Assembly (NCBI RefSeq): GCF_024022995.1
Contig: NZ_CP099582.1
Location: forward strand, 558,001-622,000
Direction of reading: 5' to 3'
Length of the DNA: 64,000 nt
Origin: Thermococcus aggregans
GTDB taxonomy: Archaea; Methanobacteriota_B; Thermococci; Thermococcales; Thermococcaceae
Of this stretch, positions 1 through 64,000 are shown in pieces. The position numbers and the translations under genes are program-made. Every line of letters begins with the position of its first letter. The first letter of the stretch is position 1. The notes under the pieces were generated by a model. The model did no database searches, was not told the DNA's origin, and saw only the letters and a list, made by a program, of their open reading frames with translations.

Positions 1-10
1 CCACCAAAAG

Positions 11-250
11 GTGGTTGAGCTTAGAGAAAAGATTAGAGAAGTTAGAAGGGAGCTCAGGGAAGTAGAAAAGAAGATACTCGAATACGACCAGAAGCACAAG
101 GAGTTAATAGCATACAAGCTTGTTGCAAAGATGAGAGCAAAGAAAGATGCCACCTTTGAAAGGGCAGTTGAGGCACTTGAAAAGTTCAAGCGCGGTGAAA
201 AGCTTACTCTTGATGAGCTCTTACTGCTCCAGAGATATAATCTGGTGTGA
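11..250 (+). CDS. Small charged coiled-coil protein, possibly 5'-truncated
   Basis: A 79-residue, Lys/Glu/Arg-rich protein with a heptad-like N-terminal half (residues 1-30) predicted as a coiled coil, followed by a short helical tail. I do not recognise a family with a known function. The GTG at 11 lies only ten bases from the window edge and the frame is open upstream, so the true start may lie outside. The stop at 248-250 overlaps the GGTGTGA ribosome site of arcS, three bases before its ATG, so the two genes are probably co-transcribed. Confidence 0.6.
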   Translation: MVELREKIREVRRELREVEKKILEYDQKHKELIAYKLVAKMRAKKDATFERAVEALEKFKRGEKLTLDELLLLQRYNLV

Positions 251-253
251 AGA

Positions 254-1969
254 ATGGAAATTATAAAACACGAGGGTCCGGGAAGGCTCGGGTTAGTTAG
301 AATTAAGGAAAAAACCTTCAAAACACCTGCTTTAGCTGGAGTAGATTTTACCATTTCGCCGTTTAATTCTTACTTCTACCCCAAGGATTTCGGGGAATAC
401 GACTTCAACCTCGCCCCTTCAATTCCTCTTAGCTTTTATACTCCGAGGGAAATAGTAGAGAAAGCACTGGATAAGTTGTATAGTGTTGATTATTCAAAAT
501 TCAACGCCCTTTATGTGCCCGTCGTGAGAAATCTTGAATACGTTGATGAATTTTTGGAAAATGTCCTCTCCCAGTACTCTTTTGATGCCCTCTATATAGG
601 AAATGCAAAAATCTTTGTGAAGGACTACCGCAGGTTCGTTCAGGCTATCAGGCTTATTAGGGAAAAAGACCCTAATTTGCTCCTCATCACTGACATCGAA
701 CCGTTCTTTTATCCATTAGCCGTTTATCTCGGCATTGATGCTTTTGATACCCGTTCATTGAAGCTTTACGATTTCCACAAGAAGGGATTCACACAGTTTT
801 CTCCTATACTATGGGATGAAAATGCAAATTCCCTTGAATTCGCCAAGGAAACTATAAGGCTCGTTAGGAAAGCCCTTGAAGAAGGAAAGCTCCGCTACCT
901 TGTCGAGAACTTTTTCCATACTCAGGCTCACGCCGGAATCTTGAGGATAGCTGACAAGGAAAACTGGGACTACCTTGAAAAATACACACCCATACAAAAG
1001 GACACCATTTACTTCATAAGCGACGCCTCCCAGAACAGACCGGAAGTTGTGAGGTGGAGGCAGAGAGTTGTTGAGAGATTTAAGCCTCCTGAAAACATTG
1101 AAGCACTCTTGCTCTTCCCCTGCTCCGCTAAAAAGCCCTATTCTCACTCACGCTCCCATACCCTCTTCAGAAAAGCCCTAAAAGAAGCCCTTGGAAATGG
1201 AATTTACAAAATCCATGAGCTTATCCTTACCTCACCCTTTGGAGTCGTTCCGAGGGAATGGGAGTGGTTAGCCAAGTATGATATCGTCGTTACAGGCCAT
1301 TGGAGTGAGGAAGAGATAAACTCTGCAGCTGAACTTTTGGCAAAAGCCCTTGAGAAGTACCCTAAGGAAATTCCAGTGATAGCTCACTTGGATGAGGCTT
1401 ACGTAGAGGTTGCAAAAAGAGCCAGTGAGATCAGCGGGAGGGAGATAATATTCACCCCGGTTAAGGACGGCACAACGAGCAGGGAAAGCTTGGAAGGGCT
1501 TAAGAGGACGATAAAAGAGCTTGGCTTTGAAGTTGCTGCTGGAAAAGAAGATAGGACATACCGCTTCTACGAAAACATAAGGAAGGTTTTTGACTTCTAC
1601 TTTGGTTTGGGCGCTGGTGAAGCAGTTCTTCCCGATGATGCAAAGATCATAGGCTCCAAAATGCTCCGCATTCTCATAGACAACCAGCAGACTGGGACTT
1701 ATCAAGATGGCGTGATAAGCGTAACGCCCTTTGGTATGCAGCGCATTTACGAAGCAACTAGGAGCTACTACGTGAAGATTGACTTTGACCTTAGAGGAGA
1801 CGTCTTTGCTGTTGGAGTTAACGAGGCTGATGAGAAGATAAGACCTGATGACATAGTTGGTGTCGTAAGGGATGAAAAAGTCGTAGGTGTTGGAAAAGCC
1901 CTTCTAAGCGGAGAGGAAATGGTAAAAGCAAAGAGGGGAGTTGCGGTTAAAGTTAGAAAGAAGGCATGA
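254..1969 (+). CDS. arcS: Archaeosine synthase ArcS (TgtA2)
   Basis: Converts preQ0 at position 15 of archaeal tRNA towards archaeosine, acting after the tRNA-guanine transglycosylase TgtA. The 571-residue protein has a TGT-like barrel domain at the N-terminus. Around residues 289-302 it carries the ArcS-specific motif PCSAKKPYSHSRSH, which separates ArcS from the true transglycosylase. A PUA RNA-binding domain occupies about the last 75 residues (GDVFAVGVNEAD to the end). The ATG follows the GGTGTGA site formed by the end of the preceding gene. The catalytic assignment rests on the motif and on the family literature. Some archaea use ArcS together with a radical-SAM partner (RaSEA), which is not in this window. 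Confidence 0.9.
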   Translation: MEIIKHEGPGRLGLVRIKEKTFKTPALAGVDFTISPFNSYFYPKDFGEYDFNLAPSIPLSFYTPREIVEKALDKLYSVDYSKFNALYVPVVRNLEYVDEFLENVLSQYSFDALYIGNAKIFVKDYRRFVQAIRLIREKDPNLLLITDIEPFFYPLAVYLGIDAFDTRSLKLYDFHKKGFTQFSPILWDENANSLEFAKETIRLVRKALEEGKLRYLVENFFHTQAHAGILRIADKENWDYLEKYTPIQKDTIYFISDASQNRPEVVRWRQRVVERFKPPENIEALLLFPCSAKKPYSHSRSHTLFRKALKEALGNGIYKIHELILTSPFGVVPREWEWLAKYDIVVTGHWSEEEINSAAELLAKALEKYPKEIPVIAHLDEAYVEVAKRASEISGREIIFTPVKDGTTSRESLEGLKRTIKELGFEVAAGKEDRTYRFYENIRKVFDFYFGLGAGEAVLPDDAKIIGSKMLRILIDNQQTGTYQDGVISVTPFGMQRIYEATRSYYVKIDFDLRGDVFAVGVNEADEKIRPDDIVGVVRDEKVVGVGKALLSGEEMVKAKRGVAVKVRKKA

Positions 1970-2039
1970 ATTTTTGGAACTTCCCTATATCCTCCTTGGC
2001 TTCGAAAGAATTTTTAATGCTCTTCCATTATCTAACACC

Positions 2040-2339
2040 ATGCCCAAGCATTTTCGAAAAGGCGTCAAGAGGGAGCACCATTTCCTTAAGGACATTGAGA
2101 AGCCTCTTGAAGAGATAGCTAGCATTCCAGGTGTTAAGAAGGTAATTCCGGGTAGGATATATGCCAGTGATTCCAGAGGATTTGAGATAAAAGTAACGCG
2201 AGAAACTCAGAGTGGTTTAAAGCTCGTTGCAAAGAGCGACGGCTCTGTGCAGGAGATATTTCTCGTAGTTGATAAGTCTGAGAGGGAGCTTGTCTGGAAA
2301 GAGATAGAAAAACTCGGAGAGAAGTGGAAGAAATTATAA
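2040..2339 (+). CDS. DUF2103-like conserved small protein
   Basis: A 99-residue protein starting MPKHFRKGVKREHHF. The reading frame is open further upstream, overlapping arcS, but the ATG at 2040 fits the conserved N-terminus of this archaeal family and follows an AT-rich TATA-like stretch at about 2009-2018 (TTTTTAATGC). The body alternates strands and helices (IPGVKKVIPGRIYASDSRGFEIKV), with several basic residues near the start that could bind RNA or metal. The family (DUF2103, as I recall it) has no established role. Its gene ends two bases before the convergent SPOUT methyltransferase gene. Confidence 0.7.
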   Translation: MPKHFRKGVKREHHFLKDIEKPLEEIASIPGVKKVIPGRIYASDSRGFEIKVTRETQSGLKLVAKSDGSVQEIFLVVDKSERELVWKEIEKLGEKWKKL

Positions 2340-2341
2340 TC

Positions 2342-2971
2342 TTAAAGCTCTCTTTTTCCTTCAAAGAACTCGATTAGCTCCTCATCGCTTACGTCGTCTT
2401 CTCCGTAGCCGAGCTCTCTTTTCTGAAGCTCTATTAAACCTGGCGTGAGGAGGAGCTTTCCGTTAAGCTTGGGAACGGCATAGTGGAGGGTTATTTCGCT
2501 GAACTCATCAAGCTTTATTGTTGGATGTTCCTCGTATTCAATCTCGCTTAACCTTTTTCCTTCCGCTATAAGCTTTGCAACTATTGCCGAGCCATCTATA
2601 GAAAACTGCACGCTCCCTATGTGCCTCGCCTTTGCACCTTCGATCTTGTCGGTTATGAACTTCTTTGTTTTGCCGGTGAACTCAATGTCCCCTAGGATTC
2701 CACCGACAACTATAATCGTATCCTCCTCTATGTCCTCTGGCTTAAGCTCTTCCTCGGCAAATGGGTCAAGGATTATCATCTTTGAGCGGTCAAAAGGAAA
2801 CTCGGTAACGCTCTGAGGAATGACTCCCCCGAGCTTAGCGAGCTCTTCTCTCTCGTCTTCTCCAACGTTTGTAAATATGAGCTTATCTCCCCACCACTCG
2901 CTTGCATGCTTATACTCGAGCAGAACCCACTCTCTAAGCTCTTCGAGATGCTCTATTACTAAGTACGGCAT
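2342..2971 (-). CDS. SFM1-like SPOUT methyltransferase (PF04252 type)
   Basis: A 209-residue protein resembling yeast Sfm1, the SPOUT-fold methyltransferase that methylates ribosomal protein Rps3 on arginine. Shared features are the N-terminal IEHLEELREWVLLEY segment, an LDP...L.PED stretch at about 69-80 and the GGILGD loop at 90-95, which forms part of the SAM-binding knot. The ATG at 2971 is preceded by GGTGGGAAA. Longer in-frame extensions run through the tRNA-Pro gene and are artefacts. The archaeal substrate is unknown; a ribosomal protein or RNA is the reasonable guess. Convergent with the DUF2103-like gene. Confidence 0.82.
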   Translation of the reverse strand: MPYLVIEHLEELREWVLLEYKHASEWWGDKLIFTNVGEDEREELAKLGGVIPQSVTEFPFDRSKMIILDPFAEEELKPEDIEEDTIIVVGGILGDIEFTGKTKKFITDKIEGAKARHIGSVQFSIDGSAIVAKLIAEGKRLSEIEYEEHPTIKLDEFSEITLHYAVPKLNGKLLLTPGLIELQKRELGYGEDDVSDEELIEFFEGKREL

Positions 2972-2990
2972 TTTCCCACCCAGAAACCTA

Positions 2991-3068
2991 TGGTGGGGCC
3001 GCCGGGATTTGAACCCGGGTCTCCGGCTCCCGAAGCCGGAAGGATAGACCAAGCTACCCCACGGCCCC
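2991..3068 (-). tRNA. tRNA-Pro (anticodon CGG), CCA encoded
   Basis: Read on the minus strand, the acceptor stem GGGGCCG pairs with CGGCCCC and is followed by discriminator A and an encoded CCA (2991-2993). The anticodon stem CCGGC/GCCGG encloses the loop TTCGGGA, giving anticodon CGG for proline. The T-arm GGGTTCAAATCCC is canonical. The D-arm contains GGGTAGCTTGGTCTATCC. No intron is seen in the anticodon loop. The tRNA lies 20 bases upstream of the SPOUT methyltransferase gene on the same strand. It could serve as an integration site, but no duplicated tRNA 3' end was noticed nearby. Confidence 0.97.
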
Positions 3069-3121
3069 CCAGCGCTAACTTTCAAGCATCTGGTTATAAA
3101 TCTTTCCCAGCACTTTGAACA

Positions 3122-3136
3122 AAAAGATATAAACTC
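3122..3136 (+). promoter_or_regulatory. BRE/TATA promoter of the mannosyltransferase operon
   Basis: AAAAGATATAAACTC fits an archaeal BRE/TATA element. Its centre is about 30 bases upstream of the ATG at 3163, so the leader should be short, with GGGTAGAG as a weak ribosome site. Confidence 0.6.
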
Positions 3137-3162
3137 CGAGGAGCATAGCTATAAGGGTAGAG

Positions 3163-4218
3163 ATGATATCTGTAATAGTGCCTACATATAATGAGCGGGA
3201 AAACCTTGAGGAGCTATTTGAAAGGATAGCGAGGGCTTTAGATGGGAGAGAATTTGAAATAATAGTTGTGGATGACGATTCTCCAGATAAAACATGGGAA
3301 AAAGCTGAAGAGCTTGCGAAAAAATATCCCGCCAAAGTTGTTAGAAGGAGAAATGAGAGAGGGCTTTCTTCTGCTGTTATTAGAGGATTCAGAGAGGCAA
3401 AGGGCGAAATACTCGCTGTTATGGACGCCGATTTGCAACACCCTCCAGAAGTCCTTCCGAGGTTAGTTGAGGCAATCGAAAACGGAGCCGATATAGTCAT
3501 AGCCAGTCGATACGTTGAAGGGGGAAAGGTTGAAAACTGGTACTGGTGGAGGAAGCTCATCTCAAAAGGTGCCATAATGATAGGTAGAGTGGCTTTGCCA
3601 AAAATAAGAAGTATAAAAGACCCTGTTAGCGGGTTTTTTGCTTTAAGAAGAGAGGTCATTGAAGGTGTTGAACTCAACCCGATTGGCTTTAAGATACTCC
3701 TTGAAATTCTCATAAAGGGCAGGTATTCAAAAGCTGTGGAGATTCCCTTTACTTTTGGATTAAGGAACTCTGGAGAAAGTAAGCTGAGCAACAAGCAAAT
3801 ACTAAATTATCTGCGCCATCTTTATAGGCTCATGAAGTGGGAAGGGGAGATAGACAGGCTGGTAAAGTTCTCTATCGTTGGTCTAAGCGGTGTTGTAGTT
3901 AATGAGGGCTCTCTTCTGGGGTTTGTTGAAGCTTTGGGATGGGACAAAAGGCTTGCCGTAATTCCTGCAACAGAGCTCTCTATTTTGAACAATTTCATTT
4001 GGAACGATCTGTGGACCTTTAAAGACTTAAAGAAAAATCCCGTTTACTTACGCTTATTCAACTTCCATCTTGCGGCGTTTACGGGGGCTTTAGTCCAATG
4101 GGGTATTTACTTGGTTCTTTTGTATTTAGGTGTTAACTACTTAATAGCGAATCTCTTTGGCATAGCATTTTCATTTTTGGTCAGATTCCTTTTTAACCGA
4201 AACATCACATGGGGGTAG
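3163..4218 (+). CDS. Dolichol-phosphate mannose synthase with GtrA-type membrane domain
   Basis: A 351-residue enzyme very close in layout to the crystallised Pyrococcus furiosus DPMS. It transfers mannose from GDP-mannose to dolichol phosphate at the inner face of the membrane, for protein glycosylation and lipid-linked glycans. The GT-A domain (about 1-225) shows VPTYNERENLEE, VVDDDSPD (D37-D39), and DADLQHPPE (D88, D90) for metal and nucleotide-sugar binding. The C-terminal part (about 230-351) has four hydrophobic helices of the GtrA family. Twelve bases later a KaiC-like gene follows on the same strand, probably in one transcript. Confidence 0.92.
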   Translation: MISVIVPTYNERENLEELFERIARALDGREFEIIVVDDDSPDKTWEKAEELAKKYPAKVVRRRNERGLSSAVIRGFREAKGEILAVMDADLQHPPEVLPRLVEAIENGADIVIASRYVEGGKVENWYWWRKLISKGAIMIGRVALPKIRSIKDPVSGFFALRREVIEGVELNPIGFKILLEILIKGRYSKAVEIPFTFGLRNSGESKLSNKQILNYLRHLYRLMKWEGEIDRLVKFSIVGLSGVVVNEGSLLGFVEALGWDKRLAVIPATELSILNNFIWNDLWTFKDLKKNPVYLRLFNFHLAAFTGALVQWGIYLVLLYLGVNYLIANLFGIAFSFLVRFLFNRNITWG

Positions 4219-4230
4219 GGGGAGGTTAAA

Positions 4231-4941
4231 ATGGAGCGGGAGTTGGATTTGGTTTATAAGAGGGTTTCAACTGGGGTAAAAGGGTTGGATGAGCTTTTGG
4301 GAGGAGGCCTTCTTCTAGGGAGAGTATATGTAGTAACGGGGCCTCCAGGAAGTGGAAAGACGACTTTAGGTATTCAGTTTCTCATTGAAGGTGCAAAGCA
4401 TAATGAAAAGGGGGTGTATATTTCTATTGTGGATGATGCAAGAACGATTATTCAAGATATGCTTCATTTTAAGTTTAACCTGCTGTATTACTTAAAAAGT
4501 AAGAAAATCGTGATATATGATTTGAGCAATTTTATCTCAGAAGGCAACAAGAAGCCAACATGGGGAGAAGTTCTGGATGAAATAAAAAGGATAATCCTCC
4601 AAGAAAATGCAAAAAGGGTCGTCATAGACTCATTCACTCCCCTTGAATTCTTAGTAGAGGATCCAGAGAACAAAAGACGGGAAATTACAAGGTTGATTAA
4701 GCTCCTTTCGACAATGAAGGTAACTGCGATCACGATAACTGAAATGCTTGAGTCCGATAAGTATACTGATGACCAGTATGTTGCCAGCGGTGTTATAGTT
4801 ATGCACCACTTTATGAGGCAATACCAAATGATAAGGGCAATTCAAATACTTAAAATGAGAGGAACTGCCCACGATACAAACATGAAAAAGATGAGGATTA
4901 CAGAGGATGGGGTAGTGGTATATAATGAAGCTCCGTGGTGA
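4231..4941 (+). CDS. KaiC/RadA-like RecA-superfamily ATPase
   Basis: A single-domain KaiC-like ATPase of 236 residues. The Walker A motif GPPGSGKTT lies at 37-45, and a Walker B-like strand VVIDSFTPLEF at about residue 130 of the domain. The N-terminal RVSTGVKGLDELLGGG is the typical KaiC-domain entry. The C-terminal IQILKMRGTAHD...ITEDGVVVY is also characteristic. The cellular role is unknown; such proteins in Thermococcales often pair with a regulatory or membrane partner. The stop codon at 4939-4941 lies just before the start of the next gene, suggesting translational coupling. Confidence 0.8.
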   Translation: MERELDLVYKRVSTGVKGLDELLGGGLLLGRVYVVTGPPGSGKTTLGIQFLIEGAKHNEKGVYISIVDDARTIIQDMLHFKFNLLYYLKSKKIVIYDLSNFISEGNKKPTWGEVLDEIKRIILQENAKRVVIDSFTPLEFLVEDPENKRREITRLIKLLSTMKVTAITITEMLESDKYTDDQYVASGVIVMHHFMRQYQMIRAIQILKMRGTAHDTNMKKMRITEDGVVVYNEAPW

Positions 4942-4947
4942 TGGTTG

Positions 4948-5370
4948 ATGTCTGATGAGATGAAGAAAAAAGACCTCATAAAAGAAGCTTATCGATTCGG
5001 GTATTTTGTTGGGTATAGGGGACATACAGAGTGGGTTTCATGGGTTTCTAAGAAAAAGGTAAATATCTACAGCTTAGCGGAAGAGTTAGGGATACTCGAA
5101 GAAGTAAAAATGGCTTATGAGGAAGGGTTAAAAGACGGAAAGGCTAAGAGGCTAAAGGACATATCTTCGGGATTGTTAACGTCAAGCTTGGAAGGTGAAC
5201 CTAAACAGAAAGAAGGAGATGAAGGGCTCGAAAACGAGCTTGAAAAGGAATTCTCCGAGTTTTTAACTACACCTAAAATCATTGAACCACCAAAAATACT
5301 CTCAATTATGAAATCTTTAGAACCTCCAAAAATGCTGTCTCTCCCAAAAATCCTTACCAGAGAAGATTAG
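4948..5370 (+). CDS. Uncharacterised Thermococcales protein downstream of KaiC-like gene
   Basis: A 140-residue protein beginning MSDEMKKKDLIKEAYRFGYFVGYRGHTEW. The N-terminal half is helical with an aromatic-rich segment (YRFGYFVGYRGHTEWVSWVSKK). The C-terminal 35 residues are a low-complexity tail repeating the pattern PPK-I/M-LS (IEPPKILSIM, LEPPKMLSL, PKILTRED), which looks like a disordered tether or short binding motifs. I do not recognise the family. The ATG at 4948 follows GGTGATGG, seven bases after the end of the KaiC-like gene; it is probably a partner of that ATPase (inference from linkage). Confidence 0.65.
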   Translation: MSDEMKKKDLIKEAYRFGYFVGYRGHTEWVSWVSKKKVNIYSLAEELGILEEVKMAYEEGLKDGKAKRLKDISSGLLTSSLEGEPKQKEGDEGLENELEKEFSEFLTTPKIIEPPKILSIMKSLEPPKMLSLPKILTRED

Positions 5371-5473
5371 TTGTTCCATCAATGCAACAATAATTGATTG
5401 CTAAGTTTTGAAGTTATGGTGGTTGAGAGTAAAATTTATTCGCTCTTTTGATTATTTCTTGGAGGTGTTGTTT

Positions 5474-7159
5474 ATGAAGGAGTTCTTAAAAGAAGCCGAA
5501 ATATTTAATGCCGAGAATGTTTTGGGATACATAGCAGAAATTAGCAAGTTTCACAGAATACAAGGTTCCAAAGAGCTGGTTGAGGCTGCAAAATACATAG
5601 CTGAAGAGCTCAGGATAAGTGGGATAAACGCAAAGCTTCTCGAAGAGGTTTACGATGGAGAGCGGTGGTACCTAACACTTGCTTCCCCAATAGCTTGGGA
5701 TCTCATTTACGGGGAAATCGAGATAGAAGGAACCAAGGTAACAACTTCCAGAACGCCTCTTGTTGTGATGGCCCATTCTCCATCGGGAGAAGCAGAGGGG
5801 GAAGTTGTCCCCATAGAAAGAGAGGAAGACTGGGAAAAGGCAAAGGGCAAGATTGTTATGGTAAGTGAGAAGTGGCATGAGAACTACAAAAAGGCAAATA
5901 AGAACGGTGCTCTTGCTTTTATAGCTTACAGAAAGGGAACGGGCAAGGCGTTTCCATACATAGGTCTGTTTCTAACTAAAAAAGACCTGCAGTGGGCAAA
6001 AATCCCTGCTGTTGCAGTAAGTGAAGAGATTGCAAACAAGATCCTCAAGAAAGTAAAAAAGGGAGAGCCAGTAAAAGCCAAAATAAAAGTTGAGACTGTA
6101 ATATCAGAAAATCAAATCCTCCCAATGGTTTATGCAGAGATAGGAAAGCCTCCTTATGTTCTGTTTACGGCACACATATGTCATCCAAAGCCGGGGGCAA
6201 ACGATAACGCAAGCGGTGCTGCCATGCTTATTGAGCTGGCTAAGGTGCTCAACAATCTTTACAATGATTCATTTCGCTTTGGCTTCGCATTTCTGTGGAT
6301 TCCGGAGCATTATGGGACGCAAGCATTTGTGGAAAAATACGCAAAGCTTGAAGATTATTACGCTGTGATAAACCTCGACATGGTTGGAGGAAGTGAAGAC
6401 AGGGCTAATTCAACAATAATGGTAATTAGAACTCCTCTCTCGAGGTTTTCAATAATTTCCGGTATTCTGGAGTATTTCATAGACCTCGCGAACTCTGGTG
6501 GGGAGAGCTTTGGAGGAAGTCCACTGCCAAAAATGAAGAGCAAGAGCTACCCCTATGAGCTCGGAAGCGACCATGATGTGTTCAACTTATTTGGGGTTCC
6601 GAGTATAATGCCCATAACCTGGCCTGACAGGTTCTACCATTCAAGCGAGGACAGTGTGGAAAAAATAAGCAAAGAGAGCCTCGAAATAATAGGAAAGGCG
6701 GTATTAGCTACCGCTTTGGCCCTCGCAAAAGGAAAGAAAAAGGAGCTTGAGAAGTTTGCTAGGGGATTTGCAATGAAGTATCTGGGGGAGCTTGGCATGG
6801 AAAGGGATCTTGAAATGGCGGAAAAGCTCGTAATGCTTGGATTGTCAAGGGATTCTAAGTTTTTGGGACTAAAAGTTGGTCACGAGTTTACCTTTGAACC
6901 TTGGCTGAAGTGGAAGAAAAAAGGCTTAATATCACCGAGATCAATAAAGCAGATAGACGAAAAGAAAGGGGAAGAGCTAGAAAAGATACTGGAAGGAAAA
7001 AGAGTGTCCATTTTGCTCCATGAGTTGCTGATACTCGGAGAAATGATGTCAAAAGAAGAAGCTTTTAAAGCCTTGGAAGAGGAGTACGGAAGTTTCGAGA
7101 AAGAAAAGCTTGAAAAGGCAGTCGAAATATTAAGGTCTTTAGATATCGTTGTTTTTTAG
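5474..7159 (+). CDS. M28-family-like zinc aminopeptidase with PA domain
   Basis: A 561-residue protein without an export signal. It has the two-zinc peptidase pattern AHICHPKPGANDNASG (H234 and H237 region), then WIPEHYGT, INLDMVGG and GSDHDVFNLFGVPS, which supply candidate metal ligands and the catalytic Glu. An inserted PA-like domain (about 90-190, GEAEGEVVPI...ALAFIAYRKG...IPAVAVSEE) separates the two halves. The C-terminal 130 residues are helical. The start chosen at 5474 has a strong GGAGGTG site; an upstream in-frame ATG (5408) adds an atypical, aromatic-rich extension and precedes the likely TATA at 5430-5440. Substrate unknown. It overlaps the convergent regulator by 21 bases. Confidence 0.78.
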   Translation: MKEFLKEAEIFNAENVLGYIAEISKFHRIQGSKELVEAAKYIAEELRISGINAKLLEEVYDGERWYLTLASPIAWDLIYGEIEIEGTKVTTSRTPLVVMAHSPSGEAEGEVVPIEREEDWEKAKGKIVMVSEKWHENYKKANKNGALAFIAYRKGTGKAFPYIGLFLTKKDLQWAKIPAVAVSEEIANKILKKVKKGEPVKAKIKVETVISENQILPMVYAEIGKPPYVLFTAHICHPKPGANDNASGAAMLIELAKVLNNLYNDSFRFGFAFLWIPEHYGTQAFVEKYAKLEDYYAVINLDMVGGSEDRANSTIMVIRTPLSRFSIISGILEYFIDLANSGGESFGGSPLPKMKSKSYPYELGSDHDVFNLFGVPSIMPITWPDRFYHSSEDSVEKISKESLEIIGKAVLATALALAKGKKKELEKFARGFAMKYLGELGMERDLEMAEKLVMLGLSRDSKFLGLKVGHEFTFEPWLKWKKKGLISPRSIKQIDEKKGEELEKILEGKRVSILLHELLILGEMMSKEEAFKALEEEYGSFEKEKLEKAVEILRSLDIVVF

Positions 7160-7471
7160 CTCTTTTTCAATTTCATTTATTTTTTTGACGATGTTTTCCC
7201 TAAGTCTCACCAGAAGTTCTGGGGGAGAAACCGCGGAGTATGCATACCCAAGCCAGCCCCTTTGAATTAGCTCCCTTTTAAGGACTCCCCTTCTATAGAG
7301 GTTAAGAACGTGCTCTCTAACGCTTCTCTCACTTATTCCAAGCTCTTCTTTTATTTCAGTTATTCTCATGGGGGCTTTCTTTTCCAAAAGCAGGAGATAT
7401 ATCCTAAGCTCGTTCTTCTTGAACCCTAATGTCCTCAAGAGCCCCTCGAGCTTATTATATACGTCTTTCAT
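7139..7471 (-). CDS. TrmB-like winged-helix transcriptional regulator
   Basis: A 110-residue DNA-binding protein. The segment LGFKKNELRIYLLLLEKKAPMRITEIKEELGISERSVREHVLNLYRRGVLKRELI is a standard winged helix-turn-helix of the TrmB/ArsR-like type, followed by a YSAVSPPELL stretch and a helical tail for dimerisation. It lacks the sugar-binding domain of full TrmB. The ATG at 7471 is preceded by AGGTGTGAG; an in-frame ATG 33 bases upstream lies closer to the TATA-like AATATATG and is less likely. Its 3' end overlaps the peptidase gene tail to tail. Target genes are unknown. Confidence 0.75.
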   Translation of the reverse strand: MKDVYNKLEGLLRTLGFKKNELRIYLLLLEKKAPMRITEIKEELGISERSVREHVLNLYRRGVLKRELIQRGWLGYAYSAVSPPELLVRLRENIVKKINEIEKELKNNDI

Positions 7472-7526
7472 TTTTCTCTCACACCTCTGAATATTTATCT
7501 TCATATATTCTTAGAGTCTTTATTTT

Positions 7527-8183
7527 TTAAGCCTTGCGGCTTAGTTCGATCTCACCAATATAAGTCCCGTCTCCAAGAAAGGTTTCTCCTGATGGAGAAT
7601 CTTTTAAAAATGGGATCATCTTTATGCCTTCTCTTACATCAAACCCTTCTATGTAGGGGTTTATTGTAGGCAAAATCAGAAAGTTTCTGACTTTAAAGAA
7701 GCATTTCACTTTCTTGAGGGTTTCTCCGATTTTTAAACTAACTGCCGGATGGATATGACCCAAAAAGGCCCTCTCAAACTTAACTTCCGGAAGAGTTTGG
7801 TGGCCGTGCAGAAAGAGCATGTTGTCAATGATGAAGTGGTTTACCACATTCACGTTTTTAAATTCCTTTGTGACTTCTTCTATTTTCCCATCGTGGTTCC
7901 CCTTTGTTATAACAACGTTGTATTCTTCAATCTCAGAAAAGAACTCTATAAGAAGCTTTTTAACGAATCTGTTCATTCCGATAGGTTCCTTTACGTCACC
8001 TAAGATAATTACCAAGTCGGGATTTTTTTCTTTTATGAACTCCGCGAGGCTTTTTTCAAACTTCGTCCTTACTCTTAGTCCTCTCGAAAGCTCAAAACCT
8101 ATATGTGGATCCGCGAAAACAAGGGCTTTTCCAGAAGATGTTTCCAATTCAAGGGAAAGCTCATCATAAGAAAAGCTCTGCAT
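7527..8183 (-). CDS. Calcineurin-like metallophosphoesterase
   Basis: A 218-residue phosphoesterase with the full metal-binding set: DPHIG, GDVKEP, GNHDG, HGH and GHIHPAV. This arrangement is typical of the small archaeal and bacterial enzymes related to the DNA-ligase-associated phosphoesterases. Substrate is not predictable from sequence. The start at 8183 (MQSFSYDEL) has GGTGG just upstream; a GTG nine bases further up is in frame but overlaps that site. The gene lies 37 bases downstream of the L41e gene on the same strand. Confidence 0.85.
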   Translation of the reverse strand: MQSFSYDELSLELETSSGKALVFADPHIGFELSRGLRVRTKFEKSLAEFIKEKNPDLVIILGDVKEPIGMNRFVKKLLIEFFSEIEEYNVVITKGNHDGKIEEVTKEFKNVNVVNHFIIDNMLFLHGHQTLPEVKFERAFLGHIHPAVSLKIGETLKKVKCFFKVRNFLILPTINPYIEGFDVREGIKMIPFLKDSPSGETFLGDGTYIGEIELSRKA

Positions 8184-8220
8184 AACCACCACTTAAAATG
8201 AATATAAAGGTGGAGAGAAA

Positions 8221-8334
8221 TCAGATAATTCCTCTCTCCTTCTTTCTCTGTCTCTTCAATCTTCTGATCCTCTTTTTAATCCATTTCCACCTCATTCTTC
8301 CCTTCTTTTTCCATTTCCTTGGTCTCCTCTTCAT
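8221..8334 (-). CDS. rpl41e: Large ribosomal subunit protein eL41 (L41e)
   Basis: A 37-residue, extremely basic peptide, [20 protein letters not shown] followed by [17 protein letters not shown]. This matches archaeal L41e, the short single-helix protein of the ribosome; the fit in size and sequence is close. The ATG at 8334 follows GGGGTGAT; an ATG six bases upstream (8340) overlaps the ribosome site and is less likely. A TATA-like TTAAAAAC lies at about 8373-8382. The gene is too short for ordinary ORF callers and is easily missed. It may be co-transcribed with the metallophosphoesterase. Confidence 0.93.
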
Positions 8335-8342
8335 GATCATCA

Positions 8343-8733
8343 CCCCGATAATCGTTCCAGAGTAAGCTCCCTTTGCTTTGTTTTTAAGCTTTTCTATCAA
8401 AAGGGATTAGAAAATAGCAAAAACAAAAAGAACAAAATAAACCCGATTAAAGGAAAATTTGGTCAAGCAGAGCTTTTTCTCTGGTCAGAATCTTACGAAG
8501 GGTTTTGGTGGATTTACAGCTCTTCAATAGTTAAAATAAACTCCATGATGGACATTGTGATGATTTCGTAAACTTTTTAAGTATTTGGAGAAATTTTGTT
8601 TGTTTAAATCCATTTATTGTCAATAAATATTCTGTACTCAAGATTTTCTACTTCTGTAAGGCTAAACTCGGACAAAAGTAGTTTCGATAAGTTATTAACT
8701 GAGAAAGCCTTAGGTATTAACGAGGGATTGAAA
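8343..8733. other. 390-base intergenic region between divergent L41e and nitrilase
   Basis: No coding sequence is seen. The left part holds the L41e promoter (minus strand). The right part is AT-rich and contains TATA-like elements for the nitrilase gene near 8686-8700 (ATAAGTTATTAAC). An open frame runs from 8617 into the nitrilase, but its codons are unlike the protein family. No C/D box or other RNA pattern was found. Confidence 0.6.
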
Positions 8734-9528
8734 ATGAAGGTTGGGTTTGTCCAGATGGAACCGAAGCTTCTGGATCTTAATGCTAACTTGAGCAAAGCCG
8801 AAAAATTAATCAAAGAAGCCGCAAACCAAGGCGCCAAACTAATCGTTCTTCCAGAACTTTTTGATACTGGTTACAATTTTGAGACAAAAGAGGAAGTTGA
8901 GGAAATAGCCCAGCAGATTCCAGATGGAGAGACCACCCAATTTCTTGTCGAGCAGGCAAGAGAAAATGAGGTATTCATAGTTGCTGGAACTGCAGAAAAA
9001 GATGAGAAAGGAAAGCTTTACAACTCCGCTGTTATTGTCGGTCCAATAGGGTGGGGCTACATAGGAAAATACCGGAAGATTCACCTTTTCTATAGAGAAA
9101 AGCTCTTCTTTGAGCCAGGAAATCTCGGGTTCCATGTGTTCAACATAGACATGGCGAAAGTTGGAATTATGATATGCTTTGACTGGTTTTTCCCTGAAGC
9201 CATGAGAACTCTTGCCCTTAAAGGGGCGGATATTGTTGCGCATCCAGCTAACCTCGTTCTCCCCTATGCTCCAAGAGCAATGCCAATAAGAAGCCTTGAG
9301 AATAGGGTATTCAGCATAACGGCAAACAGGATTGGCGAAGAGAGAGGGTTGAAATTCATAGGTATGAGCCAGATAAATTCTCCAAAGGCGGAGATACTGC
9401 TTAGGGCGAGCAAAGATAAAGAGGAAGTAGGTGTTGTTGAGATAAACATCGAGGAGGCAAGGAACAAGAAGCTCAACGAATTTAACGACATCTTTAAGGA
9501 CAGAAGACCTGAATATTATTCCCTTTAG
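8734..9528 (+). CDS. Nitrilase-superfamily carbon-nitrogen hydrolase (PaNit-like)
   Basis: A 264-residue hydrolase nearly colinear with the crystallised Pyrococcus abyssi nitrilase, which cleaves small aliphatic nitriles. The catalytic triad is visible: E41 in VLPELFDTGYNF, K115 in YRKIHLF, and C148 in IMICFDWFFPE. The HPANLVLPYAPRAMPIRSLENR segment is also family-typical. The start at 8734 has GAGGGA upstream; the longer frame from 8617 adds 39 unrelated residues. The physiological substrate is uncertain, since related enzymes are amidases. Downstream lies the broken DUF257 gene on the opposite strand. Confidence 0.9.
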   Translation: MKVGFVQMEPKLLDLNANLSKAEKLIKEAANQGAKLIVLPELFDTGYNFETKEEVEEIAQQIPDGETTQFLVEQARENEVFIVAGTAEKDEKGKLYNSAVIVGPIGWGYIGKYRKIHLFYREKLFFEPGNLGFHVFNIDMAKVGIMICFDWFFPEAMRTLALKGADIVAHPANLVLPYAPRAMPIRSLENRVFSITANRIGEERGLKFIGMSQINSPKAEILLRASKDKEEVGVVEINIEEARNKKLNEFNDIFKDRRPEYYSL

Positions 9529-9587
9529 AGGAGTGAAGAAGTTTACCTGCTGATGAGAACAATGAAATGACCTTAACTTTGCTACCC

Positions 9588-10219
9588 TTACAGCTCCACT
9601 TCATAGTCTTCTAATTCCCTGTTAAGGGCTTTAGTAACCACAAGCTTTCTTCTCTTGTCTTTTTTGAATTCTATAATGGTTGTGGCTAATTCTTCTAGTA
9701 AAGCTAGGACTTCTGGCTTAGTTGCATTTAGAATATCCCGGTTCACAAAGTAGAAAGAGATTCCACGAGTGTCTCCTAAAAATGTTCCAAGCGCATTGAT
9801 AAGTGGTAATTCCTCTCCCCTTATAACACTTCATCTCTCTATTCCAACGGCAAACACAACTGTAAACTTTTCACTCACTATCTTATCATAAATCTGGCGG
9901 TATTCACTGAGCAATGCAGGCAACTCTCTATCTCCGTTCAAAAATCCAACCATGTTTACTCCTGGTATTTCACGATATCCAGTCTCAACGAATTTTGCTT
10001 TTTTCAGCCCCTCTTTCATCAATTCAAAATAAGCGGGGTATAATTCCAGTTGCTTTAGGCGGAACTCTATACAATCAAAGAAATCAGTCACAAGTACTTG
10101 GTAGTCATTGGACTCACTCCACTCTAATACTTTATGGGCGATTACCAAGGCTCATCTTTGGACGAATACTCTACTAACACAATCTCCCCCGGTCTTAGCT
10201 TGTCAAAGATTTCTAACAT
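9588..10219 (-). pseudogene. Broken DUF257-family gene (one frameshift, one nonsense codon)
   Basis: On the minus strand the reading starts at 10219 with MLEIFDKLRPGEIVLVEYSS, preceded by AAGGTGGT, and hits TAA after KDEPW. The frame then shifts near 10150, where LVIAHKVLEWSESNDYQVLV continues the same protein. It next meets an in-frame TGA at 9831-9833 (FAVGIER, stop, SVIRGEELPL) and continues without gaps to LVVTKALNRELEDYEVEL and TAA at 9588-9590. Joined, the pieces give about 210 residues, the usual size for DUF257, a Thermococcales family distantly like KaiC domains and of unknown function. Two independent lesions make sequencing error an unlikely full explanation. Confidence 0.82.
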
Positions 10220-10229
10220 AATACCACCT

Positions 10230-10454
10230 TCTAATGTTATTCACTATGCCTAATATTTAAGGCTTTTTATAACTACGAATTTTTTGCTTAACTGTTGATT
10301 GAAAAAATGTTTGTATAAGACACACTAAAAAAAATTATGGCCTAATTGTTGGTTCATTAATGCCAGACTATAAAAATATGAAAAAGTTTTGGAGGGCATT
10401 GGATAATTGTTTGGGATCAATGGAATGCAGTAATATGTACGCTATGTGGTTGTT
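10230..10454. other. AT-rich non-coding stretch in decayed region
   Basis: No coding signal is seen. It holds a TATA-like CTTAAATATTAG (minus strand, about 10246-10257) for the broken DUF257 gene and CTATAAAAATATG (10368-10380) as a possible promoter for the RHH gene on the plus strand. Confidence 0.5.
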
Positions 10455-10669
10455 ATGGGGAGAAAGTTTAGGACAACTGTGCTTATCCCTAAAGAACTTC
10501 ACCAAAAAACAAAGAACAAGAGCATAAACTTAAGTAGGCCTCTTGAAAAGGCCTTGATGATAGAGTTAGAGCTTTTAGAAGCATTGACTTGAAAAGAGAA
10601 GAGCTTTTGAGACAAAGACTCTTAGAAGATAAGGTTAAGAGTGGGGATGAAAACTTGGTAGTGGGATGA
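10455..10669 (+). pseudogene. Remnant of a ribbon-helix-helix protein gene
   Basis: ATG at 10455 opens MGRKFRTTVLIPKELHQKTK and NKSINLSRPLEKALMIELEL, the strand-helix-helix pattern of RHH (CopG/Arc-like) DNA-binding proteins. The frame stops at 10590-10592 after only 45 residues. A second frame continues plausibly as FRSIDLKREELLRQRLLEDK and VKSGDENLVVG, stopping at 10667-10669. The simplest reading is a frameshifted gene of about 70 residues. Alternatively the 45-residue form is complete. In Thermococcales such proteins accompany integrated elements and toxin-antitoxin loci, but no partner is preserved here. Confidence 0.5.
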
Positions 10670-10719
10670 TGAGTCTGGAGCCCCCTGAGTGGTGAGGAAG
10701 TTTCGCGGGGCTGACCCCA
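10661..10719 (+). ncRNA. C/D box sRNA (2'-O-methylation guide)
   Basis: All four boxes are present with exact archaeal spacing: C box ATGATGA (10666-10672), 12-base guide GTCTGGAGCCCC, D' box CTGA (10685-10688), a three-base linker, C' box GTGAGGA (10692-10698), 12-base guide AGTTTCGCGGGG, and D box CTGA (10711-10714). The flanks TGGG and CCCA can close a terminal stem. By the N+5 rule the predicted targets are GGGG[C]UCCAGAC and CCCC[G]CGAAACU, the bracketed base being methylated; which rRNA or tRNA contains them was not checked. It would assemble with L7Ae, Nop5 and fibrillarin. Ends are approximate. Confidence 0.88.
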
Positions 10720-11015
10720 GTGATAAAAAGAAGACTTTGTAAAGATCTCTGTGAGGAAATTGAGAGGCTTGAATGCTCTATTGTAGAACTTGAGGAGCAG
10801 ATAATTGAGTTAAAGACCCAATTAAATATGAAAACTGAAGAAGCAACAAGCCTTTATATTGAAAACCAAAGCCTGAAACACAAAATAGAAATGCTGGAAA
10901 AACTCACAAACAGCTTATTGAGATGCTTAAGAAGATGAAAATTCCCTTTGTTGTTGTGGATGAGGATGAGTTTGAAGACGTGGAAATTGATAGGCAAACA
11001 AAAATCTATGAATGA
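10720..11015 (+). pseudogene. Frameshifted coiled-coil protein gene
   Basis: GTG at 10720 opens a 72-residue frame ending at 10938, rich in Glu/Leu heptads (IERLECSIVELEEQIIELKTQ), a clear coiled coil. If one A is added to the run of five at 10898-10902, the frame continues as EKTHKQLIEMLKKMKIPFVV then VDEDEFEDVEIDRQTKIYE, ending at 11013-11015. That tail looks like real protein, so the gene probably lost one base in a homopolymer. Product family not recognised. The start codon lies a few bases after the C/D box sRNA, so its original start may have been elsewhere. Confidence 0.55.
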
Positions 11016-11082
11016 ACCTTCAGACAAAGACTTTTTAATATGAAACTCAACTTTTAGGTTAGACTTAAGGATGGTGATGATC

Positions 11083-13806
11083 ATGGACATGGGCACAAGG
11101 ATGTTTAAAGAAGAAGGATGGATAAGAAAAACCTGTAAGGTCTGTGGAAAGCCTTTTTGGACGCTGGATCCGGATAGAGAAACCTGTGGCGATCCTCCAT
11201 GTGATGAGTACGAGTTTATAGGAAACCCCGGCATACCGAAGAAATACACCCTTGATGAGATGCGTGAGAAGTTTTTGAGCTTCTTCGAGAGAAAGGGACA
11301 CGGGAGGGTTAAGCGCTATCCCGTTCTGCCTAGGTGGAGAGACGACGTTCTTTTAGTTGGAGCATCGATTATGGACTTCCAGCCGTGGGTCATAAGCGGC
11401 GAAGCCGATCCTCCGGCGAACCCGCTTGTAATAAGCCAGCCGTCCATAAGGTTTACCGATATCGACAACGTCGGAATAACGGGCAGGCATTTTACGATCT
11501 TTGAAATGATGGCTCATCATGCGTTTAACTATCCAGGGAAGCCAATTTACTGGATGGATGAGACCGTTGAATACGCCTACGAGTTTTTCACTAAAGACCT
11601 CGGCATGAAAGGGGGGGACATAACCTTTAAGGAAAACCCGTGGGCAGGAGGAGGAAACGCTGGTCCGGCTTTTGAAGTGCTATACAAGGGATTAGAGGTG
11701 GCTACGCTGGTTTTCATGCAGTACAAGCTGGCACCTCCGGTTGCTGATCCTTCTCAAGTTGTGGAAATAAAAGGAAACAAATACGTCCCAATGGATACAA
11801 AGGTCGTGGATACGGGATATGGGCTTGAAAGACTTGTGTGGATGAGCCAAGGAACGCCAACGGCTTATGATGCAGTGCTGGATTACGTAATCGAGCCCCT
11901 TAAGAAGATGGCAGGAGTCGAGAAGATAGATGATAGAATTCTCATGGAGAACTCAAGATTGGCTGGAATGTTCGATATTGAAGATATGGGCGATTTGAGA
12001 GTATTGAGGGAAACCGTTGCAAAGAGGCTTGGAATTGATCCAGAGGAGCTTGCGAGACTCGTTAGGCCATACGAGCTGATCTACGCTATAGCCGATCACA
12101 CAAAGGCATTAACCTTTATGCTTTCCGACGGTGTTGTGCCGTCTAACGTTAAAGCGGGCTACCTTGCAAGGCTCCTAATAAGAAAGAGCATAAGGCATCT
12201 TAGAGAACTTGGTCTGGAGATTCCCCTCAGTGAAATAGTTGCATTGCACATAAAAGCTCTCCACAAGACCTTCCCAGAGTTCAAAGAGATGGAAGATGTT
12301 GTCCTTGACATGATCAACGTTGAAGAGAAAAAGTACGCGGAAACATTGAAGAGAGGAAGCGGATTAGTCAAGAGGGAAATTGAGAAGCTCAAGAAGCAGG
12401 GTATTAATGAACTTCCGCTTGAAAAGCTTATCCTCTTCTATGAAAGCCACGGCTTAACCCCTGAGATAGTCAGTGAGATTGCGGAAAAAGAAGGTATGAA
12501 AGTTAAGGTTCCAGACAACTTCTACAGCTTAGTTGCCAAAGAAGCTGAAAAGACAGCCAAGAAAGAAGAGGAGAAAAAAATGATAGACTTTGAGCTTGTT
12601 CAAGACTTACCAGATACGAGAACACTTTATTATGAAGATCCGTTCATGAAGGAATTTGATGCAAAAGTCCTTAGGGTAATAGACGACTGGGTTATCCTGG
12701 ATGCCACGGCGTTTTATCCCGAAGGCGGTGGTCAGCCCTGTGATTTGGGCGAGCTTAACGGAGTTAAAGTGCTTGACGTCCAGAAGGTTGGAAAGGTAGT
12801 CCTCCATAAGGTAGAGAAGCCCGAAGTCTTCAAAGAAGGGGACATTGTTCATGGAAAAATCGACTGGCAGAGGAGAATACAGCACATGAGGCACCACACA
12901 GGAACACACGTCCTTATGGGGGCCCTTGTTAGGGTTCTTGGAAAACACGTCTGGCAGGCCGGTTCACAATTAAGCACCGACTGGGCAAGACTCGACATAA
13001 CCCACTACAAGCGCATCAGTGAGGAGGAACTCGATGAGATAGAGCTTTTGGCAAACAGGGTCGTAATGGAGGATAGAGAGGTAAAGTGGGAGTGGCTACC
13101 GAGGACTGAAGCGGAACAAAAATACGGCTTTAGGCTCTACCAAGGTGGAGTTGTGCCGGGAAGGGTAATTAGGGTTTTGAACATCAAAGACTGGGACGTG
13201 CAGGCTTGTGGTGGTACTCACTTGCCCAGAACTGGTTTAGTAGGTCCCATAAAGATACTAAGGACTGAGAGAATACAGGACGGTGTTGAGAGGATAATCT
13301 TCACTTGCGGTGAGGCAACCATTAAAGAGTGGCAGAAGGAGAGGGAGATATTAAACAGAACGAGTGCAGTATTCAGAGTTCCTCCAGAAAAGCTGCCGGA
13401 GACTGCAGAGAGGTTCTTTGAGGAGTGGAAGCAGGCAAGGAAGGAAGTAGAGAAGCTCAACAAGGAACTTGCAAAGCTTCTTATCTATGATCTCGAGAAC
13501 AAAGTGGAAAAGATAGGGGAGATAGAGTTCATTGGAGCCATAGTTGAAGGAGAGATAGACCACTTAAGAGAAGCCGCCCTCAAGCTCAAGAAGCCGAACC
13601 GTGTCGTTGCCTTAATAAGTGAGGACAGCAACGCAGTCGTTGTAACAGTTGGCGAGAACTTGGACTACAAGGCTGGCGATTTGATAAAGATAATCACGAA
13701 GGTTGCAGGCGGAGGCGGTGGAGGTAAGAAGGACCTCGCCCAAGGAAAAATAAAGAACATCCTAAAGGCCAAGGAAGCTCTTGAAGAGCTTAAGAAGGCC
13801 CTTTAA
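11083..13806 (+). CDS. alaS: Alanyl-tRNA synthetase (archaeal type)
   Basis: Charges tRNA-Ala with alanine and edits mischarged serine and glycine. The 907-residue protein has the archaeal N-terminal zinc-binding-like segment [20 protein letters not shown], the class II catalytic core ([37 protein letters not shown]), the editing domain with [12 protein letters not shown] and [10 protein letters not shown], and the DHHA1 C-terminal glycine-rich signature [14 protein letters not shown]. Several in-frame ATGs lie at the start; 11083 best fits the GGTGAT site, while 11071 overlaps it. A TATA-like CTTTTTAATATG lies at about 11031-11042. Confidence 0.97.
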
Positions 13807-13831
13807 TTTCCAATTTTTTGGAGGGTTTAAG

Positions 13832-14206
13832 ATTAAAATAAAAGCTCTCACTGAAAAGTTAAGCAAAATAGCTCAAGAGATGGGCTTCAAAGCTGTCAAA
13901 GAGTTCTCTACGAGGGACAATACAAGGGTAGATTTAGCTCTTCTGAGAGAAGACGAGAGAATCCTTGCAGTTGAATTCGAGAACTCTTACAAATGGATAA
14001 AGCAAAGGATTCTTTACAATGCAATAAAGGTCCATAGGGATGGATTCAGCAGACTTTGGGTTGTGTATCCCTTCAACAACGAACCCCTACAAAACAGCTG
14101 GGTTGAAAGCTTTATAGAGGAGCTTGGAGTTGAAGTTGAAGTTGTCCACCCTAAAGAAGTGGAAGAAAAAGTTAGAAACTTTTTAGCCAGTCTTATGTGG
14201 GAGTAA
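13832..14206 (+). CDS. Uncharacterised protein with PD-(D/E)XK-like pattern; unusual start
   Basis: About 124 residues, IKIKALTEKLSKIAQEMGFK onward. The segment TRVDLALLREDERILAVEFENSY resembles the D...ExE strand pair of restriction-endonuclease-like folds, followed by a helix and the strand SRLWVVYPF. This is only a pattern resemblance. No ATG or GTG lies near the expected start. A strong GGAGGG (13820-13825) precedes an in-frame ATT at 13832, which may be the initiation codon; the only ordinary in-frame alternative is TTG at 13781 inside alaS. It probably shares the alaS transcript. Confidence 0.6.
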   Translation: MKIKALTEKLSKIAQEMGFKAVKEFSTRDNTRVDLALLREDERILAVEFENSYKWIKQRILYNAIKVHRDGFSRLWVVYPFNNEPLQNSWVESFIEELGVEVEVVHPKEVEEKVRNFLASLMWE

Positions 14207-14268
14207 GGCAATCTTTAATTCTTAAATCGGGTACCAGAGCTAGAGTTCAAAAAAAGTTTAAAAAGGCT

Positions 14269-15027
14269 TTACAATCCAGTCGGATTGTCAATAAACACTG
14301 TTTTGACTCCAAACTTTTCTCTTAGAAGGGGCATCAGGGCTTTAACTCCTAAGGTTTCACTTGCGTAGTGTCCAGCAGCGATAACGCTTAGCCTTCCTTC
14401 CTTTGCTATATGGTAGTCGTCATGTAAGAATTCTCCCGTTATGAATAAATCCACTCCTTTCTCTATTGCCTCTGGTATAGCAAACCCGCCTCTGCCGCTT
14501 ACAACGGCAACTCTCTTTATTTCCTCAACCCCGAATTCATAGGCCTTCACGTAGTCGGTTTTCAGCTTTTCCACGAGTATTTGAGCAACCAGAGGTAGTG
14601 GTTTTGGTTCATCGAATTCAGACATATAGCCTATGCTTAAGCCATTATAACTTCCAAAGGGCTCTTTTGGCTCCAATCCCAAAAGTTTCAAAAGTTGTGC
14701 GTTGTTTCCTACTTCGGGATGAAGATCAAGGGGAAGGTGAGCCGCATAGAGGTTCAGTTCGTTCTCAAGAAGGAACTTGAGCCTTTTCTGTACAAGTCCC
14801 CTAACGTAGTCTATGCCTCCCCATATAAGGCCGTGGTGAACTATTAGCATATCCGCTCCCAAAGCTTTGGCCTTCACAAAGGTGTCCATACAGGCATCGA
14901 CAGCAAAGGCAATCTTTTCCACTTCCTCCTTTCCTTCTACCTGCAGACCGTTGCGGGATTTATCGGGAAAAGAGTTTATGTTTAGGTATTCATTAAGGAA
15001 CGCGACAATTTCATCTCTGCTTGCCAT
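14269..15027 (-). CDS. Nif3-like dinuclear metal centre protein
   Basis: A 252-residue member of the NIF3/YbgI (DUF34) family, which forms toroidal hexamers with a two-metal site. Metal-ligand candidates are seen in VHHGLIWGG, HLPLDLHPEVGNN (Asp and His), and GEFLHDDYHIAKE with GHYASE near the C-terminus. The biochemical role is unsettled; annotations as GTP cyclohydrolase I type 2 are weakly based. The start at 15027 (MASRDEIV) follows GGTGAACAAA; the open frame upstream is spurious. Read divergently from the TctB-like gene. Confidence 0.85.
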   Translation of the reverse strand: MASRDEIVAFLNEYLNINSFPDKSRNGLQVEGKEEVEKIAFAVDACMDTFVKAKALGADMLIVHHGLIWGGIDYVRGLVQKRLKFLLENELNLYAAHLPLDLHPEVGNNAQLLKLLGLEPKEPFGSYNGLSIGYMSEFDEPKPLPLVAQILVEKLKTDYVKAYEFGVEEIKRVAVVSGRGGFAIPEAIEKGVDLFITGEFLHDDYHIAKEGRLSVIAAGHYASETLGVKALMPLLREKFGVKTVFIDNPTGL

Positions 15028-15120
15028 TTTGTTCACCCATTGGTAATTGCCTTTAGCGTGTTTAAACTTTTCCCGTAATGCTCGGCAATTATCTAAACGC
15101 CTACCAGCTATAGCCGAAAC

Positions 15121-15136
15121 TCTTAAATATAAAAAG
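15121..15136 (+). promoter_or_regulatory. TATA element for the TctA-type transporter operon
   Basis: TCTTAAATATAAAAAG is a good archaeal TATA element. It places transcription near 15150, downstream of the in-frame ATG at 15145, which supports the later ATG at 15166 as the true start. Confidence 0.6.
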
Positions 15137-15165
15137 TGTAAACAATGCCCTTTGGTGAAACCAGC

Positions 15166-15420
15166 ATGGATAAAGTAAGTCAAAATTTGTATGAAATTTT
15201 CGGAGAAGTAATAGCAGAACGTGACTTCCTAAAGGCATTTTTAATTACGGCTACATTGGCCTTTTTAATGTACTTTAGCGCCCCACAAATAGTCAAAATG
15301 CTTGGAAGAGAAGACTTGTTAAACGCTTTAAGGGTAACTTTAAGCGCTCTTGGTGCATTTTTGGGGTTCATAATCTCAACGGCAATTATTGAACCAAAAA
15401 GAATCGTGGAGGAGGAGTAA
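15166..15420 (+). CDS. Small two-helix membrane protein linked to TctA-type permease
   Basis: An 84-residue protein with two hydrophobic helices (about residues 23-42, FLKAFLITATLAFLMYFSA, and 55-74, LRVTLSALGAFLGFIISTAI) and a charged C-terminus. Start 15166 follows TTTGGTGA. It overlaps the ribosome site of the permease gene, whose ATG lies two bases after this gene's stop, so the products are likely partners. Position suggests a role like the small TctB subunit of tripartite tricarboxylate transporters, but it is shorter than TctB and I see no sequence proof. Confidence 0.65.
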   Translation: MDKVSQNLYEIFGEVIAERDFLKAFLITATLAFLMYFSAPQIVKMLGREDLLNALRVTLSALGAFLGFIISTAIIEPKRIVEEE

Positions 15421-15421
15421 A

Positions 15422-16780
15422 ATGGACATTGCAACCCTTTTAATTCAAGTCACTTTCCTAACAGCATTTTCGGTTCTGCTGTATATAATAATTGGAATGA
15501 TACCCGGGACCGATGAAACCGCCACAATTGCCCCAGTAACTTTGGCATTCTTAGCAGCTGGCTTTGACCCGCTCCTTGTCCTTGCTTGGTTCATGGGTAC
15601 AATAGTGGCATTTAAAGCTGCTGACGCGGTTCCAACAGCTTTAGCAGCAATTCCGGGTGGAGTTATGGCCGTACCTCAAGTTCCAGATGCATTGGTGGCT
15701 AGAAAATATGGGTACTCAGAGATTCTTTTGAGAAAGGGAATTACAGCAAGTGTCATCGGAACGATAGTGGCCATAGCAATAACACTACCGCTCTCTTTCT
15801 ACTTAGCCCCATTGGGAGATCTTCTCAAAAACCCGATAGGTCCTTTAAATTGGCCGGGATGGGTTTATCTGATTGTTGCAGGGACATTGCTGCTGGCAAT
15901 AATGTCAAAAGCCAAAATCTTGGCATTATTGGCTATATTCCCATTTGCGATGCTTGTTCAAGGTCTTAGAGGACTGTACGGCCACTCAGCTTTTATAAGC
16001 ATCTTTTTGGCCATTACTGTAGGACCGATACTCTATGAGCTCTTAACACTTATCTCACCCAATAACCACCACCTAAAACGTAAAGACTACGCCCGTATTA
16101 AGCTTGTAAGGACAGGAAAGATTTCACTGAATCCACTCCATCACCTCACGAAAGTTGAAGTTGCTTTGTCTTCACTATTAGCTGGGCTAAGCGGTATTCT
16201 TGCGACCTTTATGAGCCCAGTTGGGTTAACAGTTCTCTTCGGAGATCTCGTAAAAGAAAGTCAGAAAGACGAACTCAAGGGTTCCCTCATGGCTTATGCA
16301 GTTAGAGATGCCATAAAGAACGCTACCTATATCGGAGGAACTCTGATTCCCCTTATTGCGTTGGGTGTTCCCACTGGGCCTATGTCAGCCGGTCCAGCGC
16401 ATCCGTTCTTTGCAGAGCTCGCTGCCTTCGGCGGCTCAACACCAAGGGATGTCCTTCTCCAAAGGTATTCAACATCCACAATAATGCTTGTGACAATTTA
16501 TGCGACTCTATTCGCTGCAATTTTAGCATATCTGATACTAATCAAGTATTCAAAGCAATTAACAAGATTTGTCTTTAAAAAAGTGCCTGCAGAAGCTTTG
16601 TACGCTACTTTCTTGGCCATAGTAATGGTTTTGGCATACAACGACGCAGGAATCGCAGGAATCTTCGGTTCAATATTGGTAGGGCTTATCTCAGCCACAT
16701 TCGTTAGAAATGGAGTCTCGATAGGCATACTTTTCATGGTGCTTGTTGCGGCGCCATATCTTGTGGGATTGTTATTCTGA
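15422..16780 (+). CDS. TctA/DUF112-family membrane transporter
   Basis: A 452-residue polytopic membrane protein with about ten hydrophobic segments. The diagnostic TctA loop is present twice in pseudo-symmetric form: IGMIPGTDETATIAPVTLAF near the N-terminus and LIALGVPTGPMSAGP in the second half. TctA proteins are the large membrane subunits of carboxylate transporters. No periplasmic TctC binding protein is present nearby, so it may act as a secondary carrier with only the small upstream protein. Start at 15422 follows GGAGGAGG. A T-rich stretch after the stop (16782-16800) probably terminates transcription. Confidence 0.78.
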   Translation: MDIATLLIQVTFLTAFSVLLYIIIGMIPGTDETATIAPVTLAFLAAGFDPLLVLAWFMGTIVAFKAADAVPTALAAIPGGVMAVPQVPDALVARKYGYSEILLRKGITASVIGTIVAIAITLPLSFYLAPLGDLLKNPIGPLNWPGWVYLIVAGTLLLAIMSKAKILALLAIFPFAMLVQGLRGLYGHSAFISIFLAITVGPILYELLTLISPNNHHLKRKDYARIKLVRTGKISLNPLHHLTKVEVALSSLLAGLSGILATFMSPVGLTVLFGDLVKESQKDELKGSLMAYAVRDAIKNATYIGGTLIPLIALGVPTGPMSAGPAHPFFAELAAFGGSTPRDVLLQRYSTSTIMLVTIYATLFAAILAYLILIKYSKQLTRFVFKKVPAEALYATFLAIVMVLAYNDAGIAGIFGSILVGLISATFVRNGVSIGILFMVLVAAPYLVGLLF

Positions 16781-16854
16781 TCTTTTGTTTTCTTTATTCC
16801 TTGTTAATGTCAATGCTTTTAAAGGGCAGTTTCGCTTCTATAACCGTGATGATG

Positions 16855-18621
16855 ATGGAGGAAAAATATCGAAAGGCCTGCGAGGAAATTGCAAAGGCGA
16901 TAATATCTGGCGAGATTAAGGATAGGGATCAACTTAACAAGTTTAAGGTTAAAATAGCTAGGAACTATCATCTAAGCAAGCTTCCTACTAACTCGGACAT
17001 CCTCAGGGTAATGAGCAAAGAGCAGAGAGAGAAGTTTAAGGAGTTCCTCAAGAAAAAGCCGACTCGTACGATAAGCGGTGTTGCCGTTGTAGCCATGATG
17101 ACAAAGCCCTTCCCATGTCCCCATGGCAGGTGTATTTACTGCCCTGGAGGACCGAGTGAAGGTTCTCCTCAGAGCTATACCGGAAAAGAACCCTCTGCTC
17201 TTAGAGCTCTTCAAAACGCTTACCACCCTTACCTCATAATGATGAACCGCCTAAAGCAGCTCTACGATATTGGCCACGACATAGACAAGGTTGAAGTAAT
17301 CATCCAAGGTGGAACTTTCCCGGCTGTTGATCTGGATTATCAAGAATGGTTCATAAAAGAGGCCTTTAAAGCCATGAACGACTTCCCCTACTTTAAGGAC
17401 GTTGAGAACCTTGAGGAAAAAATCAGAAAGGCTGTTCTTTTTGGTGAGATTGATGACGACCCTCTCTTCAGAAAAGCCTGGGAGAGGACTCACAGAAAGC
17501 CCTATTATTACCTTGAGGAAGAGCAGAGGAAAAACGAAAAGGCAAAGGTCAGGATGGTAGGGTTGACGATTGAAACAAGGCCTGATTGGGCTATGGAAAA
17601 GCAAATCGACAGACTGCTGAAGCTTGGAACAACGAGAGTTGAGCTTGGCGTTCAGACAGTGTTTAACTTCATCTACGAGAGGGTTAAGAGAGGACACACT
17701 GTTGAAGACACTGTAAGGGCTACACAGCTCCTCAAAGACGCTGGCCTCAAGATAAACTACCACATGATGCCGGGCTTACCGGGGAGCAACTTTGAGAGAG
17801 ACCTAAGGGCATTTCAAATAATCTTTGAGGACGAACGCTTCAGGCCGGATATGCTCAAGATTTACCCCACTCTAGTTACTAGGGATACGATCCTTTACAA
17901 GTGGTATAAAGAGGGAAAATACAGACCTTATACAACCGAAGAGGCTGTTGAACTGCTTGTTGAAGTTTACAAGATGCTTCCTAAGTGGGTTAGAGTGATG
18001 AGGATTCAGAGGGACATCCCCGTTCAGCTCGTTGAAGCGGGTGTAAAGCACTCCAATCTTGGCCAACTGGTCATTAATGAACTCATAAAGAGGGGCATAA
18101 GGCCAAGAGAGATAAGGTTCAGGGAAGTCGGGCACCAGATGCAGAAGTTTGGAGTCCAGCCAGAGGTTGAGCACATCAAACTTCTTAGAGAGGATTATAA
18201 GGCAAGTGGAGGTCACGAGATATTCCTGAGCTTCGAGGACGTGAAGAACGATATCTTAATTGGATTCTTAAGGCTTAGAATTCCAAGTGAAAAAGCCCAC
18301 AGGAAGGAAATAAACTGCTGTCCGTCCGCTATAGTCAGAGAGCTCCATGTTTACGGACCACTGGTGCCTATAGGTGGAAAGCCGAAGTACGAGTGGCAGC
18401 ACCGCGGTTACGGAAGGGAGCTCTTAGCTGAGGCAGAGAGAATAGCGAGGGAAGAGTTTGATGTGAAAAAGATGCTCGTGATAAGCGGTGTTGGCGTAAG
18501 AGAGTACTACAGAAAGTTCGGCTACAGAAAAGATGGGCCGTATGTAAGCAAAAGACTTGATAAAAAAGGATACGCCAACTTTGCAAAAACCAAAGAGTTT
18601 GATGGGCACTTGAACACTTAA
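16855..18621 (+). CDS. elp3: Elp3: tRNA U34 carboxymethyl-modification enzyme
   Basis: A 588-residue Elongator protein 3. It combines a radical-SAM domain and a GNAT acetyltransferase domain and installs the cm5U-type side chain at tRNA wobble uridine. The cluster-binding motif FPCPHGRCIYCPGG, followed by PSEGSPQSYTGKEPSALRA, is conserved. The GNAT acetyl-CoA segment is QHRGYGRELLAEAERIA. Archaea have Elp3 alone, without Elp1 and Elp2. Three consecutive ATGs precede MEEKY; 16855 fits GTGATG and the TATA-like TTTTAAAG at about 16817-16824. It ends one base before the convergent M1-like peptidase gene. Confidence 0.96.
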   Translation: MEEKYRKACEEIAKAIISGEIKDRDQLNKFKVKIARNYHLSKLPTNSDILRVMSKEQREKFKEFLKKKPTRTISGVAVVAMMTKPFPCPHGRCIYCPGGPSEGSPQSYTGKEPSALRALQNAYHPYLIMMNRLKQLYDIGHDIDKVEVIIQGGTFPAVDLDYQEWFIKEAFKAMNDFPYFKDVENLEEKIRKAVLFGEIDDDPLFRKAWERTHRKPYYYLEEEQRKNEKAKVRMVGLTIETRPDWAMEKQIDRLLKLGTTRVELGVQTVFNFIYERVKRGHTVEDTVRATQLLKDAGLKINYHMMPGLPGSNFERDLRAFQIIFEDERFRPDMLKIYPTLVTRDTILYKWYKEGKYRPYTTEEAVELLVEVYKMLPKWVRVMRIQRDIPVQLVEAGVKHSNLGQLVINELIKRGIRPREIRFREVGHQMQKFGVQPEVEHIKLLREDYKASGGHEIFLSFEDVKNDILIGFLRLRIPSEKAHRKEINCCPSAIVRELHVYGPLVPIGGKPKYEWQHRGYGRELLAEAERIAREEFDVKKMLVISGVGVREYYRKFGYRKDGPYVSKRLDKKGYANFAKTKEFDGHLNT

Positions 18622-18622
18622 G

Positions 18623-20287
18623 TTAGTTCACAACTACCTTAACTCCATTGATTTCAAGTTCTTCTTTTCCAATTTTCTCAAATGTGAACTTTTCCCAGTT
18701 AACCCTATAGGAAGAGCCGTTAATGTTGGCAATCCAGTCGTTGGGGTCTAGGATTACCATTATGGGCCTCTCCTTGGTTTTAACCTCCAGAAGAGATGAA
18801 CCGTTCACAAGGATTTTCTTAGTTATGTTCTCTGCCACTGTTGCAATTCTCACTTCGAGGGGCATTGCAAAACCATTCTCCTCAGTTATATTGAGCATCA
18901 GAGAGTAATAGCTGTCATTCTGAGCGATCTTTAAGTTTGAAACTGTGAAATTTGGATAATCTGCCGTATAGAACCACTCCTTGAAGAACCAATCTAAATC
19001 TTGGCCGGTTAGATTTTCATAGATTTCCTTGATCAAGTTTAGTGTCTCTTCAGTTTGAGTGCACCCTCTCGCATGGCAGATCTTGAGAACTTCTCTAAGC
19101 CCTTCGAAGAATGTCTTGTTTCCCACAACAAACTGTAAGGAGCGGAAAATAAAGCCACCTCTCTGATAGAGATTGGTTTGGTGTTTTCTAACAGCGTTGA
19201 TATCGACTATTGGGGTTGAATCCCTTGAGCTGAGGCACATTCCTTCCCAATAGTCCAGTTGCTCAGATGTCATGTTGTAAAAGGCAGAAGTGTATGTTGC
19301 GAAGGACTCATCCAAAAGTCCAAGCTCTGCATAAATTCCAAACCAATTGTGAGCAACCTCATGAGGAATGACACTCTTGAATTGTGTTCCCGCTGCTCCC
19401 CCATAGAGTCCAAATCCCTCAGTTTCGCTTCTATGTCCTTTGAAGCGTATGTAGATTAGCTCATCATAGGGATATGGGATAAGCCGGGATGAATATATTT
19501 TAAGGATTTTCGCAAGTTCATCAACAACCCATTTTCCCTCATCGGTAAGAGCAATCACATCTACATTTTTTCCATCAATCACGATGTTCTTCTTGTAAAT
19601 ATTCCATCTTCCAAGAAGGATGTAAAATCTTCCACCATTAGCGTAAAAAGTTCCTCTTTCTGGAAGAATTGGTTTGTATTTGTTGTTTGGGAGCTTTAAA
19701 ATACCAACAAGCGTGTAGTTCGCTGGATAAGATTCCACGCTGATTGTAACATCCCCATCTATCTTGGGGATCAGCATATAAGCCTCCGGAGGAAGGTAGA
19801 AGTAATCTTTAGTTGATTTCATGTGCCACTCAATTATATCCCTCTCCTCAATGTCTAAAAGAGGTTGATAATGCGAAGTGTAGAGAATCCTTATCTTCTG
19901 TCTACTTTTACTGGGACTCACCTTAAGTAGCAAGAGGCCATATTTTCCATCATAAAGTCCTTCTACGCTTACTTTCGCACCATAAGCTTCAAGTTTTTCG
20001 ATATCAAAGTTTAAAATGGATGAATTCTCTAAGAGAAGAGGGATTGTGGCTGAGGAGCTTAGAGAAAGCTCAATCTCTTGAATCCCTTTAATTGTGGTAT
20101 TCCAACCATCGAAAGTTATGGATAAAGAAACACTTGTATTGCCTCTAATAGGCTCATTATTTCTTTCAAAAAGGAACTTGACATTGTCTGTTTTTGAAAA
20201 TTGGAATTTATCGAGCTTATACGCAGGGGTGATGCACATAGCTATGAGAGCTGCTAAAAGGACCGCCACAACAAAACGTGCTCTCAT
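18623..20287 (-). CDS. Exported M1-like gluzincin metallopeptidase
   Basis: A 554-residue protein with an N-terminal signal or anchor (MRARFVVAVLLAALIAMCITPAYK) and many N-glycosylation sequons (for example NTS, NTT, NSS, NYT), indicating extracellular exposure. The zinc site is HEVAHNWFG (H309, E310, H313) with third ligand E327 in LLDESFATY. That spacing is shorter than the 18-residue gap of classical M1 enzymes, so the loop is trimmed. The upstream TETEGFGLYGGAAGT corresponds to the exopeptidase GxMEN region but lacks the canonical sequence, so aminopeptidase specificity is uncertain. The AT box at 20308-20320 lies about 27 bases upstream, suggesting a leaderless mRNA. Confidence 0.8.
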   Translation of the reverse strand: MRARFVVAVLLAALIAMCITPAYKLDKFQFSKTDNVKFLFERNNEPIRGNTSVSLSITFDGWNTTIKGIQEIELSLSSSATIPLLLENSSILNFDIEKLEAYGAKVSVEGLYDGKYGLLLLKVSPSKSRQKIRILYTSHYQPLLDIEERDIIEWHMKSTKDYFYLPPEAYMLIPKIDGDVTISVESYPANYTLVGILKLPNNKYKPILPERGTFYANGGRFYILLGRWNIYKKNIVIDGKNVDVIALTDEGKWVVDELAKILKIYSSRLIPYPYDELIYIRFKGHRSETEGFGLYGGAAGTQFKSVIPHEVAHNWFGIYAELGLLDESFATYTSAFYNMTSEQLDYWEGMCLSSRDSTPIVDINAVRKHQTNLYQRGGFIFRSLQFVVGNKTFFEGLREVLKICHARGCTQTEETLNLIKEIYENLTGQDLDWFFKEWFYTADYPNFTVSNLKIAQNDSYYSLMLNITEENGFAMPLEVRIATVAENITKKILVNGSSLLEVKTKERPIMVILDPNDWIANINGSSYRVNWEKFTFEKIGKEELEINGVKVVVN

Positions 20288-20307
20288 AATTTTGATTTTA
20301 TTCCGAG

Positions 20308-20320
20308 AGATTTAAAAGTT
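20308..20320. promoter_or_regulatory. Shared AT box between divergent genes
   Basis: AGATTTAAAAGTT can be read as a TATA element on both strands. On the minus strand it places transcription at the ATG of the M1-like gene. On the plus strand it places it just ahead of the YkgJ-type gene, whose GGGG ribosome site begins at 20340. Confidence 0.5.
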
Positions 20321-20350
20321 TTGAGGATAGCTTTTCATTGGGGGCAGATA

Positions 20351-20866
20351 ATGAGGTTCAAACCAAAACCGCTGAAAAGTGATGTGAAATTTGAGTGCAA
20401 ATTCTGTCTCGACTGCTGTAGGGGTAGGTTTATCTATCTGACTCTTTCGGATATAGCCAACATTATGGCTCATGGCCACGATCCGCAGGATTTTGTTCTT
20501 ATGACTGTTGAAGGAGGAAAAATAAGGTTTGTTTTGGCTTACAGAGAGTGGGATCTTGGGTGTATTTTCCATGACCCAGAGACCGGGAAGTGCAAAATCC
20601 ACTCCTATAATCCAATAATCTGCAAAATCTATCCTTTCATGGTCTCTCACAAGCCGCTTGGAATTGAAGGTGAGGAGCCTTTTGAATACAAGGGAGAAAA
20701 GGTCTGGTTGTATTACGATGAAAGCTGCCCTGGAATTGGCGAAGGAAAGGGGACAATAACGAGGGAAGAGGTAGCTGAGCTTGGGTTGAAGTTTCAGAAG
20801 GAGTTTGAAAAGACTGATTTGGATGGTCTGAACCGGCTTTTAAGCGGTGAAAATCATGGAACTTAA
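20351..20866 (+). CDS. YkgJ-type CxxxCxxCC cluster protein (PF03692)
   Basis: A 171-residue cysteine-rich protein of the zinc/iron-chelating YkgJ family. The first motif is [12 protein letters not shown] near residue 16, and the second set is [27 protein letters not shown] in the middle. These cysteines probably hold a metal ion or Fe-S cluster; the reaction is unknown. The start at 20351 (MRFKPKPL) follows GGGGCAGATA. It overlaps the start of nip7 by 11 bases, implying translational coupling with a ribosome-assembly factor. Confidence 0.85.
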
Positions 20867-21356
20867 GTACCGAAGGGTTTCCTCCTGGGAGTTTGATTTG
20901 ATACTGAAGGAAGCGGAGAAGTTTGGGGAGCTAAAGCACGAGTTTTTTGGAATAGTTGAGGGGAAGTTCAGGGATGTTTATGCTGTAAACGAGGAAGTTT
21001 GGAGAGAAATAGAAAACCTCAGAATAAAACCCTACGCATTTGGAACTTTTGTGGGTACAATAAAGGTCGACAAAAACCTTGTCGAAAAATTCTATCCAAA
21101 CATTGAGTTTTTCTATTTTGTCGATATTAAAAAGAACTTTGCTGTTCTAAAGGCAAAAACAGCTTTCCTCTTCACAACCGGCAAAGACGTGTCCAAAAAT
21201 GGAGTTAAAGAGTACAGCTGGCAGGGAAGTAAAAAGCTGGTTATCCTAAATGAAGAGGGTGTAATCCTTGGGTTAGGTCTCATAAACCCAAAAAGCAATG
21301 GAAAGTTTATTAAAAACATCACGGACATTGGAGAGTTTATAAGACGACACAAGTAG
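20856..21356 (+). CDS. nip7: Ribosome biogenesis factor Nip7
   Basis: A 166-residue protein matching archaeal Nip7, which binds rRNA during 60S/50S maturation. The N-terminal alpha/beta domain is [20 protein letters not shown]...[11 protein letters not shown]...[10 protein letters not shown]. The C-terminal PUA domain shows [15 protein letters not shown]...[20 protein letters not shown]. Family length is typical. The ATG at 20856 has GGTGA upstream; a GTG nine bases earlier would overlap this site. Confidence 0.93.
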
Positions 21357-21378
21357 CGTTTTTTATAGGTTCCACCGT

Positions 21379-21408
21379 AAACTTTAAATATTCTCGGTAT
21401 ATAATTCC
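21379..21408 (+). promoter_or_regulatory. Promoter region of the KaiC/near-KaiC pair
   Basis: Two TATA-like elements, ACTTTAAATA (21381-21390) and GTATATAATT (21397-21406), lie 75-100 bases upstream of the GTG at 21482, so the mRNA would have a leader of about 50-75 bases. Confidence 0.5.
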
Positions 21409-21481
21409 AATTAGTAACTAAAATCACTATTCTCTCCAACCTCGCTTAAATCAGATAAAACCTGGTTTAGGGGGTGAGAAA

Positions 21482-22225
21482 GTGGTTAAGAGAGTGAAAA
21501 CTGGTATTCCGGGGATGGATGAAATACTTCATGGTGGAATCCCAGAAAGAAACGTAGTTTTGCTCAGTGGAGGGCCTGGAACAGGAAAGACAATATTCAG
21601 CCAGCAGTTCTTATGGAACGGCTTACAGATGGGTGAGCCTGGAATCTACGTTGCTCTCGAAGAGCACCCGGTGCAAGTTAGACAAAATATGGCTCAGTTC
21701 GGGTGGGATGTAAAGCCCTATGAGGAGCAGGGAATGTTTGCCATGATAGATGCCTTTACAGCGGGAATCGGGAAGTCCAAAGAGTACGAGAAGTACATAG
21801 TTCATGATCTAACCGATCTCAGAGAGTTTATTGATGTGTTGAGGCAGGCGATAAAAGAAATCAACGCCAAAAGAGTTGTTGTTGATTCTGTTACAACGCT
21901 CTATATAAACAAGCCAGCAATGGCCAGAAGCATAATCCTCCAGCTTAAGAGAGTTTTGGCTGGAACTGGATGTACAAGCATCTTTGTGAGTCAGATAAGC
22001 GTTGGTGAAAGAGGTTTCGGTGGGCCTGGAGTGGAGCACGGTGTTGACGGTATTATAAGGTTAGACCTTGATGAGATTGATGGAGAACTCAAGCGCTCCC
22101 TCATAGTGTGGAAGATGAGAGGTACCAGCCATTCAATGAGGAGACACCCATTTGAGATCACTGACAAAGGAATAGTAGTACATGCAGATAAAGTTCTGAA
22201 GAGGAGAGGGATTGTAGAAATTTGA
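21482..22225 (+). CDS. KaiC-like ATPase (UPF0273, PH0284-like)
   Basis: A 247-residue single KaiC-domain ATPase, close to Pyrococcus horikoshii PH0284 of known structure. Walker A is GGPGTGKT at 30-37 and the Walker B-like strand is [11 protein letters not shown]. The domain ends with [19 protein letters not shown], a segment conserved in this family. GTG start at 21482 is preceded by GGGGGTGAG. The next gene begins 14 bases after its stop and belongs to a family defined by its adjacency to KaiC-like genes, so they probably form one system. Function not established. Confidence 0.88.
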
Positions 22226-22239
22226 GGAGGTGAGAGCAA

Positions 22240-23190
22240 ATGACAGTTGAAATTCCACTCAATCCAGTCGGAAGGCAGGAGATTCACCAATTGGAGAGCA
22301 TCTTATTATTTGCAACACTCTTCAGGCCGGAGGTCATTGAGCTCATAAAAAACCCAGCAGAGAGGTTAACATGGGTTGATAGCTTGGCAGTTGCGGCTGG
22401 AGCAATAGCAAGAGAAAAAGCAGGGATGACAATAAGCGAAATTGCAAGAGAGCTTGGAAGAACCGAGCAAACAATAAGGAAACACCTTAAGGGAGAAAGC
22501 AAAGCTGGACAGCTTGTTAGAGAGACTTACGAGCTAATAAAACAAGGAAAGCTCGATGAGCTAATTAAAACAATTGAAATGATTGAAAAAGGCGGCCTTA
22601 AAGAAGTAATTGCCAAAGAAGAGTACGAAAAACTTATGCAAGAATACGAGAAGCTCAAGATTGAATATGAAAAAGTCAAAGCAGAACTTGAGAAGATGAA
22701 GCAGACAGTTGAGCTTGAGAGCTTAGAAAAAGCAAGAGAAGAGATAAAGAAGTTGAAGGAAGAGTTGGAAGCTGTGAAAGCAGAACTCGAAAAAGCCAGA
22801 AAAGAAAAGAAAGAGCTTGAAAAAGAGCTTGCGGAGGCAAAAGTAAAAATCATGGAGCTGCAAAGCAAGGGAGTTGAGGAAACAAAGGTTAAGGAGCTTG
22901 AAGAAAAGCTCAAAGCAAAGGAAGAGGAAATCAGCAGACTAGAAAAGCTAGTTGACGAGATAACCCGTGAAAAGCTGGAGCTTGAGAAGAAGGTTGAAGA
23001 ATTTAAAGGCCTTGCCGATGAGCTCAGAAAAGAGAAGGAAGAGCTTGAGAAGAAAATCGAGGAATTAACAAGAGAGAACAATGAACTCAAGCAGAGAATT
23101 GAAGAGCTTGAAAAGTATAAGATAAAGTTTGAGAACCTCAGAAACAAGATAGAGAAAATAAAGATAGAACTAGAGAAGCTGTTGGAGTGA
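22240..23190 (+). CDS. Near-KaiC HTH domain plus long coiled coil
   Basis: A 316-residue protein. Residues 1-100 form the near_KaiC regulatory domain: LESILLFATLFRPEVIELI, then a helix-turn-helix AGMTISEIARELGRTEQTIR that could bind DNA. Residues about 120-316 are an almost unbroken coiled coil of Glu/Lys/Leu heptads, about 28 nm if fully extended. The domain is described in the TIGRFAM collection as typically adjacent to a KaiC-like partner, exactly as here. A scaffold or signalling role is my inference. Ends two bases before the convergent speD. GAGGTGAG precedes the ATG. Confidence 0.85.
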   Translation: MTVEIPLNPVGRQEIHQLESILLFATLFRPEVIELIKNPAERLTWVDSLAVAAGAIAREKAGMTISEIARELGRTEQTIRKHLKGESKAGQLVRETYELIKQGKLDELIKTIEMIEKGGLKEVIAKEEYEKLMQEYEKLKIEYEKVKAELEKMKQTVELESLEKAREEIKKLKEELEAVKAELEKARKEKKELEKELAEAKVKIMELQSKGVEETKVKELEEKLKAKEEEISRLEKLVDEITREKLELEKKVEEFKGLADELRKEKEELEKKIEELTRENNELKQRIEELEKYKIKFENLRNKIEKIKIELEKLLE

Positions 23191-23192
23191 AT

Positions 23193-23609
23193 TCACTTCT
23201 CGCTTCTCCTGTCTAGTTTTTCTTCCCATGTTAAGATCATGTGAGTAAATGTGCCTTCTTCTTCCTTGATGCCTCTCTTGACTTCTGATACGTGAGCGTA
23301 CTGGGCTTTGAACTTCTCAAGAATGTAATCAACAGCCTTCTCTGGATCTGCTTTCTCGCCACAGGTGTAAACATCTAGCGCTGCATACCCTTCCTCTGGC
23401 CATGTATGAACGGAAATATGACTCTCGGCAACAATAACAACTCCGCTAACTCCCGTTGGTGAGAACCTAAAAAAGTAACTCGCCTTGACTTCCATGTTCC
23501 CTGCTTTTGCTGCCTCCAAGAAGATCTCTCTTATTCTGTTTGGGTCTTTTAGAACTTCTGGATCACAGCCAGATGCTTCAACTACATAGTGATATCCAAT
23601 GGTGTCCAT
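23193..23609 (-). CDS. speD: S-adenosylmethionine decarboxylase, pyruvoyl type
   Basis: Makes decarboxylated SAM, the aminopropyl donor for long and branched polyamines. The 138-residue proenzyme is of the short bacterial/archaeal class. It cleaves itself in AESHISVHTWPE before S63, which becomes the pyruvoyl group, and C83 in YTCGEK matches the catalytic proton donor. Both positions equal those of the Thermotoga enzyme. Start 23609 (MDTIGYHY) follows GGTGATG; an in-frame ATG nine bases earlier overlaps this site. Confidence 0.96.
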   Translation of the reverse strand: MDTIGYHYVVEASGCDPEVLKDPNRIREIFLEAAKAGNMEVKASYFFRFSPTGVSGVVIVAESHISVHTWPEEGYAALDVYTCGEKADPEKAVDYILEKFKAQYAHVSEVKRGIKEEEGTFTHMILTWEEKLDRRSEK

Positions 23610-23749
23610 GAGCATCACCTTAATTCACTTTTTCACCTTAGGTTTTAAAACTTGTCTTTTATAGTGCCTATTGAATAGATTTTTAAATGCTACGGGGGAG
23701 TATTTAAAAAGACTAAACAGTACATTAAAAATCCGTAGAGGTGAACACA

Positions 23750-24601
23750 ATGCTCGAAAATGTTCTCAAAAAACTTGCAACTGCAGACCCTAAAAAAATG
23801 ATAACTTATCCATTAATTGTTTTTCTTGCAGCGCTTTTAGTATTGGCAGTTCATTTCCCAACTCTCGGAACGGATCTTAAGGGAGGAGTTGTTATAACTA
23901 TTTACGGAGTAGATGCAAACGCGAAAGATATTGAGAGCTTGTTAAAAGCGGAGAACTTTAAAGTGACAGTCAGGGAAATTAAGAGCATTACTGGAGACAC
24001 AAGAGTGGAAATAAGGGCATCTACCGATGTGAACGTACAAAGAATAATCGAACTCCTAAAGTCGAAATATCCAAATGCTGCAATTTCGCAGACACAATTT
24101 GGGCCCAGCTTATCAAGAACAGCTCAAGAACAAAGTTTGAAAGCAATCTCCTTGGCATTTCTTGGAATGGCTGTCGTTGTATTTTTGTTCTTTAGAGTTC
24201 CAGTTCCGTCCTTGACCGTGATCTTTTCAGCCCTTTCCGATATGACAATAGCCCTTGCCCTAATGAGCATATCTGGCTTGGAGCTAACTCAAGCGACAAT
24301 TGCTGCTCTTTTGATGCTTATAGGTTATTCAGTAGACAGCAACATACTCCTTACCACCAAGCTTTTGAGGAGGAAAGAGGAATCCGTTGAGGAAGCTTAT
24401 CTCTCAGCGGTCTCTACGGGTTTCACTATGAGCACCACCACATTAGGGGCTTTAGCTTCACTGTGGATAATCTCGCAGGCGGAAGTTATAGACATGATAG
24501 CCGCGGTATTGATTTTCGGATTGCTTGCTGATTTCATGAACACGTGGATACTCAATGCAGGTGTGCTAAAATGGTACATTCAAAGGGGTGAGAAGAAATG
24601 A
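23750..24601 (+). CDS. secF: Protein-export membrane protein SecF
   Basis: A 283-residue SecF with six transmembrane segments and one large external loop after the first. The signature [12 protein letters not shown] follows TM1, and the second half shows [16 protein letters not shown] and [20 protein letters not shown], the conserved RND-type core. With SecD it supports protein translocation through SecYEG. Start at 23750 follows GAGGTG. Its stop overlaps the secD start (ATGA at 24598-24601). The secF-then-secD order is reversed relative to most bacteria. Confidence 0.94.
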
Positions 24602-26118
24602 ATTTGAAGAAGCTTCTCCTTAACGGCAGGGTGCTTCTGCTCATACTCGTTATTATTGGGTCAATTTTAACAATACTTGCTCAAGGGATAACCTATGGTT
24701 TGGACATAAGTGGTGGTGTTGAAATAACTGTGCAGCTTGAAAAGCCCGTCGACCAATCGACCATGGAGGAAGTTAGAATATCCCTTGAGAACAGATTGAA
24801 TACCCTTGGAGTTAAGGATATTACGCTGGAACCATGGGGCGATCAAATAATAAAAATAAGAGTTGCTAATGTCACAGAGGAGGAAGCAAACAGCATTATA
24901 GATACAATAAACCGCCAAGGTGTTTTCTATGCTGAATTCAACGGTGTTATATTTGCAACTGGAGCAGACATAAAGAGGGTAGATCAGGTAAGTTATGACC
25001 CAAGAGAAGGAGCTTGGATTGTTCCGTTTTCAATATCTAAAGAAGCCGCGGAAAAGTTCGCACAGCTGGCTTTGGGAAAAGTTGGCTACCCTGTGGATAT
25101 CTTCCTTGACCCTCCAGTGAATTCAACTTTGATAGTTTCAGAGGAGATATACACAATTATGAACTCGAATGAGTTCCAATTCGTTCCAGATGCCAAACCG
25201 TTGCCTCAAAGACTTAAGGAAGCCTTTAATATTGGTATCATTCCTTACACAAATCAAAGCGTTGAAGAAATAGCTAAGCTTGCTCAAGGAAAAGAAAAAG
25301 TTATCCTCATTGGAGTTAATGGAGAACTTGAGTCAAGCTTGAAGAACTTGGGAATAAAAGTCGAAAAGAGGGAACCAAGGGCTGGAGAAACCGCAGATGA
25401 ATTTATTAGGAGGATATTGGGCCTTTATGGTCCCTATAGGCTTCAGGAGGGACTTACAACTGGTGAACCTCATACTGAGCTGGCGATTTCAATTGGAGGT
25501 TCTAAAGAAGACATTGCAGCAATGAGACAAGCGCAGGTCGTTTCAGTAGTTTTGAGAAGTGGATCACTTCCGGTAAAAGTCTTTGTAGAGGGCGTTAACT
25601 ACATTCCTCCTACCCTGGGAGAGCAGTTTAGAAAACAGGTAGTGCAAGCGGGAATAGCAGCTTTGATAGTAGTTGGCTTAATAGTCTATCTCCACTACAG
25701 AAAGGCGAAAATAGCTATTCCAGTAGTCCTGACAAGTTTAAGCGAGGCCATTGCAATTTTGGGAGTCGCGGCATTGATAAGGTGGAACCTCGATTTGCCG
25801 AGTATAGCGGGCATAATAGCCGCCATCGGTACTGGAGTTGATCAGCAAATAGTCATAACAGACGAGCTCTTAGGTGGAAAGAGGAAAGAAAAAATCACGA
25901 AGAGAAGTGGAATACTGAAGAGAATGGGTAGAGCATTCTTTGTTATCTGGGCCTCGGCAACCACTACAATAGTTGCAATGAGCTTTCTGTTCAAGTTCTT
26001 CGTAGGAGGTCTGAGAGGCTTTGCCTTCACTACAATACTGGGCGTGCTCATTGGAATATTAATAACAAGGCCAGCGTATGCCGAAATCGCTAAGGTGCTC
26101 CTCAGCGAAGAGAGGTGA
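24598..26118 (+). CDS. secD: Protein-export membrane protein SecD
   Basis: A 506-residue SecD. After TM1 comes [15 protein letters not shown], the SecD D1-type motif, then a large external region of about 300 residues with the P1 subdomains (residues about 40-330), and five C-terminal membrane helices including [20 protein letters not shown]. It is translationally coupled to secF by ATGA. The next gene, a TrkA-type protein, starts seven bases after the stop. Confidence 0.94.
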
Positions 26119-26124
26119 AGGCAG

Positions 26125-26820
26125 ATGTTTATTGTGATAATGGGTGCTGGAAGGGTTGGGTACCTTGTGGCCAAGATGCTGGAAAATGAGGGACATGACG
26201 TTACAATAATTGACATAGATAAGGAGAGAGCTAAAGAGCTCTCCTTCCTTATTAATGGTCTCGTAATCGAAGGGGATGCTACGGATCATAAAACCTTGGA
26301 AGAAGCCAACGTGAAGCAGGCAGATGCCTTTGCGGCGTTAACTGGAAGAGATGATGCAAACATATTGGGGTGTATCCTTGCAAAGCATCTAAATCCCGAA
26401 ATAAAGACAGTTCTCAGAATAAGCAAGCCGAAAAATAAGGAAGTCTTTGAAAGAGTGGAGGATTTGAAAAAATACTTTGATGTGGTCATAAGCCCAGAAG
26501 AAATAGCAGCTAACTACATATTCAGGAGCTTGACGACTCCAGGGTTCGATAGAGTTCTGTTCCCCAGAGAGGGGGCAGAGATCGTTAAGTTCCGCTTGGA
26601 TGATAAAAGCGAAATTTCAGAAAAACCAATAAAAGAGCTCAACTTGCCAAAAGACTCCCTTATAGTAGCAGTATACGACGAGAAGGGGAACTTAATAATT
26701 CCCTCTGGTGATACAAAGCTGCCCAAAAAGGGTGAAGTGGTCGTTTTTGCTAAGACCTCGGTTTTAAATGAGATTAAAAAAATCTTTGAACAGAAGAAAA
26801 CTGATGAAGAACAAGATTGA
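26125..26820 (+). CDS. TrkA/KtrA-like RCK potassium-transport regulator
   Basis: A 231-residue soluble protein with a Rossmann nucleotide-binding RCK_N domain (GAGRVGYLVAKMLENEGHDV, then D at the end of strand 2 in TIIDIDKE) and an RCK_C ligand-binding domain (about 145-225, GAEIVKFRLDDKSEISEKPI). Such proteins gate Trk/Ktr potassium transporters in response to NAD(H), ATP or other ligands. No membrane subunit is encoded adjacent. GAGGTGA precedes the ATG, close behind secD, so it may be read from the sec transcript. Confidence 0.85.
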   Translation: MFIVIMGAGRVGYLVAKMLENEGHDVTIIDIDKERAKELSFLINGLVIEGDATDHKTLEEANVKQADAFAALTGRDDANILGCILAKHLNPEIKTVLRISKPKNKEVFERVEDLKKYFDVVISPEEIAANYIFRSLTTPGFDRVLFPREGAEIVKFRLDDKSEISEKPIKELNLPKDSLIVAVYDEKGNLIIPSGDTKLPKKGEVVVFAKTSVLNEIKKIFEQKKTDEEQD

Positions 26821-26898
26821 ATTTTGTCCAAATTATCCTTGAATCTTTATTATATTTTTCTATCATTCATGCAAAAGCTTTCATCTTTTTTGTTCTCC

Positions 26899-26930
26899 TT
26901 TGTGCACCTCTGAGCACAAATTATTTAAGG
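26899..26930 (+). promoter_or_regulatory. ATP synthase promoter with adjacent inverted repeat
   Basis: A perfect 7-base inverted repeat, TTTGTGC (26899-26905) and GCACAAA (26914-26920) with an 8-base spacer, abuts the TATA-like AAATTATTTAAGG (26918-26930). The start of atpH is at 26992. The repeat could be an operator or a weak hairpin after the trkA-like gene; its overlap with the TATA element favours a regulatory role. Confidence 0.5.
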
Positions 26931-26991
26931 CACTTACTTGACAATTCCTTTGTAATGGTCACTTTCATTTAAATTCATTGGAGGGCTTCTT

Positions 26992-27303
26992 ATGGAGACG
27001 ATCATTAAAGAAATTGTGGATGCCGAGAAAAAAGCTGAAGAAAGGATTGAAAAGGCAAAAGAAGAAGCAAAAATGAGAATAAACCGTGCAAAAGAAGAGG
27101 CTAAAAAAATTGAAGAGGAAATATTAAAAGAAGCCCAAGAAAAAGCGAATTCTCTTATAGAAGCGAAGAAAGCTGAGGGAGAAGAGGAAGCAAAAAAGAT
27201 TCTTGAAGAAGGGGAAAAAGAACTTGAGGAAATAAGGGTTAGAGCGACACAAAACTTTGAGCAGGCAATTGAAGAAGCAATAAAGCTCATTAGAGGTAGA
27301 TGA
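26992..27303 (+). CDS. atpH: V/A-type ATP synthase subunit H
   Basis: A 103-residue, wholly helical, charged protein (KEEAKMRINRAKEEAKKIEE pattern). It forms the peripheral-stalk coiled coil with subunit E, equivalent to the AhaH or G subunit. First gene of the operon H-I-K-E-C-F-A-B-D. GGAGGG precedes the ATG. Confidence 0.88.
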   Translation: METIIKEIVDAEKKAEERIEKAKEEAKMRINRAKEEAKKIEEEILKEAQEKANSLIEAKKAEGEEEAKKILEEGEKELEEIRVRATQNFEQAIEEAIKLIRGR

Positions 27304-27306
27304 AAG

Positions 27307-29292
27307 ATGTTCAAACCGGAAGAGATAGTCAAGATAGATGTGTTAAGCTTAAACAGATATAAGGATTCTATCTTGACTTATCTCCATGAGGAAGGTGTTC
27401 TAGAGATCAGAGAAATCGATGTAGAATTTGCCCAAAAAGATGCTCCCAATGAGTTTTACAGAAAGGCCGCGTCGTACAGCATTAGTCTTTCTCGTCTCAT
27501 AGATTTCTTGAAAGGTTACAAGGAGCAGACAAAAGGGGGTATTAAGAGCTTCATTTTTCCAGAACTAAAACCAAAGAAAAAATACAAGTATGAGGGAATT
27601 GAAAAGCTAATAAAGGAGATTGAAAGTTTTCTCGAAACTGCCGAACCGGAAATAAAAAGCGTTGAAAGTAAGATAAATTCTTTGAATGCTGAAATAGAGC
27701 GACTAAAAACAGAAATAGAGATCTTGGAATTGCTTTCAGCGTTGGACATAGAGGTAGAATATCTCAAACCTACAAAAAACCTTGAAATAGTTGTCGGTTT
27801 TGTTGAAAAGGACAAATTTTTGTCTCTGATTGAAGAACTGAAAAAAGCTCTCAATGATAAGTTGGTGTATGTCTCAAGGGATTTGAAGGGAAAGGCCCTT
27901 GTTGTAATCGCCCTGCTGAAAAAAGACTACGATAAGGCTAATCCTATCCTTGCAAAATATTCCTTTGAAAGAATTGAGGTACCTGAAGTAAAAGGAAAAC
28001 CAAAAGATGCTGTGAAAGAGCTCCAAAAAGAGATAACAAAGCTCAACGAGGAGTTAGAAGCAACGAAAAAAGAGGCAAAGGCTCTTGCCGAAAAATACCA
28101 CGATGAGTTAGTTTTCTACCAGGAACTCATGGAAAATGAGAGAGAAAAAGCAAATATATTGAGCAATCTAATAAGGACGAATATGACTTTTGCCCTTACT
28201 GGATGGCTGCCAAAGAAGGATGTCCCAAAAATAATAGAGGGGCTTAAGAAAATATCTCACGGCAAAATATACGTAAACGTAAGGTCTCCAACACCGGAGG
28301 AGCTCGATGAAATACCTATAAAGCTGAAGAACCCCAAATTCATTGAACCTTTTGAAATGCTTACTGAAATGTTCGGTGTTCCAAAATACAATGAGCTGGA
28401 CCCAACCCCCATATTAGCTTTTACGTATTCATTTTTCTTTGGATTTATGTTAACTGACTTTATGTATGGGCTTATAATAGCGATAGTGGCTGCACTGCTT
28501 GCAATGGGACACAAAAAGCTTAATGACGGCGTTTATAAGTTCTCGAATATTCTGCTCTGGAGCGCAATTTTCACCATGGTAATGGGAATACTCTTTGGCA
28601 GTTATTTCGGAGATGCCTTTCAGAGGGTAGGGATCAATGTGCCAGCGCTCTTAGACCCAATGAGGGGAGCATTAGTTGTTTTGGAGTTGGCACTGGTAAT
28701 TGGTCTGCTCCACCTCTTTATCGGCTACACGCTGGGCTTTATAGTTAAGGTAAAGAACAAAGAAATAACCAATGCAGTACTGGAGCAGCTTCCGTGGATG
28801 CTTATAATTCTAGGAGTAATCTTCCTTGCCCTTTCAATGGCAGGATTTACGAGCATTAAAGTAGGAGAAGCATTTTTGCTGCCGGGCATTGTTCTCTTTG
28901 TAATCTCTGAGATCAGAAGTGACTTGCCAATACTGATGAGGCTGTTGATGACGATCTCAGATTTCTTTGGATTCATTGGCAACTGGCTAAGCTACGCTAG
29001 GCTGATGGCATTGGCGTTGGCAACAGCTGGAATAGCAATGGTAGTAAACATAATAGTCGAGATGATCTGGGGTATCAGGATAGGTCCAATACCCTTAGGC
29101 GTAGCAGTTGGTTTGGTGGTATTCATAGGCGGACACATCTTTTCAACAGCAATAAACGCATTAGGGGCTTTCGTTCACGCTTTGCGTTTACATTATGTTG
29201 AATTTTTTGGAACCTTTTACTCAGGTGAAGGTAAGAAATTTGAACCGTTTAAAGCTAAAAGAGAAGTATCTGAACTTGAATTAGAAATTTAG
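27307..29292 (+). CDS. atpI: V/A-type ATP synthase subunit I (a-type stator)
   Basis: The 661-residue membrane stator and ion-channel subunit. The N-terminal 340 residues are cytosolic with long coiled coils. The C-terminal half has seven to eight membrane helices, including LTDFMYGLIIAIVAALLAMG and LSYARLMALALATAGIAMVV, which contains the essential Arg facing the K ring. Ion specificity (sodium or proton) is not decided here by this chain. The gene starts three bases after atpH. Confidence 0.95.
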   Translation: MFKPEEIVKIDVLSLNRYKDSILTYLHEEGVLEIREIDVEFAQKDAPNEFYRKAASYSISLSRLIDFLKGYKEQTKGGIKSFIFPELKPKKKYKYEGIEKLIKEIESFLETAEPEIKSVESKINSLNAEIERLKTEIEILELLSALDIEVEYLKPTKNLEIVVGFVEKDKFLSLIEELKKALNDKLVYVSRDLKGKALVVIALLKKDYDKANPILAKYSFERIEVPEVKGKPKDAVKELQKEITKLNEELEATKKEAKALAEKYHDELVFYQELMENEREKANILSNLIRTNMTFALTGWLPKKDVPKIIEGLKKISHGKIYVNVRSPTPEELDEIPIKLKNPKFIEPFEMLTEMFGVPKYNELDPTPILAFTYSFFFGFMLTDFMYGLIIAIVAALLAMGHKKLNDGVYKFSNILLWSAIFTMVMGILFGSYFGDAFQRVGINVPALLDPMRGALVVLELALVIGLLHLFIGYTLGFIVKVKNKEITNAVLEQLPWMLIILGVIFLALSMAGFTSIKVGEAFLLPGIVLFVISEIRSDLPILMRLLMTISDFFGFIGNWLSYARLMALALATAGIAMVVNIIVEMIWGIRIGPIPLGVAVGLVVFIGGHIFSTAINALGAFVHALRLHYVEFFGTFYSGEGKKFEPFKAKREVSELELEI

Positions 29293-29302
29293 GGGGTGTT
29301 AA

Positions 29303-29791
<489 letters not shown>

Positions 29792-29825
29792 GCCTTCTCC
29801 CTATTATTTCAAGGAGGAATCTTCA

Positions 29826-30437
29826 ATGGAAGGAGCAAAGCTAATTATCGAGGAGATTAACAGGGAGGCAGAGTTAAAGATAAAGTACATCTTAGAGGAA
29901 GCAGAGAAAAAGGCAGAAGAACTTAGAAAAGAGGCTGAAAAAAGAGCAAAAGCTAAGGCCGAGTGGATGATTAGAAAAGCCCAAACGCAGGCAGAACTTG
30001 AGAAACAGAGGATAATCGCCAATGCAAAGCTTGAGGTTAGGAGGAAGAGGCTTGCGCTTCAGGAGGAACTCATTAATGAGGTGTTGGAGGCATTAAAGGA
30101 GAGGTCAGCTTCAATACCAGAGGAGGAATACCTCGAGATTATCAAGGAATTGATTGTTCAAGGGGTTAAGGAACTAGGGGAAGAGAAGGTAGTCGTGTCC
30201 TCCAACAAAGAAACACTATCTCTCATAGAGAAGCACTTGGAAGAAATTAAGGAGTATGCAAAAGAGCAACTTGGAAGGGACGTTGAAATAGAAATAGGAG
30301 AACCAATCGAGACCATAGGTGGAGCAGTAATATACAACCCCGATAGAAGCATAAGGGTAGACAACACCTTTGAAGCCAGAATTGAGAGATTCCAAAGTGA
30401 GCTTCGCTCTAGAATAGCAAAAATTCTGTTTAGGTGA
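29826..30437 (+). CDS. atpE: V/A-type ATP synthase subunit E
   Basis: The 203-residue peripheral-stalk subunit: a long N-terminal helix (residues 1-110) that coils with subunit H, then a C-terminal alpha/beta head (IGEPIETIGGAVIYNPDRSI) that binds the A3B3 hexamer. ATG at 29826 follows GGAGGAATC. The frame is open 15 codons further upstream, inside atpK, but lacks a ribosome site there. Overlaps the next gene's leader. Confidence 0.92.
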   Translation: MEGAKLIIEEINREAELKIKYILEEAEKKAEELRKEAEKRAKAKAEWMIRKAQTQAELEKQRIIANAKLEVRRKRLALQEELINEVLEALKERSASIPEEEYLEIIKELIVQGVKELGEEKVVVSSNKETLSLIEKHLEEIKEYAKEQLGRDVEIEIGEPIETIGGAVIYNPDRSIRVDNTFEARIERFQSELRSRIAKILFR

Positions 30438-30442
30438 GGGAA

Positions 30443-31552
30443 GTGGAAGCGAACACCATAACGACGATCCTTGATACAAGCTTGGCAATTATATTCACGT
30501 GGGTAGCCTACAAAACCGGACAAATCTTGTGGAAGTATACTCCCTATTCATACCCGAATGCCAGAATTAGGGCGATGGAGGCAAGGCTTTTCACGGAGCA
30601 AAAGTTCAATGAATTAGCGGAATCAAAAACCCTAAATAACTTTGTCATGAACCTGGAGGATACAGATTATAAGCCCTACCTCACTACTCTCCCAGTTTTG
30701 AACTCTGAGAACATAGATAGGGCTCTTGATAAGGCATTGGCAGATGTATACGAGCTCATGATTAAGATTCTCCCCAAGAGAACCAGAGAGTTCTTCAAAC
30801 TTCTTCTTGAAGAATGGGACATTAGGAACATATCTTCTGCTGTGAAAGCAAAGCTTAGGGGAGAAGTTGCTAGAGATTACATAAACGAAATTGGCACAAT
30901 GGTTGAAAAAGTGAAGGCAATTGCTGAGGCAAAGACCCTCGAAGAAATACTTGTCATACTTGAAGGAACAGAATACGAGGAAACTTATCAGAAGCTCCTA
31001 TTAAACGAGATAACCCCAGAAGAGTTCGAGACGGAACTGTACAAAAACCATTACCTAAAGCTATCCAACTACGCAGCCTCACGAAAAGATGAGGAAAAGC
31101 TTATCTTGGAGGAGTTTGTAAGATTAAAAATTGATAAGATAAACCTAAGCACGATACTCAGAGGGAAAGCCCACGGATTAGGAGCAGAAAAACTTAGGAA
31201 TTCTCTTATACCCGGCGGTAAGATAAAAAGAAAAACCCTTGAAGCCCTTGCAAATATGGAAGACGTCGAAATGGTTCTGGCGGAATTGGACTCCACAGAG
31301 TATTCGGGAATAATAAGAGAACATAGGGAAGAGATACTGGAGGACATCTCGGCATTTGAGAGGGCATTTGACAGGTACATACTTCAGAGGATGGCAGAGC
31401 TGACAAGATTTTATCCGCTGAGCGTTGCGGTACCTTTGAGCTACATTCTCCAAAAAGAAAGTGAAATAAGAAAGCTCAAAGCAATAGCAAAGCTCGTGGA
31501 GGATGGCGTAAAACCAGAGCTCATAAAGAAAGCAGTGGGTGAGTTACCATGA
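30443..31552 (+). CDS. atpC: V/A-type ATP synthase subunit C (central-stalk d-type)
   Basis: About 369 residues, helical, forming the funnel that joins the central stalk to the K ring (V-type subunit d). Segments such as [16 protein letters not shown] and [19 protein letters not shown] are typical. The GTG at 30443 follows the GGTGAGG that contains the atpE stop. A GTG at 30434 is in frame but overlaps that site. Ends overlapping atpF by four bases. Confidence 0.92.
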
Positions 31553-31857
31553 AGATAGTTGTTCTTGGTGATAAAGACACTGCACTCGGCTTTAGACTTG
31601 CAGGGGTTCATGAAGCGTATTCGTTTGAAGAAACTACCCACGAGTTGGAAAGGGCAAAAAATAAACTTAAAGAACTTATAGAAAGGGAAGATATTGGTGT
31701 GATTCTTATAACAGAACGACTGGCTCAAAAAATTGGAATTCCCGATGTAACTTTCCCGATAATCCTCCCAATTCCTGATAAGTATGGATCCCTCTATGGT
31801 GAGGAACAACTGAAAGAAATTGTTAGAAAAGCCATAGGTGTAGAGATAAAGAGGTGA
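31549..31857 (+). CDS. atpF: V/A-type ATP synthase subunit F
   Basis: The 102-residue central-stalk subunit with a Rossmann-like core: [20 protein letters not shown], then [14 protein letters not shown] and a C-terminal helix. It associates with subunit D in the rotor. Overlaps atpC by four bases, and its 3' end supplies the ribosome site of atpA. Confidence 0.93.
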
Positions 31858-31862
31858 AAAAT

Positions 31863-34800
31863 ATGGGAAGGATAATTAGAGTTACCGGACCATTAGTTGT
31901 TGCTGATGATATGAGAGGCTCAAGGATGTATGAGGTCGTTAGAGTTGGAGAACTTGGACTTATTGGAGAGATAATCCGATTAGAAGGTGACAAAGCTGTT
32001 ATCCAGGTTTATGAGGAAACTGCAGGTGTTAAGCCAGGTGAACCAGTTATTGGAACGGGAGCATCTTTGAGTGTTGAACTTGGGCCAGGGTTGTTAACTT
32101 CAATTTACGATGGAATACAAAGACCTCTAGAAATCTTGAGAGAAAAGAGCGGAGATTTCATCGGAAGAGGTCTTACTGCTCCAGCTTTGCCAAGAGACAA
32201 AAAGTGGCACTTCACTCCAAAAGTAAAGGTTGGCGACAAGGTTACGGGTGGAGACATAATAGGTGTTGTCCCTGAAACGAGCATCATAGAGCACAAAATA
32301 ATGGTTCCCCCAGGGATTGAGGGTGAGATAGTAGAGATTGTCGAAGAAGGAGAGTACACAATAGAAGAAGTTGTTGCAAAAGTCAAAACTCCAAGCGGGG
32401 AAATTAAAGAACTCAAAATGTACCAAAAGTGGCCCGTTAGGCAAAAGAGACCCTATAAGGAGAAGCTTCCTCCGGAAGTTCCGCTTATTACCGGGCAGAG
32501 GATTATTGATACTTTCTTCCCGCAGGCAAAAGGTGGAACTGCAGCTATTCCAGGACCCTTCGGAAGTGGAAAATGTGTTGATGGTGATACCCTAGTTCTA
32601 ACGAAGGAATTTGGACTGATAAAGATAAAGGATCTCTACGAGAAGCTCGACGGAAAAGGTAAGAAGACCGTTAGAGAGGGAGAAGAGTGGACCGAGCTTG
32701 ATGAACCAATAACGCTCTATGGATACAAGGATGGAAAGATTGTAGAGATAAAGGCAACTCACGTGTACAAGGGCTATTCCCAGGGGATGATTGAGATAAA
32801 GACTAGAACAGGAAGGAGAATAAAAGTTACCCCAATACACAAGCTCTTCACTGGCAGGGTAACCAAAGATGGGCTAGTTATAGAGGAAGTAATGGCAATG
32901 CACCTGAAGAAGGGAGATAGAATTCTAGTTGCAAAGAAGATAGATGGGGGGGAAGATGCTAAGCTGAACATTAGTGTCACCGTTAGATCTCCAAAGAAAG
33001 TCAGAATTCCGGAAGTCCTCGATGAGAGGCTAGCTGAGTTCTTGGGCTACCTACTTGCTGACGGAACCCTTAAGCCGAGAACCGTCGCAATATATAACAA
33101 CGATGAGTCTCTTCTGAAGAGGGCTAATGATCTCGCCAGGGAGCTCTTCGGCATTGAAGGAAAGATAGTACAGGATAGAACTGTAAAAGCTCTCTTAATA
33201 CACAGCAAGGCTCTAGTTGAGTTCTTTAAGGCTTTAGGTGTTCCTGGGATCAAGAAGGCGGGAAGCTGGAAAGTTCCTAAGGAGCTTCTCATGAGCAAGC
33301 CGAGTGTAGTTGATGCATTCATTAAGGCCTACATAGCCTGTGACGGCCATTACAACGAGAAGAAAGGGAAGGTAGAGATAGCAACTGCCTCAGAAGAAGC
33401 CGCCTATGGTCTGAGCTACCTCCTTGCCAAACTCGGCATATATGCCATAACAAGGGAGAAGGAAGTCAAGGGTAGGAAGTACTACAGGGTAATTATAAGC
33501 GGCAAGGCAAACCTTGAGAAGCTCGGAATTAAGAGGGAAGGTAGGGGATACACAAGCATCGACGTCATCCCAGTGGATGTTGAGGATCTCTATGAGGCTA
33601 TTGGAAGGCTGTATGCAGAGCTCAAGGGGGTTGGAATAGAGATACACAACTACCTCTCAGGAGAAAACATGAGTTATGAAACCTTCAAGAAGTTTGCAAA
33701 GTTCATCGGGATGGAGGAAATAGCTGAGAATCATCTTAGCCACGTTCTCTTCGATGAGATCGTTGAGATAAGGTACATAGACGAGCCCCAGGAAGTTTAT
33801 GATGTAACTACTGAAACCCACAACTTTATTGGGGGTAACATGCCAACTTTCCTCCACAACACCGTCACCCAGCACCAGTTAGCCAAGTGGAGCGACGCTG
33901 AGGTTGTTGTGTACATTGGTTGTGGTGAAAGAGGAAACGAGATGACAGATGTCCTTGAGGAATTCCCCAAGCTGACTGATCCAAACACGGGTAAACCCCT
34001 TATGGAGAGAACTGTTCTCATAGCTAACACATCCAACATGCCAGTCGCTGCGAGAGAAGCCTCTATTTATACGGGAATTACAATAGCTGAGTACTTTAGA
34101 GACATGGGATACAATGTTGCTCTTATGGCAGATTCAACTTCAAGATGGGCCGAAGCTTTGAGAGAAATCTCTGGAAGACTTGAAGAAATGCCTGGTGAAG
34201 AAGGTTACCCAGCATACCTTGCGTCTAAGATAGCAGAGTTCTACGAGAGAGCTGGTAGAGTGAGAACGTTGGGAAGTGACGATAGAATTGGAAGCGTAAG
34301 TGTTATCGGTGCCGTTTCACCGCCAGGTGGTGATCTAAGCGATCCTGTGGTTCAGAACACCTTAAGAGTCGTTAAAGTCTTCTGGGCATTGGATGCTGAC
34401 CTGGCAAGAAGAAGGCACTTCCCGGCCATTAACTGGCTTACGAGTTATTCTCTCTACGTGGATTCCATAAAGGATTGGTGGCATAAGAACGTTGATCCAG
34501 AATGGAAAGCTATGAGAGATGAGGCAATGAAACTTCTGCAGAAAGAGGCCGAATTGGAAGAAATAGTTAGAATAGTGGGTCCAGATGCATTACCGGAGAG
34601 GGAGAGGGCTATACTCCTTGTGGCAAGAATGATAAGAGAGGATTACCTCCAGCAAGATGCGTTCCACGAGGTTGATACATACTGTCCACCAAAGAAGCAA
34701 ATAACAATGATGAGAGTCATTCTGAATTTCTACCGCCACACTATGAGAGCAATAGATGCTGGAATCCCAGTCGAAGAAATTGCGAAGCTCCCTGTTAGAG

Positions 34801-34907
34801 AAGAGATAGGAAGAATGAAGTACAATCCAAACATTGAGGAGATAGCTTCGTTAATAGAAAAGACAGAAGAGCAGTTTAAGGAACTCTTTAAGAAATACGG
34901 GGAGTGA
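31863..34907 (+). CDS. atpA: V/A-type ATP synthase catalytic subunit A, intein-containing
   Basis: The 1014-residue precursor encodes the catalytic A subunit interrupted by an intein. N-extein residues 1-237 and C-extein 667-1014 join to a 585-residue protein of normal size. The Walker A motif GPFGSGKT is split by the intein between Lys237 and Thr667, so the enzyme can bind ATP only after splicing. Other core motifs are [27 protein letters not shown] and [18 protein letters not shown]. The start at 31863 (MGRIIRVTG) follows GAGGTGA. Confidence 0.97.
32574..33860 (+). mobile_element. Intein with LAGLIDADG homing endonuclease in atpA
   Basis: A 429-residue class 1 intein. It begins with Cys (CVDGDTLVL, block A), has block [10 protein letters not shown] with the TxxH-type pattern, and ends [14 protein letters not shown] with the penultimate His and last Asn; the +1 residue is Thr. 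The central endonuclease carries both dodecapeptides, [11 protein letters not shown] and AYIACDGHY, each with its catalytic Asp, so it is probably active in homing. Insertion at the ATPase P-loop is a known site for Thermococcales VMA inteins. Confidence 0.95.
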
Positions 34908-34912
34908 TAAAA

Positions 34913-36301
34913 ATGCCCGGAATGGAATACTCCACAATAAGCAAGATTTACGGTCCTTTGATGGTGGTTCAGGGAGTTAAAGGAGTGGCTTATGGTGAAG
35001 TCGTTGAAATAGAAGTAGAGGGCGGAGAAAAGAGAAAGGGACAGGTGTTAGAGGCTAGAGAGGACTTGGCTATCGTCCAAGTTTTTGAGGGAACCAGAGA
35101 TTTAGATGTAAAGACAACAAGGGTTAGGTTCACTGGAGAGACGCTTAAAGTTCCAGTGTCAATGGACATGCTTGGAAGAATATTCAACGGTATCGGTGAG
35201 CCAATTGACGGCGGCCCGGAGATAATCCCGGAGGACAGGAGAGACGTTCACGGTGCACCTCTCAACCCCGTAGCGAGAGCATATCCAAGGGATTTCATTC
35301 AAACCGGTATCTCTGCGATAGATGGTATGAACACCTTGGTTAGAGGTCAAAAGCTCCCAATTTTCAGCGGTAGCGGTCTGCCACACAACATGCTTGCAGC
35401 TCAAATCGCAAGACAGGCAAAAGTTTTAGGTGAAGAGGAGCAGTTTGCTGTAGTATTTGCCGCAATGGGTATCACCTACGAAGAGGCAAACTTCTTCAAG
35501 AAGAGCTTTGAAGAAACCGGAGCAATTGAGAGAGCAGTGCTGTTCCTTAACCTTGCAGATGATCCAGCCATTGAGCGTATTATTACCCCAAGAATGGCCC
35601 TTACTGTTGCGGAATACCTAGCTTTCGATTACGACATGCAGGTTCTCGTTATCCTCACAGACATGACCAACTATTGTGAAGCTCTGCGTGAAATCTCGGC
35701 AGCAAGAGAAGAGGTTCCAGGAAGAAGAGGTTATCCCGGTTACATGTACACTGACTTGGCAACAATTTATGAGAGGGCCGGTAGAGTTAGGGGAAGAAAA
35801 GGAAGCATAACCCAGATGCCCATCCTAACGATGCCCGACGACGATATTACCCACCCAATCCCAGACCTTACGGGCTACATTACGGAAGGACAGATAGTTT
35901 TGAGCAGAGACCTTCATAGAAAGGGCATTTACCCACCAATTGATGTTCTTCCAAGCCTTAGCAGATTGATGAAGGACGGTATAGGCAAAGGAAGAACAAG
36001 AGAAGACCACTCTCAGCTAAGCCAGCAGCTTTATGCGGCTTACGCTGAGGGCAGAAGCTTGAGAGACCTTGTAGCGGTTGTAGGTGAAGAAGCCCTAAGT
36101 GAGACTGATAGAAAGTACCTCGAATTTGCAGACAGGTTTGAGAGAGAGTTCGTCGCTCAGGGCTATGATGAAGACAGAGGTATCTTTGAGACTCTCGATC
36201 TTGGATGGGAACTCCTCTCAATACTGCCAGAGTCAGAGCTCAAGAGAGTGGAGAGGAAGTACATAGAGAAGTACCATCCAAAGTACAGGCGCTCCTCTTG
36301 A
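34913..36301 (+). CDS. atpB: V/A-type ATP synthase regulatory subunit B
   Basis: A 462-residue non-catalytic partner of A in the A3B3 hexamer. It lacks a P-loop; in its place is FSGSGLPHN. Typical segments are [36 protein letters not shown] and [20 protein letters not shown]. Start at 34913 follows GGGGAGTGAT, formed at the end of atpA. Confidence 0.96.
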
Positions 36302-36326
36302 CCTCTTTTATTTTGAGGTGAGTTAA

Positions 36327-36971
36327 ATGACGAAGATACTGAAGGTCAAGCCAACCAGAATGGAGCTTTTGAGACTAAAGAGAAGGATAAAACTAGCTGA
36401 AAAGGGACATAAAATCCTCAAGGAAAAGCAGGATGCCCTTATAATGGAATTCTTCACAATATACGATGAGGCTCTGGCACTGAGAAGAGAGCTCAATCAG
36501 AAAATAGCGGAAGCATTTGAACAGCTTAGATTGGCCGAGATAGATACTGGAGTTGTCAGGCTTAATGAAATAGCCCTCAGTGTAAAGCCAAATAAAGAGA
36601 TAGAGATTAAGAAGAGAAACATTATGGGAGTGCCTGTGCCTTTAATTGAGGCGGAGGAGTTTAAAAGGAACCCCAGTGAGAGGGGGTATGCTTTTGTCTC
36701 AAGTTCTTCCAAAGTAGATATCGCTTCGGAAAAATTTGAAGAAGTTCTTGAGCTGGCTGTAAAGCTGGCAGAAGTGGAGGAGACATTAAAAAGACTCGCC
36801 AAGGAAATTGAAAAGACAAAAAGAAGAGTTAACGCTCTGGAATACATTATCATCCCAAGAATGAAGGAAACTGTGAGGTATATAAGCCAGCATTTGGATG
36901 AGATGGAAAGGGAAAACTTCTTCAGATTGAAGAGAGTCAAGGCGCTTCTTGAGGCTAAGGCTCAGACTTAG
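36327..36971 (+). CDS. atpD: V/A-type ATP synthase subunit D (rotor axle)
   Basis: A 214-residue protein of two long helices forming the antiparallel coiled-coil axle: [20 protein letters not shown] at the N-terminus and [20 protein letters not shown] near the C-terminus. The last gene of the operon. T-rich tracts at 36976-36991 after the stop fit transcription termination. Confidence 0.94.
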
Positions 36972-37015
36972 TTAGCTTTTTATCTTTTTATTGAGACTCT
37001 TCTGTGGTGAGAACT

Positions 37016-38242
37016 ATGACACTTAAATTGTTCTACTTGAACCCATACCTAAGGGAAGCTTCTGCAAAGGTAGAGGATGTTGAGGTTGAAGGGGGTAGAA
37101 TTAGGGTATTGCTCGATAGGACGATATTCTACCCCGAAGGTGGTGGACAGCCCAGCGACAGAGGGGTAATAAAAGGAGAGGGTTTTAGGATTGAAGTCGA
37201 AAAAGTAGAGGGAAAAGATAAAATTTGGCATGAGGGAAAGCTTATAGGCAGATCTCCTAAGAAAGGGGAGGAAGTTGAGCTTGAACTTGACTGGGAATGG
37301 AGATACGAAAACATGAGACAACATACTGGTCAGCATATATTTTCTGCAATCCTGAAAAGAATGTACAACAGCGATACCACGGGATTCCAGATCTTCCCCG
37401 ATTACAATAAAATCGAGATCAATTTTGATGGAGAATTAACTTGGGAGCATATTCTTGCTGCAGAACTTGAGGCAAATGAAGTTGTTTGGGCAGATATCCC
37501 TGTAGAGGTTGAGGAATATGACGAACTTCCCGAAGAAATAAGCTCGGCCCTCAGGAAAGCTTTGCCCAAAAAGGTGTCGGGAAAAATTCGAATAGTGAAA
37601 ATAGGGGACGTTGATTTAATTCCATGCGGAGGGACCCACGTAAAAAGCACCAGAGAAGTTGGCTTCATAAAGGTTCTTAACTTCTACAGAAAAACCAAAA
37701 ACATCTGGCGTATAGAGTTTGCCTGCGGGTATAGAGCGCTTATATACCTAGACAAGCTCTTAGAGGATTACTGGGGAAGCTTGGACAGGATGCACAACAA
37801 AAACAGACCTCTAATTGAAAGGGTAGAGGAACTAAAGAAAGAGCTTGAGGCAATTGAAGAACAAAAAGCAGAACTTAGAAGGGAGCTATGGGAGTGGAAA
37901 AGTAAAGCTCTGCTGTCTAATGCCTATGAGATTGGTAGGGTAAAGGTGGTCTCCTACGTTGAATTGATGGATATGAAAGACGCGCAGGCGTTTATTGTAT
38001 ACCTCGTGGATAAGAACCCCAACACGATAGTTTTGGCAGTTGGGAGCAATTATGTCATTTTTGCAAAGAACAAGAATGTAGAAGGCATTTCTATGAAGGA
38101 GCTTCTTAAAGAAGTGCTCAGAGAAGTCGGTGGTGGTGGAGGCGGAAGCGACGTTTTGGCAAGAGGAGGAGGATTCAAGGCAAAGCCAGAAGAAGTACTT
38201 AAAGTGGCGGAAAGAATAATAAAAGAGAAGCTGAAGGACTAA
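37016..38242 (+). CDS. alaX: Alanyl-tRNA editing protein AlaX-L
   Basis: A 408-residue trans-editing deacylase that hydrolyses Ser-tRNA-Ala and Gly-tRNA-Ala. The zinc-binding editing site is RQHTGQHIFSAIL and CGGTHVKSTREVG. The N-terminal [13 protein letters not shown]-like segment ([15 protein letters not shown] type) is standard for the domain. The C-terminal part has a coiled coil and the glycine-rich DHHA1-like GGGGGGSDVLARGGG, marking the long AlaX form. It duplicates the editing function of alaS in this window. Start 37016 follows GGTGAG. Its last four bases overlap the convergent ino1 gene. Confidence 0.93.
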   Translation: MTLKLFYLNPYLREASAKVEDVEVEGGRIRVLLDRTIFYPEGGGQPSDRGVIKGEGFRIEVEKVEGKDKIWHEGKLIGRSPKKGEEVELELDWEWRYENMRQHTGQHIFSAILKRMYNSDTTGFQIFPDYNKIEINFDGELTWEHILAAELEANEVVWADIPVEVEEYDELPEEISSALRKALPKKVSGKIRIVKIGDVDLIPCGGTHVKSTREVGFIKVLNFYRKTKNIWRIEFACGYRALIYLDKLLEDYWGSLDRMHNKNRPLIERVEELKKELEAIEEQKAELRRELWEWKSKALLSNAYEIGRVKVVSYVELMDMKDAQAFIVYLVDKNPNTIVLAVGSNYVIFAKNKNVEGISMKELLKEVLREVGGGGGGSDVLARGGGFKAKPEEVLKVAERIIKEKLKD

Positions 38243-39390
38243 AGCCATCTTGGCTTTAATCCTGCCCACATTCTCATCTTTTCGTGGGCTATTATCCTTG
38301 GGATGTTGCACTTTTCTTTTGGCCCTGGGTTCTTCATGTAGAAGGCGTTGACTTCATAGACTGTTCCAAATTCCTTTCTTTCTACTGCCATTTTGCCCAA
38401 CCTCACTAAGTCAACTAGCAGTCCTGCCAAGGCTGGGCTGTCATTGATTCTTCCAGTTACTACAAGCTCATCAACTGCCCCATTAAAGCTGACGTACTCT
38501 ATGTGCATGGCAATGAATTTCTTGTCGCCGAGAGGTTCGAGGAATCCGGTTGGTTTAATGTAGTGCGGAGCATCGTAGCCAAGTATGTCTTTAACGACGC
38601 TTGATTTAGTGAACTCCTTGCTCTTGTTTCTCTCCTTGTCAGTAAGAGCAAGAAAGTCGGTGTTACCTCCGATGTTGAACTGTGCTATGTCTCTAACGTA
38701 TCTGTTCCTCTGGGCTAAGTGAGATAGGATGTCTGCTGTTAATGGAGTTGCACCGGTTGCTCCATCGTCACCGAAAATAACCAAGTTGCTCTCCTTAGCA
38801 AGTTCAACAAACGCGGGATCGTTGGCTATTAGAGTGGGAATGGCGTTTACAAAAGCTGCTCCTCCTCTTTCCTTTGCGTAAAGGGCTGCAGCGTAGGCAT
38901 ACACCTGAGTTGCGGTCAATCTTTCTTTTTCGTTATTTTCGATTGCTTTTATAAGCTCTTCTTTGTTGCCAAAGGGAACAAAAGCCTCGGTTGTACAAAC
39001 GTTAACTATAACATCTGCATCGAGTTCTTTCCATTCCTCAACGAGTTTTTCAACGGCTTCCTTAAGAGTCATTTCGTCTTCAAGTCCTTCAGCTTCTATG
39101 GAGAGGTTTCTTAGGCTTCTGAGATGAATTCCTTTCCTTATGGTCACGTTCTTCAAGGTTTCTGGAATTTCGCCGTCCCAGTAGTTTTTCACCACCTCAT
39201 AAAGGGACTTTCCGATCTTGCTTTTGTCAACATCGTAGCTTCCGACGATTTCTATGTTCTCAACTTTTATTGGAAGCTCGTTCTGAAGGGGAATTCCATA
39301 GTAGCCGAGCTCTCCTGCCTTTATTCTCTCTACTCCGAGAGCAAAAATGCTCCCCACATACCCTTGGCCAAGTATCACAACACGAACCAT
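38239..39390 (-). CDS. ino1: Myo-inositol-1-phosphate synthase
   Basis: Converts glucose 6-phosphate to L-myo-inositol 1-phosphate with NAD. In hyperthermophiles this feeds di-myo-inositol-phosphate (a thermoprotectant solute) and inositol lipids. The 383-residue protein has a Rossmann start VVILGQGYVGSIFALGVERI, then NVCTTEAFVP, FGDDGATGATPLTADIL, and QFNIGGNTDFLALTD with KSSVVKDILGY, which supplies active-site lysines. Strong ribosome site GAGGAGGTGA. Divergent from a CUT1 ABC transporter operon across 262 bases. Confidence 0.95.
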   Translation of the reverse strand: MVRVVILGQGYVGSIFALGVERIKAGELGYYGIPLQNELPIKVENIEIVGSYDVDKSKIGKSLYEVVKNYWDGEIPETLKNVTIRKGIHLRSLRNLSIEAEGLEDEMTLKEAVEKLVEEWKELDADVIVNVCTTEAFVPFGNKEELIKAIENNEKERLTATQVYAYAAALYAKERGGAAFVNAIPTLIANDPAFVELAKESNLVIFGDDGATGATPLTADILSHLAQRNRYVRDIAQFNIGGNTDFLALTDKERNKSKEFTKSSVVKDILGYDAPHYIKPTGFLEPLGDKKFIAMHIEYVSFNGAVDELVVTGRINDSPALAGLLVDLVRLGKMAVERKEFGTVYEVNAFYMKNPGPKEKCNIPRIIAHEKMRMWAGLKPRWL

Positions 39391-39652
39391 GTCTTCACCT
39401 CCTCGTTGTTTATTGTTTTATGTGTATTAAATATTTTTTTGTCTGTGAATATTTTATGCAGATATACACCAACAACCTTTGATGGCGCACATGCCAAGCA
39501 GACAAAAGTCCCAATAAAATTTAAGTCACATAAAGTTTATAAAATTTAATGTCCAAAATATCGTCGGTAGCTCCGCTGCTACGTTCTTAATATAATAAGC
39601 TCAATGCCGCTTTTGGCATCTTGAATCCTAGAGCTTTTTCGAGGTGGTGGCT
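39391..39652. promoter_or_regulatory. Divergent promoter region ino1 / ABC transporter with leader hairpins
   Basis: Minus-strand TATA AAATATTTAATAC (about 39425-39437) serves ino1. On the plus strand, GTTTATAAAATTT (39535-39547) and TTCTTAATATAATA (39584-39597) are TATA candidates. Two short inverted repeats lie between the first candidate and the GTG start: GTAGC-TCCGCT-GCTAC (about 39567-39582) and ATGCC-GCTTTT-GGCAT (about 39604-39619). They could be leader stem-loops or operators. No glycolytic motif (TATCAC-N5-GTGATA) is visible here. Confidence 0.5.
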
Positions 39653-41287
39653 GTGAAGGGGAAGATGGGAGTACTATTGGTGGCAGTGGTGTTTTTTGGA
39701 GTAATCGCCAGTGGCTGCATTGGCTCACAGGAGACTTCAGAAACCAAAACGACAAGCGTTGAGCTAACAGGAGACTTTGTAAAGGATGTCGTGGCAATAG
39801 GCAAGGCGCTTGAAAGCAATGGGATAAATGAAGTAAAGTTCTCCGCATGGGGATCTGGAGACCCCAATAGCGTGATGAGAGTCTATGGAATCGTGGAAGC
39901 AGCGAGGAGGATAAACAAAATTTGGGAAGAAAATGGAGTTAATGTGAAGATAACGATAACGGATACCCACTATGTTGCATCTTTCCAAGATGCTTATCAA
40001 GAATATCTCAGCAAACAACCTCTGGGACAAGCTGGAGATTTCTTCGCTAATTCTTACGCGTTCCTATCGACTCTTGCGAATGAAGGTTACATTCTGGATA
40101 TAACCGAATACGCAAACGCGTATGGAAGCGTGATAAACGACTTCTACCCCTCACTCATAGAAGCATCAAAATTCAATGGCAAATTGTACGGTCTGCCTCA
40201 GGATACAGAGGCTAGGCCTTTATACATAAGGAAGGACGTTGCAGCAAAAATTGGCTTTAACTTGGAGGGAATTGAAGAAAAAGTTAAGGATGGAGAATTC
40301 ACGTGGAGCGATGTTTACTACTGGGCTAAAAAAGCAAAGGAAAGCGGAGTAGTTGAGTGGGGATTGATTCACAGAAAAGGATCCGCACATCCAGACTTGA
40401 TTCAATTCATTTTTGCCTTCGGTGGCAAGCTGTACAACGAAGACTCCGGAAAGCTTGTAGTAGATGTTCCAGCAATCTACAAGTGGCTCTATGTTGAATG
40501 GAAGTTCGCCCAAGATGGGCTGCTTCCTAAGGACATAATGAGCTGGGATTGGGCAAAGCAAATTCATCCTACAATAGTTGAAGGAAGAACTCTGTTTGAC
40601 ATTGGAGGTACATGGTACTGGACAGAATGGCAGACCAAGGAGTACTATGGAAAAGAAGGTACCCCAAGGCCTTTGAAACCAGAAGAAGTCCAAGCTTGGT
40701 TCGCTTACACACTATTCCCTGCTGGCGAAAAAGGCCTAAAGCCCGTCACACTTAGCCAGCCATTCGTTTGGATGATAAACTCCAAGGCCGGTCAGCAGAA
40801 TCCGAAATACGAGGAGCTCAAGGATCTCTACCACAAGCTGGCGTTCTTAATGGTAATAAAGGCAAGTGATCCGGACATAAACGCCATCCACAGCGTGATA
40901 AGCGCTCACCTACCGGTTAGGAAAGAGGCCGCAAAGCTGATTAGTGACGAAAAGTGGCTCAACGACCTGAAGAACCTCAACCTTAAGCTTGATCCCAAGG
41001 TAAAAGAAAACATAAAGGACATCGTTGCCACAACGGTGCACCCAATAAACGCTAAATTCCTTGCCGATGTAAGCTACATGCTTGAATACACGAAGCTGGC
41101 TCCAGCACATCCGAAGTATCCAGCGTTGGCTGATATCTTCAAAGAGGCGGTGGATAAAGTATTAAGGGGAGAAATGACACCAGAAGAAGGCGTTAACTAC
41201 ATCATTCAAAAGGTCAATGCGGACCCAGAATTGGCACAAAACGTTGAAATAGTGGGGGAAATCCCAAAAGACTGGAAATTCCCATGA
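39653..41287 (+). CDS. ABC transporter substrate-binding lipoprotein (CUT1 type)
   Basis: A 544-residue secreted binding protein. The signal MKGKMGVLLVAVVFFGVIASGC ends in a lipobox-like SGC, followed by a short Thr/Ser/Glu linker. The body has the solute-binding fold of the carbohydrate class (FSAWGSGDPNSV, LYGLPQDTEARPLYIRKDV, FDIGGTWYWTEW). It is longer than MalE. Substrate is not recognisable; the gene lies divergently from ino1, so inositol-containing solutes are worth testing, though any sugar is possible. GTG start at 39653 follows GAGGTGG. Confidence 0.85.
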   Translation: MKGKMGVLLVAVVFFGVIASGCIGSQETSETKTTSVELTGDFVKDVVAIGKALESNGINEVKFSAWGSGDPNSVMRVYGIVEAARRINKIWEENGVNVKITITDTHYVASFQDAYQEYLSKQPLGQAGDFFANSYAFLSTLANEGYILDITEYANAYGSVINDFYPSLIEASKFNGKLYGLPQDTEARPLYIRKDVAAKIGFNLEGIEEKVKDGEFTWSDVYYWAKKAKESGVVEWGLIHRKGSAHPDLIQFIFAFGGKLYNEDSGKLVVDVPAIYKWLYVEWKFAQDGLLPKDIMSWDWAKQIHPTIVEGRTLFDIGGTWYWTEWQTKEYYGKEGTPRPLKPEEVQAWFAYTLFPAGEKGLKPVTLSQPFVWMINSKAGQQNPKYEELKDLYHKLAFLMVIKASDPDINAIHSVISAHLPVRKEAAKLISDEKWLNDLKNLNLKLDPKVKENIKDIVATTVHPINAKFLADVSYMLEYTKLAPAHPKYPALADIFKEAVDKVLRGEMTPEEGVNYIIQKVNADPELAQNVEIVGEIPKDWKFP

Positions 41288-41298
41288 GGTGATGGGCA

Positions 41299-42240
41299 AT
41301 GAAAGGGGAAAAGCTTCGAAACCTTTCCTTTTTTCTTTCCCCAATGGTGATAATGGTTGGCCTATTTTATTTAATTCCCTTAGTGTTTACAATCTACATA
41401 AGCTTTACAAAGATGAGGAACTGGAATATTGAAAGGTATTTAACCGAAGTTGTTGGGCTTTACAACTACCAGAGGCTCTTTCACATGTTTCAGCATGACC
41501 CGCTAATGAGAACTGTCCTTCTAACTACCGTCGTTTTTGTTGGCATAACTCTTATTATAAACGTCTTTGGAGGACTTCTCTTAGCTTTGGGAACGTTCTT
41601 TATAAACGAAAGCTCGGCATCAGCAATTAGGCTTCTCTGGTTATTGCCTAGAATGTCTCCCATAGCCGTTTACAGTCTGGTATGGTACTACTTCTTCCAT
41701 GGTAGCGAAATTGGAACTTTAAATTCAATTCTTATGAAGCTTGGTGTGATATCTCAGCCCATCCCCTGGGGTCAAATAGTTCCTTGGGGAGCTTGGAGCA
41801 TAATTATCTTTGTTAATGGGCTTGTAGGAGTTAGCTTTGGTATGATAGTATTTACCTCAGCTTTAAATCAGATACCGAAGGAGCTTATTATAGCTGCGAG
41901 AGTTGATGGAGCCTCTGCATGGCAGATTTCCAAAAGGATTTTGGTTCCAATGATGAAATGGCATTTCCTCTACGTGTTAACTTGGCAGTTCTTGAGCTTA
42001 TTAACAACCTACCCCCACTTGTTCCTCCTCGTCCAGTGGGATCTGATAAGCAGAGACTACGGAACAACGCTTGCCCTTTACGTCTACAACACCGCATTTG
42101 GAAGAGGAGAGCAAGATCAAGGTTTAGCAGCTGCGGCAGCAGTATTGCTTTCCATACTAGGCATTATTGGAGGGTTTGTTACATTAAAAGTGCTACAGTT
42201 TGAGAAAATGATTCACGAGCCCAGGGGTGATATAGAATGA
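41299..42240 (+). CDS. CUT1 ABC transporter permease, MalF-like
   Basis: A 313-residue inner-membrane permease with six predicted helices. The EAA loop that docks the ATPase is ELIIAARVDGASAWQISKRILVPMM. It follows the binding-protein gene by 11 bases with GAGGTGATG as ribosome site, and overlaps the second permease by four bases (ATGA). Second gene of a four-gene importer operon. Confidence 0.9.
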   Translation: MKGEKLRNLSFFLSPMVIMVGLFYLIPLVFTIYISFTKMRNWNIERYLTEVVGLYNYQRLFHMFQHDPLMRTVLLTTVVFVGITLIINVFGGLLLALGTFFINESSASAIRLLWLLPRMSPIAVYSLVWYYFFHGSEIGTLNSILMKLGVISQPIPWGQIVPWGAWSIIIFVNGLVGVSFGMIVFTSALNQIPKELIIAARVDGASAWQISKRILVPMMKWHFLYVLTWQFLSLLTTYPHLFLLVQWDLISRDYGTTLALYVYNTAFGRGEQDQGLAAAAAVLLSILGIIGGFVTLKVLQFEKMIHEPRGDIE

Positions 42241-43106
42241 AGGACGTTGAAACAAGACCAAAGAAAGGGGAGTGGATAATAGTCTCTGCAATACTCCTTG
42301 CGAGCCTTCCCCTAATATTGGGATTTGCGCTCTTGGTCATTTCGAGCTTCAGCAAGGATATGGTCACCAATCTAAGTCCTGAATCTTTTAGACTAACCCT
42401 TGAGAACTGGATAAACGTTTTCCAAGGAAAATTGGCAATAACTGGAGGAATAAGGCAGAACATCTTGAAAATAACCTTAAACACCCTTATAGTAGCCCTT
42501 GGAGTTTCGGGTATAGTTACGCTAGTAAGCACGCTTGCCGGATACTCCCTTTCGAGGATGAAGTTTAAAGGAAGAAAATTAATGATGCTTCTCCTTCTAA
42601 TGCTTCACGCTTTTCCGGGAGTTGCTTTGATAGTGGGCGTTTACCTGCTTTACAGGCTTACCTTCCCCCAAGAGCCCTCTCTTGTTAGGTTTTACTCCTT
42701 CTTTTACGTAATCCTAGCCAGAGCGGCACTTGAGATACCGATGTCCGTCTGGCTTATGAAGGGGTTCTTTGATACAATCCCTTGGGAGTTTGAGTGGTCC
42801 GGAATAATCGATGGTGCTTCAAGGATACGGGTATGGTGGCAAATAATGCTTCCTTTAATAAAGCCGGGAATACTTGCGGTGGCATTGTTTGGCTTTTTAG
42901 CTGGCTGGCAGGATCTAATCTACGTTAGAACCTTCCTAATTGACCAAACACTTGCAACATTTATTGAGGCGAACATTGAGGCTGAGTATTCACACATGCC
43001 GTTAATAGCAGCAGCTGGAACTCTGTATCTCCTGCCTACGATAGTATTCTTCCTAACAGCCCAGCAGTTGCTCCTTCAAGGTTATTCAGGTGGAATAAAG
43101 GGATGA
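42237..43106 (+). CDS. CUT1 ABC transporter permease, MalG-like
   Basis: A 289-residue permease with six helices and the EAA motif EWSGIIDGASRIRVWWQIMLPLIKPG. It pairs with the upstream MalF-like permease. Unlike MalG of the maltodextrin system in this window, it has no large extracellular insertion. The ATPase gene follows after 11 bases. Confidence 0.9.
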   Translation: MKDVETRPKKGEWIIVSAILLASLPLILGFALLVISSFSKDMVTNLSPESFRLTLENWINVFQGKLAITGGIRQNILKITLNTLIVALGVSGIVTLVSTLAGYSLSRMKFKGRKLMMLLLLMLHAFPGVALIVGVYLLYRLTFPQEPSLVRFYSFFYVILARAALEIPMSVWLMKGFFDTIPWEFEWSGIIDGASRIRVWWQIMLPLIKPGILAVALFGFLAGWQDLIYVRTFLIDQTLATFIEANIEAEYSHMPLIAAAGTLYLLPTIVFFLTAQQLLLQGYSGGIKG

Positions 43107-43117
43107 GGTGAGGGGAA

Positions 43118-44200
43118 ATGGTGAAGATAACTCTCGACGGAATAACCAAAAAATTTGGAGACTTCACGGCGCTTAACAATATCACCCTAGAAATAGAGGA
43201 CAAGGAATTTATTGCTTTGCTTGGCCCTTCCGGAAGCGGCAAGTCAACTTTGCTTTACACGATAGCTGGGATATACAAGCCTACAAGCGGAAGAATATAC
43301 TTTGATGGAAGAGATGTTACCGAGGTTCCACCAAAAGACCGAAACGTTGGGTTAGTTTTTCAAAACTGGGCACTCTATCCCCATATGAAGGTCTTCAAAA
43401 ATATTGCATTCCCTCTTGAGCTTAAAAAAGTCCCCAAAGAAGAGATAGAGAAAAAAGTAAGGGAAGTAGCAAAGATGCTCCACATAGATCACCTTTTAGA
43501 CAGATATCCATGGCAGCTTAGCGGTGGACAGCAGCAGAGAGTCGCAATAGCAAGGGCACTCGTTAAGGAACCTGATGTTCTGCTCCTAGACGAGCCTTTA
43601 AGCAACTTGGATGCCCTCTTGAGGTTGGAAGTTAGGGCTGAGCTAAAGAGATTGCAAAAAGAACTGGGGATTACTGCCGTTTACGTTACCCACGATCAGG
43701 CTGAGGCTCTTGCAATGGCCGACAGGATAGCGATAATAAGAGATGGAAAAATCCTGCAAGTTGGAGACCCCGATGAGGTCTACTACAAACCTATGTATAA
43801 GTTTGTGGCAGGCTTCTTGGGAAGCCCACCTATGAACTTTGTTGAGGCAGAAGTAGAGGGAGATATGCTTAGGATATACCACAGCAGAATTCCAGTGCCG
43901 AAGCACTACAGGGAGATCATTAAAAAACTGAACATAACAGAGGTAATCTTTGGCTTTAGACCACATGACGCGGAGATAGTTAGAGGAGAAGCAGAGGGCA
44001 TTAAGGGAGAAGTTTACTCCTTTGAGCCATTGGGAAGGGAGCAGATTGTAACGGTGGCAGTCGATAGCGATGTTTTCGTTAAAGTGTTTGCACCAGAAGG
44101 AGAACACTTTAGATTCGGCGAAAAAGTAACGGTAGTGCCGGACGAAGACAAAATAGTTCTTTTTGACAAGAAAACGGAAAAGGCCTTGGAGTATCTCTGA
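43118..44200 (+). CDS. CUT1 ABC transporter ATPase, MalK-like
   Basis: A 360-residue ATPase. Walker A GPSGSGKST, Q-loop VFQNWALYPHM, signature LSGGQQQRVAIARAL, Walker [14 protein letters not shown] and H-loop VTHDQ are intact. The C-terminal 120 residues form the regulatory OB-like (TOBE) domain with GFRPHDAEI. It completes the importer encoded divergently from ino1. Confidence 0.93.
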   Translation: MVKITLDGITKKFGDFTALNNITLEIEDKEFIALLGPSGSGKSTLLYTIAGIYKPTSGRIYFDGRDVTEVPPKDRNVGLVFQNWALYPHMKVFKNIAFPLELKKVPKEEIEKKVREVAKMLHIDHLLDRYPWQLSGGQQQRVAIARALVKEPDVLLLDEPLSNLDALLRLEVRAELKRLQKELGITAVYVTHDQAEALAMADRIAIIRDGKILQVGDPDEVYYKPMYKFVAGFLGSPPMNFVEAEVEGDMLRIYHSRIPVPKHYREIIKKLNITEVIFGFRPHDAEIVRGEAEGIKGEVYSFEPLGREQIVTVAVDSDVFVKVFAPEGEHFRFGEKVTVVPDEDKIVLFDKKTEKALEYL

Positions 44201-44261
44201 TTTTCCAAAATTTTTTAAATGCCTCGCTTAACTATTCTCAAAAACGCGAAGAGGGTTAAAA

Positions 44262-44942
44262 ATGAGAGTTGCAGTACTTTTTTCTGGAGGGAAGGACTCT
44301 ACATATGCCCTCTACTGGGCATTAAAGGAAGGTTTTGAGGTTAAATATCTCGTTACAATGCATTCTGAGAATGAAGAGAGCTACATGTACCATGTCCCAA
44401 ACGTTCATCTCACAGAGCTCCAGGCGAGGGCCATTGGAATTCCACTCGTTAAGGGGTTCACAAAGGGTGAGAAGGAAAGGGAAGTCGAGGATTTGAAGAG
44501 AGTCCTTGAGGGATTGAAAATAGATGGTGTCGTTGCCGGAGCATTAGCCAGTCAATATCAGAAAGAGAGAGTTGAGAGAGTTGCAAAGGAGCTTGGAGTA
44601 AAGGTCTTTGTACCCTTCTGGAAAGCTGACCCCGAAGAATATATGAGAACTCTAATTCTTGAGGGCTTCGATGTAGTTATAGTGGGCGTCTCAGCCTATG
44701 GTTTGGATGAAAGATGGTTGGGAAGACGAATAGACGAAAAAGCCCTTGAAGAGCTAAAAACACTCAACAAGAAATACGGAGTTCACATAGCCGGGGAAGG
44801 CGGAGAGTTTGAAACTTTTGTTAGGGATGCACCATTTTTCAAAGCAAAGGTTGTCTTTGATGAGACCGAAAAGAAGTGGGATACCTACACTGCCTCTGGG
44901 GTTTTGAGAGTTAAAAAGGCCCATTTAGAACCGAAAGGGTGA
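44262..44942 (+). CDS. dph6: Diphthine-ammonia ligase Dph6
   Basis: A 226-residue ATP-pyrophosphatase of the DUF71/Dph6 family. It amidates diphthine to diphthamide on elongation factor 2. The PP-loop is [15 protein letters not shown] at residues 6-20; the C-terminal [16 protein letters not shown] is the family signature. A TATA-like TTTTTTAAATG (44210-44220) lies upstream. Overlaps the leader of the next gene, so the two may be co-transcribed. Confidence 0.92.
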
Positions 44943-44947
44943 TACCT

Positions 44948-45628
44948 ATGAGGATAGTCTCAGCGGACACTGGAGGAGCATTATTGGATGAAAACTATAA
45001 CCCAATTGGCTTAATAGCAACAGCGGCCGTTCTCGTTGAGAAGCCCTATAGAACCGCCAAGATGAGCATAGTAAAGTATTCCGACCCTTTTAATTACGAT
45101 ATTAATGGAAGCAGGGCTCTGAGAGATGAAGCCTTTCTGGCGTTAAAGCTTGCAAAAAAAGTAAAGCCTGACGTTATCCATCTTGACTCTACCTTGGGAG
45201 GAATAGAAGTTAGGAAGCTCGACGATCCAACCATAGACGCGTTGAGGATTTCCGATAGAGGAAAGGCCGTATGGCACGAACTTAGCAAAGATTTACAGCC
45301 ATTGGCTAAAAGATTTTGGGAAGAAACAGGGATTGAAATCTTGGCCATAGGAAAGGAAAGCGTTGCCGTCAGAATAGCGGAGCTTTATGCTGGGATTTAT
45401 TCTGTGAAGTGGGGAATTGAATATGCAATGAAAGAAGGCTTTGTGAGAATTGGACTGCCAAGGTACATGACAGTTGGGATATTAGAATCCAAAATTTTGG
45501 GGAAGAGCCTTGATCCAAGAGAGGGTGGCCTTTACGGAGAAGTGCCTATAGAACAGGAAGATTTCGAGTGGCAAGTTTATCCGAATCCAATAGCGAGAAC
45601 ATTTATGGTTTTTGAGGCTAGATTCTAA
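44948..45628 (+). CDS. PfuExoI-like single-strand-specific exonuclease (DUF4152)
   Basis: A 226-residue protein, MRIVSADTGGALLDENYNPI onward, matching the DUF4152 family, whose P. furiosus member (PF2046, PfuExo I) was reported as a 3'-5' exonuclease specific for single strands. The fold is RNase H-like with acidic residues in SADTGG and HLDSTLGGIEVRKLDD. Start at 44948 follows GGGTGAT. It overlaps no neighbour but its ribosome site overlaps the dph6 stop. Confidence 0.82.
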   Translation: MRIVSADTGGALLDENYNPIGLIATAAVLVEKPYRTAKMSIVKYSDPFNYDINGSRALRDEAFLALKLAKKVKPDVIHLDSTLGGIEVRKLDDPTIDALRISDRGKAVWHELSKDLQPLAKRFWEETGIEILAIGKESVAVRIAELYAGIYSVKWGIEYAMKEGFVRIGLPRYMTVGILESKILGKSLDPREGGLYGEVPIEQEDFEWQVYPNPIARTFMVFEARF

Positions 45629-45656
45629 ATATTTTCGATTTTCATAGTTTTTCTTC

Positions 45657-45674
45657 GAACTATAAATTTTATAG
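45657..45674 (+). promoter_or_regulatory. TATA element of iorA
   Basis: CGAACTATAAATTTTATA is a strong TATA element about 40 bases upstream of the iorA ATG at 45705. Confidence 0.6.
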
Positions 45675-45704
45675 ACTTAAAACGAAGAAATTATGGTGGT
45701 GAAT

Positions 45705-47591
45705 ATGAAAACCGTTAATTCAAGCTCCTCAATAACTTCTCCCAAGCAATCGAATAAAAAGCTTCTAATGGGAAACGAAGCAATTGCATATGGCGCACTC
45801 GAAAGCGGGATTTCATTTGCGACGGGCTATCCGGGAACACCTTCTACTGAAGTTATTGAGACAATAGCGAGGCTGAATCCCGAGATCTTCGCTGAATGGG
45901 CACCAAATGAAAAAGTGGCACTTGAAGAAGCCGCAGGTGTTGCCTACACGGGTCTTAGGGCACTTGTGACAATGAAATGTGTTGGTCTTAACGTTGCCGC
46001 CGATCCTCTAATGAGTCTCGCTTATTCTGGTGTGGAAGGCGGTTTGGTTATCTTAGTTGCCGATGATCCTGGGCCGCACACTTCTCAAACGGAGCAAGAC
46101 GATAGATACTACGGAAAACTTGCTCTGCTGCCTGTTTTAGAGCCTGCGGATGTTCAAGAAGCTCACGACTTGATAAAGTATGCATACGAGTTAAGTGAGA
46201 AGTACAAAGTCCCAGTTATTTTCAGGACGACCACAAGAGTAAACCACACTACAGCCGATGTTGAGGTTGGAGAGTTCGTTAAGCTTGAGAGGGAGCCAAA
46301 GTTTGAGAAGGACATTCCAAGATACGTGAGGGCGTCGATGAAGGGCAATCTCGAGAGACACAAATGGCTAAATAAAACACTAAAGGAAATTGAGGCTGAG
46401 TTTGAGAATTTGAGCTTTAACCGGGTTGAGGGAGAAGGAGAAATTGGAATTATAGCTGAGGGAGCTCCCTACAACTATGTAAAAGAGGTTGTTTCAAAGC
46501 TTGGAGGGGGATTCAAAATCCTTAAAATCTCAACCCCCCATCCTCTTCCGAGAAAACTTGTCGTGGAGTTCCTAAAAGGGGTCAAAAAAGCAATAGTTGT
46601 GGAGGATGGCGCACCGTTTTTGGAGGAGGAAGTAAAGATAGTGGCTTATGAAGAAGGGATAAGAGTTCCTATATACGGCAAACGTACTGGGCATTTACCT
46701 CTGGAAGGGGAGCTAACTCCCAGGTTAGTTAAGAACGCCCTCTTAAAACTCCTCGGCAAGAAGGGTGAGGACTACGTAAAGCCCAAAGAAGTCGAAGAGG
46801 CTGAAAACCTAGCTCCATCTAGACCTCCCACGATGTGTCCCGGCTGTCCACATAGGGGCTCCTACAGAGCTCTGCTCGATGCCCTTAGAGAGTTAAAGTT
46901 CAAAAAGGATGAAGTGCCAATTCACGGAGATATAGGCTGTTATGCTCTCTCCCTTCTCCCGCCTCTTGAGGCCATATGGACAGAATACGTTATGGGAGCA
47001 AGCATTAGCTTAGCCAACGGTCAGAGCATAGCTATGAACAAGAAGATAATTGCCACGATAGGTGACTCCACGTTTTTCCACAATGGAATCCAGCCTCTGA
47101 TTGATGCGGTTTATAAGAATCTTGACGTCCTCGTGATGATCCTTGACAACAGAACCACGGCAATGACTGGGCACCAGCCACATCCTGGAACTGGGGGGAG
47201 TGAAACAGGTAGGAACTTCAATGAGATAGACATTGAAGGCCTTGTAAAGGCATTAGGGGTGAAGTACGTAAAAACAGTCGATCCCTATGACTTGAAATCA
47301 ACAAAAGAGGCCATAAAGGAGGCTATGCAGGTCAAGGGGCCAGCGGTGATAATAGCAAGGAGGGAATGTGTAATTCCAGTGCTGAGAAGAGGGGAGATCG
47401 GAGAAATTCCGGTAGTTATAGAAGACAAGTGTACAGGCTGCAAGGCATGTGCCCTTCTAACCGGGTGTCCAGCGCTAGTATTCGACGAAGAAAAGGGTAA
47501 GATGAGAATTGACCCGCTCATATGTACGGGCTGTGGGCTATGCGAACAGCTCTGTCCATTTGATGCAATAGCCTATCCGGGTAAAAAGTGA
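45705..47591 (+). CDS. iorA: Indolepyruvate:ferredoxin oxidoreductase alpha subunit
   Basis: Oxidatively decarboxylates aryl pyruvates from aromatic amino acids to aryl-acetyl-CoA, reducing ferredoxin. The 628-residue chain has the pyrimidine-binding domain (ATGYPGTPSTEVIETIA), the TPP-binding domain (HGDIGCYALSLLPP, GDSTFFHNGI), and a C-terminal 2x[4Fe-4S] ferredoxin domain with CTGCKACALLTGCPA and CTGCGLCEQLCPF. The beta subunit gene iorB, usually adjacent, is not in this window. The extra N-terminal 20 residues are Ser-rich and variable. Start at 45705 follows GGTGGTG. Confidence 0.94.
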   Translation: MKTVNSSSSITSPKQSNKKLLMGNEAIAYGALESGISFATGYPGTPSTEVIETIARLNPEIFAEWAPNEKVALEEAAGVAYTGLRALVTMKCVGLNVAADPLMSLAYSGVEGGLVILVADDPGPHTSQTEQDDRYYGKLALLPVLEPADVQEAHDLIKYAYELSEKYKVPVIFRTTTRVNHTTADVEVGEFVKLEREPKFEKDIPRYVRASMKGNLERHKWLNKTLKEIEAEFENLSFNRVEGEGEIGIIAEGAPYNYVKEVVSKLGGGFKILKISTPHPLPRKLVVEFLKGVKKAIVVEDGAPFLEEEVKIVAYEEGIRVPIYGKRTGHLPLEGELTPRLVKNALLKLLGKKGEDYVKPKEVEEAENLAPSRPPTMCPGCPHRGSYRALLDALRELKFKKDEVPIHGDIGCYALSLLPPLEAIWTEYVMGASISLANGQSIAMNKKIIATIGDSTFFHNGIQPLIDAVYKNLDVLVMILDNRTTAMTGHQPHPGTGGSETGRNFNEIDIEGLVKALGVKYVKTVDPYDLKSTKEAIKEAMQVKGPAVIIARRECVIPVLRRGEIGEIPVVIEDKCTGCKACALLTGCPALVFDEEKGKMRIDPLICTGCGLCEQLCPFDAIAYPGKK

Positions 47592-47593
47592 TT

Positions 47594-47851
47594 TCACCTT
47601 CTTTTATACCATTTATCGTCATAGAAGTACTTTCCTTGGGCTTGCCCATAGGCATTCGCATACCTTCTCCAGACAGTAAAGCCATAGAGTGCTGATACTA
47701 TAATGATTACAAGTCCAACTTCTAGCCCGTACAATTTCATGACCTTCACAAGTCCAAGGACTGGTATTGCAAAAATGCCTATAACAACTGCTGCCATTAT
47801 TCCTAGAAGGATTTTGTACCCATACCTTTCCATAAATAGAGCAAAGTCCAT
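47594..47851 (-). CDS. Small two-helix membrane protein
   Basis: An 85-residue protein with two hydrophobic helices (residues about 13-37 and 43-60) and a charged, aromatic C-terminus (YANAYGQAQGKYFYDDKWYK). Not recognised. GGGGGATCTC precedes the ATG. It is tail-to-tail with iorA, two bases apart, and its upstream side meets the left end of the IS element, which may have displaced its promoter. Confidence 0.65.
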   Translation of the reverse strand: MDFALFMERYGYKILLGIMAAVVIGIFAIPVLGLVKVMKLYGLEVGLVIIIVSALYGFTVWRRYANAYGQAQGKYFYDDKWYKRR

Positions 47852-48005
47852 GAGATCCCCCCACTTTTAGTTTGACTTTTCTCTTTTTAAACATCGCCCT
47901 TCAGGGCTGGGTGCGATATTCGAAAGAATAGCAACTATCTAGAAAAGTGAAACGAAAGTATTTAAACACAAAAGCATTATATAAAAACGATGAGGGACAG
48001 TAAAT

Positions 48006-49289
48006 ATGAAACACACGGTAATAGTTAAACTCCAGCCCTCAAAGGAGCAAGAGAAAATCCTCTTCGAGTTAGCCCAACCCACGGCAGTAATCTGGAATAA
48101 AATCAACTATGAGAGGCTAAAACAACTCAAAAAATTCGGCAAAATAGACTTCGCAACAACAGAAAAACAAGCCTACCACACCTTCAAAAACTGGATTGGC
48201 GGTTCAACAGTCCAGCAGCTGGCGAGAAAAAACGCCGAAGCCTGGCAGAGCTTCTTCTCCCTAAACAAAAAGAAAAAATCGGGAGAGCTTCCAGAATGGT
48301 TCAAGCCAAACCTGCCAAAATTCATCAAGGAAAAGCATGAGAGAAAGCTCTTCATCATCCCCCTAAGGAATGACCAATACAAGATTGAAGGGAATATCAT
48401 CGAGTTAAGACGCCTTGGAAAGTTTGGAAGGCTAAGAATCCAGTTCAAGGGGAGAATACACTTGAGGGGTAAACAGGGAAGGCTGGAAATTGTTTACGAT
48501 GAAGTCAAGCGGAAATGGTATGCTCACGTCAGCTATACTGTTGGGGAAAGACTGGAGAGGGATTCTTGGATCAAACTCCCAAGAAAGCCCAAAGGAGACC
48601 TCACGGCTGGCATTGACTTGGGTGTAAACAATTTAATGGCCGTTTACGTGGAAAATGGAGAGAGTTTTCTCGTAAATGGGAGGCCGTTGAAGAGCATTGC
48701 CTTTTACTGGCAAAAGAGAATTGCAGAATACCAGTCAAAACTCAACAAGTCTGGATGTAAAACGAGCAGAAAACTCAGGAAAATGCACGAGAAGGCTAAA
48801 TTACAAGCGAGGCATTACATCAACACTGCAGTCAGGCAGACCGTTAGAAGGCTTTACGAGTTAGGGGTTGGCAAGATTGTGGTTGGATATCCTAAGGATA
48901 TTGCAAGAGAGTCTAACAAGGGCAGAAAGCAGAATTTTATCCTCTCTCACGTCTGGCATTTTAACTACGTTATCAAACGCTTGACGGAAGTTGCCGAAGA
49001 GTGTGGTATTCAAGTATTGCTTGTTGATGAAGCCTTTACCTCTCAAACTTGCCCTCTCTGTGGTCAGCGGCATGCTAATGGGAGACTCTTTAGGGGTTTA
49101 TTCAAGTGCCGTAGAGAGGGCGTTGTAATGAATGCCAACTTGGTTGGTGCTTTCAACATTTTAAAGAAGGTAGTAAAAACGATAACCCCGAGCCTCCCCG
49201 CTTTAGCGGGAGGTAGGGGTAACTGGCCGAAGACCCGGCCAGAGGGGTTCCCGACCCCTCAAACCTCCCTGCCAATGGCGGGGGGTTAA
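48006..49289 (+). CDS. tnpB: TnpB (RNA-guided nuclease family), possibly catalytically impaired
   Basis: A 427-residue IS605 OrfB/TnpB. The RuvC domain shows D204 in AGIDLGVNNLMAVYV. The usual EDL glutamate position reads VVGYPKDIARE, where E302 may serve as a displaced glutamate. The final RuvC motif reads VMNANLVGAFNIL with N378, where the family normally has Asp (NAD...). The zinc-binding-type segment is CPLCGQRH...FKCRREG. GAC to AAC would remove the third metal ligand, so cleavage may be lost. The C-terminal 30 residues are Pro/Gly-rich because the reading frame runs into the right-end hairpins. TATA-like ATTATATAAAAAC lies at about 47975-47988. Confidence 0.9.
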   Translation: MKHTVIVKLQPSKEQEKILFELAQPTAVIWNKINYERLKQLKKFGKIDFATTEKQAYHTFKNWIGGSTVQQLARKNAEAWQSFFSLNKKKKSGELPEWFKPNLPKFIKEKHERKLFIIPLRNDQYKIEGNIIELRRLGKFGRLRIQFKGRIHLRGKQGRLEIVYDEVKRKWYAHVSYTVGERLERDSWIKLPRKPKGDLTAGIDLGVNNLMAVYVENGESFLVNGRPLKSIAFYWQKRIAEYQSKLNKSGCKTSRKLRKMHEKAKLQARHYINTAVRQTVRRLYELGVGKIVVGYPKDIARESNKGRKQNFILSHVWHFNYVIKRLTEVAEECGIQVLLVDEAFTSQTCPLCGQRHANGRLFRGLFKCRREGVVMNANLVGAFNILKKVVKTITPSLPALAGGRGNWPKTRPEGFPTPQTSLPMAGG

Positions 49290-49312
49290 CCCTCCAAGGC
49301 GGGAAGGAAGTC
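49188..49312 (+). ncRNA. Right-end hairpins / putative omega (re)RNA of TnpB
   Basis: Successive GC-rich inverted repeats overlap the end of tnpB and continue past it: CTCCCCGCTTTAGCGGGAG-like (about 49194-49212), CTGGCCG/CCCGGCCAG (about 49221-49241), AGGGGT/ACCCCT (about 49242-49259), and CCTCC/GGGGG (about 49264-49287). In related elements the 3' end of the tnpB transcript forms the guide scaffold and its end reads the flanking DNA. Boundaries and processing are inferred. Confidence 0.6.
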
Positions 49313-49361
49313 AGACTCAACTTTAAATAATTTACTTGATTATTTGTCAATGGTGTGAAAG

Positions 49362-49649
49362 ATGAAGATAAAAGAACTTTTAGAATTGGTTGATGAAGCA
49401 ATAGCAAATGTAAAGATAGCTATAGTCAGTAGCAAGCAGAGGATTTTTGAGAGCCCGCACACTTCGTGGGAGTTCACCAAGAGGTCTCTTGAGCTGGAGG
49501 ATGAGCTTAATAGGTTGAACAAAATACGGGAGTATTTATCATCACTTGAGCCGGAGGAAGATGCTGGGAAAAGGTTTTCAAAAGAAGAACTGAAGGAGTT
49601 ACTGGAATACCTGACACTTTTAAAGGAGATGAGGGCCCATGAATTTTAA
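49362..49649 (+). CDS. Uncharacterised helical protein upstream of MazG-YbaK fusion
   Basis: A 95-residue, largely helical protein starting MKIKELLELVDEAIANVKIA. A conserved-looking SSKQRIFESPHTSWEF loop sits in the middle. No family recognised. TATA-like CTTTAAATAATT lies at 49321-49332, just outside the IS right end, so it has its own promoter. Its last 11 bases overlap the start of the MazG-YbaK gene, implying coupling. Confidence 0.6.
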   Translation: MKIKELLELVDEAIANVKIAIVSSKQRIFESPHTSWEFTKRSLELEDELNRLNKIREYLSSLEPEEDAGKRFSKEELKELLEYLTLLKEMRAHEF

Positions 49650-50391
49650 AGAAATAGAAAAGAAAGTAGTCCAATTTAGGGATGAACGTTTTTGGGGAAA
49701 ATATCATACTCCAAAAAATCTTGCGATTTCACTGGCTGTTGAAGTTGGAGAGCTTTTGGAACACTTTCAATGGGATACTAACGAGGAGATACTTCAAAGC
49801 ATCAAAGACCCGAAGAAGAAAGAAGAAATTGCAGATGAGATTGCTGACGTAATAATATATCTCACTCTTCTGGCGCATGAACTCGGTATTGACCTCGATG
49901 AAGCCCTAACAAGGAAGTTGAAGAAGAATGAGGAGAAGTATCCTGCGAAGGTGGTAAGAGTGGAGGAGATTGTTAAGGAGCTGGGAGGAGAGATTATAGA
50001 TGCCAAAGGAGAAGTAAAAAGCGTAAGCCAAGTTGTTGAACTCTTGGGTGTTAAGCCCGAGAACATAATCAAATCTCTGGTTTTCATTGTAAACGAGAGC
50101 GAGCCTCTCTTGGTCATAGTTGATGGGAAATCAAAGGCAAGCTTGGAGAAGCTGAAAAACATTTTTGGAAACGTCAGAATGGCGAAACCAAAGGAAGTGG
50201 AAGAGATAACCGGTTATAAGATTGGAGAAGTTCCCCCGGTGGGAATTCCAATAAAGACAGTTGTGGATAAGAAGGTTCTTGAAAAAGAATTCGTAATTGG
50301 CGGAGGAGGAAGCATAACTAGGCTGAGCAAGTTAAGTCCGAGGAAAATCGTAGAATTCCAGAAGGCTGAGGTTTTAGATGTGAGCGAATAG
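49639..50391 (+). CDS. MazG-like pyrophosphohydrolase fused to YbaK/ProX-type editing domain
   Basis: A 250-residue two-domain protein. Residues 1-105 form a MazG-like all-helical NTP pyrophosphatase domain: EVGELLEHFQWDTNEE and EEIADEIADVIIYLTLLAHE with the ExxE and ExxD metal motifs, then KNEEKYP. Residues about 115-248 form a YbaK/aminoacyl-tRNA deacylase domain: VVELLGVKPENIIKSLVFIV, DGKSKASLEKLKNIFGNVRM, and GYKIGEVPPVGIPIKTVVDK. The stop at 50391 overlaps the convergent HIT gene. Both domains clean up wrong molecules (nucleotides, aminoacyl-tRNA); a joint function is inference. GAGATGAGGG precedes the ATG. Confidence 0.85.
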   Translation: MNFKEIEKKVVQFRDERFWGKYHTPKNLAISLAVEVGELLEHFQWDTNEEILQSIKDPKKKEEIADEIADVIIYLTLLAHELGIDLDEALTRKLKKNEEKYPAKVVRVEEIVKELGGEIIDAKGEVKSVSQVVELLGVKPENIIKSLVFIVNESEPLLVIVDGKSKASLEKLKNIFGNVRMAKPKEVEEITGYKIGEVPPVGIPIKTVVDKKVLEKEFVIGGGGSITRLSKLSPRKIVEFQKAEVLDVSE

Positions 50392-50826
50392 TTTTCTCAA
50401 CTTCTCTTTTTCTTGAGATGTGAGGCGGTTTCTAACCCATTTTTCTTTTAGGTTCAAATTTTCATCCTCAACGTTCAAAACAGCTTTTCTTATCCCTCCT
50501 CTCGGAAAGTTGGTATCCCCTCTATACCTAGGGATCACGTGAATATGGAGATGGCTCACCGTTTGGCCTGCTGCTTCTCCGAGGTTTGCTCCCACGTTAA
50601 ACCCATCTGGTTTCAGAGCCTCCTCCAGCTTGTTGATTGCCAGCTCTACTCCTTTCATTATGGCTAGTTTTTCATCTTCTTTAAGTTCCTTTGGGCTTTC
50701 AACATGCCTTTTTGGAACTACAAGAAGATGCCCCTTGCTTGCGGGATAAGAATCTATGAGTATTCTAATGTATTCGTTTTCGTAGAGCAGAGCATCTTCA
50801 GGTGGATTGCAGAATGGACAGTCCAT
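50374..50826 (-). CDS. HIT-family nucleotide hydrolase/transferase
   Basis: A 150-residue histidine-triad protein. The catalytic motif HLHIHVIPR is intact and CPFC at the N-terminus may bind zinc as in Fhit-like and Ap4A-type members. The segment GHLLVVPKRHVESP is also conserved. Probably acts on dinucleoside polyphosphates or nucleoside phosphoramidates. AGGTGAAAAC precedes the ATG. It overlaps the 3' end of the MazG-YbaK gene by 18 bases. Confidence 0.88.
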   Translation of the reverse strand: MDCPFCNPPEDALLYENEYIRILIDSYPASKGHLLVVPKRHVESPKELKEDEKLAIMKGVELAINKLEEALKPDGFNVGANLGEAAGQTVSHLHIHVIPRYRGDTNFPRGGIRKAVLNVEDENLNLKEKWVRNRLTSQEKEKLRKLFAHI

Positions 50827-50838
50827 GTTTTCACCTCT

Positions 50839-50848
50839 AATGTTATAA
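50839..50848 (+). promoter_or_regulatory. Candidate promoter of the C/D box sRNA
   Basis: AATGTTATAAGG lies about 25 bases before the start of the C/D box sRNA at about 50871, on the same strand, the expected distance from TATA to transcription start. Confidence 0.45.
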
Positions 50849-50870
50849 GGGGAAAAGAATTAAAAACTTT

Positions 50871-50928
50871 GGCAGATGATGAGCTTGGCCGCTTCCGAGT
50901 GGTGAGGATAAATCTCGGTGCTGATGCC
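50871..50928 (+). ncRNA. C/D box sRNA (2'-O-methylation guide)
   Basis: Box order and spacing are exact: C box ATGATGA (50876-50882), guide GCTTGGCCGCTT (12 bases), D' box CCGA (50895-50898, one change from CTGA), linker GTG, C' box GTGAGGA (50902-50908), guide TAAATCTCGGTG (12 bases), D box CTGA (50921-50924). The flanks GGCA and TGCC close a terminal stem. By the N+5 rule predicted targets are AAGC[G]GCCAAGC and CACC[G]AGAUUUA. It lies between hit and glgA, opposite strand to both, and overlaps the last codon of glgA. C' box and linker equal those of the sRNA at 10661. Confidence 0.9.
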
Positions 50929-52295
50929 TATCTGAGGAAATCAACTGCTTTGTCTATGTCGTTTTTGTATGCCCTCATGTATCTCCTGCAGGCTTTTTCC
51001 CACGTGAACTCAGCTGTTCTCCTCTTTCCATTCTGGCGCATTTTTTCTATTAGCTGCGGATTTTCTTCCTTGAGCTTAGCCATTCTTAAGAATGCTTGCA
51101 CGAGAGCGCTTGGGTCTCTTGGGGGAACTAGCAGGCCTGTGGCGTTTTCTTCGTCTTCATCTAAGCTTATTATGGTGTCTTTTATTCCACCCACGGCTGA
51201 TCCTATGGGGATTGCCCCCAAGCACATGGCCTCCATCTGGACTAATCCGAAGGGCTCAAAGTACGATGGCACTACCACAAAGTCAACACTGCCGTAGAGC
51301 TCCCTTGTGAATTCTCTTTTCAACATTTCAGTCATTACCTTGACGTTTTCTGGGTATTTCGTTGCTAAGGATTGAGCCCAGCTTTCGAGTTCTGGGTCTC
51401 CTTTTCCGATTATTAAAAAGCGCATTTTTGAAAACTCGGACGGATAGCTTTGCGCAAGAAGTTCGATTGCTCTTAAGAGCGTATCAATCCCTTTTTGTCC
51501 TCTATCAAACCTTCCAATAAACATGAACGTGGTTCCATCACTTAACCCTAAGCTTTCTAGGATCTTTCTTCTTCTCTCTTCCCTTGGCAAGTCTCTGTTT
51601 TCCAGCAGTTCCTCGTTCCAGAAGTCGCGTGCTATTCCGTTATAAATGTGGGTAGCTTTTCCTTCAAAGTTTTTGTAGAAGTTCCATTCTTCCCAGAGAT
51701 AGCTTTTGCTTACGGTTGTTACAACATCTGCTATATAAGCTCCCACGTATTCTGGATCTATATCAGTGTAGGGAGCCAATTCGCTAAGATGGGATTCGTG
51801 GAAATAGTAAGCTGGAACCTTTGATTTGTTGAGTCTGTGGATCGTAAATACCGCAGGAATCTGGAAGTACTTTTTAATCAATGCCCCAGCAAAGACGGTG
51901 TGCCAGTCGTGGAAATGCAACACATCTGGTTTTCCTTCCTTTTCTATCAAAAAGTTCAACAGACCAACGCTTGCTTTTCCAAACTGCACGGCTTTGCTGA
52001 GTATTCCCTCCCATCCTGGGCCATAAACGTCCTTGTTGTCAAGTAAGCTGCTACTTAGGGCAAATACCCTAACTCCGTTTTGAATTCTTTCGTATACACT
52101 CACCTTTTCTTTACCGCCATAAACCTTAATTTCAAGCTCGAGGAGTTTTTTTCCTTCAATATGGCCATGAGAGGGTGTAAAAACCCAGACCTCGTTGCCA
52201 AGCTTTGCTAAAGTTTCGGCAATACTGGTGAGAGCTTCCGCAAGTCCTCCAACCTTTACTGGCAAATACTCAAAGCCAAGCATTAGTATTTTCAT
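50928..52295 (-). CDS. glgA: Glycogen synthase (GT5)
   Basis: Extends alpha-1,4-glucan from NDP- or ADP-glucose for storage. The 455-residue GT-B enzyme begins MKILMLGFEYLPVKVGGLAEAL, with the KVGG-type glycine loop binding the donor. The C-terminal domain has FIGRFDRGQKGIDTLLRAIE and the retaining-GT motif VVPSYFEPFGLVQMEAMCLG. It is the size of the Pyrococcus enzymes. It follows the TrmBL1-type regulator on the same strand by 32 bases, so the two are probably co-transcribed and sugar-regulated together. Confidence 0.94.
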   Translation of the reverse strand: MKILMLGFEYLPVKVGGLAEALTSIAETLAKLGNEVWVFTPSHGHIEGKKLLELEIKVYGGKEKVSVYERIQNGVRVFALSSSLLDNKDVYGPGWEGILSKAVQFGKASVGLLNFLIEKEGKPDVLHFHDWHTVFAGALIKKYFQIPAVFTIHRLNKSKVPAYYFHESHLSELAPYTDIDPEYVGAYIADVVTTVSKSYLWEEWNFYKNFEGKATHIYNGIARDFWNEELLENRDLPREERRRKILESLGLSDGTTFMFIGRFDRGQKGIDTLLRAIELLAQSYPSEFSKMRFLIIGKGDPELESWAQSLATKYPENVKVMTEMLKREFTRELYGSVDFVVVPSYFEPFGLVQMEAMCLGAIPIGSAVGGIKDTIISLDEDEENATGLLVPPRDPSALVQAFLRMAKLKEENPQLIEKMRQNGKRRTAEFTWEKACRRYMRAYKNDIDKAVDFLR

Positions 52296-52327
52296 ACCGT
52301 TTCCCCCATTTTAATCTAATTTAATCT

Positions 52328-53353
52328 TTAATCCAACAAAATGAATTTCTCCCCTTCGATGTCTTCAAAGTAACTTCCCAGTCCACCCACTTTCCATTCT
52401 TTCCCTTTCTCGTCTTTAAGCGTTATGTTGGCCGTCAGCGATGTGTACTCGTAATTAACAACTTGGCCTTTTAGCGTTGCCTCTTCTCTTGTATCTACGA
52501 AGTGGCCTATAACCTCTATCGTTCTTGGCAGCCCTGCTTGTTTGAGAATCGTTATAAGGGTTCTTATGTTGGCTATTTCAAAGGGTTTCTTGAGCTTCTC
52601 GTATTCAACAGGTTTTATGACCTCGCTGTTGTCAAAGTACATTGTGTAGAACCAATGCATGTAGTTCTGGATTAACTTTGGAGATTTGCCCCAGAAGGAG
52701 TAGAACTTCTCTTTTCTCTTGTCTTTTGGAAGTGCTCCGAAAAAGAGTGCGTAATCTACGTCTCCTATAACCCAGGTTGCCATTAACCACGGAGCTCCTC
52801 CGTTTTTAGCTAAAATCACGTTTTCTTTGCTAAGCCAGTCGGGAATTTCTTCAAAGTTGCTTACAATTACGAATATGGCATCTCGTCTCTTTTTGATATC
52901 GTCTTTAAGCAACCTTAGAAACTCAAAAGGAGCATTTATTAAGACTTCTCTCCTTGCACTTCTTATTATATACCTTGCTCTCTCTAAAGTGTTCTCGAAT
53001 CCATGGATAGTCCAGATTTCTGGTATGTCTTCTCCATGTACGGACTTGTAAAGTTCAAGAAGGGCATTTTTTACGGATTCTATATCATTTAGGAGCTCTT
53101 CCTCAAGCCTTTTGAAAACTATCTCTGGATTTACTGGTTTATACATTCTTGGGGTTCCGTGCATAATGTCCACGAACCCTTTTCTGTGGAGAGAGCTTAG
53201 GACATCGTATATTCTGGTATGAGGAATTCCACTTTCTTTTGTAAGGTCTGTTGCTTTGCTTGTTCCGAGTTTTAGAAGAGTAATGTATGCCAAACTTTCA
53301 TATTTTGTTAAACCAAGCTTTTGGAGCATTTTAATTATCTCTTCTTCTCTCAT
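52328..53353 (-). CDS. trmBL1: TrmBL1/Tgr-type sugar-sensing transcription regulator
   Basis: A 341-residue TrmB-family regulator. The N-terminal winged helix is LQKLGLTKYESLAYITLLKL with GIPHTRIYDVLSSLHRKGFV; then comes a coiled-coil dimer segment and a C-terminal effector domain (about 110-341). In Thermococcales TrmBL1/Tgr binds TATCAC-N5-GTGATA, represses sugar uptake and glycolysis genes and activates gluconeogenesis, with maltotriose-type sugars as effector. Position next to the maltodextrin genes supports this. Start at 53353 follows GGGAGGAG; the longer frame by five codons overlaps that site. Confidence 0.88.
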   Translation of the reverse strand: MREEEIIKMLQKLGLTKYESLAYITLLKLGTSKATDLTKESGIPHTRIYDVLSSLHRKGFVDIMHGTPRMYKPVNPEIVFKRLEEELLNDIESVKNALLELYKSVHGEDIPEIWTIHGFENTLERARYIIRSARREVLINAPFEFLRLLKDDIKKRRDAIFVIVSNFEEIPDWLSKENVILAKNGGAPWLMATWVIGDVDYALFFGALPKDKRKEKFYSFWGKSPKLIQNYMHWFYTMYFDNSEVIKPVEYEKLKKPFEIANIRTLITILKQAGLPRTIEVIGHFVDTREEATLKGQVVNYEYTSLTANITLKDEKGKEWKVGGLGSYFEDIEGEKFILLD

Positions 53354-53437
53354 TGTTTCTCCTCCCAAAGAATTTTTATATTCACTTCCAATAATTTAAA
53401 CATCGGTGGTGATACTCAATCATTAGAGGTGTTTAAT

Positions 53438-55420
53438 ATGTATAAAATTTTCGGATTTAAAGAGGACGATTACTTCGGGAAGGTTGGAATCATAGAGTTT
53501 TCCATACCGAAAGCGGGTTCTTATGCTTACCTTTTGGGAAATTTTAACGCATTCAATGAAGGAAGCTTTAGAATGAAAGAAAAAGGAGATAGGTGGCACA
53601 TAACAGTTGCACTTCCGGAAGGAATTTGGTATTATGCTTTTTCAGTTGATGGCAAGCAGATACTCGACCCAGAAAATAAGGAAAAGACGTACTTTCGAAG
53701 ATTATCTTACAAAGCCGAAAGAGAAGCCAGCGTTGCAAAAATTTTCTCAGGGGAAGAAATTTATCATTATCCTTGTCTCACTCATTTGTATTCTATTGGT
53801 GATTACACTTATATACGCCTTAGAGCGCTTAGAGGAGTAGTCAAAAAGGCTTTTCTAATTGAAGAAAAGAACTGGGAAATGAGAAAAAAAGCTAGCGATG
53901 AGCTTTTTGATTACTTCGAGGTAAGGCTTCCAAAAAAAGAGAGCCTGAACTATTACTTTAGGGTGCAAACAGTAAGCGGGACAATAGAGTATGGGGACTT
54001 TGATGTCAATATAGAAGAGCATGAGAAAAAATACAAAATACCATCGTGGATTTTAACCAGGGTCTTCTATCAGATAATGCCTGACAGGTTCTTCAATGGA
54101 AACCCAGAAAACGACCAAACAGATCCAATAGATCTTAAAAATTCTCATCACTATGGGGGAGACTTGGAGGGAATAATTCAAAAAATTGATTATCTAACCG
54201 AGCTGGGAATAAACAGCATTTATTTAACCCCCATCTTTGAGTCAATGACGTATCACGGATACGATGTGGTGGATTATTACCATGTTGCTCGGAAATTTGG
54301 GGGAGACAAGGCTTTTGAAGAATTAACAAGAGAACTGCACAAAAGGGATATAAAACTCATTCTTGATGGAGTATTTCACCATACAAGCTTTTTCCACCCT
54401 TATTTTCAGAATGTAGTGAAAAACGGAGAAAACAGTGAGTACAAAGACTTTTACCGCATAACCGGATTTCCAGTTGTTACAAAGGAGTTTCTCGACATTC
54501 TAGCCTCGGAACTTCCTTGGGATGAAAAGTATAAGCGACTTAAATCAATTAAACGGAACTACGAAAGCTTTTATTCCGTATGGTTAATGCCCCGTTTAAA
54601 CCACGACAACAAAAAAGTGAGAGAATTCATTAGGGATGTCATGGAGTACTGGATTAAAAAAGGAGCCGACGGCTGGAGATTGGATGTTGCACACGGTGTC
54701 CCGCCGGAGGTATGGGAGGACGTTAGAGAAAAATTGCCTGGCGATGTCTATTTAGTTGGGGAAGTAATGGACGATGCAAGATTGTGGATATTCAACAAGT
54801 TCCACGGGACTATGAACTATCCCCTGTACGAAGCGATCTTAAGGTTCTTTGTCGAGAAAGAAATTGATGCAAGAGAATTCCTTAATTGGCTTGAGCTTTT
54901 AAGCGCCTACTACGGCCCTGTGGAGTATGTGATGTACAACTTTTTAGATAACCACGACGTGGACAGAATGCTTAGTTTACTGAAGAACAAGAGAAAATAC
55001 CTTTGCGCATTGGTTTTTCTTTTTACGTATAGGGGAATCCCAGCCATTTACTACGGGGATGAAATTGGAATGGAAAATGCGGATGCCCCTTTTATGGAGC
55101 GTTCAAGAGCGCCTATGGAGTGGGATATGGAGAAGTGGGATATGGACATCTTTTATTCCGTTAAAAAGCTAATAAAACTCAGGAAGACTAGCAAAGCGCT
55201 GCAGATAGGAGCATTTGTGCCCTTAGAGTTTAGAGGGGGATTGTTGTTATACAGGAGAGAGCTAAATGGGGAAAGGATTTTAGTGGGAATCAACTATTCA
55301 AGGCACGAGGAGCACTTGCCTTTGCTTAGTTCCTTCGAAATATTGTTTCAGAGTGGCTCATTTGATAAAGCAACCAACAAGCTAGGGCCGTATTCCAGTA
55401 TTGTTATTAAAGAGCTGTGA
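53438..55420 (+). CDS. GH13 cyclomaltodextrinase/neopullulanase-type enzyme
   Basis: A 660-residue intracellular GH13 hydrolase without signal peptide. It splits imported maltodextrins and cyclodextrins. N-terminal domain (about 1-200) includes a CBM48/CBM34-like beta-sandwich (SYAYLLGNFNAFNEGSFRMK). The barrel carries the catalytic nucleophile D416 (DGWRLDVAH), acid/base E442 (YLVGEVMDD) and D507 (FLDNHDVDRM). It resembles the TK1770 and PF1939 products. Start 53438 follows GAGGTG; the open frame upstream overlaps the trmBL1 start region and is spurious. T-rich sequence at 55449-55465 likely ends the transcript. Confidence 0.92.
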   Translation: MYKIFGFKEDDYFGKVGIIEFSIPKAGSYAYLLGNFNAFNEGSFRMKEKGDRWHITVALPEGIWYYAFSVDGKQILDPENKEKTYFRRLSYKAEREASVAKIFSGEEIYHYPCLTHLYSIGDYTYIRLRALRGVVKKAFLIEEKNWEMRKKASDELFDYFEVRLPKKESLNYYFRVQTVSGTIEYGDFDVNIEEHEKKYKIPSWILTRVFYQIMPDRFFNGNPENDQTDPIDLKNSHHYGGDLEGIIQKIDYLTELGINSIYLTPIFESMTYHGYDVVDYYHVARKFGGDKAFEELTRELHKRDIKLILDGVFHHTSFFHPYFQNVVKNGENSEYKDFYRITGFPVVTKEFLDILASELPWDEKYKRLKSIKRNYESFYSVWLMPRLNHDNKKVREFIRDVMEYWIKKGADGWRLDVAHGVPPEVWEDVREKLPGDVYLVGEVMDDARLWIFNKFHGTMNYPLYEAILRFFVEKEIDAREFLNWLELLSAYYGPVEYVMYNFLDNHDVDRMLSLLKNKRKYLCALVFLFTYRGIPAIYYGDEIGMENADAPFMERSRAPMEWDMEKWDMDIFYSVKKLIKLRKTSKALQIGAFVPLEFRGGLLLYRRELNGERILVGINYSRHEEHLPLLSSFEILFQSGSFDKATNKLGPYSSIVIKEL

Positions 55421-55447
55421 GTTGTTATCCAGCTAAAGCTCTTGTGA

Positions 55448-55466
55448 TGTTTTTAGTTTTTTTACT
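55448..55466 (+). terminator. T-rich terminator after GH13 gene
   Basis: GATGTTTTTAGTTTTTTTAC contains runs of five and seven T without a strong hairpin, the usual archaeal termination signal. It separates the GH13 gene from the malE operon. Confidence 0.5.
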
Positions 55467-55528
55467 CATCTATTTGACATTGCTGTTCTTTTTAATGCAT
55501 TTGTCAATTCTTGGACAATAAAGCGTAA

Positions 55529-55553
55529 GGTATATATATCACTGAGGATGATA
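55529..55553 (+). promoter_or_regulatory. malE promoter with Thermococcales glycolytic motif
   Basis: TATA element GGTATATATAT (55529-55539) runs straight into TATCAC-TGAGG-ATGATA (55537-55553). This matches the TrmBL1/Tgr site TATCAC-N5-GTGATA at 11 of 12 positions (A for G). Sites downstream of TATA block transcription, so the operon should be off without sugar and on with maltodextrins. The regulator gene lies 2.2 kb upstream. Confidence 0.82.
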
Positions 55554-55581
55554 CTAAGCTTGAAATATCCAACTGAGGTGA

Positions 55582-56919
<1,338 letters not shown>

Positions 56920-56968
56920 TGTATTATCTTTTCTTTCTTCTATTTTCAGATTCTTGGGAGGTGAGTAA

Positions 56969-57871
56969 ATGAACAAAAAAACAATAGCTGCTCTCGCCTT
57001 GATATTACCTGGTATGATAGCGTTCCTGTTTTTTAACATATATCCCATCTTGTACTCTGTTTACATTGCATTCACAAACGCTAAGTTAGGTAATTTCCCA
57101 ATACAGGCTCCTAACGCTGAGCCATTGAGGTTTGTGGGATTGGAGAACTTTAAGTGGGCGCTGAGCGATTCAAAGTTCAGGTCAGCTTTTGTGTGGACTT
57201 GGGTTTTTGTAGCAACCAGCGTGACTTTGAAAGTCGTCGTTGGAATTCTTTTAAGCGTCCTATACAATAACAAATACGTAAAGGGCAAGTTCTTTTATAG
57301 GGCATTGCTAATAATTCCGTGGGCATTACCACTGCTTTTCTCTGTTATGGTGTGGCGCTTTATGTTTGATCCTGTTGTTGGCCCAATTAACATAATCTTA
57401 AGGGATTTGGGAGTATCGAATCCGCCAGACTGGATGACGGATGTAACCTGGGGGTTTATCGCTTTAAACATAATTGAAGTGTGGCTGGCTTATCCATTTA
57501 TGATGACAGTTATAACTTCAGCTCTCCAGAGTGTTCCGGACACCCTCATTGAGGCAGCGATTATTGACGGAGCAAACTACTGGCAGAGGTTGACAAAAGT
57601 GGTTATACCCATTGTGAGCAAACCCATTGCCTTTGCCACGATTCTAACTTCTGCGGCAAGCTTTCAGTACTTCCTTGTGCCGTTCATTTACAATGCAGGC
57701 CTGTTCGAAGACAGATTCTTGCTTCTTTATGGATATAGAAAAGCTTTCGGCAGTTCGGTGCCCCATTATGGAAGAGCAGCGGCCGTTTTGCTCATTGCGA
57801 CAATAGTTCTTGCGATTTACATGTTTGTTAACATGAAGATAACAAGGCTGCAGGAGGGAGTTAAGGGATGA
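56969..57871 (+). CDS. malF: Maltodextrin ABC transporter permease MalF
   Basis: A 300-residue permease with six helices and the EAA motif DTLIEAAIIDGANYWQRLTKVVIP. Much shorter than bacterial MalF because the P2 loop is absent; the extracellular segment after TM1 is only about 40 residues. GGGAGGTGAG precedes the ATG. Overlaps malG by four bases. Confidence 0.93.
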   Translation: MNKKTIAALALILPGMIAFLFFNIYPILYSVYIAFTNAKLGNFPIQAPNAEPLRFVGLENFKWALSDSKFRSAFVWTWVFVATSVTLKVVVGILLSVLYNNKYVKGKFFYRALLIIPWALPLLFSVMVWRFMFDPVVGPINIILRDLGVSNPPDWMTDVTWGFIALNIIEVWLAYPFMMTVITSALQSVPDTLIEAAIIDGANYWQRLTKVVIPIVSKPIAFATILTSAASFQYFLVPFIYNAGLFEDRFLLLYGYRKAFGSSVPHYGRAAAVLLIATIVLAIYMFVNMKITRLQEGVKG

Positions 57872-59211
57872 AGCTTAAAATTGAACTACCAAAGCGAAAA
57901 GATGAGTTATTAAAGTCATTTGCGCTAACTCTCTTAGCTCTCTTTGTTTTGGCAATTCTGCTTTTCCCAGTGTATTACATGGCGATGCTATCAGTTAAGC
58001 CCTCTGGAACCCTTGCCACTACTGAAATTGACTTAATTCCAGATAAAGTGACTCTCTCAAATTACAAAGAATTACTCTTTGGTCACACCGAGGGACTGAT
58101 AAAAACAACTAATTTTGAGATAGAAGCTAAAAAGGGTACTATAAAGGATTCCCTAAACAGATACGAGATAGAGATTTACGATGCTAAAATTACGGGAAGT
58201 TATTCGAGCAGGTTTACGTTGATAGACACAGAGATACTTGAAAGGAAAGGAGGAGAAGATAGAGAAGAGCCAGATGGCACTAAAATCATTGTTAGAGGCG
58301 AATCAATAAAGCTAAATGCCCAGCGTATTGAGAGCACTGGCGGTGTTAAAAACCTCAAGCTGTCTGCACAAAAAGTGATAATAACAGTCAGTTCGCCCAA
58401 TGAAGTGCCTTTAGACCTCTCTAACTTTAACAAAATTGATGAGAATACCTACGAAGCCCAAAATGTGGAAATGGTCATAAAAGACGGAGGCGTAATATCA
58501 ACTGAAGAAGCTACGTTCACCGCCACTAACTTTGCGTTTATTCGCCTAGCAAAAGTGGGAGGAGAGGTTCCAGATTACATGAAGAGAAGCCTGCTGATAG
58601 CCAGCCTTACAGTTATCTTGACACTTCTATTCGTAATTCCCTCAGCATACGCGTTTTCAAGGCTTAAGTTCTTTGGAAGGGAACATATACTTTACTTTTA
58701 CTTGATGTTCACCCAAGTTGCAGGAGGATTGGGAATAGCAGGATTGGTTGCCTTGTACGGTATGCTGGTAAAGCTTCACTTAACAAATAACATCTTTGTT
58801 TTACCCGTAATCTATGCAGCTGGGAACGTCCCCTTCAACACGTGGCTCCTAAAGTCTTACTTGGACTCAATTCCTCCAGATTTTGACGAAGCAGCACTGG
58901 TTGATGGTGCAGGATACCTGCAGATTATAAGGCACGTACTTATTCCAATGGCCCTTCCGGGATTAGCTACTGTGACAATATTCGCATTCATTGGAGGATG
59001 GACAGAGCTCATACTTGCTAACTTGCTCCTTAACCAGGAAAATTATCCTCTAACCGTATGGCTATACACAATGCTTGCGAATTTGAGGTCTATTTCATGG
59101 AATCAATTTGCTGCGGCTGCGTTGATATTCGCATTGCCCGTGTTTATAATGTTCCTACTAGCCCAAAACTACGTAAGAAGCGGGCTTACCCTTGGAGGAT
59201 TAAAGGAATGA
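57868..59211 (+). CDS. malG: Maltodextrin ABC transporter permease MalG with large extracellular insertion
   Basis: A 447-residue permease. After TM1 (about 16-40) comes an inserted hydrophilic beta-rich domain of about 180 residues (about 50-230, TTNFEIEAKKGTIKDSLNRY through EVPDYMKRS), then the remaining five helices. The EAA motif is DEAALVDGAGYLQIIRHVLIP. In E. coli the comparable large loop sits in MalF, not MalG, so the insertion may replace it as the contact with MalE (inference). The amylopullulanase gene starts ten bases downstream. Confidence 0.92.
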   Translation: MKLKIELPKRKDELLKSFALTLLALFVLAILLFPVYYMAMLSVKPSGTLATTEIDLIPDKVTLSNYKELLFGHTEGLIKTTNFEIEAKKGTIKDSLNRYEIEIYDAKITGSYSSRFTLIDTEILERKGGEDREEPDGTKIIVRGESIKLNAQRIESTGGVKNLKLSAQKVIITVSSPNEVPLDLSNFNKIDENTYEAQNVEMVIKDGGVISTEEATFTATNFAFIRLAKVGGEVPDYMKRSLLIASLTVILTLLFVIPSAYAFSRLKFFGREHILYFYLMFTQVAGGLGIAGLVALYGMLVKLHLTNNIFVLPVIYAAGNVPFNTWLLKSYLDSIPPDFDEAALVDGAGYLQIIRHVLIPMALPGLATVTIFAFIGGWTELILANLLLNQENYPLTVWLYTMLANLRSISWNQFAAAALIFALPVFIMFLLAQNYVRSGLTLGGLKE

Positions 59212-59221
59212 GGTGGTAAAA

Positions 59222-62200
59222 ATGAAAAAAGGCTTGGCAATGTTTTTTATATTTTTAGTTGCGTTAAGTGTTGCTGAAGTAGGTGTGAAGGCAGAAGAAC
59301 CGAAGCCACTGAACGTTATTATCGTGTGGCATCAGCACCAGCCCTACTACTACGATCCAGTTCAAGGCATTTACACTAGACCCTGGGTAAGATTACATGC
59401 AGCCAATAATTATTGGAAAATGGCAAACTACCTCAGCAAATACCCAGATGTACATGTTACTATAGACCTGTCAGGTTCTCTAATTGCTCAGCTCGCCGAT
59501 TACATGAACGGAAAAAAGGATCTCTATCAAATAGTTACGGAGAAAATAGCAAATGGCGAACCCCTAACACTTGAAGAGAAATGGTTTATGCTTCAAGCTC
59601 CCGGAGGATTCTTTGACCACACAATACCTTGGGATGGAGAGCCCGTTGCGGATGAAAACGGGAATCCCTATAGAGACCAGTGGGACAGATATACGGAACT
59701 CAAAGAGAAAAGAAACAGTGTCTTTAAGAAGTACGCCAATTTGCCGCTAGAGGAGCAAAAAGTAAAAATAACTAGCGAGTTTACGGAGCAAGACTACATT
59801 GACCTAGCTGTTTTGTTCAACTTGGCTTGGACTGATTACAACTATATTGTTAGCACCCCAGAACTTAAAGCGCTTTACGATAAAGTCGACGTGGGAGGAT
59901 ATACAAGAGAAGACGCTGCCATCGTCCTAAAACACCAAATGTGGCTTCTCAACCACACGTTTGAGGAGCACGAAAAGATAAACTTCCTCCTCGGGAATGG
60001 AAATGTTGAAGTTACTGTAGTTCCCTACGCTCATCCAATCGGCCCAATTCTCAACGATTTCGGATGGTACGAGGATTTTGATGCCCACGTAAAGAAAGCC
60101 CACGAGCTCTATAAGAAGTATCTGGGAGATAACAGAGTTGGGCCTCAAGGAGGATGGGCTGCAGAAAGTGCACTAAATGACAAGACTCTTGAGATACTGG
60201 CTAACAATGGATGGAAGTGGGTAATGACTGACCAAATGGTTCTTGACATTCTTGGAATTCCCAATACGATTGAAAACTACTATAAACCATGGGTAGCTGA
60301 GTTCAATGGTAAGAAAATATACCTCTTCCCAAGAAACCACGATCTGAGCGATAGGGTTGGCTTCAGGTACTCAGGAATGAACCAGTATGAAGCAGTTGAG
60401 GACTTTGTCAATGAGCTTCTCAAGATACAAAAGCAGAACTATGATGGAAGCCTTGTTTATGTTGTAACCCTTGATGGAGAGAACCCATGGGAGCACTACC
60501 CATTTGATGGCAAGATATTCCTTGAAGAGCTGTACAAGAAGCTTACCGAGCTTCAAAACCAGGGTCTGATAAGGACTGTAACCCCAAGTGAGTACATCCA
60601 GATGTACGGGGACAAAGCAAACAAGCTCACTCCAAAGCTCATGAAGAGGCTAGATTTCACAACAGAAGAAAAAGTCAATGCTCTGTTAGAGGCTCAGAGC
60701 CTTGGCGAGCTCTATGAGATGGTTGGCGTTGAAGAGAACATGCAATGGCCGGAATCCAGTTGGATTGACGGAACACTTTCTACCTGGATAGGAGAACCCC
60801 AGGAGAACTTAGGATGGTATTGGCTCTATCTGGCTAGAAAGACCTTATTTGAGAACAAGGATAAAGTTGCAGATTGGGATACCGCATACGAGTATCTCTT
60901 GAGGGCAGAGGCGAGTGACTGGTTCTGGTGGTATGGAAGCGATCAAGACAGCGGCCAGGATTATACATTTGACCGCTATCTTAAGACTTATCTCTATGAG
61001 ATGTACAAGTTCGCAGGATTAGAGGTGCCAAGTTATCTCTTTGGAAACTACTTCCCCAATGGAGAGCCGTATATAACAAGGGAACTCACTGGATTGTTAG
61101 AGGGGGAGAAAAAGAGCTGGTCAAGCTTATCCCCACTTGCCGCTGGAGTTGAACTCTACTTTGACGAGCAAGGGCTGCATTTTGTCGTTAAAACCACAAA
61201 AGATTTTGAAATAAGCATATTTGAGCCTGGAAAGATTATGGGCAATACGTTCACGCTTCTTCAAACCAAACCAAGTGAGCTCAGATATGATATCTTCCCA
61301 TTCAGCAAGGACAGCGTTGGCCTTATGATAACAACCCACATCCTCGTGAAAGACGGAAAAGCGGAAGTTTATAAGGCTACAGACTACGAGAACTATGAAA
61401 AAATTGGTGAACTGGATGTCAAGCAAATGGACGAAGGAATTGAAGTTGTCCTTCCATTTGATTACTTGGACAGTCCCTCTGACTTCTACTTTGCAGTGTC
61501 AACGGTAGATGACCAAGGAGAACTCAAAACAATAACGACTCCAATAGAAGTGAAGCTTCCAAAGCAGGTTGAGGGAGTTGTAGTTGCAGAGATTGAGGAC
61601 GTTGAAGGAGACGACCATGGGCCTGGAACTTATACCTATCCAACTAACAAGGTCTTTGTTCCGGGACACTTAGACTTGCTCAAAGTGAGAATCATCGAAA
61701 AGCCAAGTGCCTATGTGTTTGAATATTACTTCAAGGATCTCGGCGATAACCCATGGAATGGACCTAATGGCTTCAGCTTGCAGATAATTGAAGCGTACTT
61801 CGACTTTAAGGAAGGTAGAAACACTTCAGCAATCAAAATGTTCCCCGATGGACCGGGAAGCAATGTAGACCTTGATCCAGAACACCCATGGGATCTAGCC
61901 CTAAGAATTGCTGGATGGGACTATGGAAACATAATTGTGCTTCCAGACGGCACCAGCTACCAGGGAGAAATGAAAATCTCAGCCGATCCTGCAAGAAATG
62001 CGATTGTGGTAGAGCTCCCGAAGAAATATCTTCCAAAAGTACCGGAATACATGGCAGTGCTCGTTGGTTCTCAAGATGGCTATGGCCCTGATAAGTGGAG
62101 GCCTGTTGCGGTTGATGCCGAAGAGTGGAAGGGTGGTGGAGCTGATCCACAAGCGGTGATTGCCGGAGTTGCTCCAAGAGTTTACGATCTCTTAGTTCCA

Positions 62201-63250
62201 GAAGGATTTAAACCAACACAAGAAGAGCAGCTAAGTAGCTACGATCCAGAGAGTGGAAAGAGGGCAATAGTAAAAATGGTACCAGTAACAGCAGCTACCA
62301 ATGTAGTAGTGGAAGTTAACGACATACAGGGAGACGATCACGGGCTTGGAACATACACTTATCCAACCAATAAGGTCTTTGTTCCCGGACACTTGGATTT
62401 ACTCAAATTCAGAATGCTTGACACTGGAGAGACCTATACTTTGGAATTCTACTTTGCAGACCTTGGCGGTAATCCATGGAACGGCCCCAATGGCTTTAGC
62501 TTGCAGATAATTGAAGCGTACTTCGACTTTAAGGAAGGTGGAAACACCTCGGCAATCAAAATGTTCCCTGACGGGCCGGGAAGCAACGTAGATCTCGACC
62601 CAGAACACCCATGGGATGTAGCTCTTAGGATAGCAGGTTGGGATTACGGAAACATAATAATCCTTTCAGACGGCACTGTATACCAAGGAGAAATGAAGAT
62701 ATCAGCCGATCCAACTAAAAACGCAATTATAGTAGAAGTTCCCAAGAAATATCTCGAGATCAGCAAAGACAGCAAAGTGTATGGGGCTGTATTAGTTGGT
62801 TCTCAAGATGGCTATGGCCCTGATAAGTGGAGGCCTGTTGCGGTTGATGCCGAAGAGTGGAAGGGCGGCGGAGCTCCAGCTGATGCAGTAATTGCTGGGG
62901 TAGTTCCGAGAGTTTACGATCTCTTAGTTCCAGAAGGATTTAAACCAACACAAGAGGAGCAGTTAAGCAGCTACGACGCAAAGAATGGAAAGAGGGCAAC
63001 AGTGAAAATGACACCGCTGATTGGGGTTGAAGAAAAACCAACCGAAACTGAGACCCCAACTGAGACTGAAAGTCCAACACCAAGTGAAACTTCCCCAACA
63101 ACTACCTCTCCAAGCCCGACAACTTCTTCCCCAAGCCCAACAGAGAGTCCAACAAGCTCTCCAAGCGCAACAGAAACTGGAGGAATCTGTGGACCAGCAG
63201 CACTCGTGGGATTGGCACTAATCCCCTTACTAAGAAGAAGGAGGAGCTGA
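59222..63250 (+). CDS. apu: Amylopullulanase (GH57), exported and cell-anchored
   Basis: A 1342-residue enzyme that cuts alpha-1,4 and alpha-1,6 bonds of starch and pullulan outside the cell. Signal peptide residues 1-24. GH57 domain with VWHQHQPYYYDP, VPYAHPIGPI, nucleophile E315 (GGWAAESAL) and acid/base D418 (TLDGENPWEHYP); their spacing of 103 equals that of the T. hydrothermalis enzyme. Two copies of a C-terminal glucodextranase-like module (about 780-1020 and 1025-1263) follow. A Thr/Ser/Pro stalk (about 1270-1318) and the CGP-CTERM tail ICGPAALVGLALIPLLRRRR end the protein. Start 59222 follows GAGGTGG. Confidence 0.95.
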   Translation: MKKGLAMFFIFLVALSVAEVGVKAEEPKPLNVIIVWHQHQPYYYDPVQGIYTRPWVRLHAANNYWKMANYLSKYPDVHVTIDLSGSLIAQLADYMNGKKDLYQIVTEKIANGEPLTLEEKWFMLQAPGGFFDHTIPWDGEPVADENGNPYRDQWDRYTELKEKRNSVFKKYANLPLEEQKVKITSEFTEQDYIDLAVLFNLAWTDYNYIVSTPELKALYDKVDVGGYTREDAAIVLKHQMWLLNHTFEEHEKINFLLGNGNVEVTVVPYAHPIGPILNDFGWYEDFDAHVKKAHELYKKYLGDNRVGPQGGWAAESALNDKTLEILANNGWKWVMTDQMVLDILGIPNTIENYYKPWVAEFNGKKIYLFPRNHDLSDRVGFRYSGMNQYEAVEDFVNELLKIQKQNYDGSLVYVVTLDGENPWEHYPFDGKIFLEELYKKLTELQNQGLIRTVTPSEYIQMYGDKANKLTPKLMKRLDFTTEEKVNALLEAQSLGELYEMVGVEENMQWPESSWIDGTLSTWIGEPQENLGWYWLYLARKTLFENKDKVADWDTAYEYLLRAEASDWFWWYGSDQDSGQDYTFDRYLKTYLYEMYKFAGLEVPSYLFGNYFPNGEPYITRELTGLLEGEKKSWSSLSPLAAGVELYFDEQGLHFVVKTTKDFEISIFEPGKIMGNTFTLLQTKPSELRYDIFPFSKDSVGLMITTHILVKDGKAEVYKATDYENYEKIGELDVKQMDEGIEVVLPFDYLDSPSDFYFAVSTVDDQGELKTITTPIEVKLPKQVEGVVVAEIEDVEGDDHGPGTYTYPTNKVFVPGHLDLLKVRIIEKPSAYVFEYYFKDLGDNPWNGPNGFSLQIIEAYFDFKEGRNTSAIKMFPDGPGSNVDLDPEHPWDLALRIAGWDYGNIIVLPDGTSYQGEMKISADPARNAIVVELPKKYLPKVPEYMAVLVGSQDGYGPDKWRPVAVDAEEWKGGGADPQAVIAGVAPRVYDLLVPEGFKPTQEEQLSSYDPESGKRAIVKMVPVTAATNVVVEVNDIQGDDHGLGTYTYPTNKVFVPGHLDLLKFRMLDTGETYTLEFYFADLGGNPWNGPNGFSLQIIEAYFDFKEGGNTSAIKMFPDGPGSNVDLDPEHPWDVALRIAGWDYGNIIILSDGTVYQGEMKISADPTKNAIIVEVPKKYLEISKDSKVYGAVLVGSQDGYGPDKWRPVAVDAEEWKGGGAPADAVIAGVVPRVYDLLVPEGFKPTQEEQLSSYDAKNGKRATVKMTPLIGVEEKPTETETPTETESPTPSETSPTTTSPSPTTSSPSPTESPTSSPSATETGGICGPAALVGLALIPLLRRRRS
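61581..62283 (+). repeat. Tandem module repeat in apu, copy 1
   Basis: First of two direct repeats, offset by about 723-732 bases from copy 2 (62304-63012). Protein identity is high (EGDDHGPGTYTYPTNKVFVP repeated as QGDDHGLGTYTYPTNKVFVP). At DNA level, 62063-62133 is identical to 62795-62865 over 71 bases, while other parts differ at many synonymous sites. Confidence 0.9.
62304..63012 (+). repeat. Tandem module repeat in apu, copy 2
   Basis: Second module copy. Identical patches also include the segments encoding SLQIIEAYFDFKEG and VYDLLVPEGFKPTQEEQLSS. The patchwork of identical and diverged DNA suggests gene conversion after duplication. Confidence 0.9.
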
Positions 63251-63316
63251 GTTTTCCCTTTTTATAATTATTTTTAAAAAGATCAGCAAAAAACTGGAAA
63301 TCAAGGGGTGATTTAA
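63251..63316 (+). promoter_or_regulatory. Short AT-rich gap between apu and malK
   Basis: Contains TTTTCCCTTTTTATAATTAT and TTTTTAAAAAG, which could act as a terminator for apu transcripts, a TATA for malK, or both. The ribosome site AAGGGGTGAT precedes the malK ATG at 63317. Confidence 0.45.
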
Positions 63317-64000
63317 ATGGCTGGTGTTAGGCTTGTGGGTGTCTGGAAGCAGTTTGGTGAGTTTGTTGCAGTTAGAGACATGAATCTGGAAGTTAAGGAT
63401 GGCGAGTTCATGGTTTTGCTCGGACCTTCGGGTTGTGGTAAAACTACAACCCTCAGAATGATAGCTGGTCTTGAAGAACCAACAAAAGGTCAAATCTATA
63501 TCGGTGACAAACTCGTTGCAGACCCCGAGAAAGGAGTTTTTGTCCCACCAAAGGATAGGGATATTGCAATGGTTTTCCAGAGTTATGCTCTCTACCCGCA
63601 TATGACTGTCTACGATAACATTGCCTTCCCGCTCAAGCTGAGGAAGGTTCCGAAGCAGGAGATTGACAAGAGGGTTAGGGAAGTCGCTGAGCTGCTTGGC
63701 TTGAGCGAACTATTGAACAGAAAACCAAGAGAACTCTCTGGCGGACAGAGGCCGCGCGTTGCTCTTGGCAGGGCAATCGTGAGAAAGCCACAAGTCTTTC
63801 TGATGGATGAGCCGTTGAGCAATCTTGATGCAAAGCTTCGTGTTAGGATGCGTGCTGAGTTGAAGAAGCTTCAGAGACAGCTTGGAGTCACGACGATTTA
63901 TGTGACGCACGACCAAGTTGAGGCCATGACGATGGGTGACAGGATTGCTGTGATGAATGCTGGTGTGCTTCAGCAAGTTGGAACTCCAGAAGAGGTCTAC
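63317..64000 (+). CDS. malK: Maltodextrin ABC transporter ATPase MalK (cut by window end)
   Basis: The first 228 codons of Mal[21 protein letters not shown] onward, close to T. litoralis MalK. Walker [11 protein letters not shown]-loop [11 protein letters not shown], Walker [14 protein letters not shown] and H-loop VTHDQ are intact. The signature reads [14 protein letters not shown], with Pro where Gln is usual (CCG for CAG). The regulatory domain lies beyond the window. It is the energy subunit for MalFG and may contact the sugar regulator. The DNA appears slightly richer in GC than the upstream operon by eye. Confidence 0.93.

Follow-up and report, generated by a model that had tools for sequence, protein, structure and literature searches.

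A C/D box sRNA of the sR23 family in Thermococcus aggregans with predicted targets in tRNA-Trp and a matching element downstream of tRNA-Gln

Features of the locus

The window is the whole stretch of 64,000 nucleotides of Thermococcus aggregans DNA that was analysed. The part of the window studied here carries pieces of a DUF257-like gene, a frame-broken ribbon-helix-helix (RHH) gene, a C/D box sRNA gene, a coiled-coil open reading frame (ORF), and alaS. The coordinates of these features, and of the related features elsewhere in the genome, are listed in Table 1. The C/D box sRNA gene is complete within positions 10661-10719 (+). The C, D', C', and D boxes of the sRNA follow each other in this order with guides within the length of 9-14 nt, as in archaeal C/D box sRNAs. 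A sequence-only reading of the window had described four boxes, two guides of 12 bases, and a terminal stem, all of which were confirmed at the positions shown. The same reading had placed the stop codon of the RHH remnant inside box C, and the TGA is indeed located there. A second C/D box sRNA is located at positions 50872-50926 (+) of the window and matches Rfam family RF01119 (sR32) with 57 bits.

Table 1. Features of the sR23 locus and related features of the genome. Positions are those of the window unless a contig is given.
Feature	Position	Strand	Basis or remark
DUF257-like protein pieces, at least one interrupting stop	9588..10148	-	probable pseudogene
RHH (CcdA-like) gene, frame-broken, 3' end overlapping box C	10446..10669	+	PF07362, E 3.8e-4, just under the cut-off
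C/D box sRNA sR23 (RF01138)	10664..10716	+	cmscan; found in 90 of 94 Thermococcales genomes
Terminal stem, short, TGGG / CCCA	10662-10665 / 10716-10719		sequence
Box C, ATGATGA	10666..10672	+	sequence; contains the stop codon TGA (10667-10669) that ends the RHH fragment
D' guide, GTCTGGAGCCCC / GUCUGGAGCCCC, 12 nt	10673..10684	+	sequence; tRNA-Trp pairing
Box D', CTGA	10685..10688	+	sequence, RF01138 alignment
Spacer between box D' and box C', 3 nt			sequence
Box C', GTGAGGA, one departure from RTGATGA	10692..10698	+	sequence, RF01138 alignment
D guide, AGTTTCGCGGGG / AGUUUCGCGGGG, 12 nt	10699..10710	+	sequence; tRNA-Trp pairing weak alone
Box D, CTGA	10711..10714	+	sequence
Coiled-coil ORF (YabA-like coiled coil), GTG start, 72-aa frame	10720..10938	+	orthologues, frames
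alaS, alanyl-tRNA synthetase, intact	11071..13806	+	ORF list; named from sequence, no database search
tRNA-Trp(CCA) gene, intron-containing	about G000:C1 527,540	+	locus L096
tRNA-Gln trailer elements	G000:C1:844139-844148 and 1054866-1054875	+	loci L068, L069; also L166-L218

Family assignment and conservation

The sRNA was assigned by cmscan to Rfam family RF01138 (sR23, a Pyrococcus/Thermococcus C/D box sRNA) with 73.3 bits, which exceeds the gathering score of 45 (E 7.5e-16), and the alignment spans the whole model from 1 to 54. RF01138 is present in 90 of the 94 genomes of the order Thermococcales, with all six genera represented, and in none of the 14 control genomes. The genomes of the order carry one full-length copy each as a rule. 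Based on this score and this near-universal presence, sR23 in the window is real and belongs to the catalogued family, of which it is an ordinary member. The window RNA shares the boxes and the D' guide with sR23 and matches the full model, which makes it an orthologue. It differs from the RF01138 consensus in the C'-D interval, which is one base shorter (guide AGUUUCGCGGGG), and in the C' box, which reads GUGAGGA. An exact-sequence search of the genome contig collection with the sR23 sequence of the window gave no match, and no paper was found in a literature search for sR23 by name.

The sequence-only reading had also held that the RNA is a C/D guide under selection and had pointed to the other Thermococcales as a comparison. 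That comparison agrees with it: the boxes and the D' guide are conserved throughout the order, and sR23 is therefore under selection as a C/D guide RNA.

Genes flanking sR23

The last piece of the RHH gene is the frame 10589-10669 of the ORF list, which ends with the TGA within box C. In three relatives (L111, L004/L137, and L022/L125) the upstream frame is open across box C and its stop codon lies further inside the sRNA. The RHH copy of the window is therefore frame-shifted, and the gene does look broken when it is compared with these sequences.

In 58 of the 66 distinct relative loci that were examined, the coiled-coil ORF is intact, encodes 83-102 aa, and has its start codon 2-6 nt downstream of box D. 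The other eight relatives keep sR23 without this ORF directly after it. The window copy is close to its relatives as far as '...EMLEK', where the frame changes and the other frame reads 'THKQLIEMLKKMKIPFVVVDEDEFEDVEID...'. One base is missing in the A run near 10897-10901, and the alternative frame extends to about 11015. On this comparison the ORF is to be regarded as a conserved neighbour with a single frameshift and as no relic. Between positions 10570 and 10910 the window exhibits frameshifts relative to its relatives, at least two of which (in the RHH gene and in the coiled-coil ORF) come from a short A run that lacks one A. The missing bases are possibly sequencing errors rather than real frameshifts. 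In L022/L125 (G076), the sequence directly adjoining box D resembles internal alaS, which would fit either a deletion that took the coiled-coil ORF together with the beginning of alaS or a rearranged assembly.

These observations change the picture of a decayed block with broken genes on both sides, in which selection keeps only the RNA, that had been drawn from the window sequence. The upstream side agrees with that picture, with a split RHH gene and DUF257 pieces, but the downstream ORF differs from its orthologues by one frameshift only. The RNA does end just before the GTG of this ORF as had been stated, but the ORF is not a remnant. The claim that only the RNA is kept does not hold, with the ORF intact in most relatives and a one-base frameshift in the window copy. 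It could also be supposed that sR23 itself is a leftover that persists in a decaying block by chance or merely as a recent remnant, and the broken RHH frame and the DUF257 pieces upstream would suit such an origin. We consider this extremely improbable, as it is contradicted by the presence of this RNA, with conserved guides, in 90 of 94 genomes and by the intact coiled-coil ORF alongside in most relatives.

According to a review (PMC7994747), overlap with the 3' end of an ORF is seen for 25% of the C/D sRNA genes of archaea, the stop codon lies within box C in almost half of such genes, and downstream pseudogenes are possible. The window locus does not differ essentially from these genes, where the upstream stop codon is inside box C (Tripp et al. 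2017, reviewed in PMC7994747) and the next start codon is just after box D, as here, and where downstream pseudogenes are mentioned. The stop-in-box-C arrangement is therefore typical and no peculiarity of this locus.

The short distance between box D and the coiled-coil ORF in most relatives would also fit a sequence that acts in cis, as an L7Ae-bound kink-turn leader that controls the coiled-coil ORF or alaS and not as a guide in trans. In some transcripts of T. kodakarensis, kink-turns have been proposed to act in cis (PMC4247193). This explanation is improbable for sR23: a cis kink-turn needs neither the full set of four boxes nor a guide that matches a target, yet sR23 retains both, and the eight relatives without the adjoining ORF keep the RNA nevertheless. 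A cis role and a guide role could coexist.

Pairing of the D' guide with tRNA-Trp

The 16S, 23S, and tRNA sequences were searched for complements of the guides, as the sequence-only reading had proposed, and the D' guide was found to match tRNA-Trp(CCA). The guide bases 10673-10683 (GUCUGGAGCCC) pair with GGGCUCCAGAC of the mature tRNA over 11 of 11 bases without mismatch, where the spliced anticodon arm reads GCGGG-CUCCAGA-CCCGC. C32 of tRNA-Trp is located opposite G10680, the fifth base before box D', which is the register expected of a stable-RNA target of an archaeal C/D box sRNA. This site is the best for the D' guide in 8,061 nt of stable RNA (16S, 23S, and 46 tRNAs), with a score of 11 against 7.2 for the next site. 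Shuffled D' guides equalled this score anywhere in stable RNA in 4 of 400 cases and in tRNA-Trp in 0 of 400. Two other candidates were rejected: 16S and 23S have no site that comes near the tRNA-Trp match, and a contiguous GGGGCTCCAGA target matches the genome only at the gene itself and at one apparent coding-sequence place.

The pairing was then tabulated for 70 copies of sR23, which include three that are seen twice. The Watson-Crick run with tRNA-Trp is 11 bp in 55 copies, 10 bp in 13, and 9 bp in one. In the remaining copy (L133) an additional C ahead of box D' puts the guide out of register. The anticodon arm of tRNA-Trp is constant in the 70 genomes retrieved by one search pattern and in 18 further genomes retrieved by another, although both patterns require part of the arm and could miss a genome with an altered one. 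A near-invariant D' guide thus faces an invariant tRNA-Trp.

The C32, C34, and C39 positions of P. furiosus tRNA-Trp are predicted C/D-guided sites; the predicted methylations of C32 and C39 were undetected in P. furiosus tRNA, and Cm34 was reported in some tRNAs (Wolff et al., PMC7668247). The C/D guide in the tRNA-Trp intron (sR50-type, Pyrococcus and Haloferax; PMC7994747) is similar to sR23 in having two guides for the anticodon arm of tRNA-Trp. The intron guide targets C34 and position 39, whereas sR23 is encoded elsewhere and would target C32 and probably G42.

Pairing of the D guide

The D guide AGUUUCGCGGGG pairs with CCCGCGGA at positions 39-46 of tRNA-Trp through eight contiguous pairs, one of which is G-U. 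G42 is located opposite C10706, the fifth base before box D, and the Watson-Crick pair at G42 is retained in 66 of the 70 copies. The helix is lengthened by a pair with A38 in the seven g5/g6 copies. Statistically the D guide does not stand out, as a site of equal quality exists in stable RNA for 355 of 400 shuffled guides. It has drifted or been lost in four or five Thermococcus-group genomes, in which tRNA-Trp is unchanged where readable. Judged by its pairing, the D guide is plausibly aimed at G42 of tRNA-Trp, and G42 in the target register is to be read as plausible only.

The only exact complement of the D guide in the genome is at the gene itself, and one of the near matches lies in 16S. 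At this site, near position 141 (CCCCGGGAAACU), 11 of the 12 D-guide bases are paired with one internal mismatch, and the duplex energy is -19.7 kcal/mol compared with -15.3 kcal/mol for tRNA-Trp. The stronger 16S duplex, and a D guide that drifts beside a near-invariant D' guide, would be expected if only the D' guide were functional, on C32, and the D guide were an orphan or an rRNA guide for the 16S site. However, the 16S pairing is mismatched beside the target nucleotide, and Pyrococcus-like D guides (CAGUCUGCGGAG and similar) misfit the 16S site and still fit G42 of tRNA-Trp. The tRNA-Trp of T. kodakarensis reportedly carries 5,2'-O-dimethyl-C at position 32 and 2'-O-methyl-G at position 42, the two positions predicted here for the guides of sR23. 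The Gm42 said to occur there favours the tRNA target as well. A single functional guide is therefore rather unlikely in our assessment, and guiding at both C32 and G42 is preferred.

An element downstream of tRNA-Gln

The search for D' targets also found GGGCTCCAGA just 3' of both tRNA-Gln genes of the genome. The 3' ends of 55 tRNA-Gln genes were read from 15 further genomes, a public genome scan, and the genome of the window, which gave 54 distinct trailers. GGCTCCAGA is present within the first 30 nt in 39 of these 54 trailers, and it is preceded by G in 35 of the 39. The element is located 6-10 nt after CCA, and at 7 or 8 nt in 35 trailers. The columns that flank it hold at most 0.7 bits, and it has sharp edges in non-conserved sequence. 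Because possession of the motif was what selected the trailers for this table, full conservation within the motif follows from that selection, which does not account for its occurrence in 39 of the 54 trailers or for its sharp edges.

The 10-nt element GGGCUCCAGA, found in trailers of Thermococcus and of related genera, is a perfect copy of the target in the anticodon arm of tRNA-Trp and an exact complement of the D' guide of sR23, with a duplex energy of -26.3 kcal/mol. Among the 30 tRNA trailers that were read in the genome, only the two of tRNA-Gln have the element. The genome contains the 10-mer at six places, two of which are the sRNA gene itself and tRNA-Trp. The element is absent from the three Pyrococcus-like tRNA-Gln trailers that were read although sR23 is present. 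No description of the trailer element was found in the literature searched.

A second block, CGAACCCC, occurs shortly downstream of the element in 15 of the 39 trailers. It is located a few bases past the first element in many Thermococcus-group trailers (L171, L172, L193-L196, L199, L200, L209-L212, and L217). The block either complements the T arm (GGGGTTCG) or copies part of it. A fold-back of the element on the anticodon arm of tRNA-Gln itself was considered and rejected. The two are near-complementary, but the conserved C is mismatched and the duplex is weaker (-18.1 vs -26.3 kcal/mol), and the predicted structures exhibit no such fold-back.

Genomic islands use tRNA-Gln as attachment site (PMC5126054). 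Some tRNA-Gln 3' halves occur without a matching 5' half and include the trailer element (L179, L183, L215, and L216), and these are probably traces of integrated elements attached at tRNA-Gln. The trailer element could on these grounds be the attachment site of integrated elements. We do not favour this explanation, as in several genera the element also stands 3' of complete tRNA-Gln genes, and it is absent from the three Pyrococcus-like trailers and was not found in the viral, phage, and plasmid collections. A scan of viral sequences with a short pattern gave 60 matches, which were taken as chance.

The exact complementarity and the sharp boundaries suggest a link between the trailer element and sR23. 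The element may be a second target or a built-in decoy of sR23, and pre-tRNA-Gln processing would then be coupled to the guide RNP acting on tRNA-Trp. We propose this tentatively, at slightly less than an even chance, and prefer it over an attachment site or a role independent of sR23.

Proposed function of sR23

We conclude that sR23 is very probably a C/D guide RNA that directs 2'-O-methylation of tRNA-Trp(CCA) at C32 through the D' guide and at G42 through the D guide. Expression, RNP assembly, and methylation in Thermococcus aggregans are steps that we infer. sR23 would be transcribed together with the neighbouring genes, bound by L7Ae, Nop5, and fibrillarin, and then trimmed or circularised. 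The D' guide would pair with the anticodon arm of tRNA-Trp(CCA), which would lead to 2'-O-methylation of C32, and the D guide would pair with the 3' side of the same arm, which would lead to methylation of G42. sR23 would in this way complement the tRNA-Trp intron guide, which is directed at C34 and at position 39.

The additions of this work are the target assignment of sR23 and the tRNA-Gln trailer element. The catalogued family gains a concrete pair of targets, tRNA-Trp C32 and probably G42. The trailer element, if the proposed link is true, would matter more than the catalogued guide RNA itself. A discarded tRNA tail would then be under strong selection as an exact match to a C/D guide, which suggests either that two tRNAs influence each other's maturation or that the tail is a natural decoy of the guide RNP.
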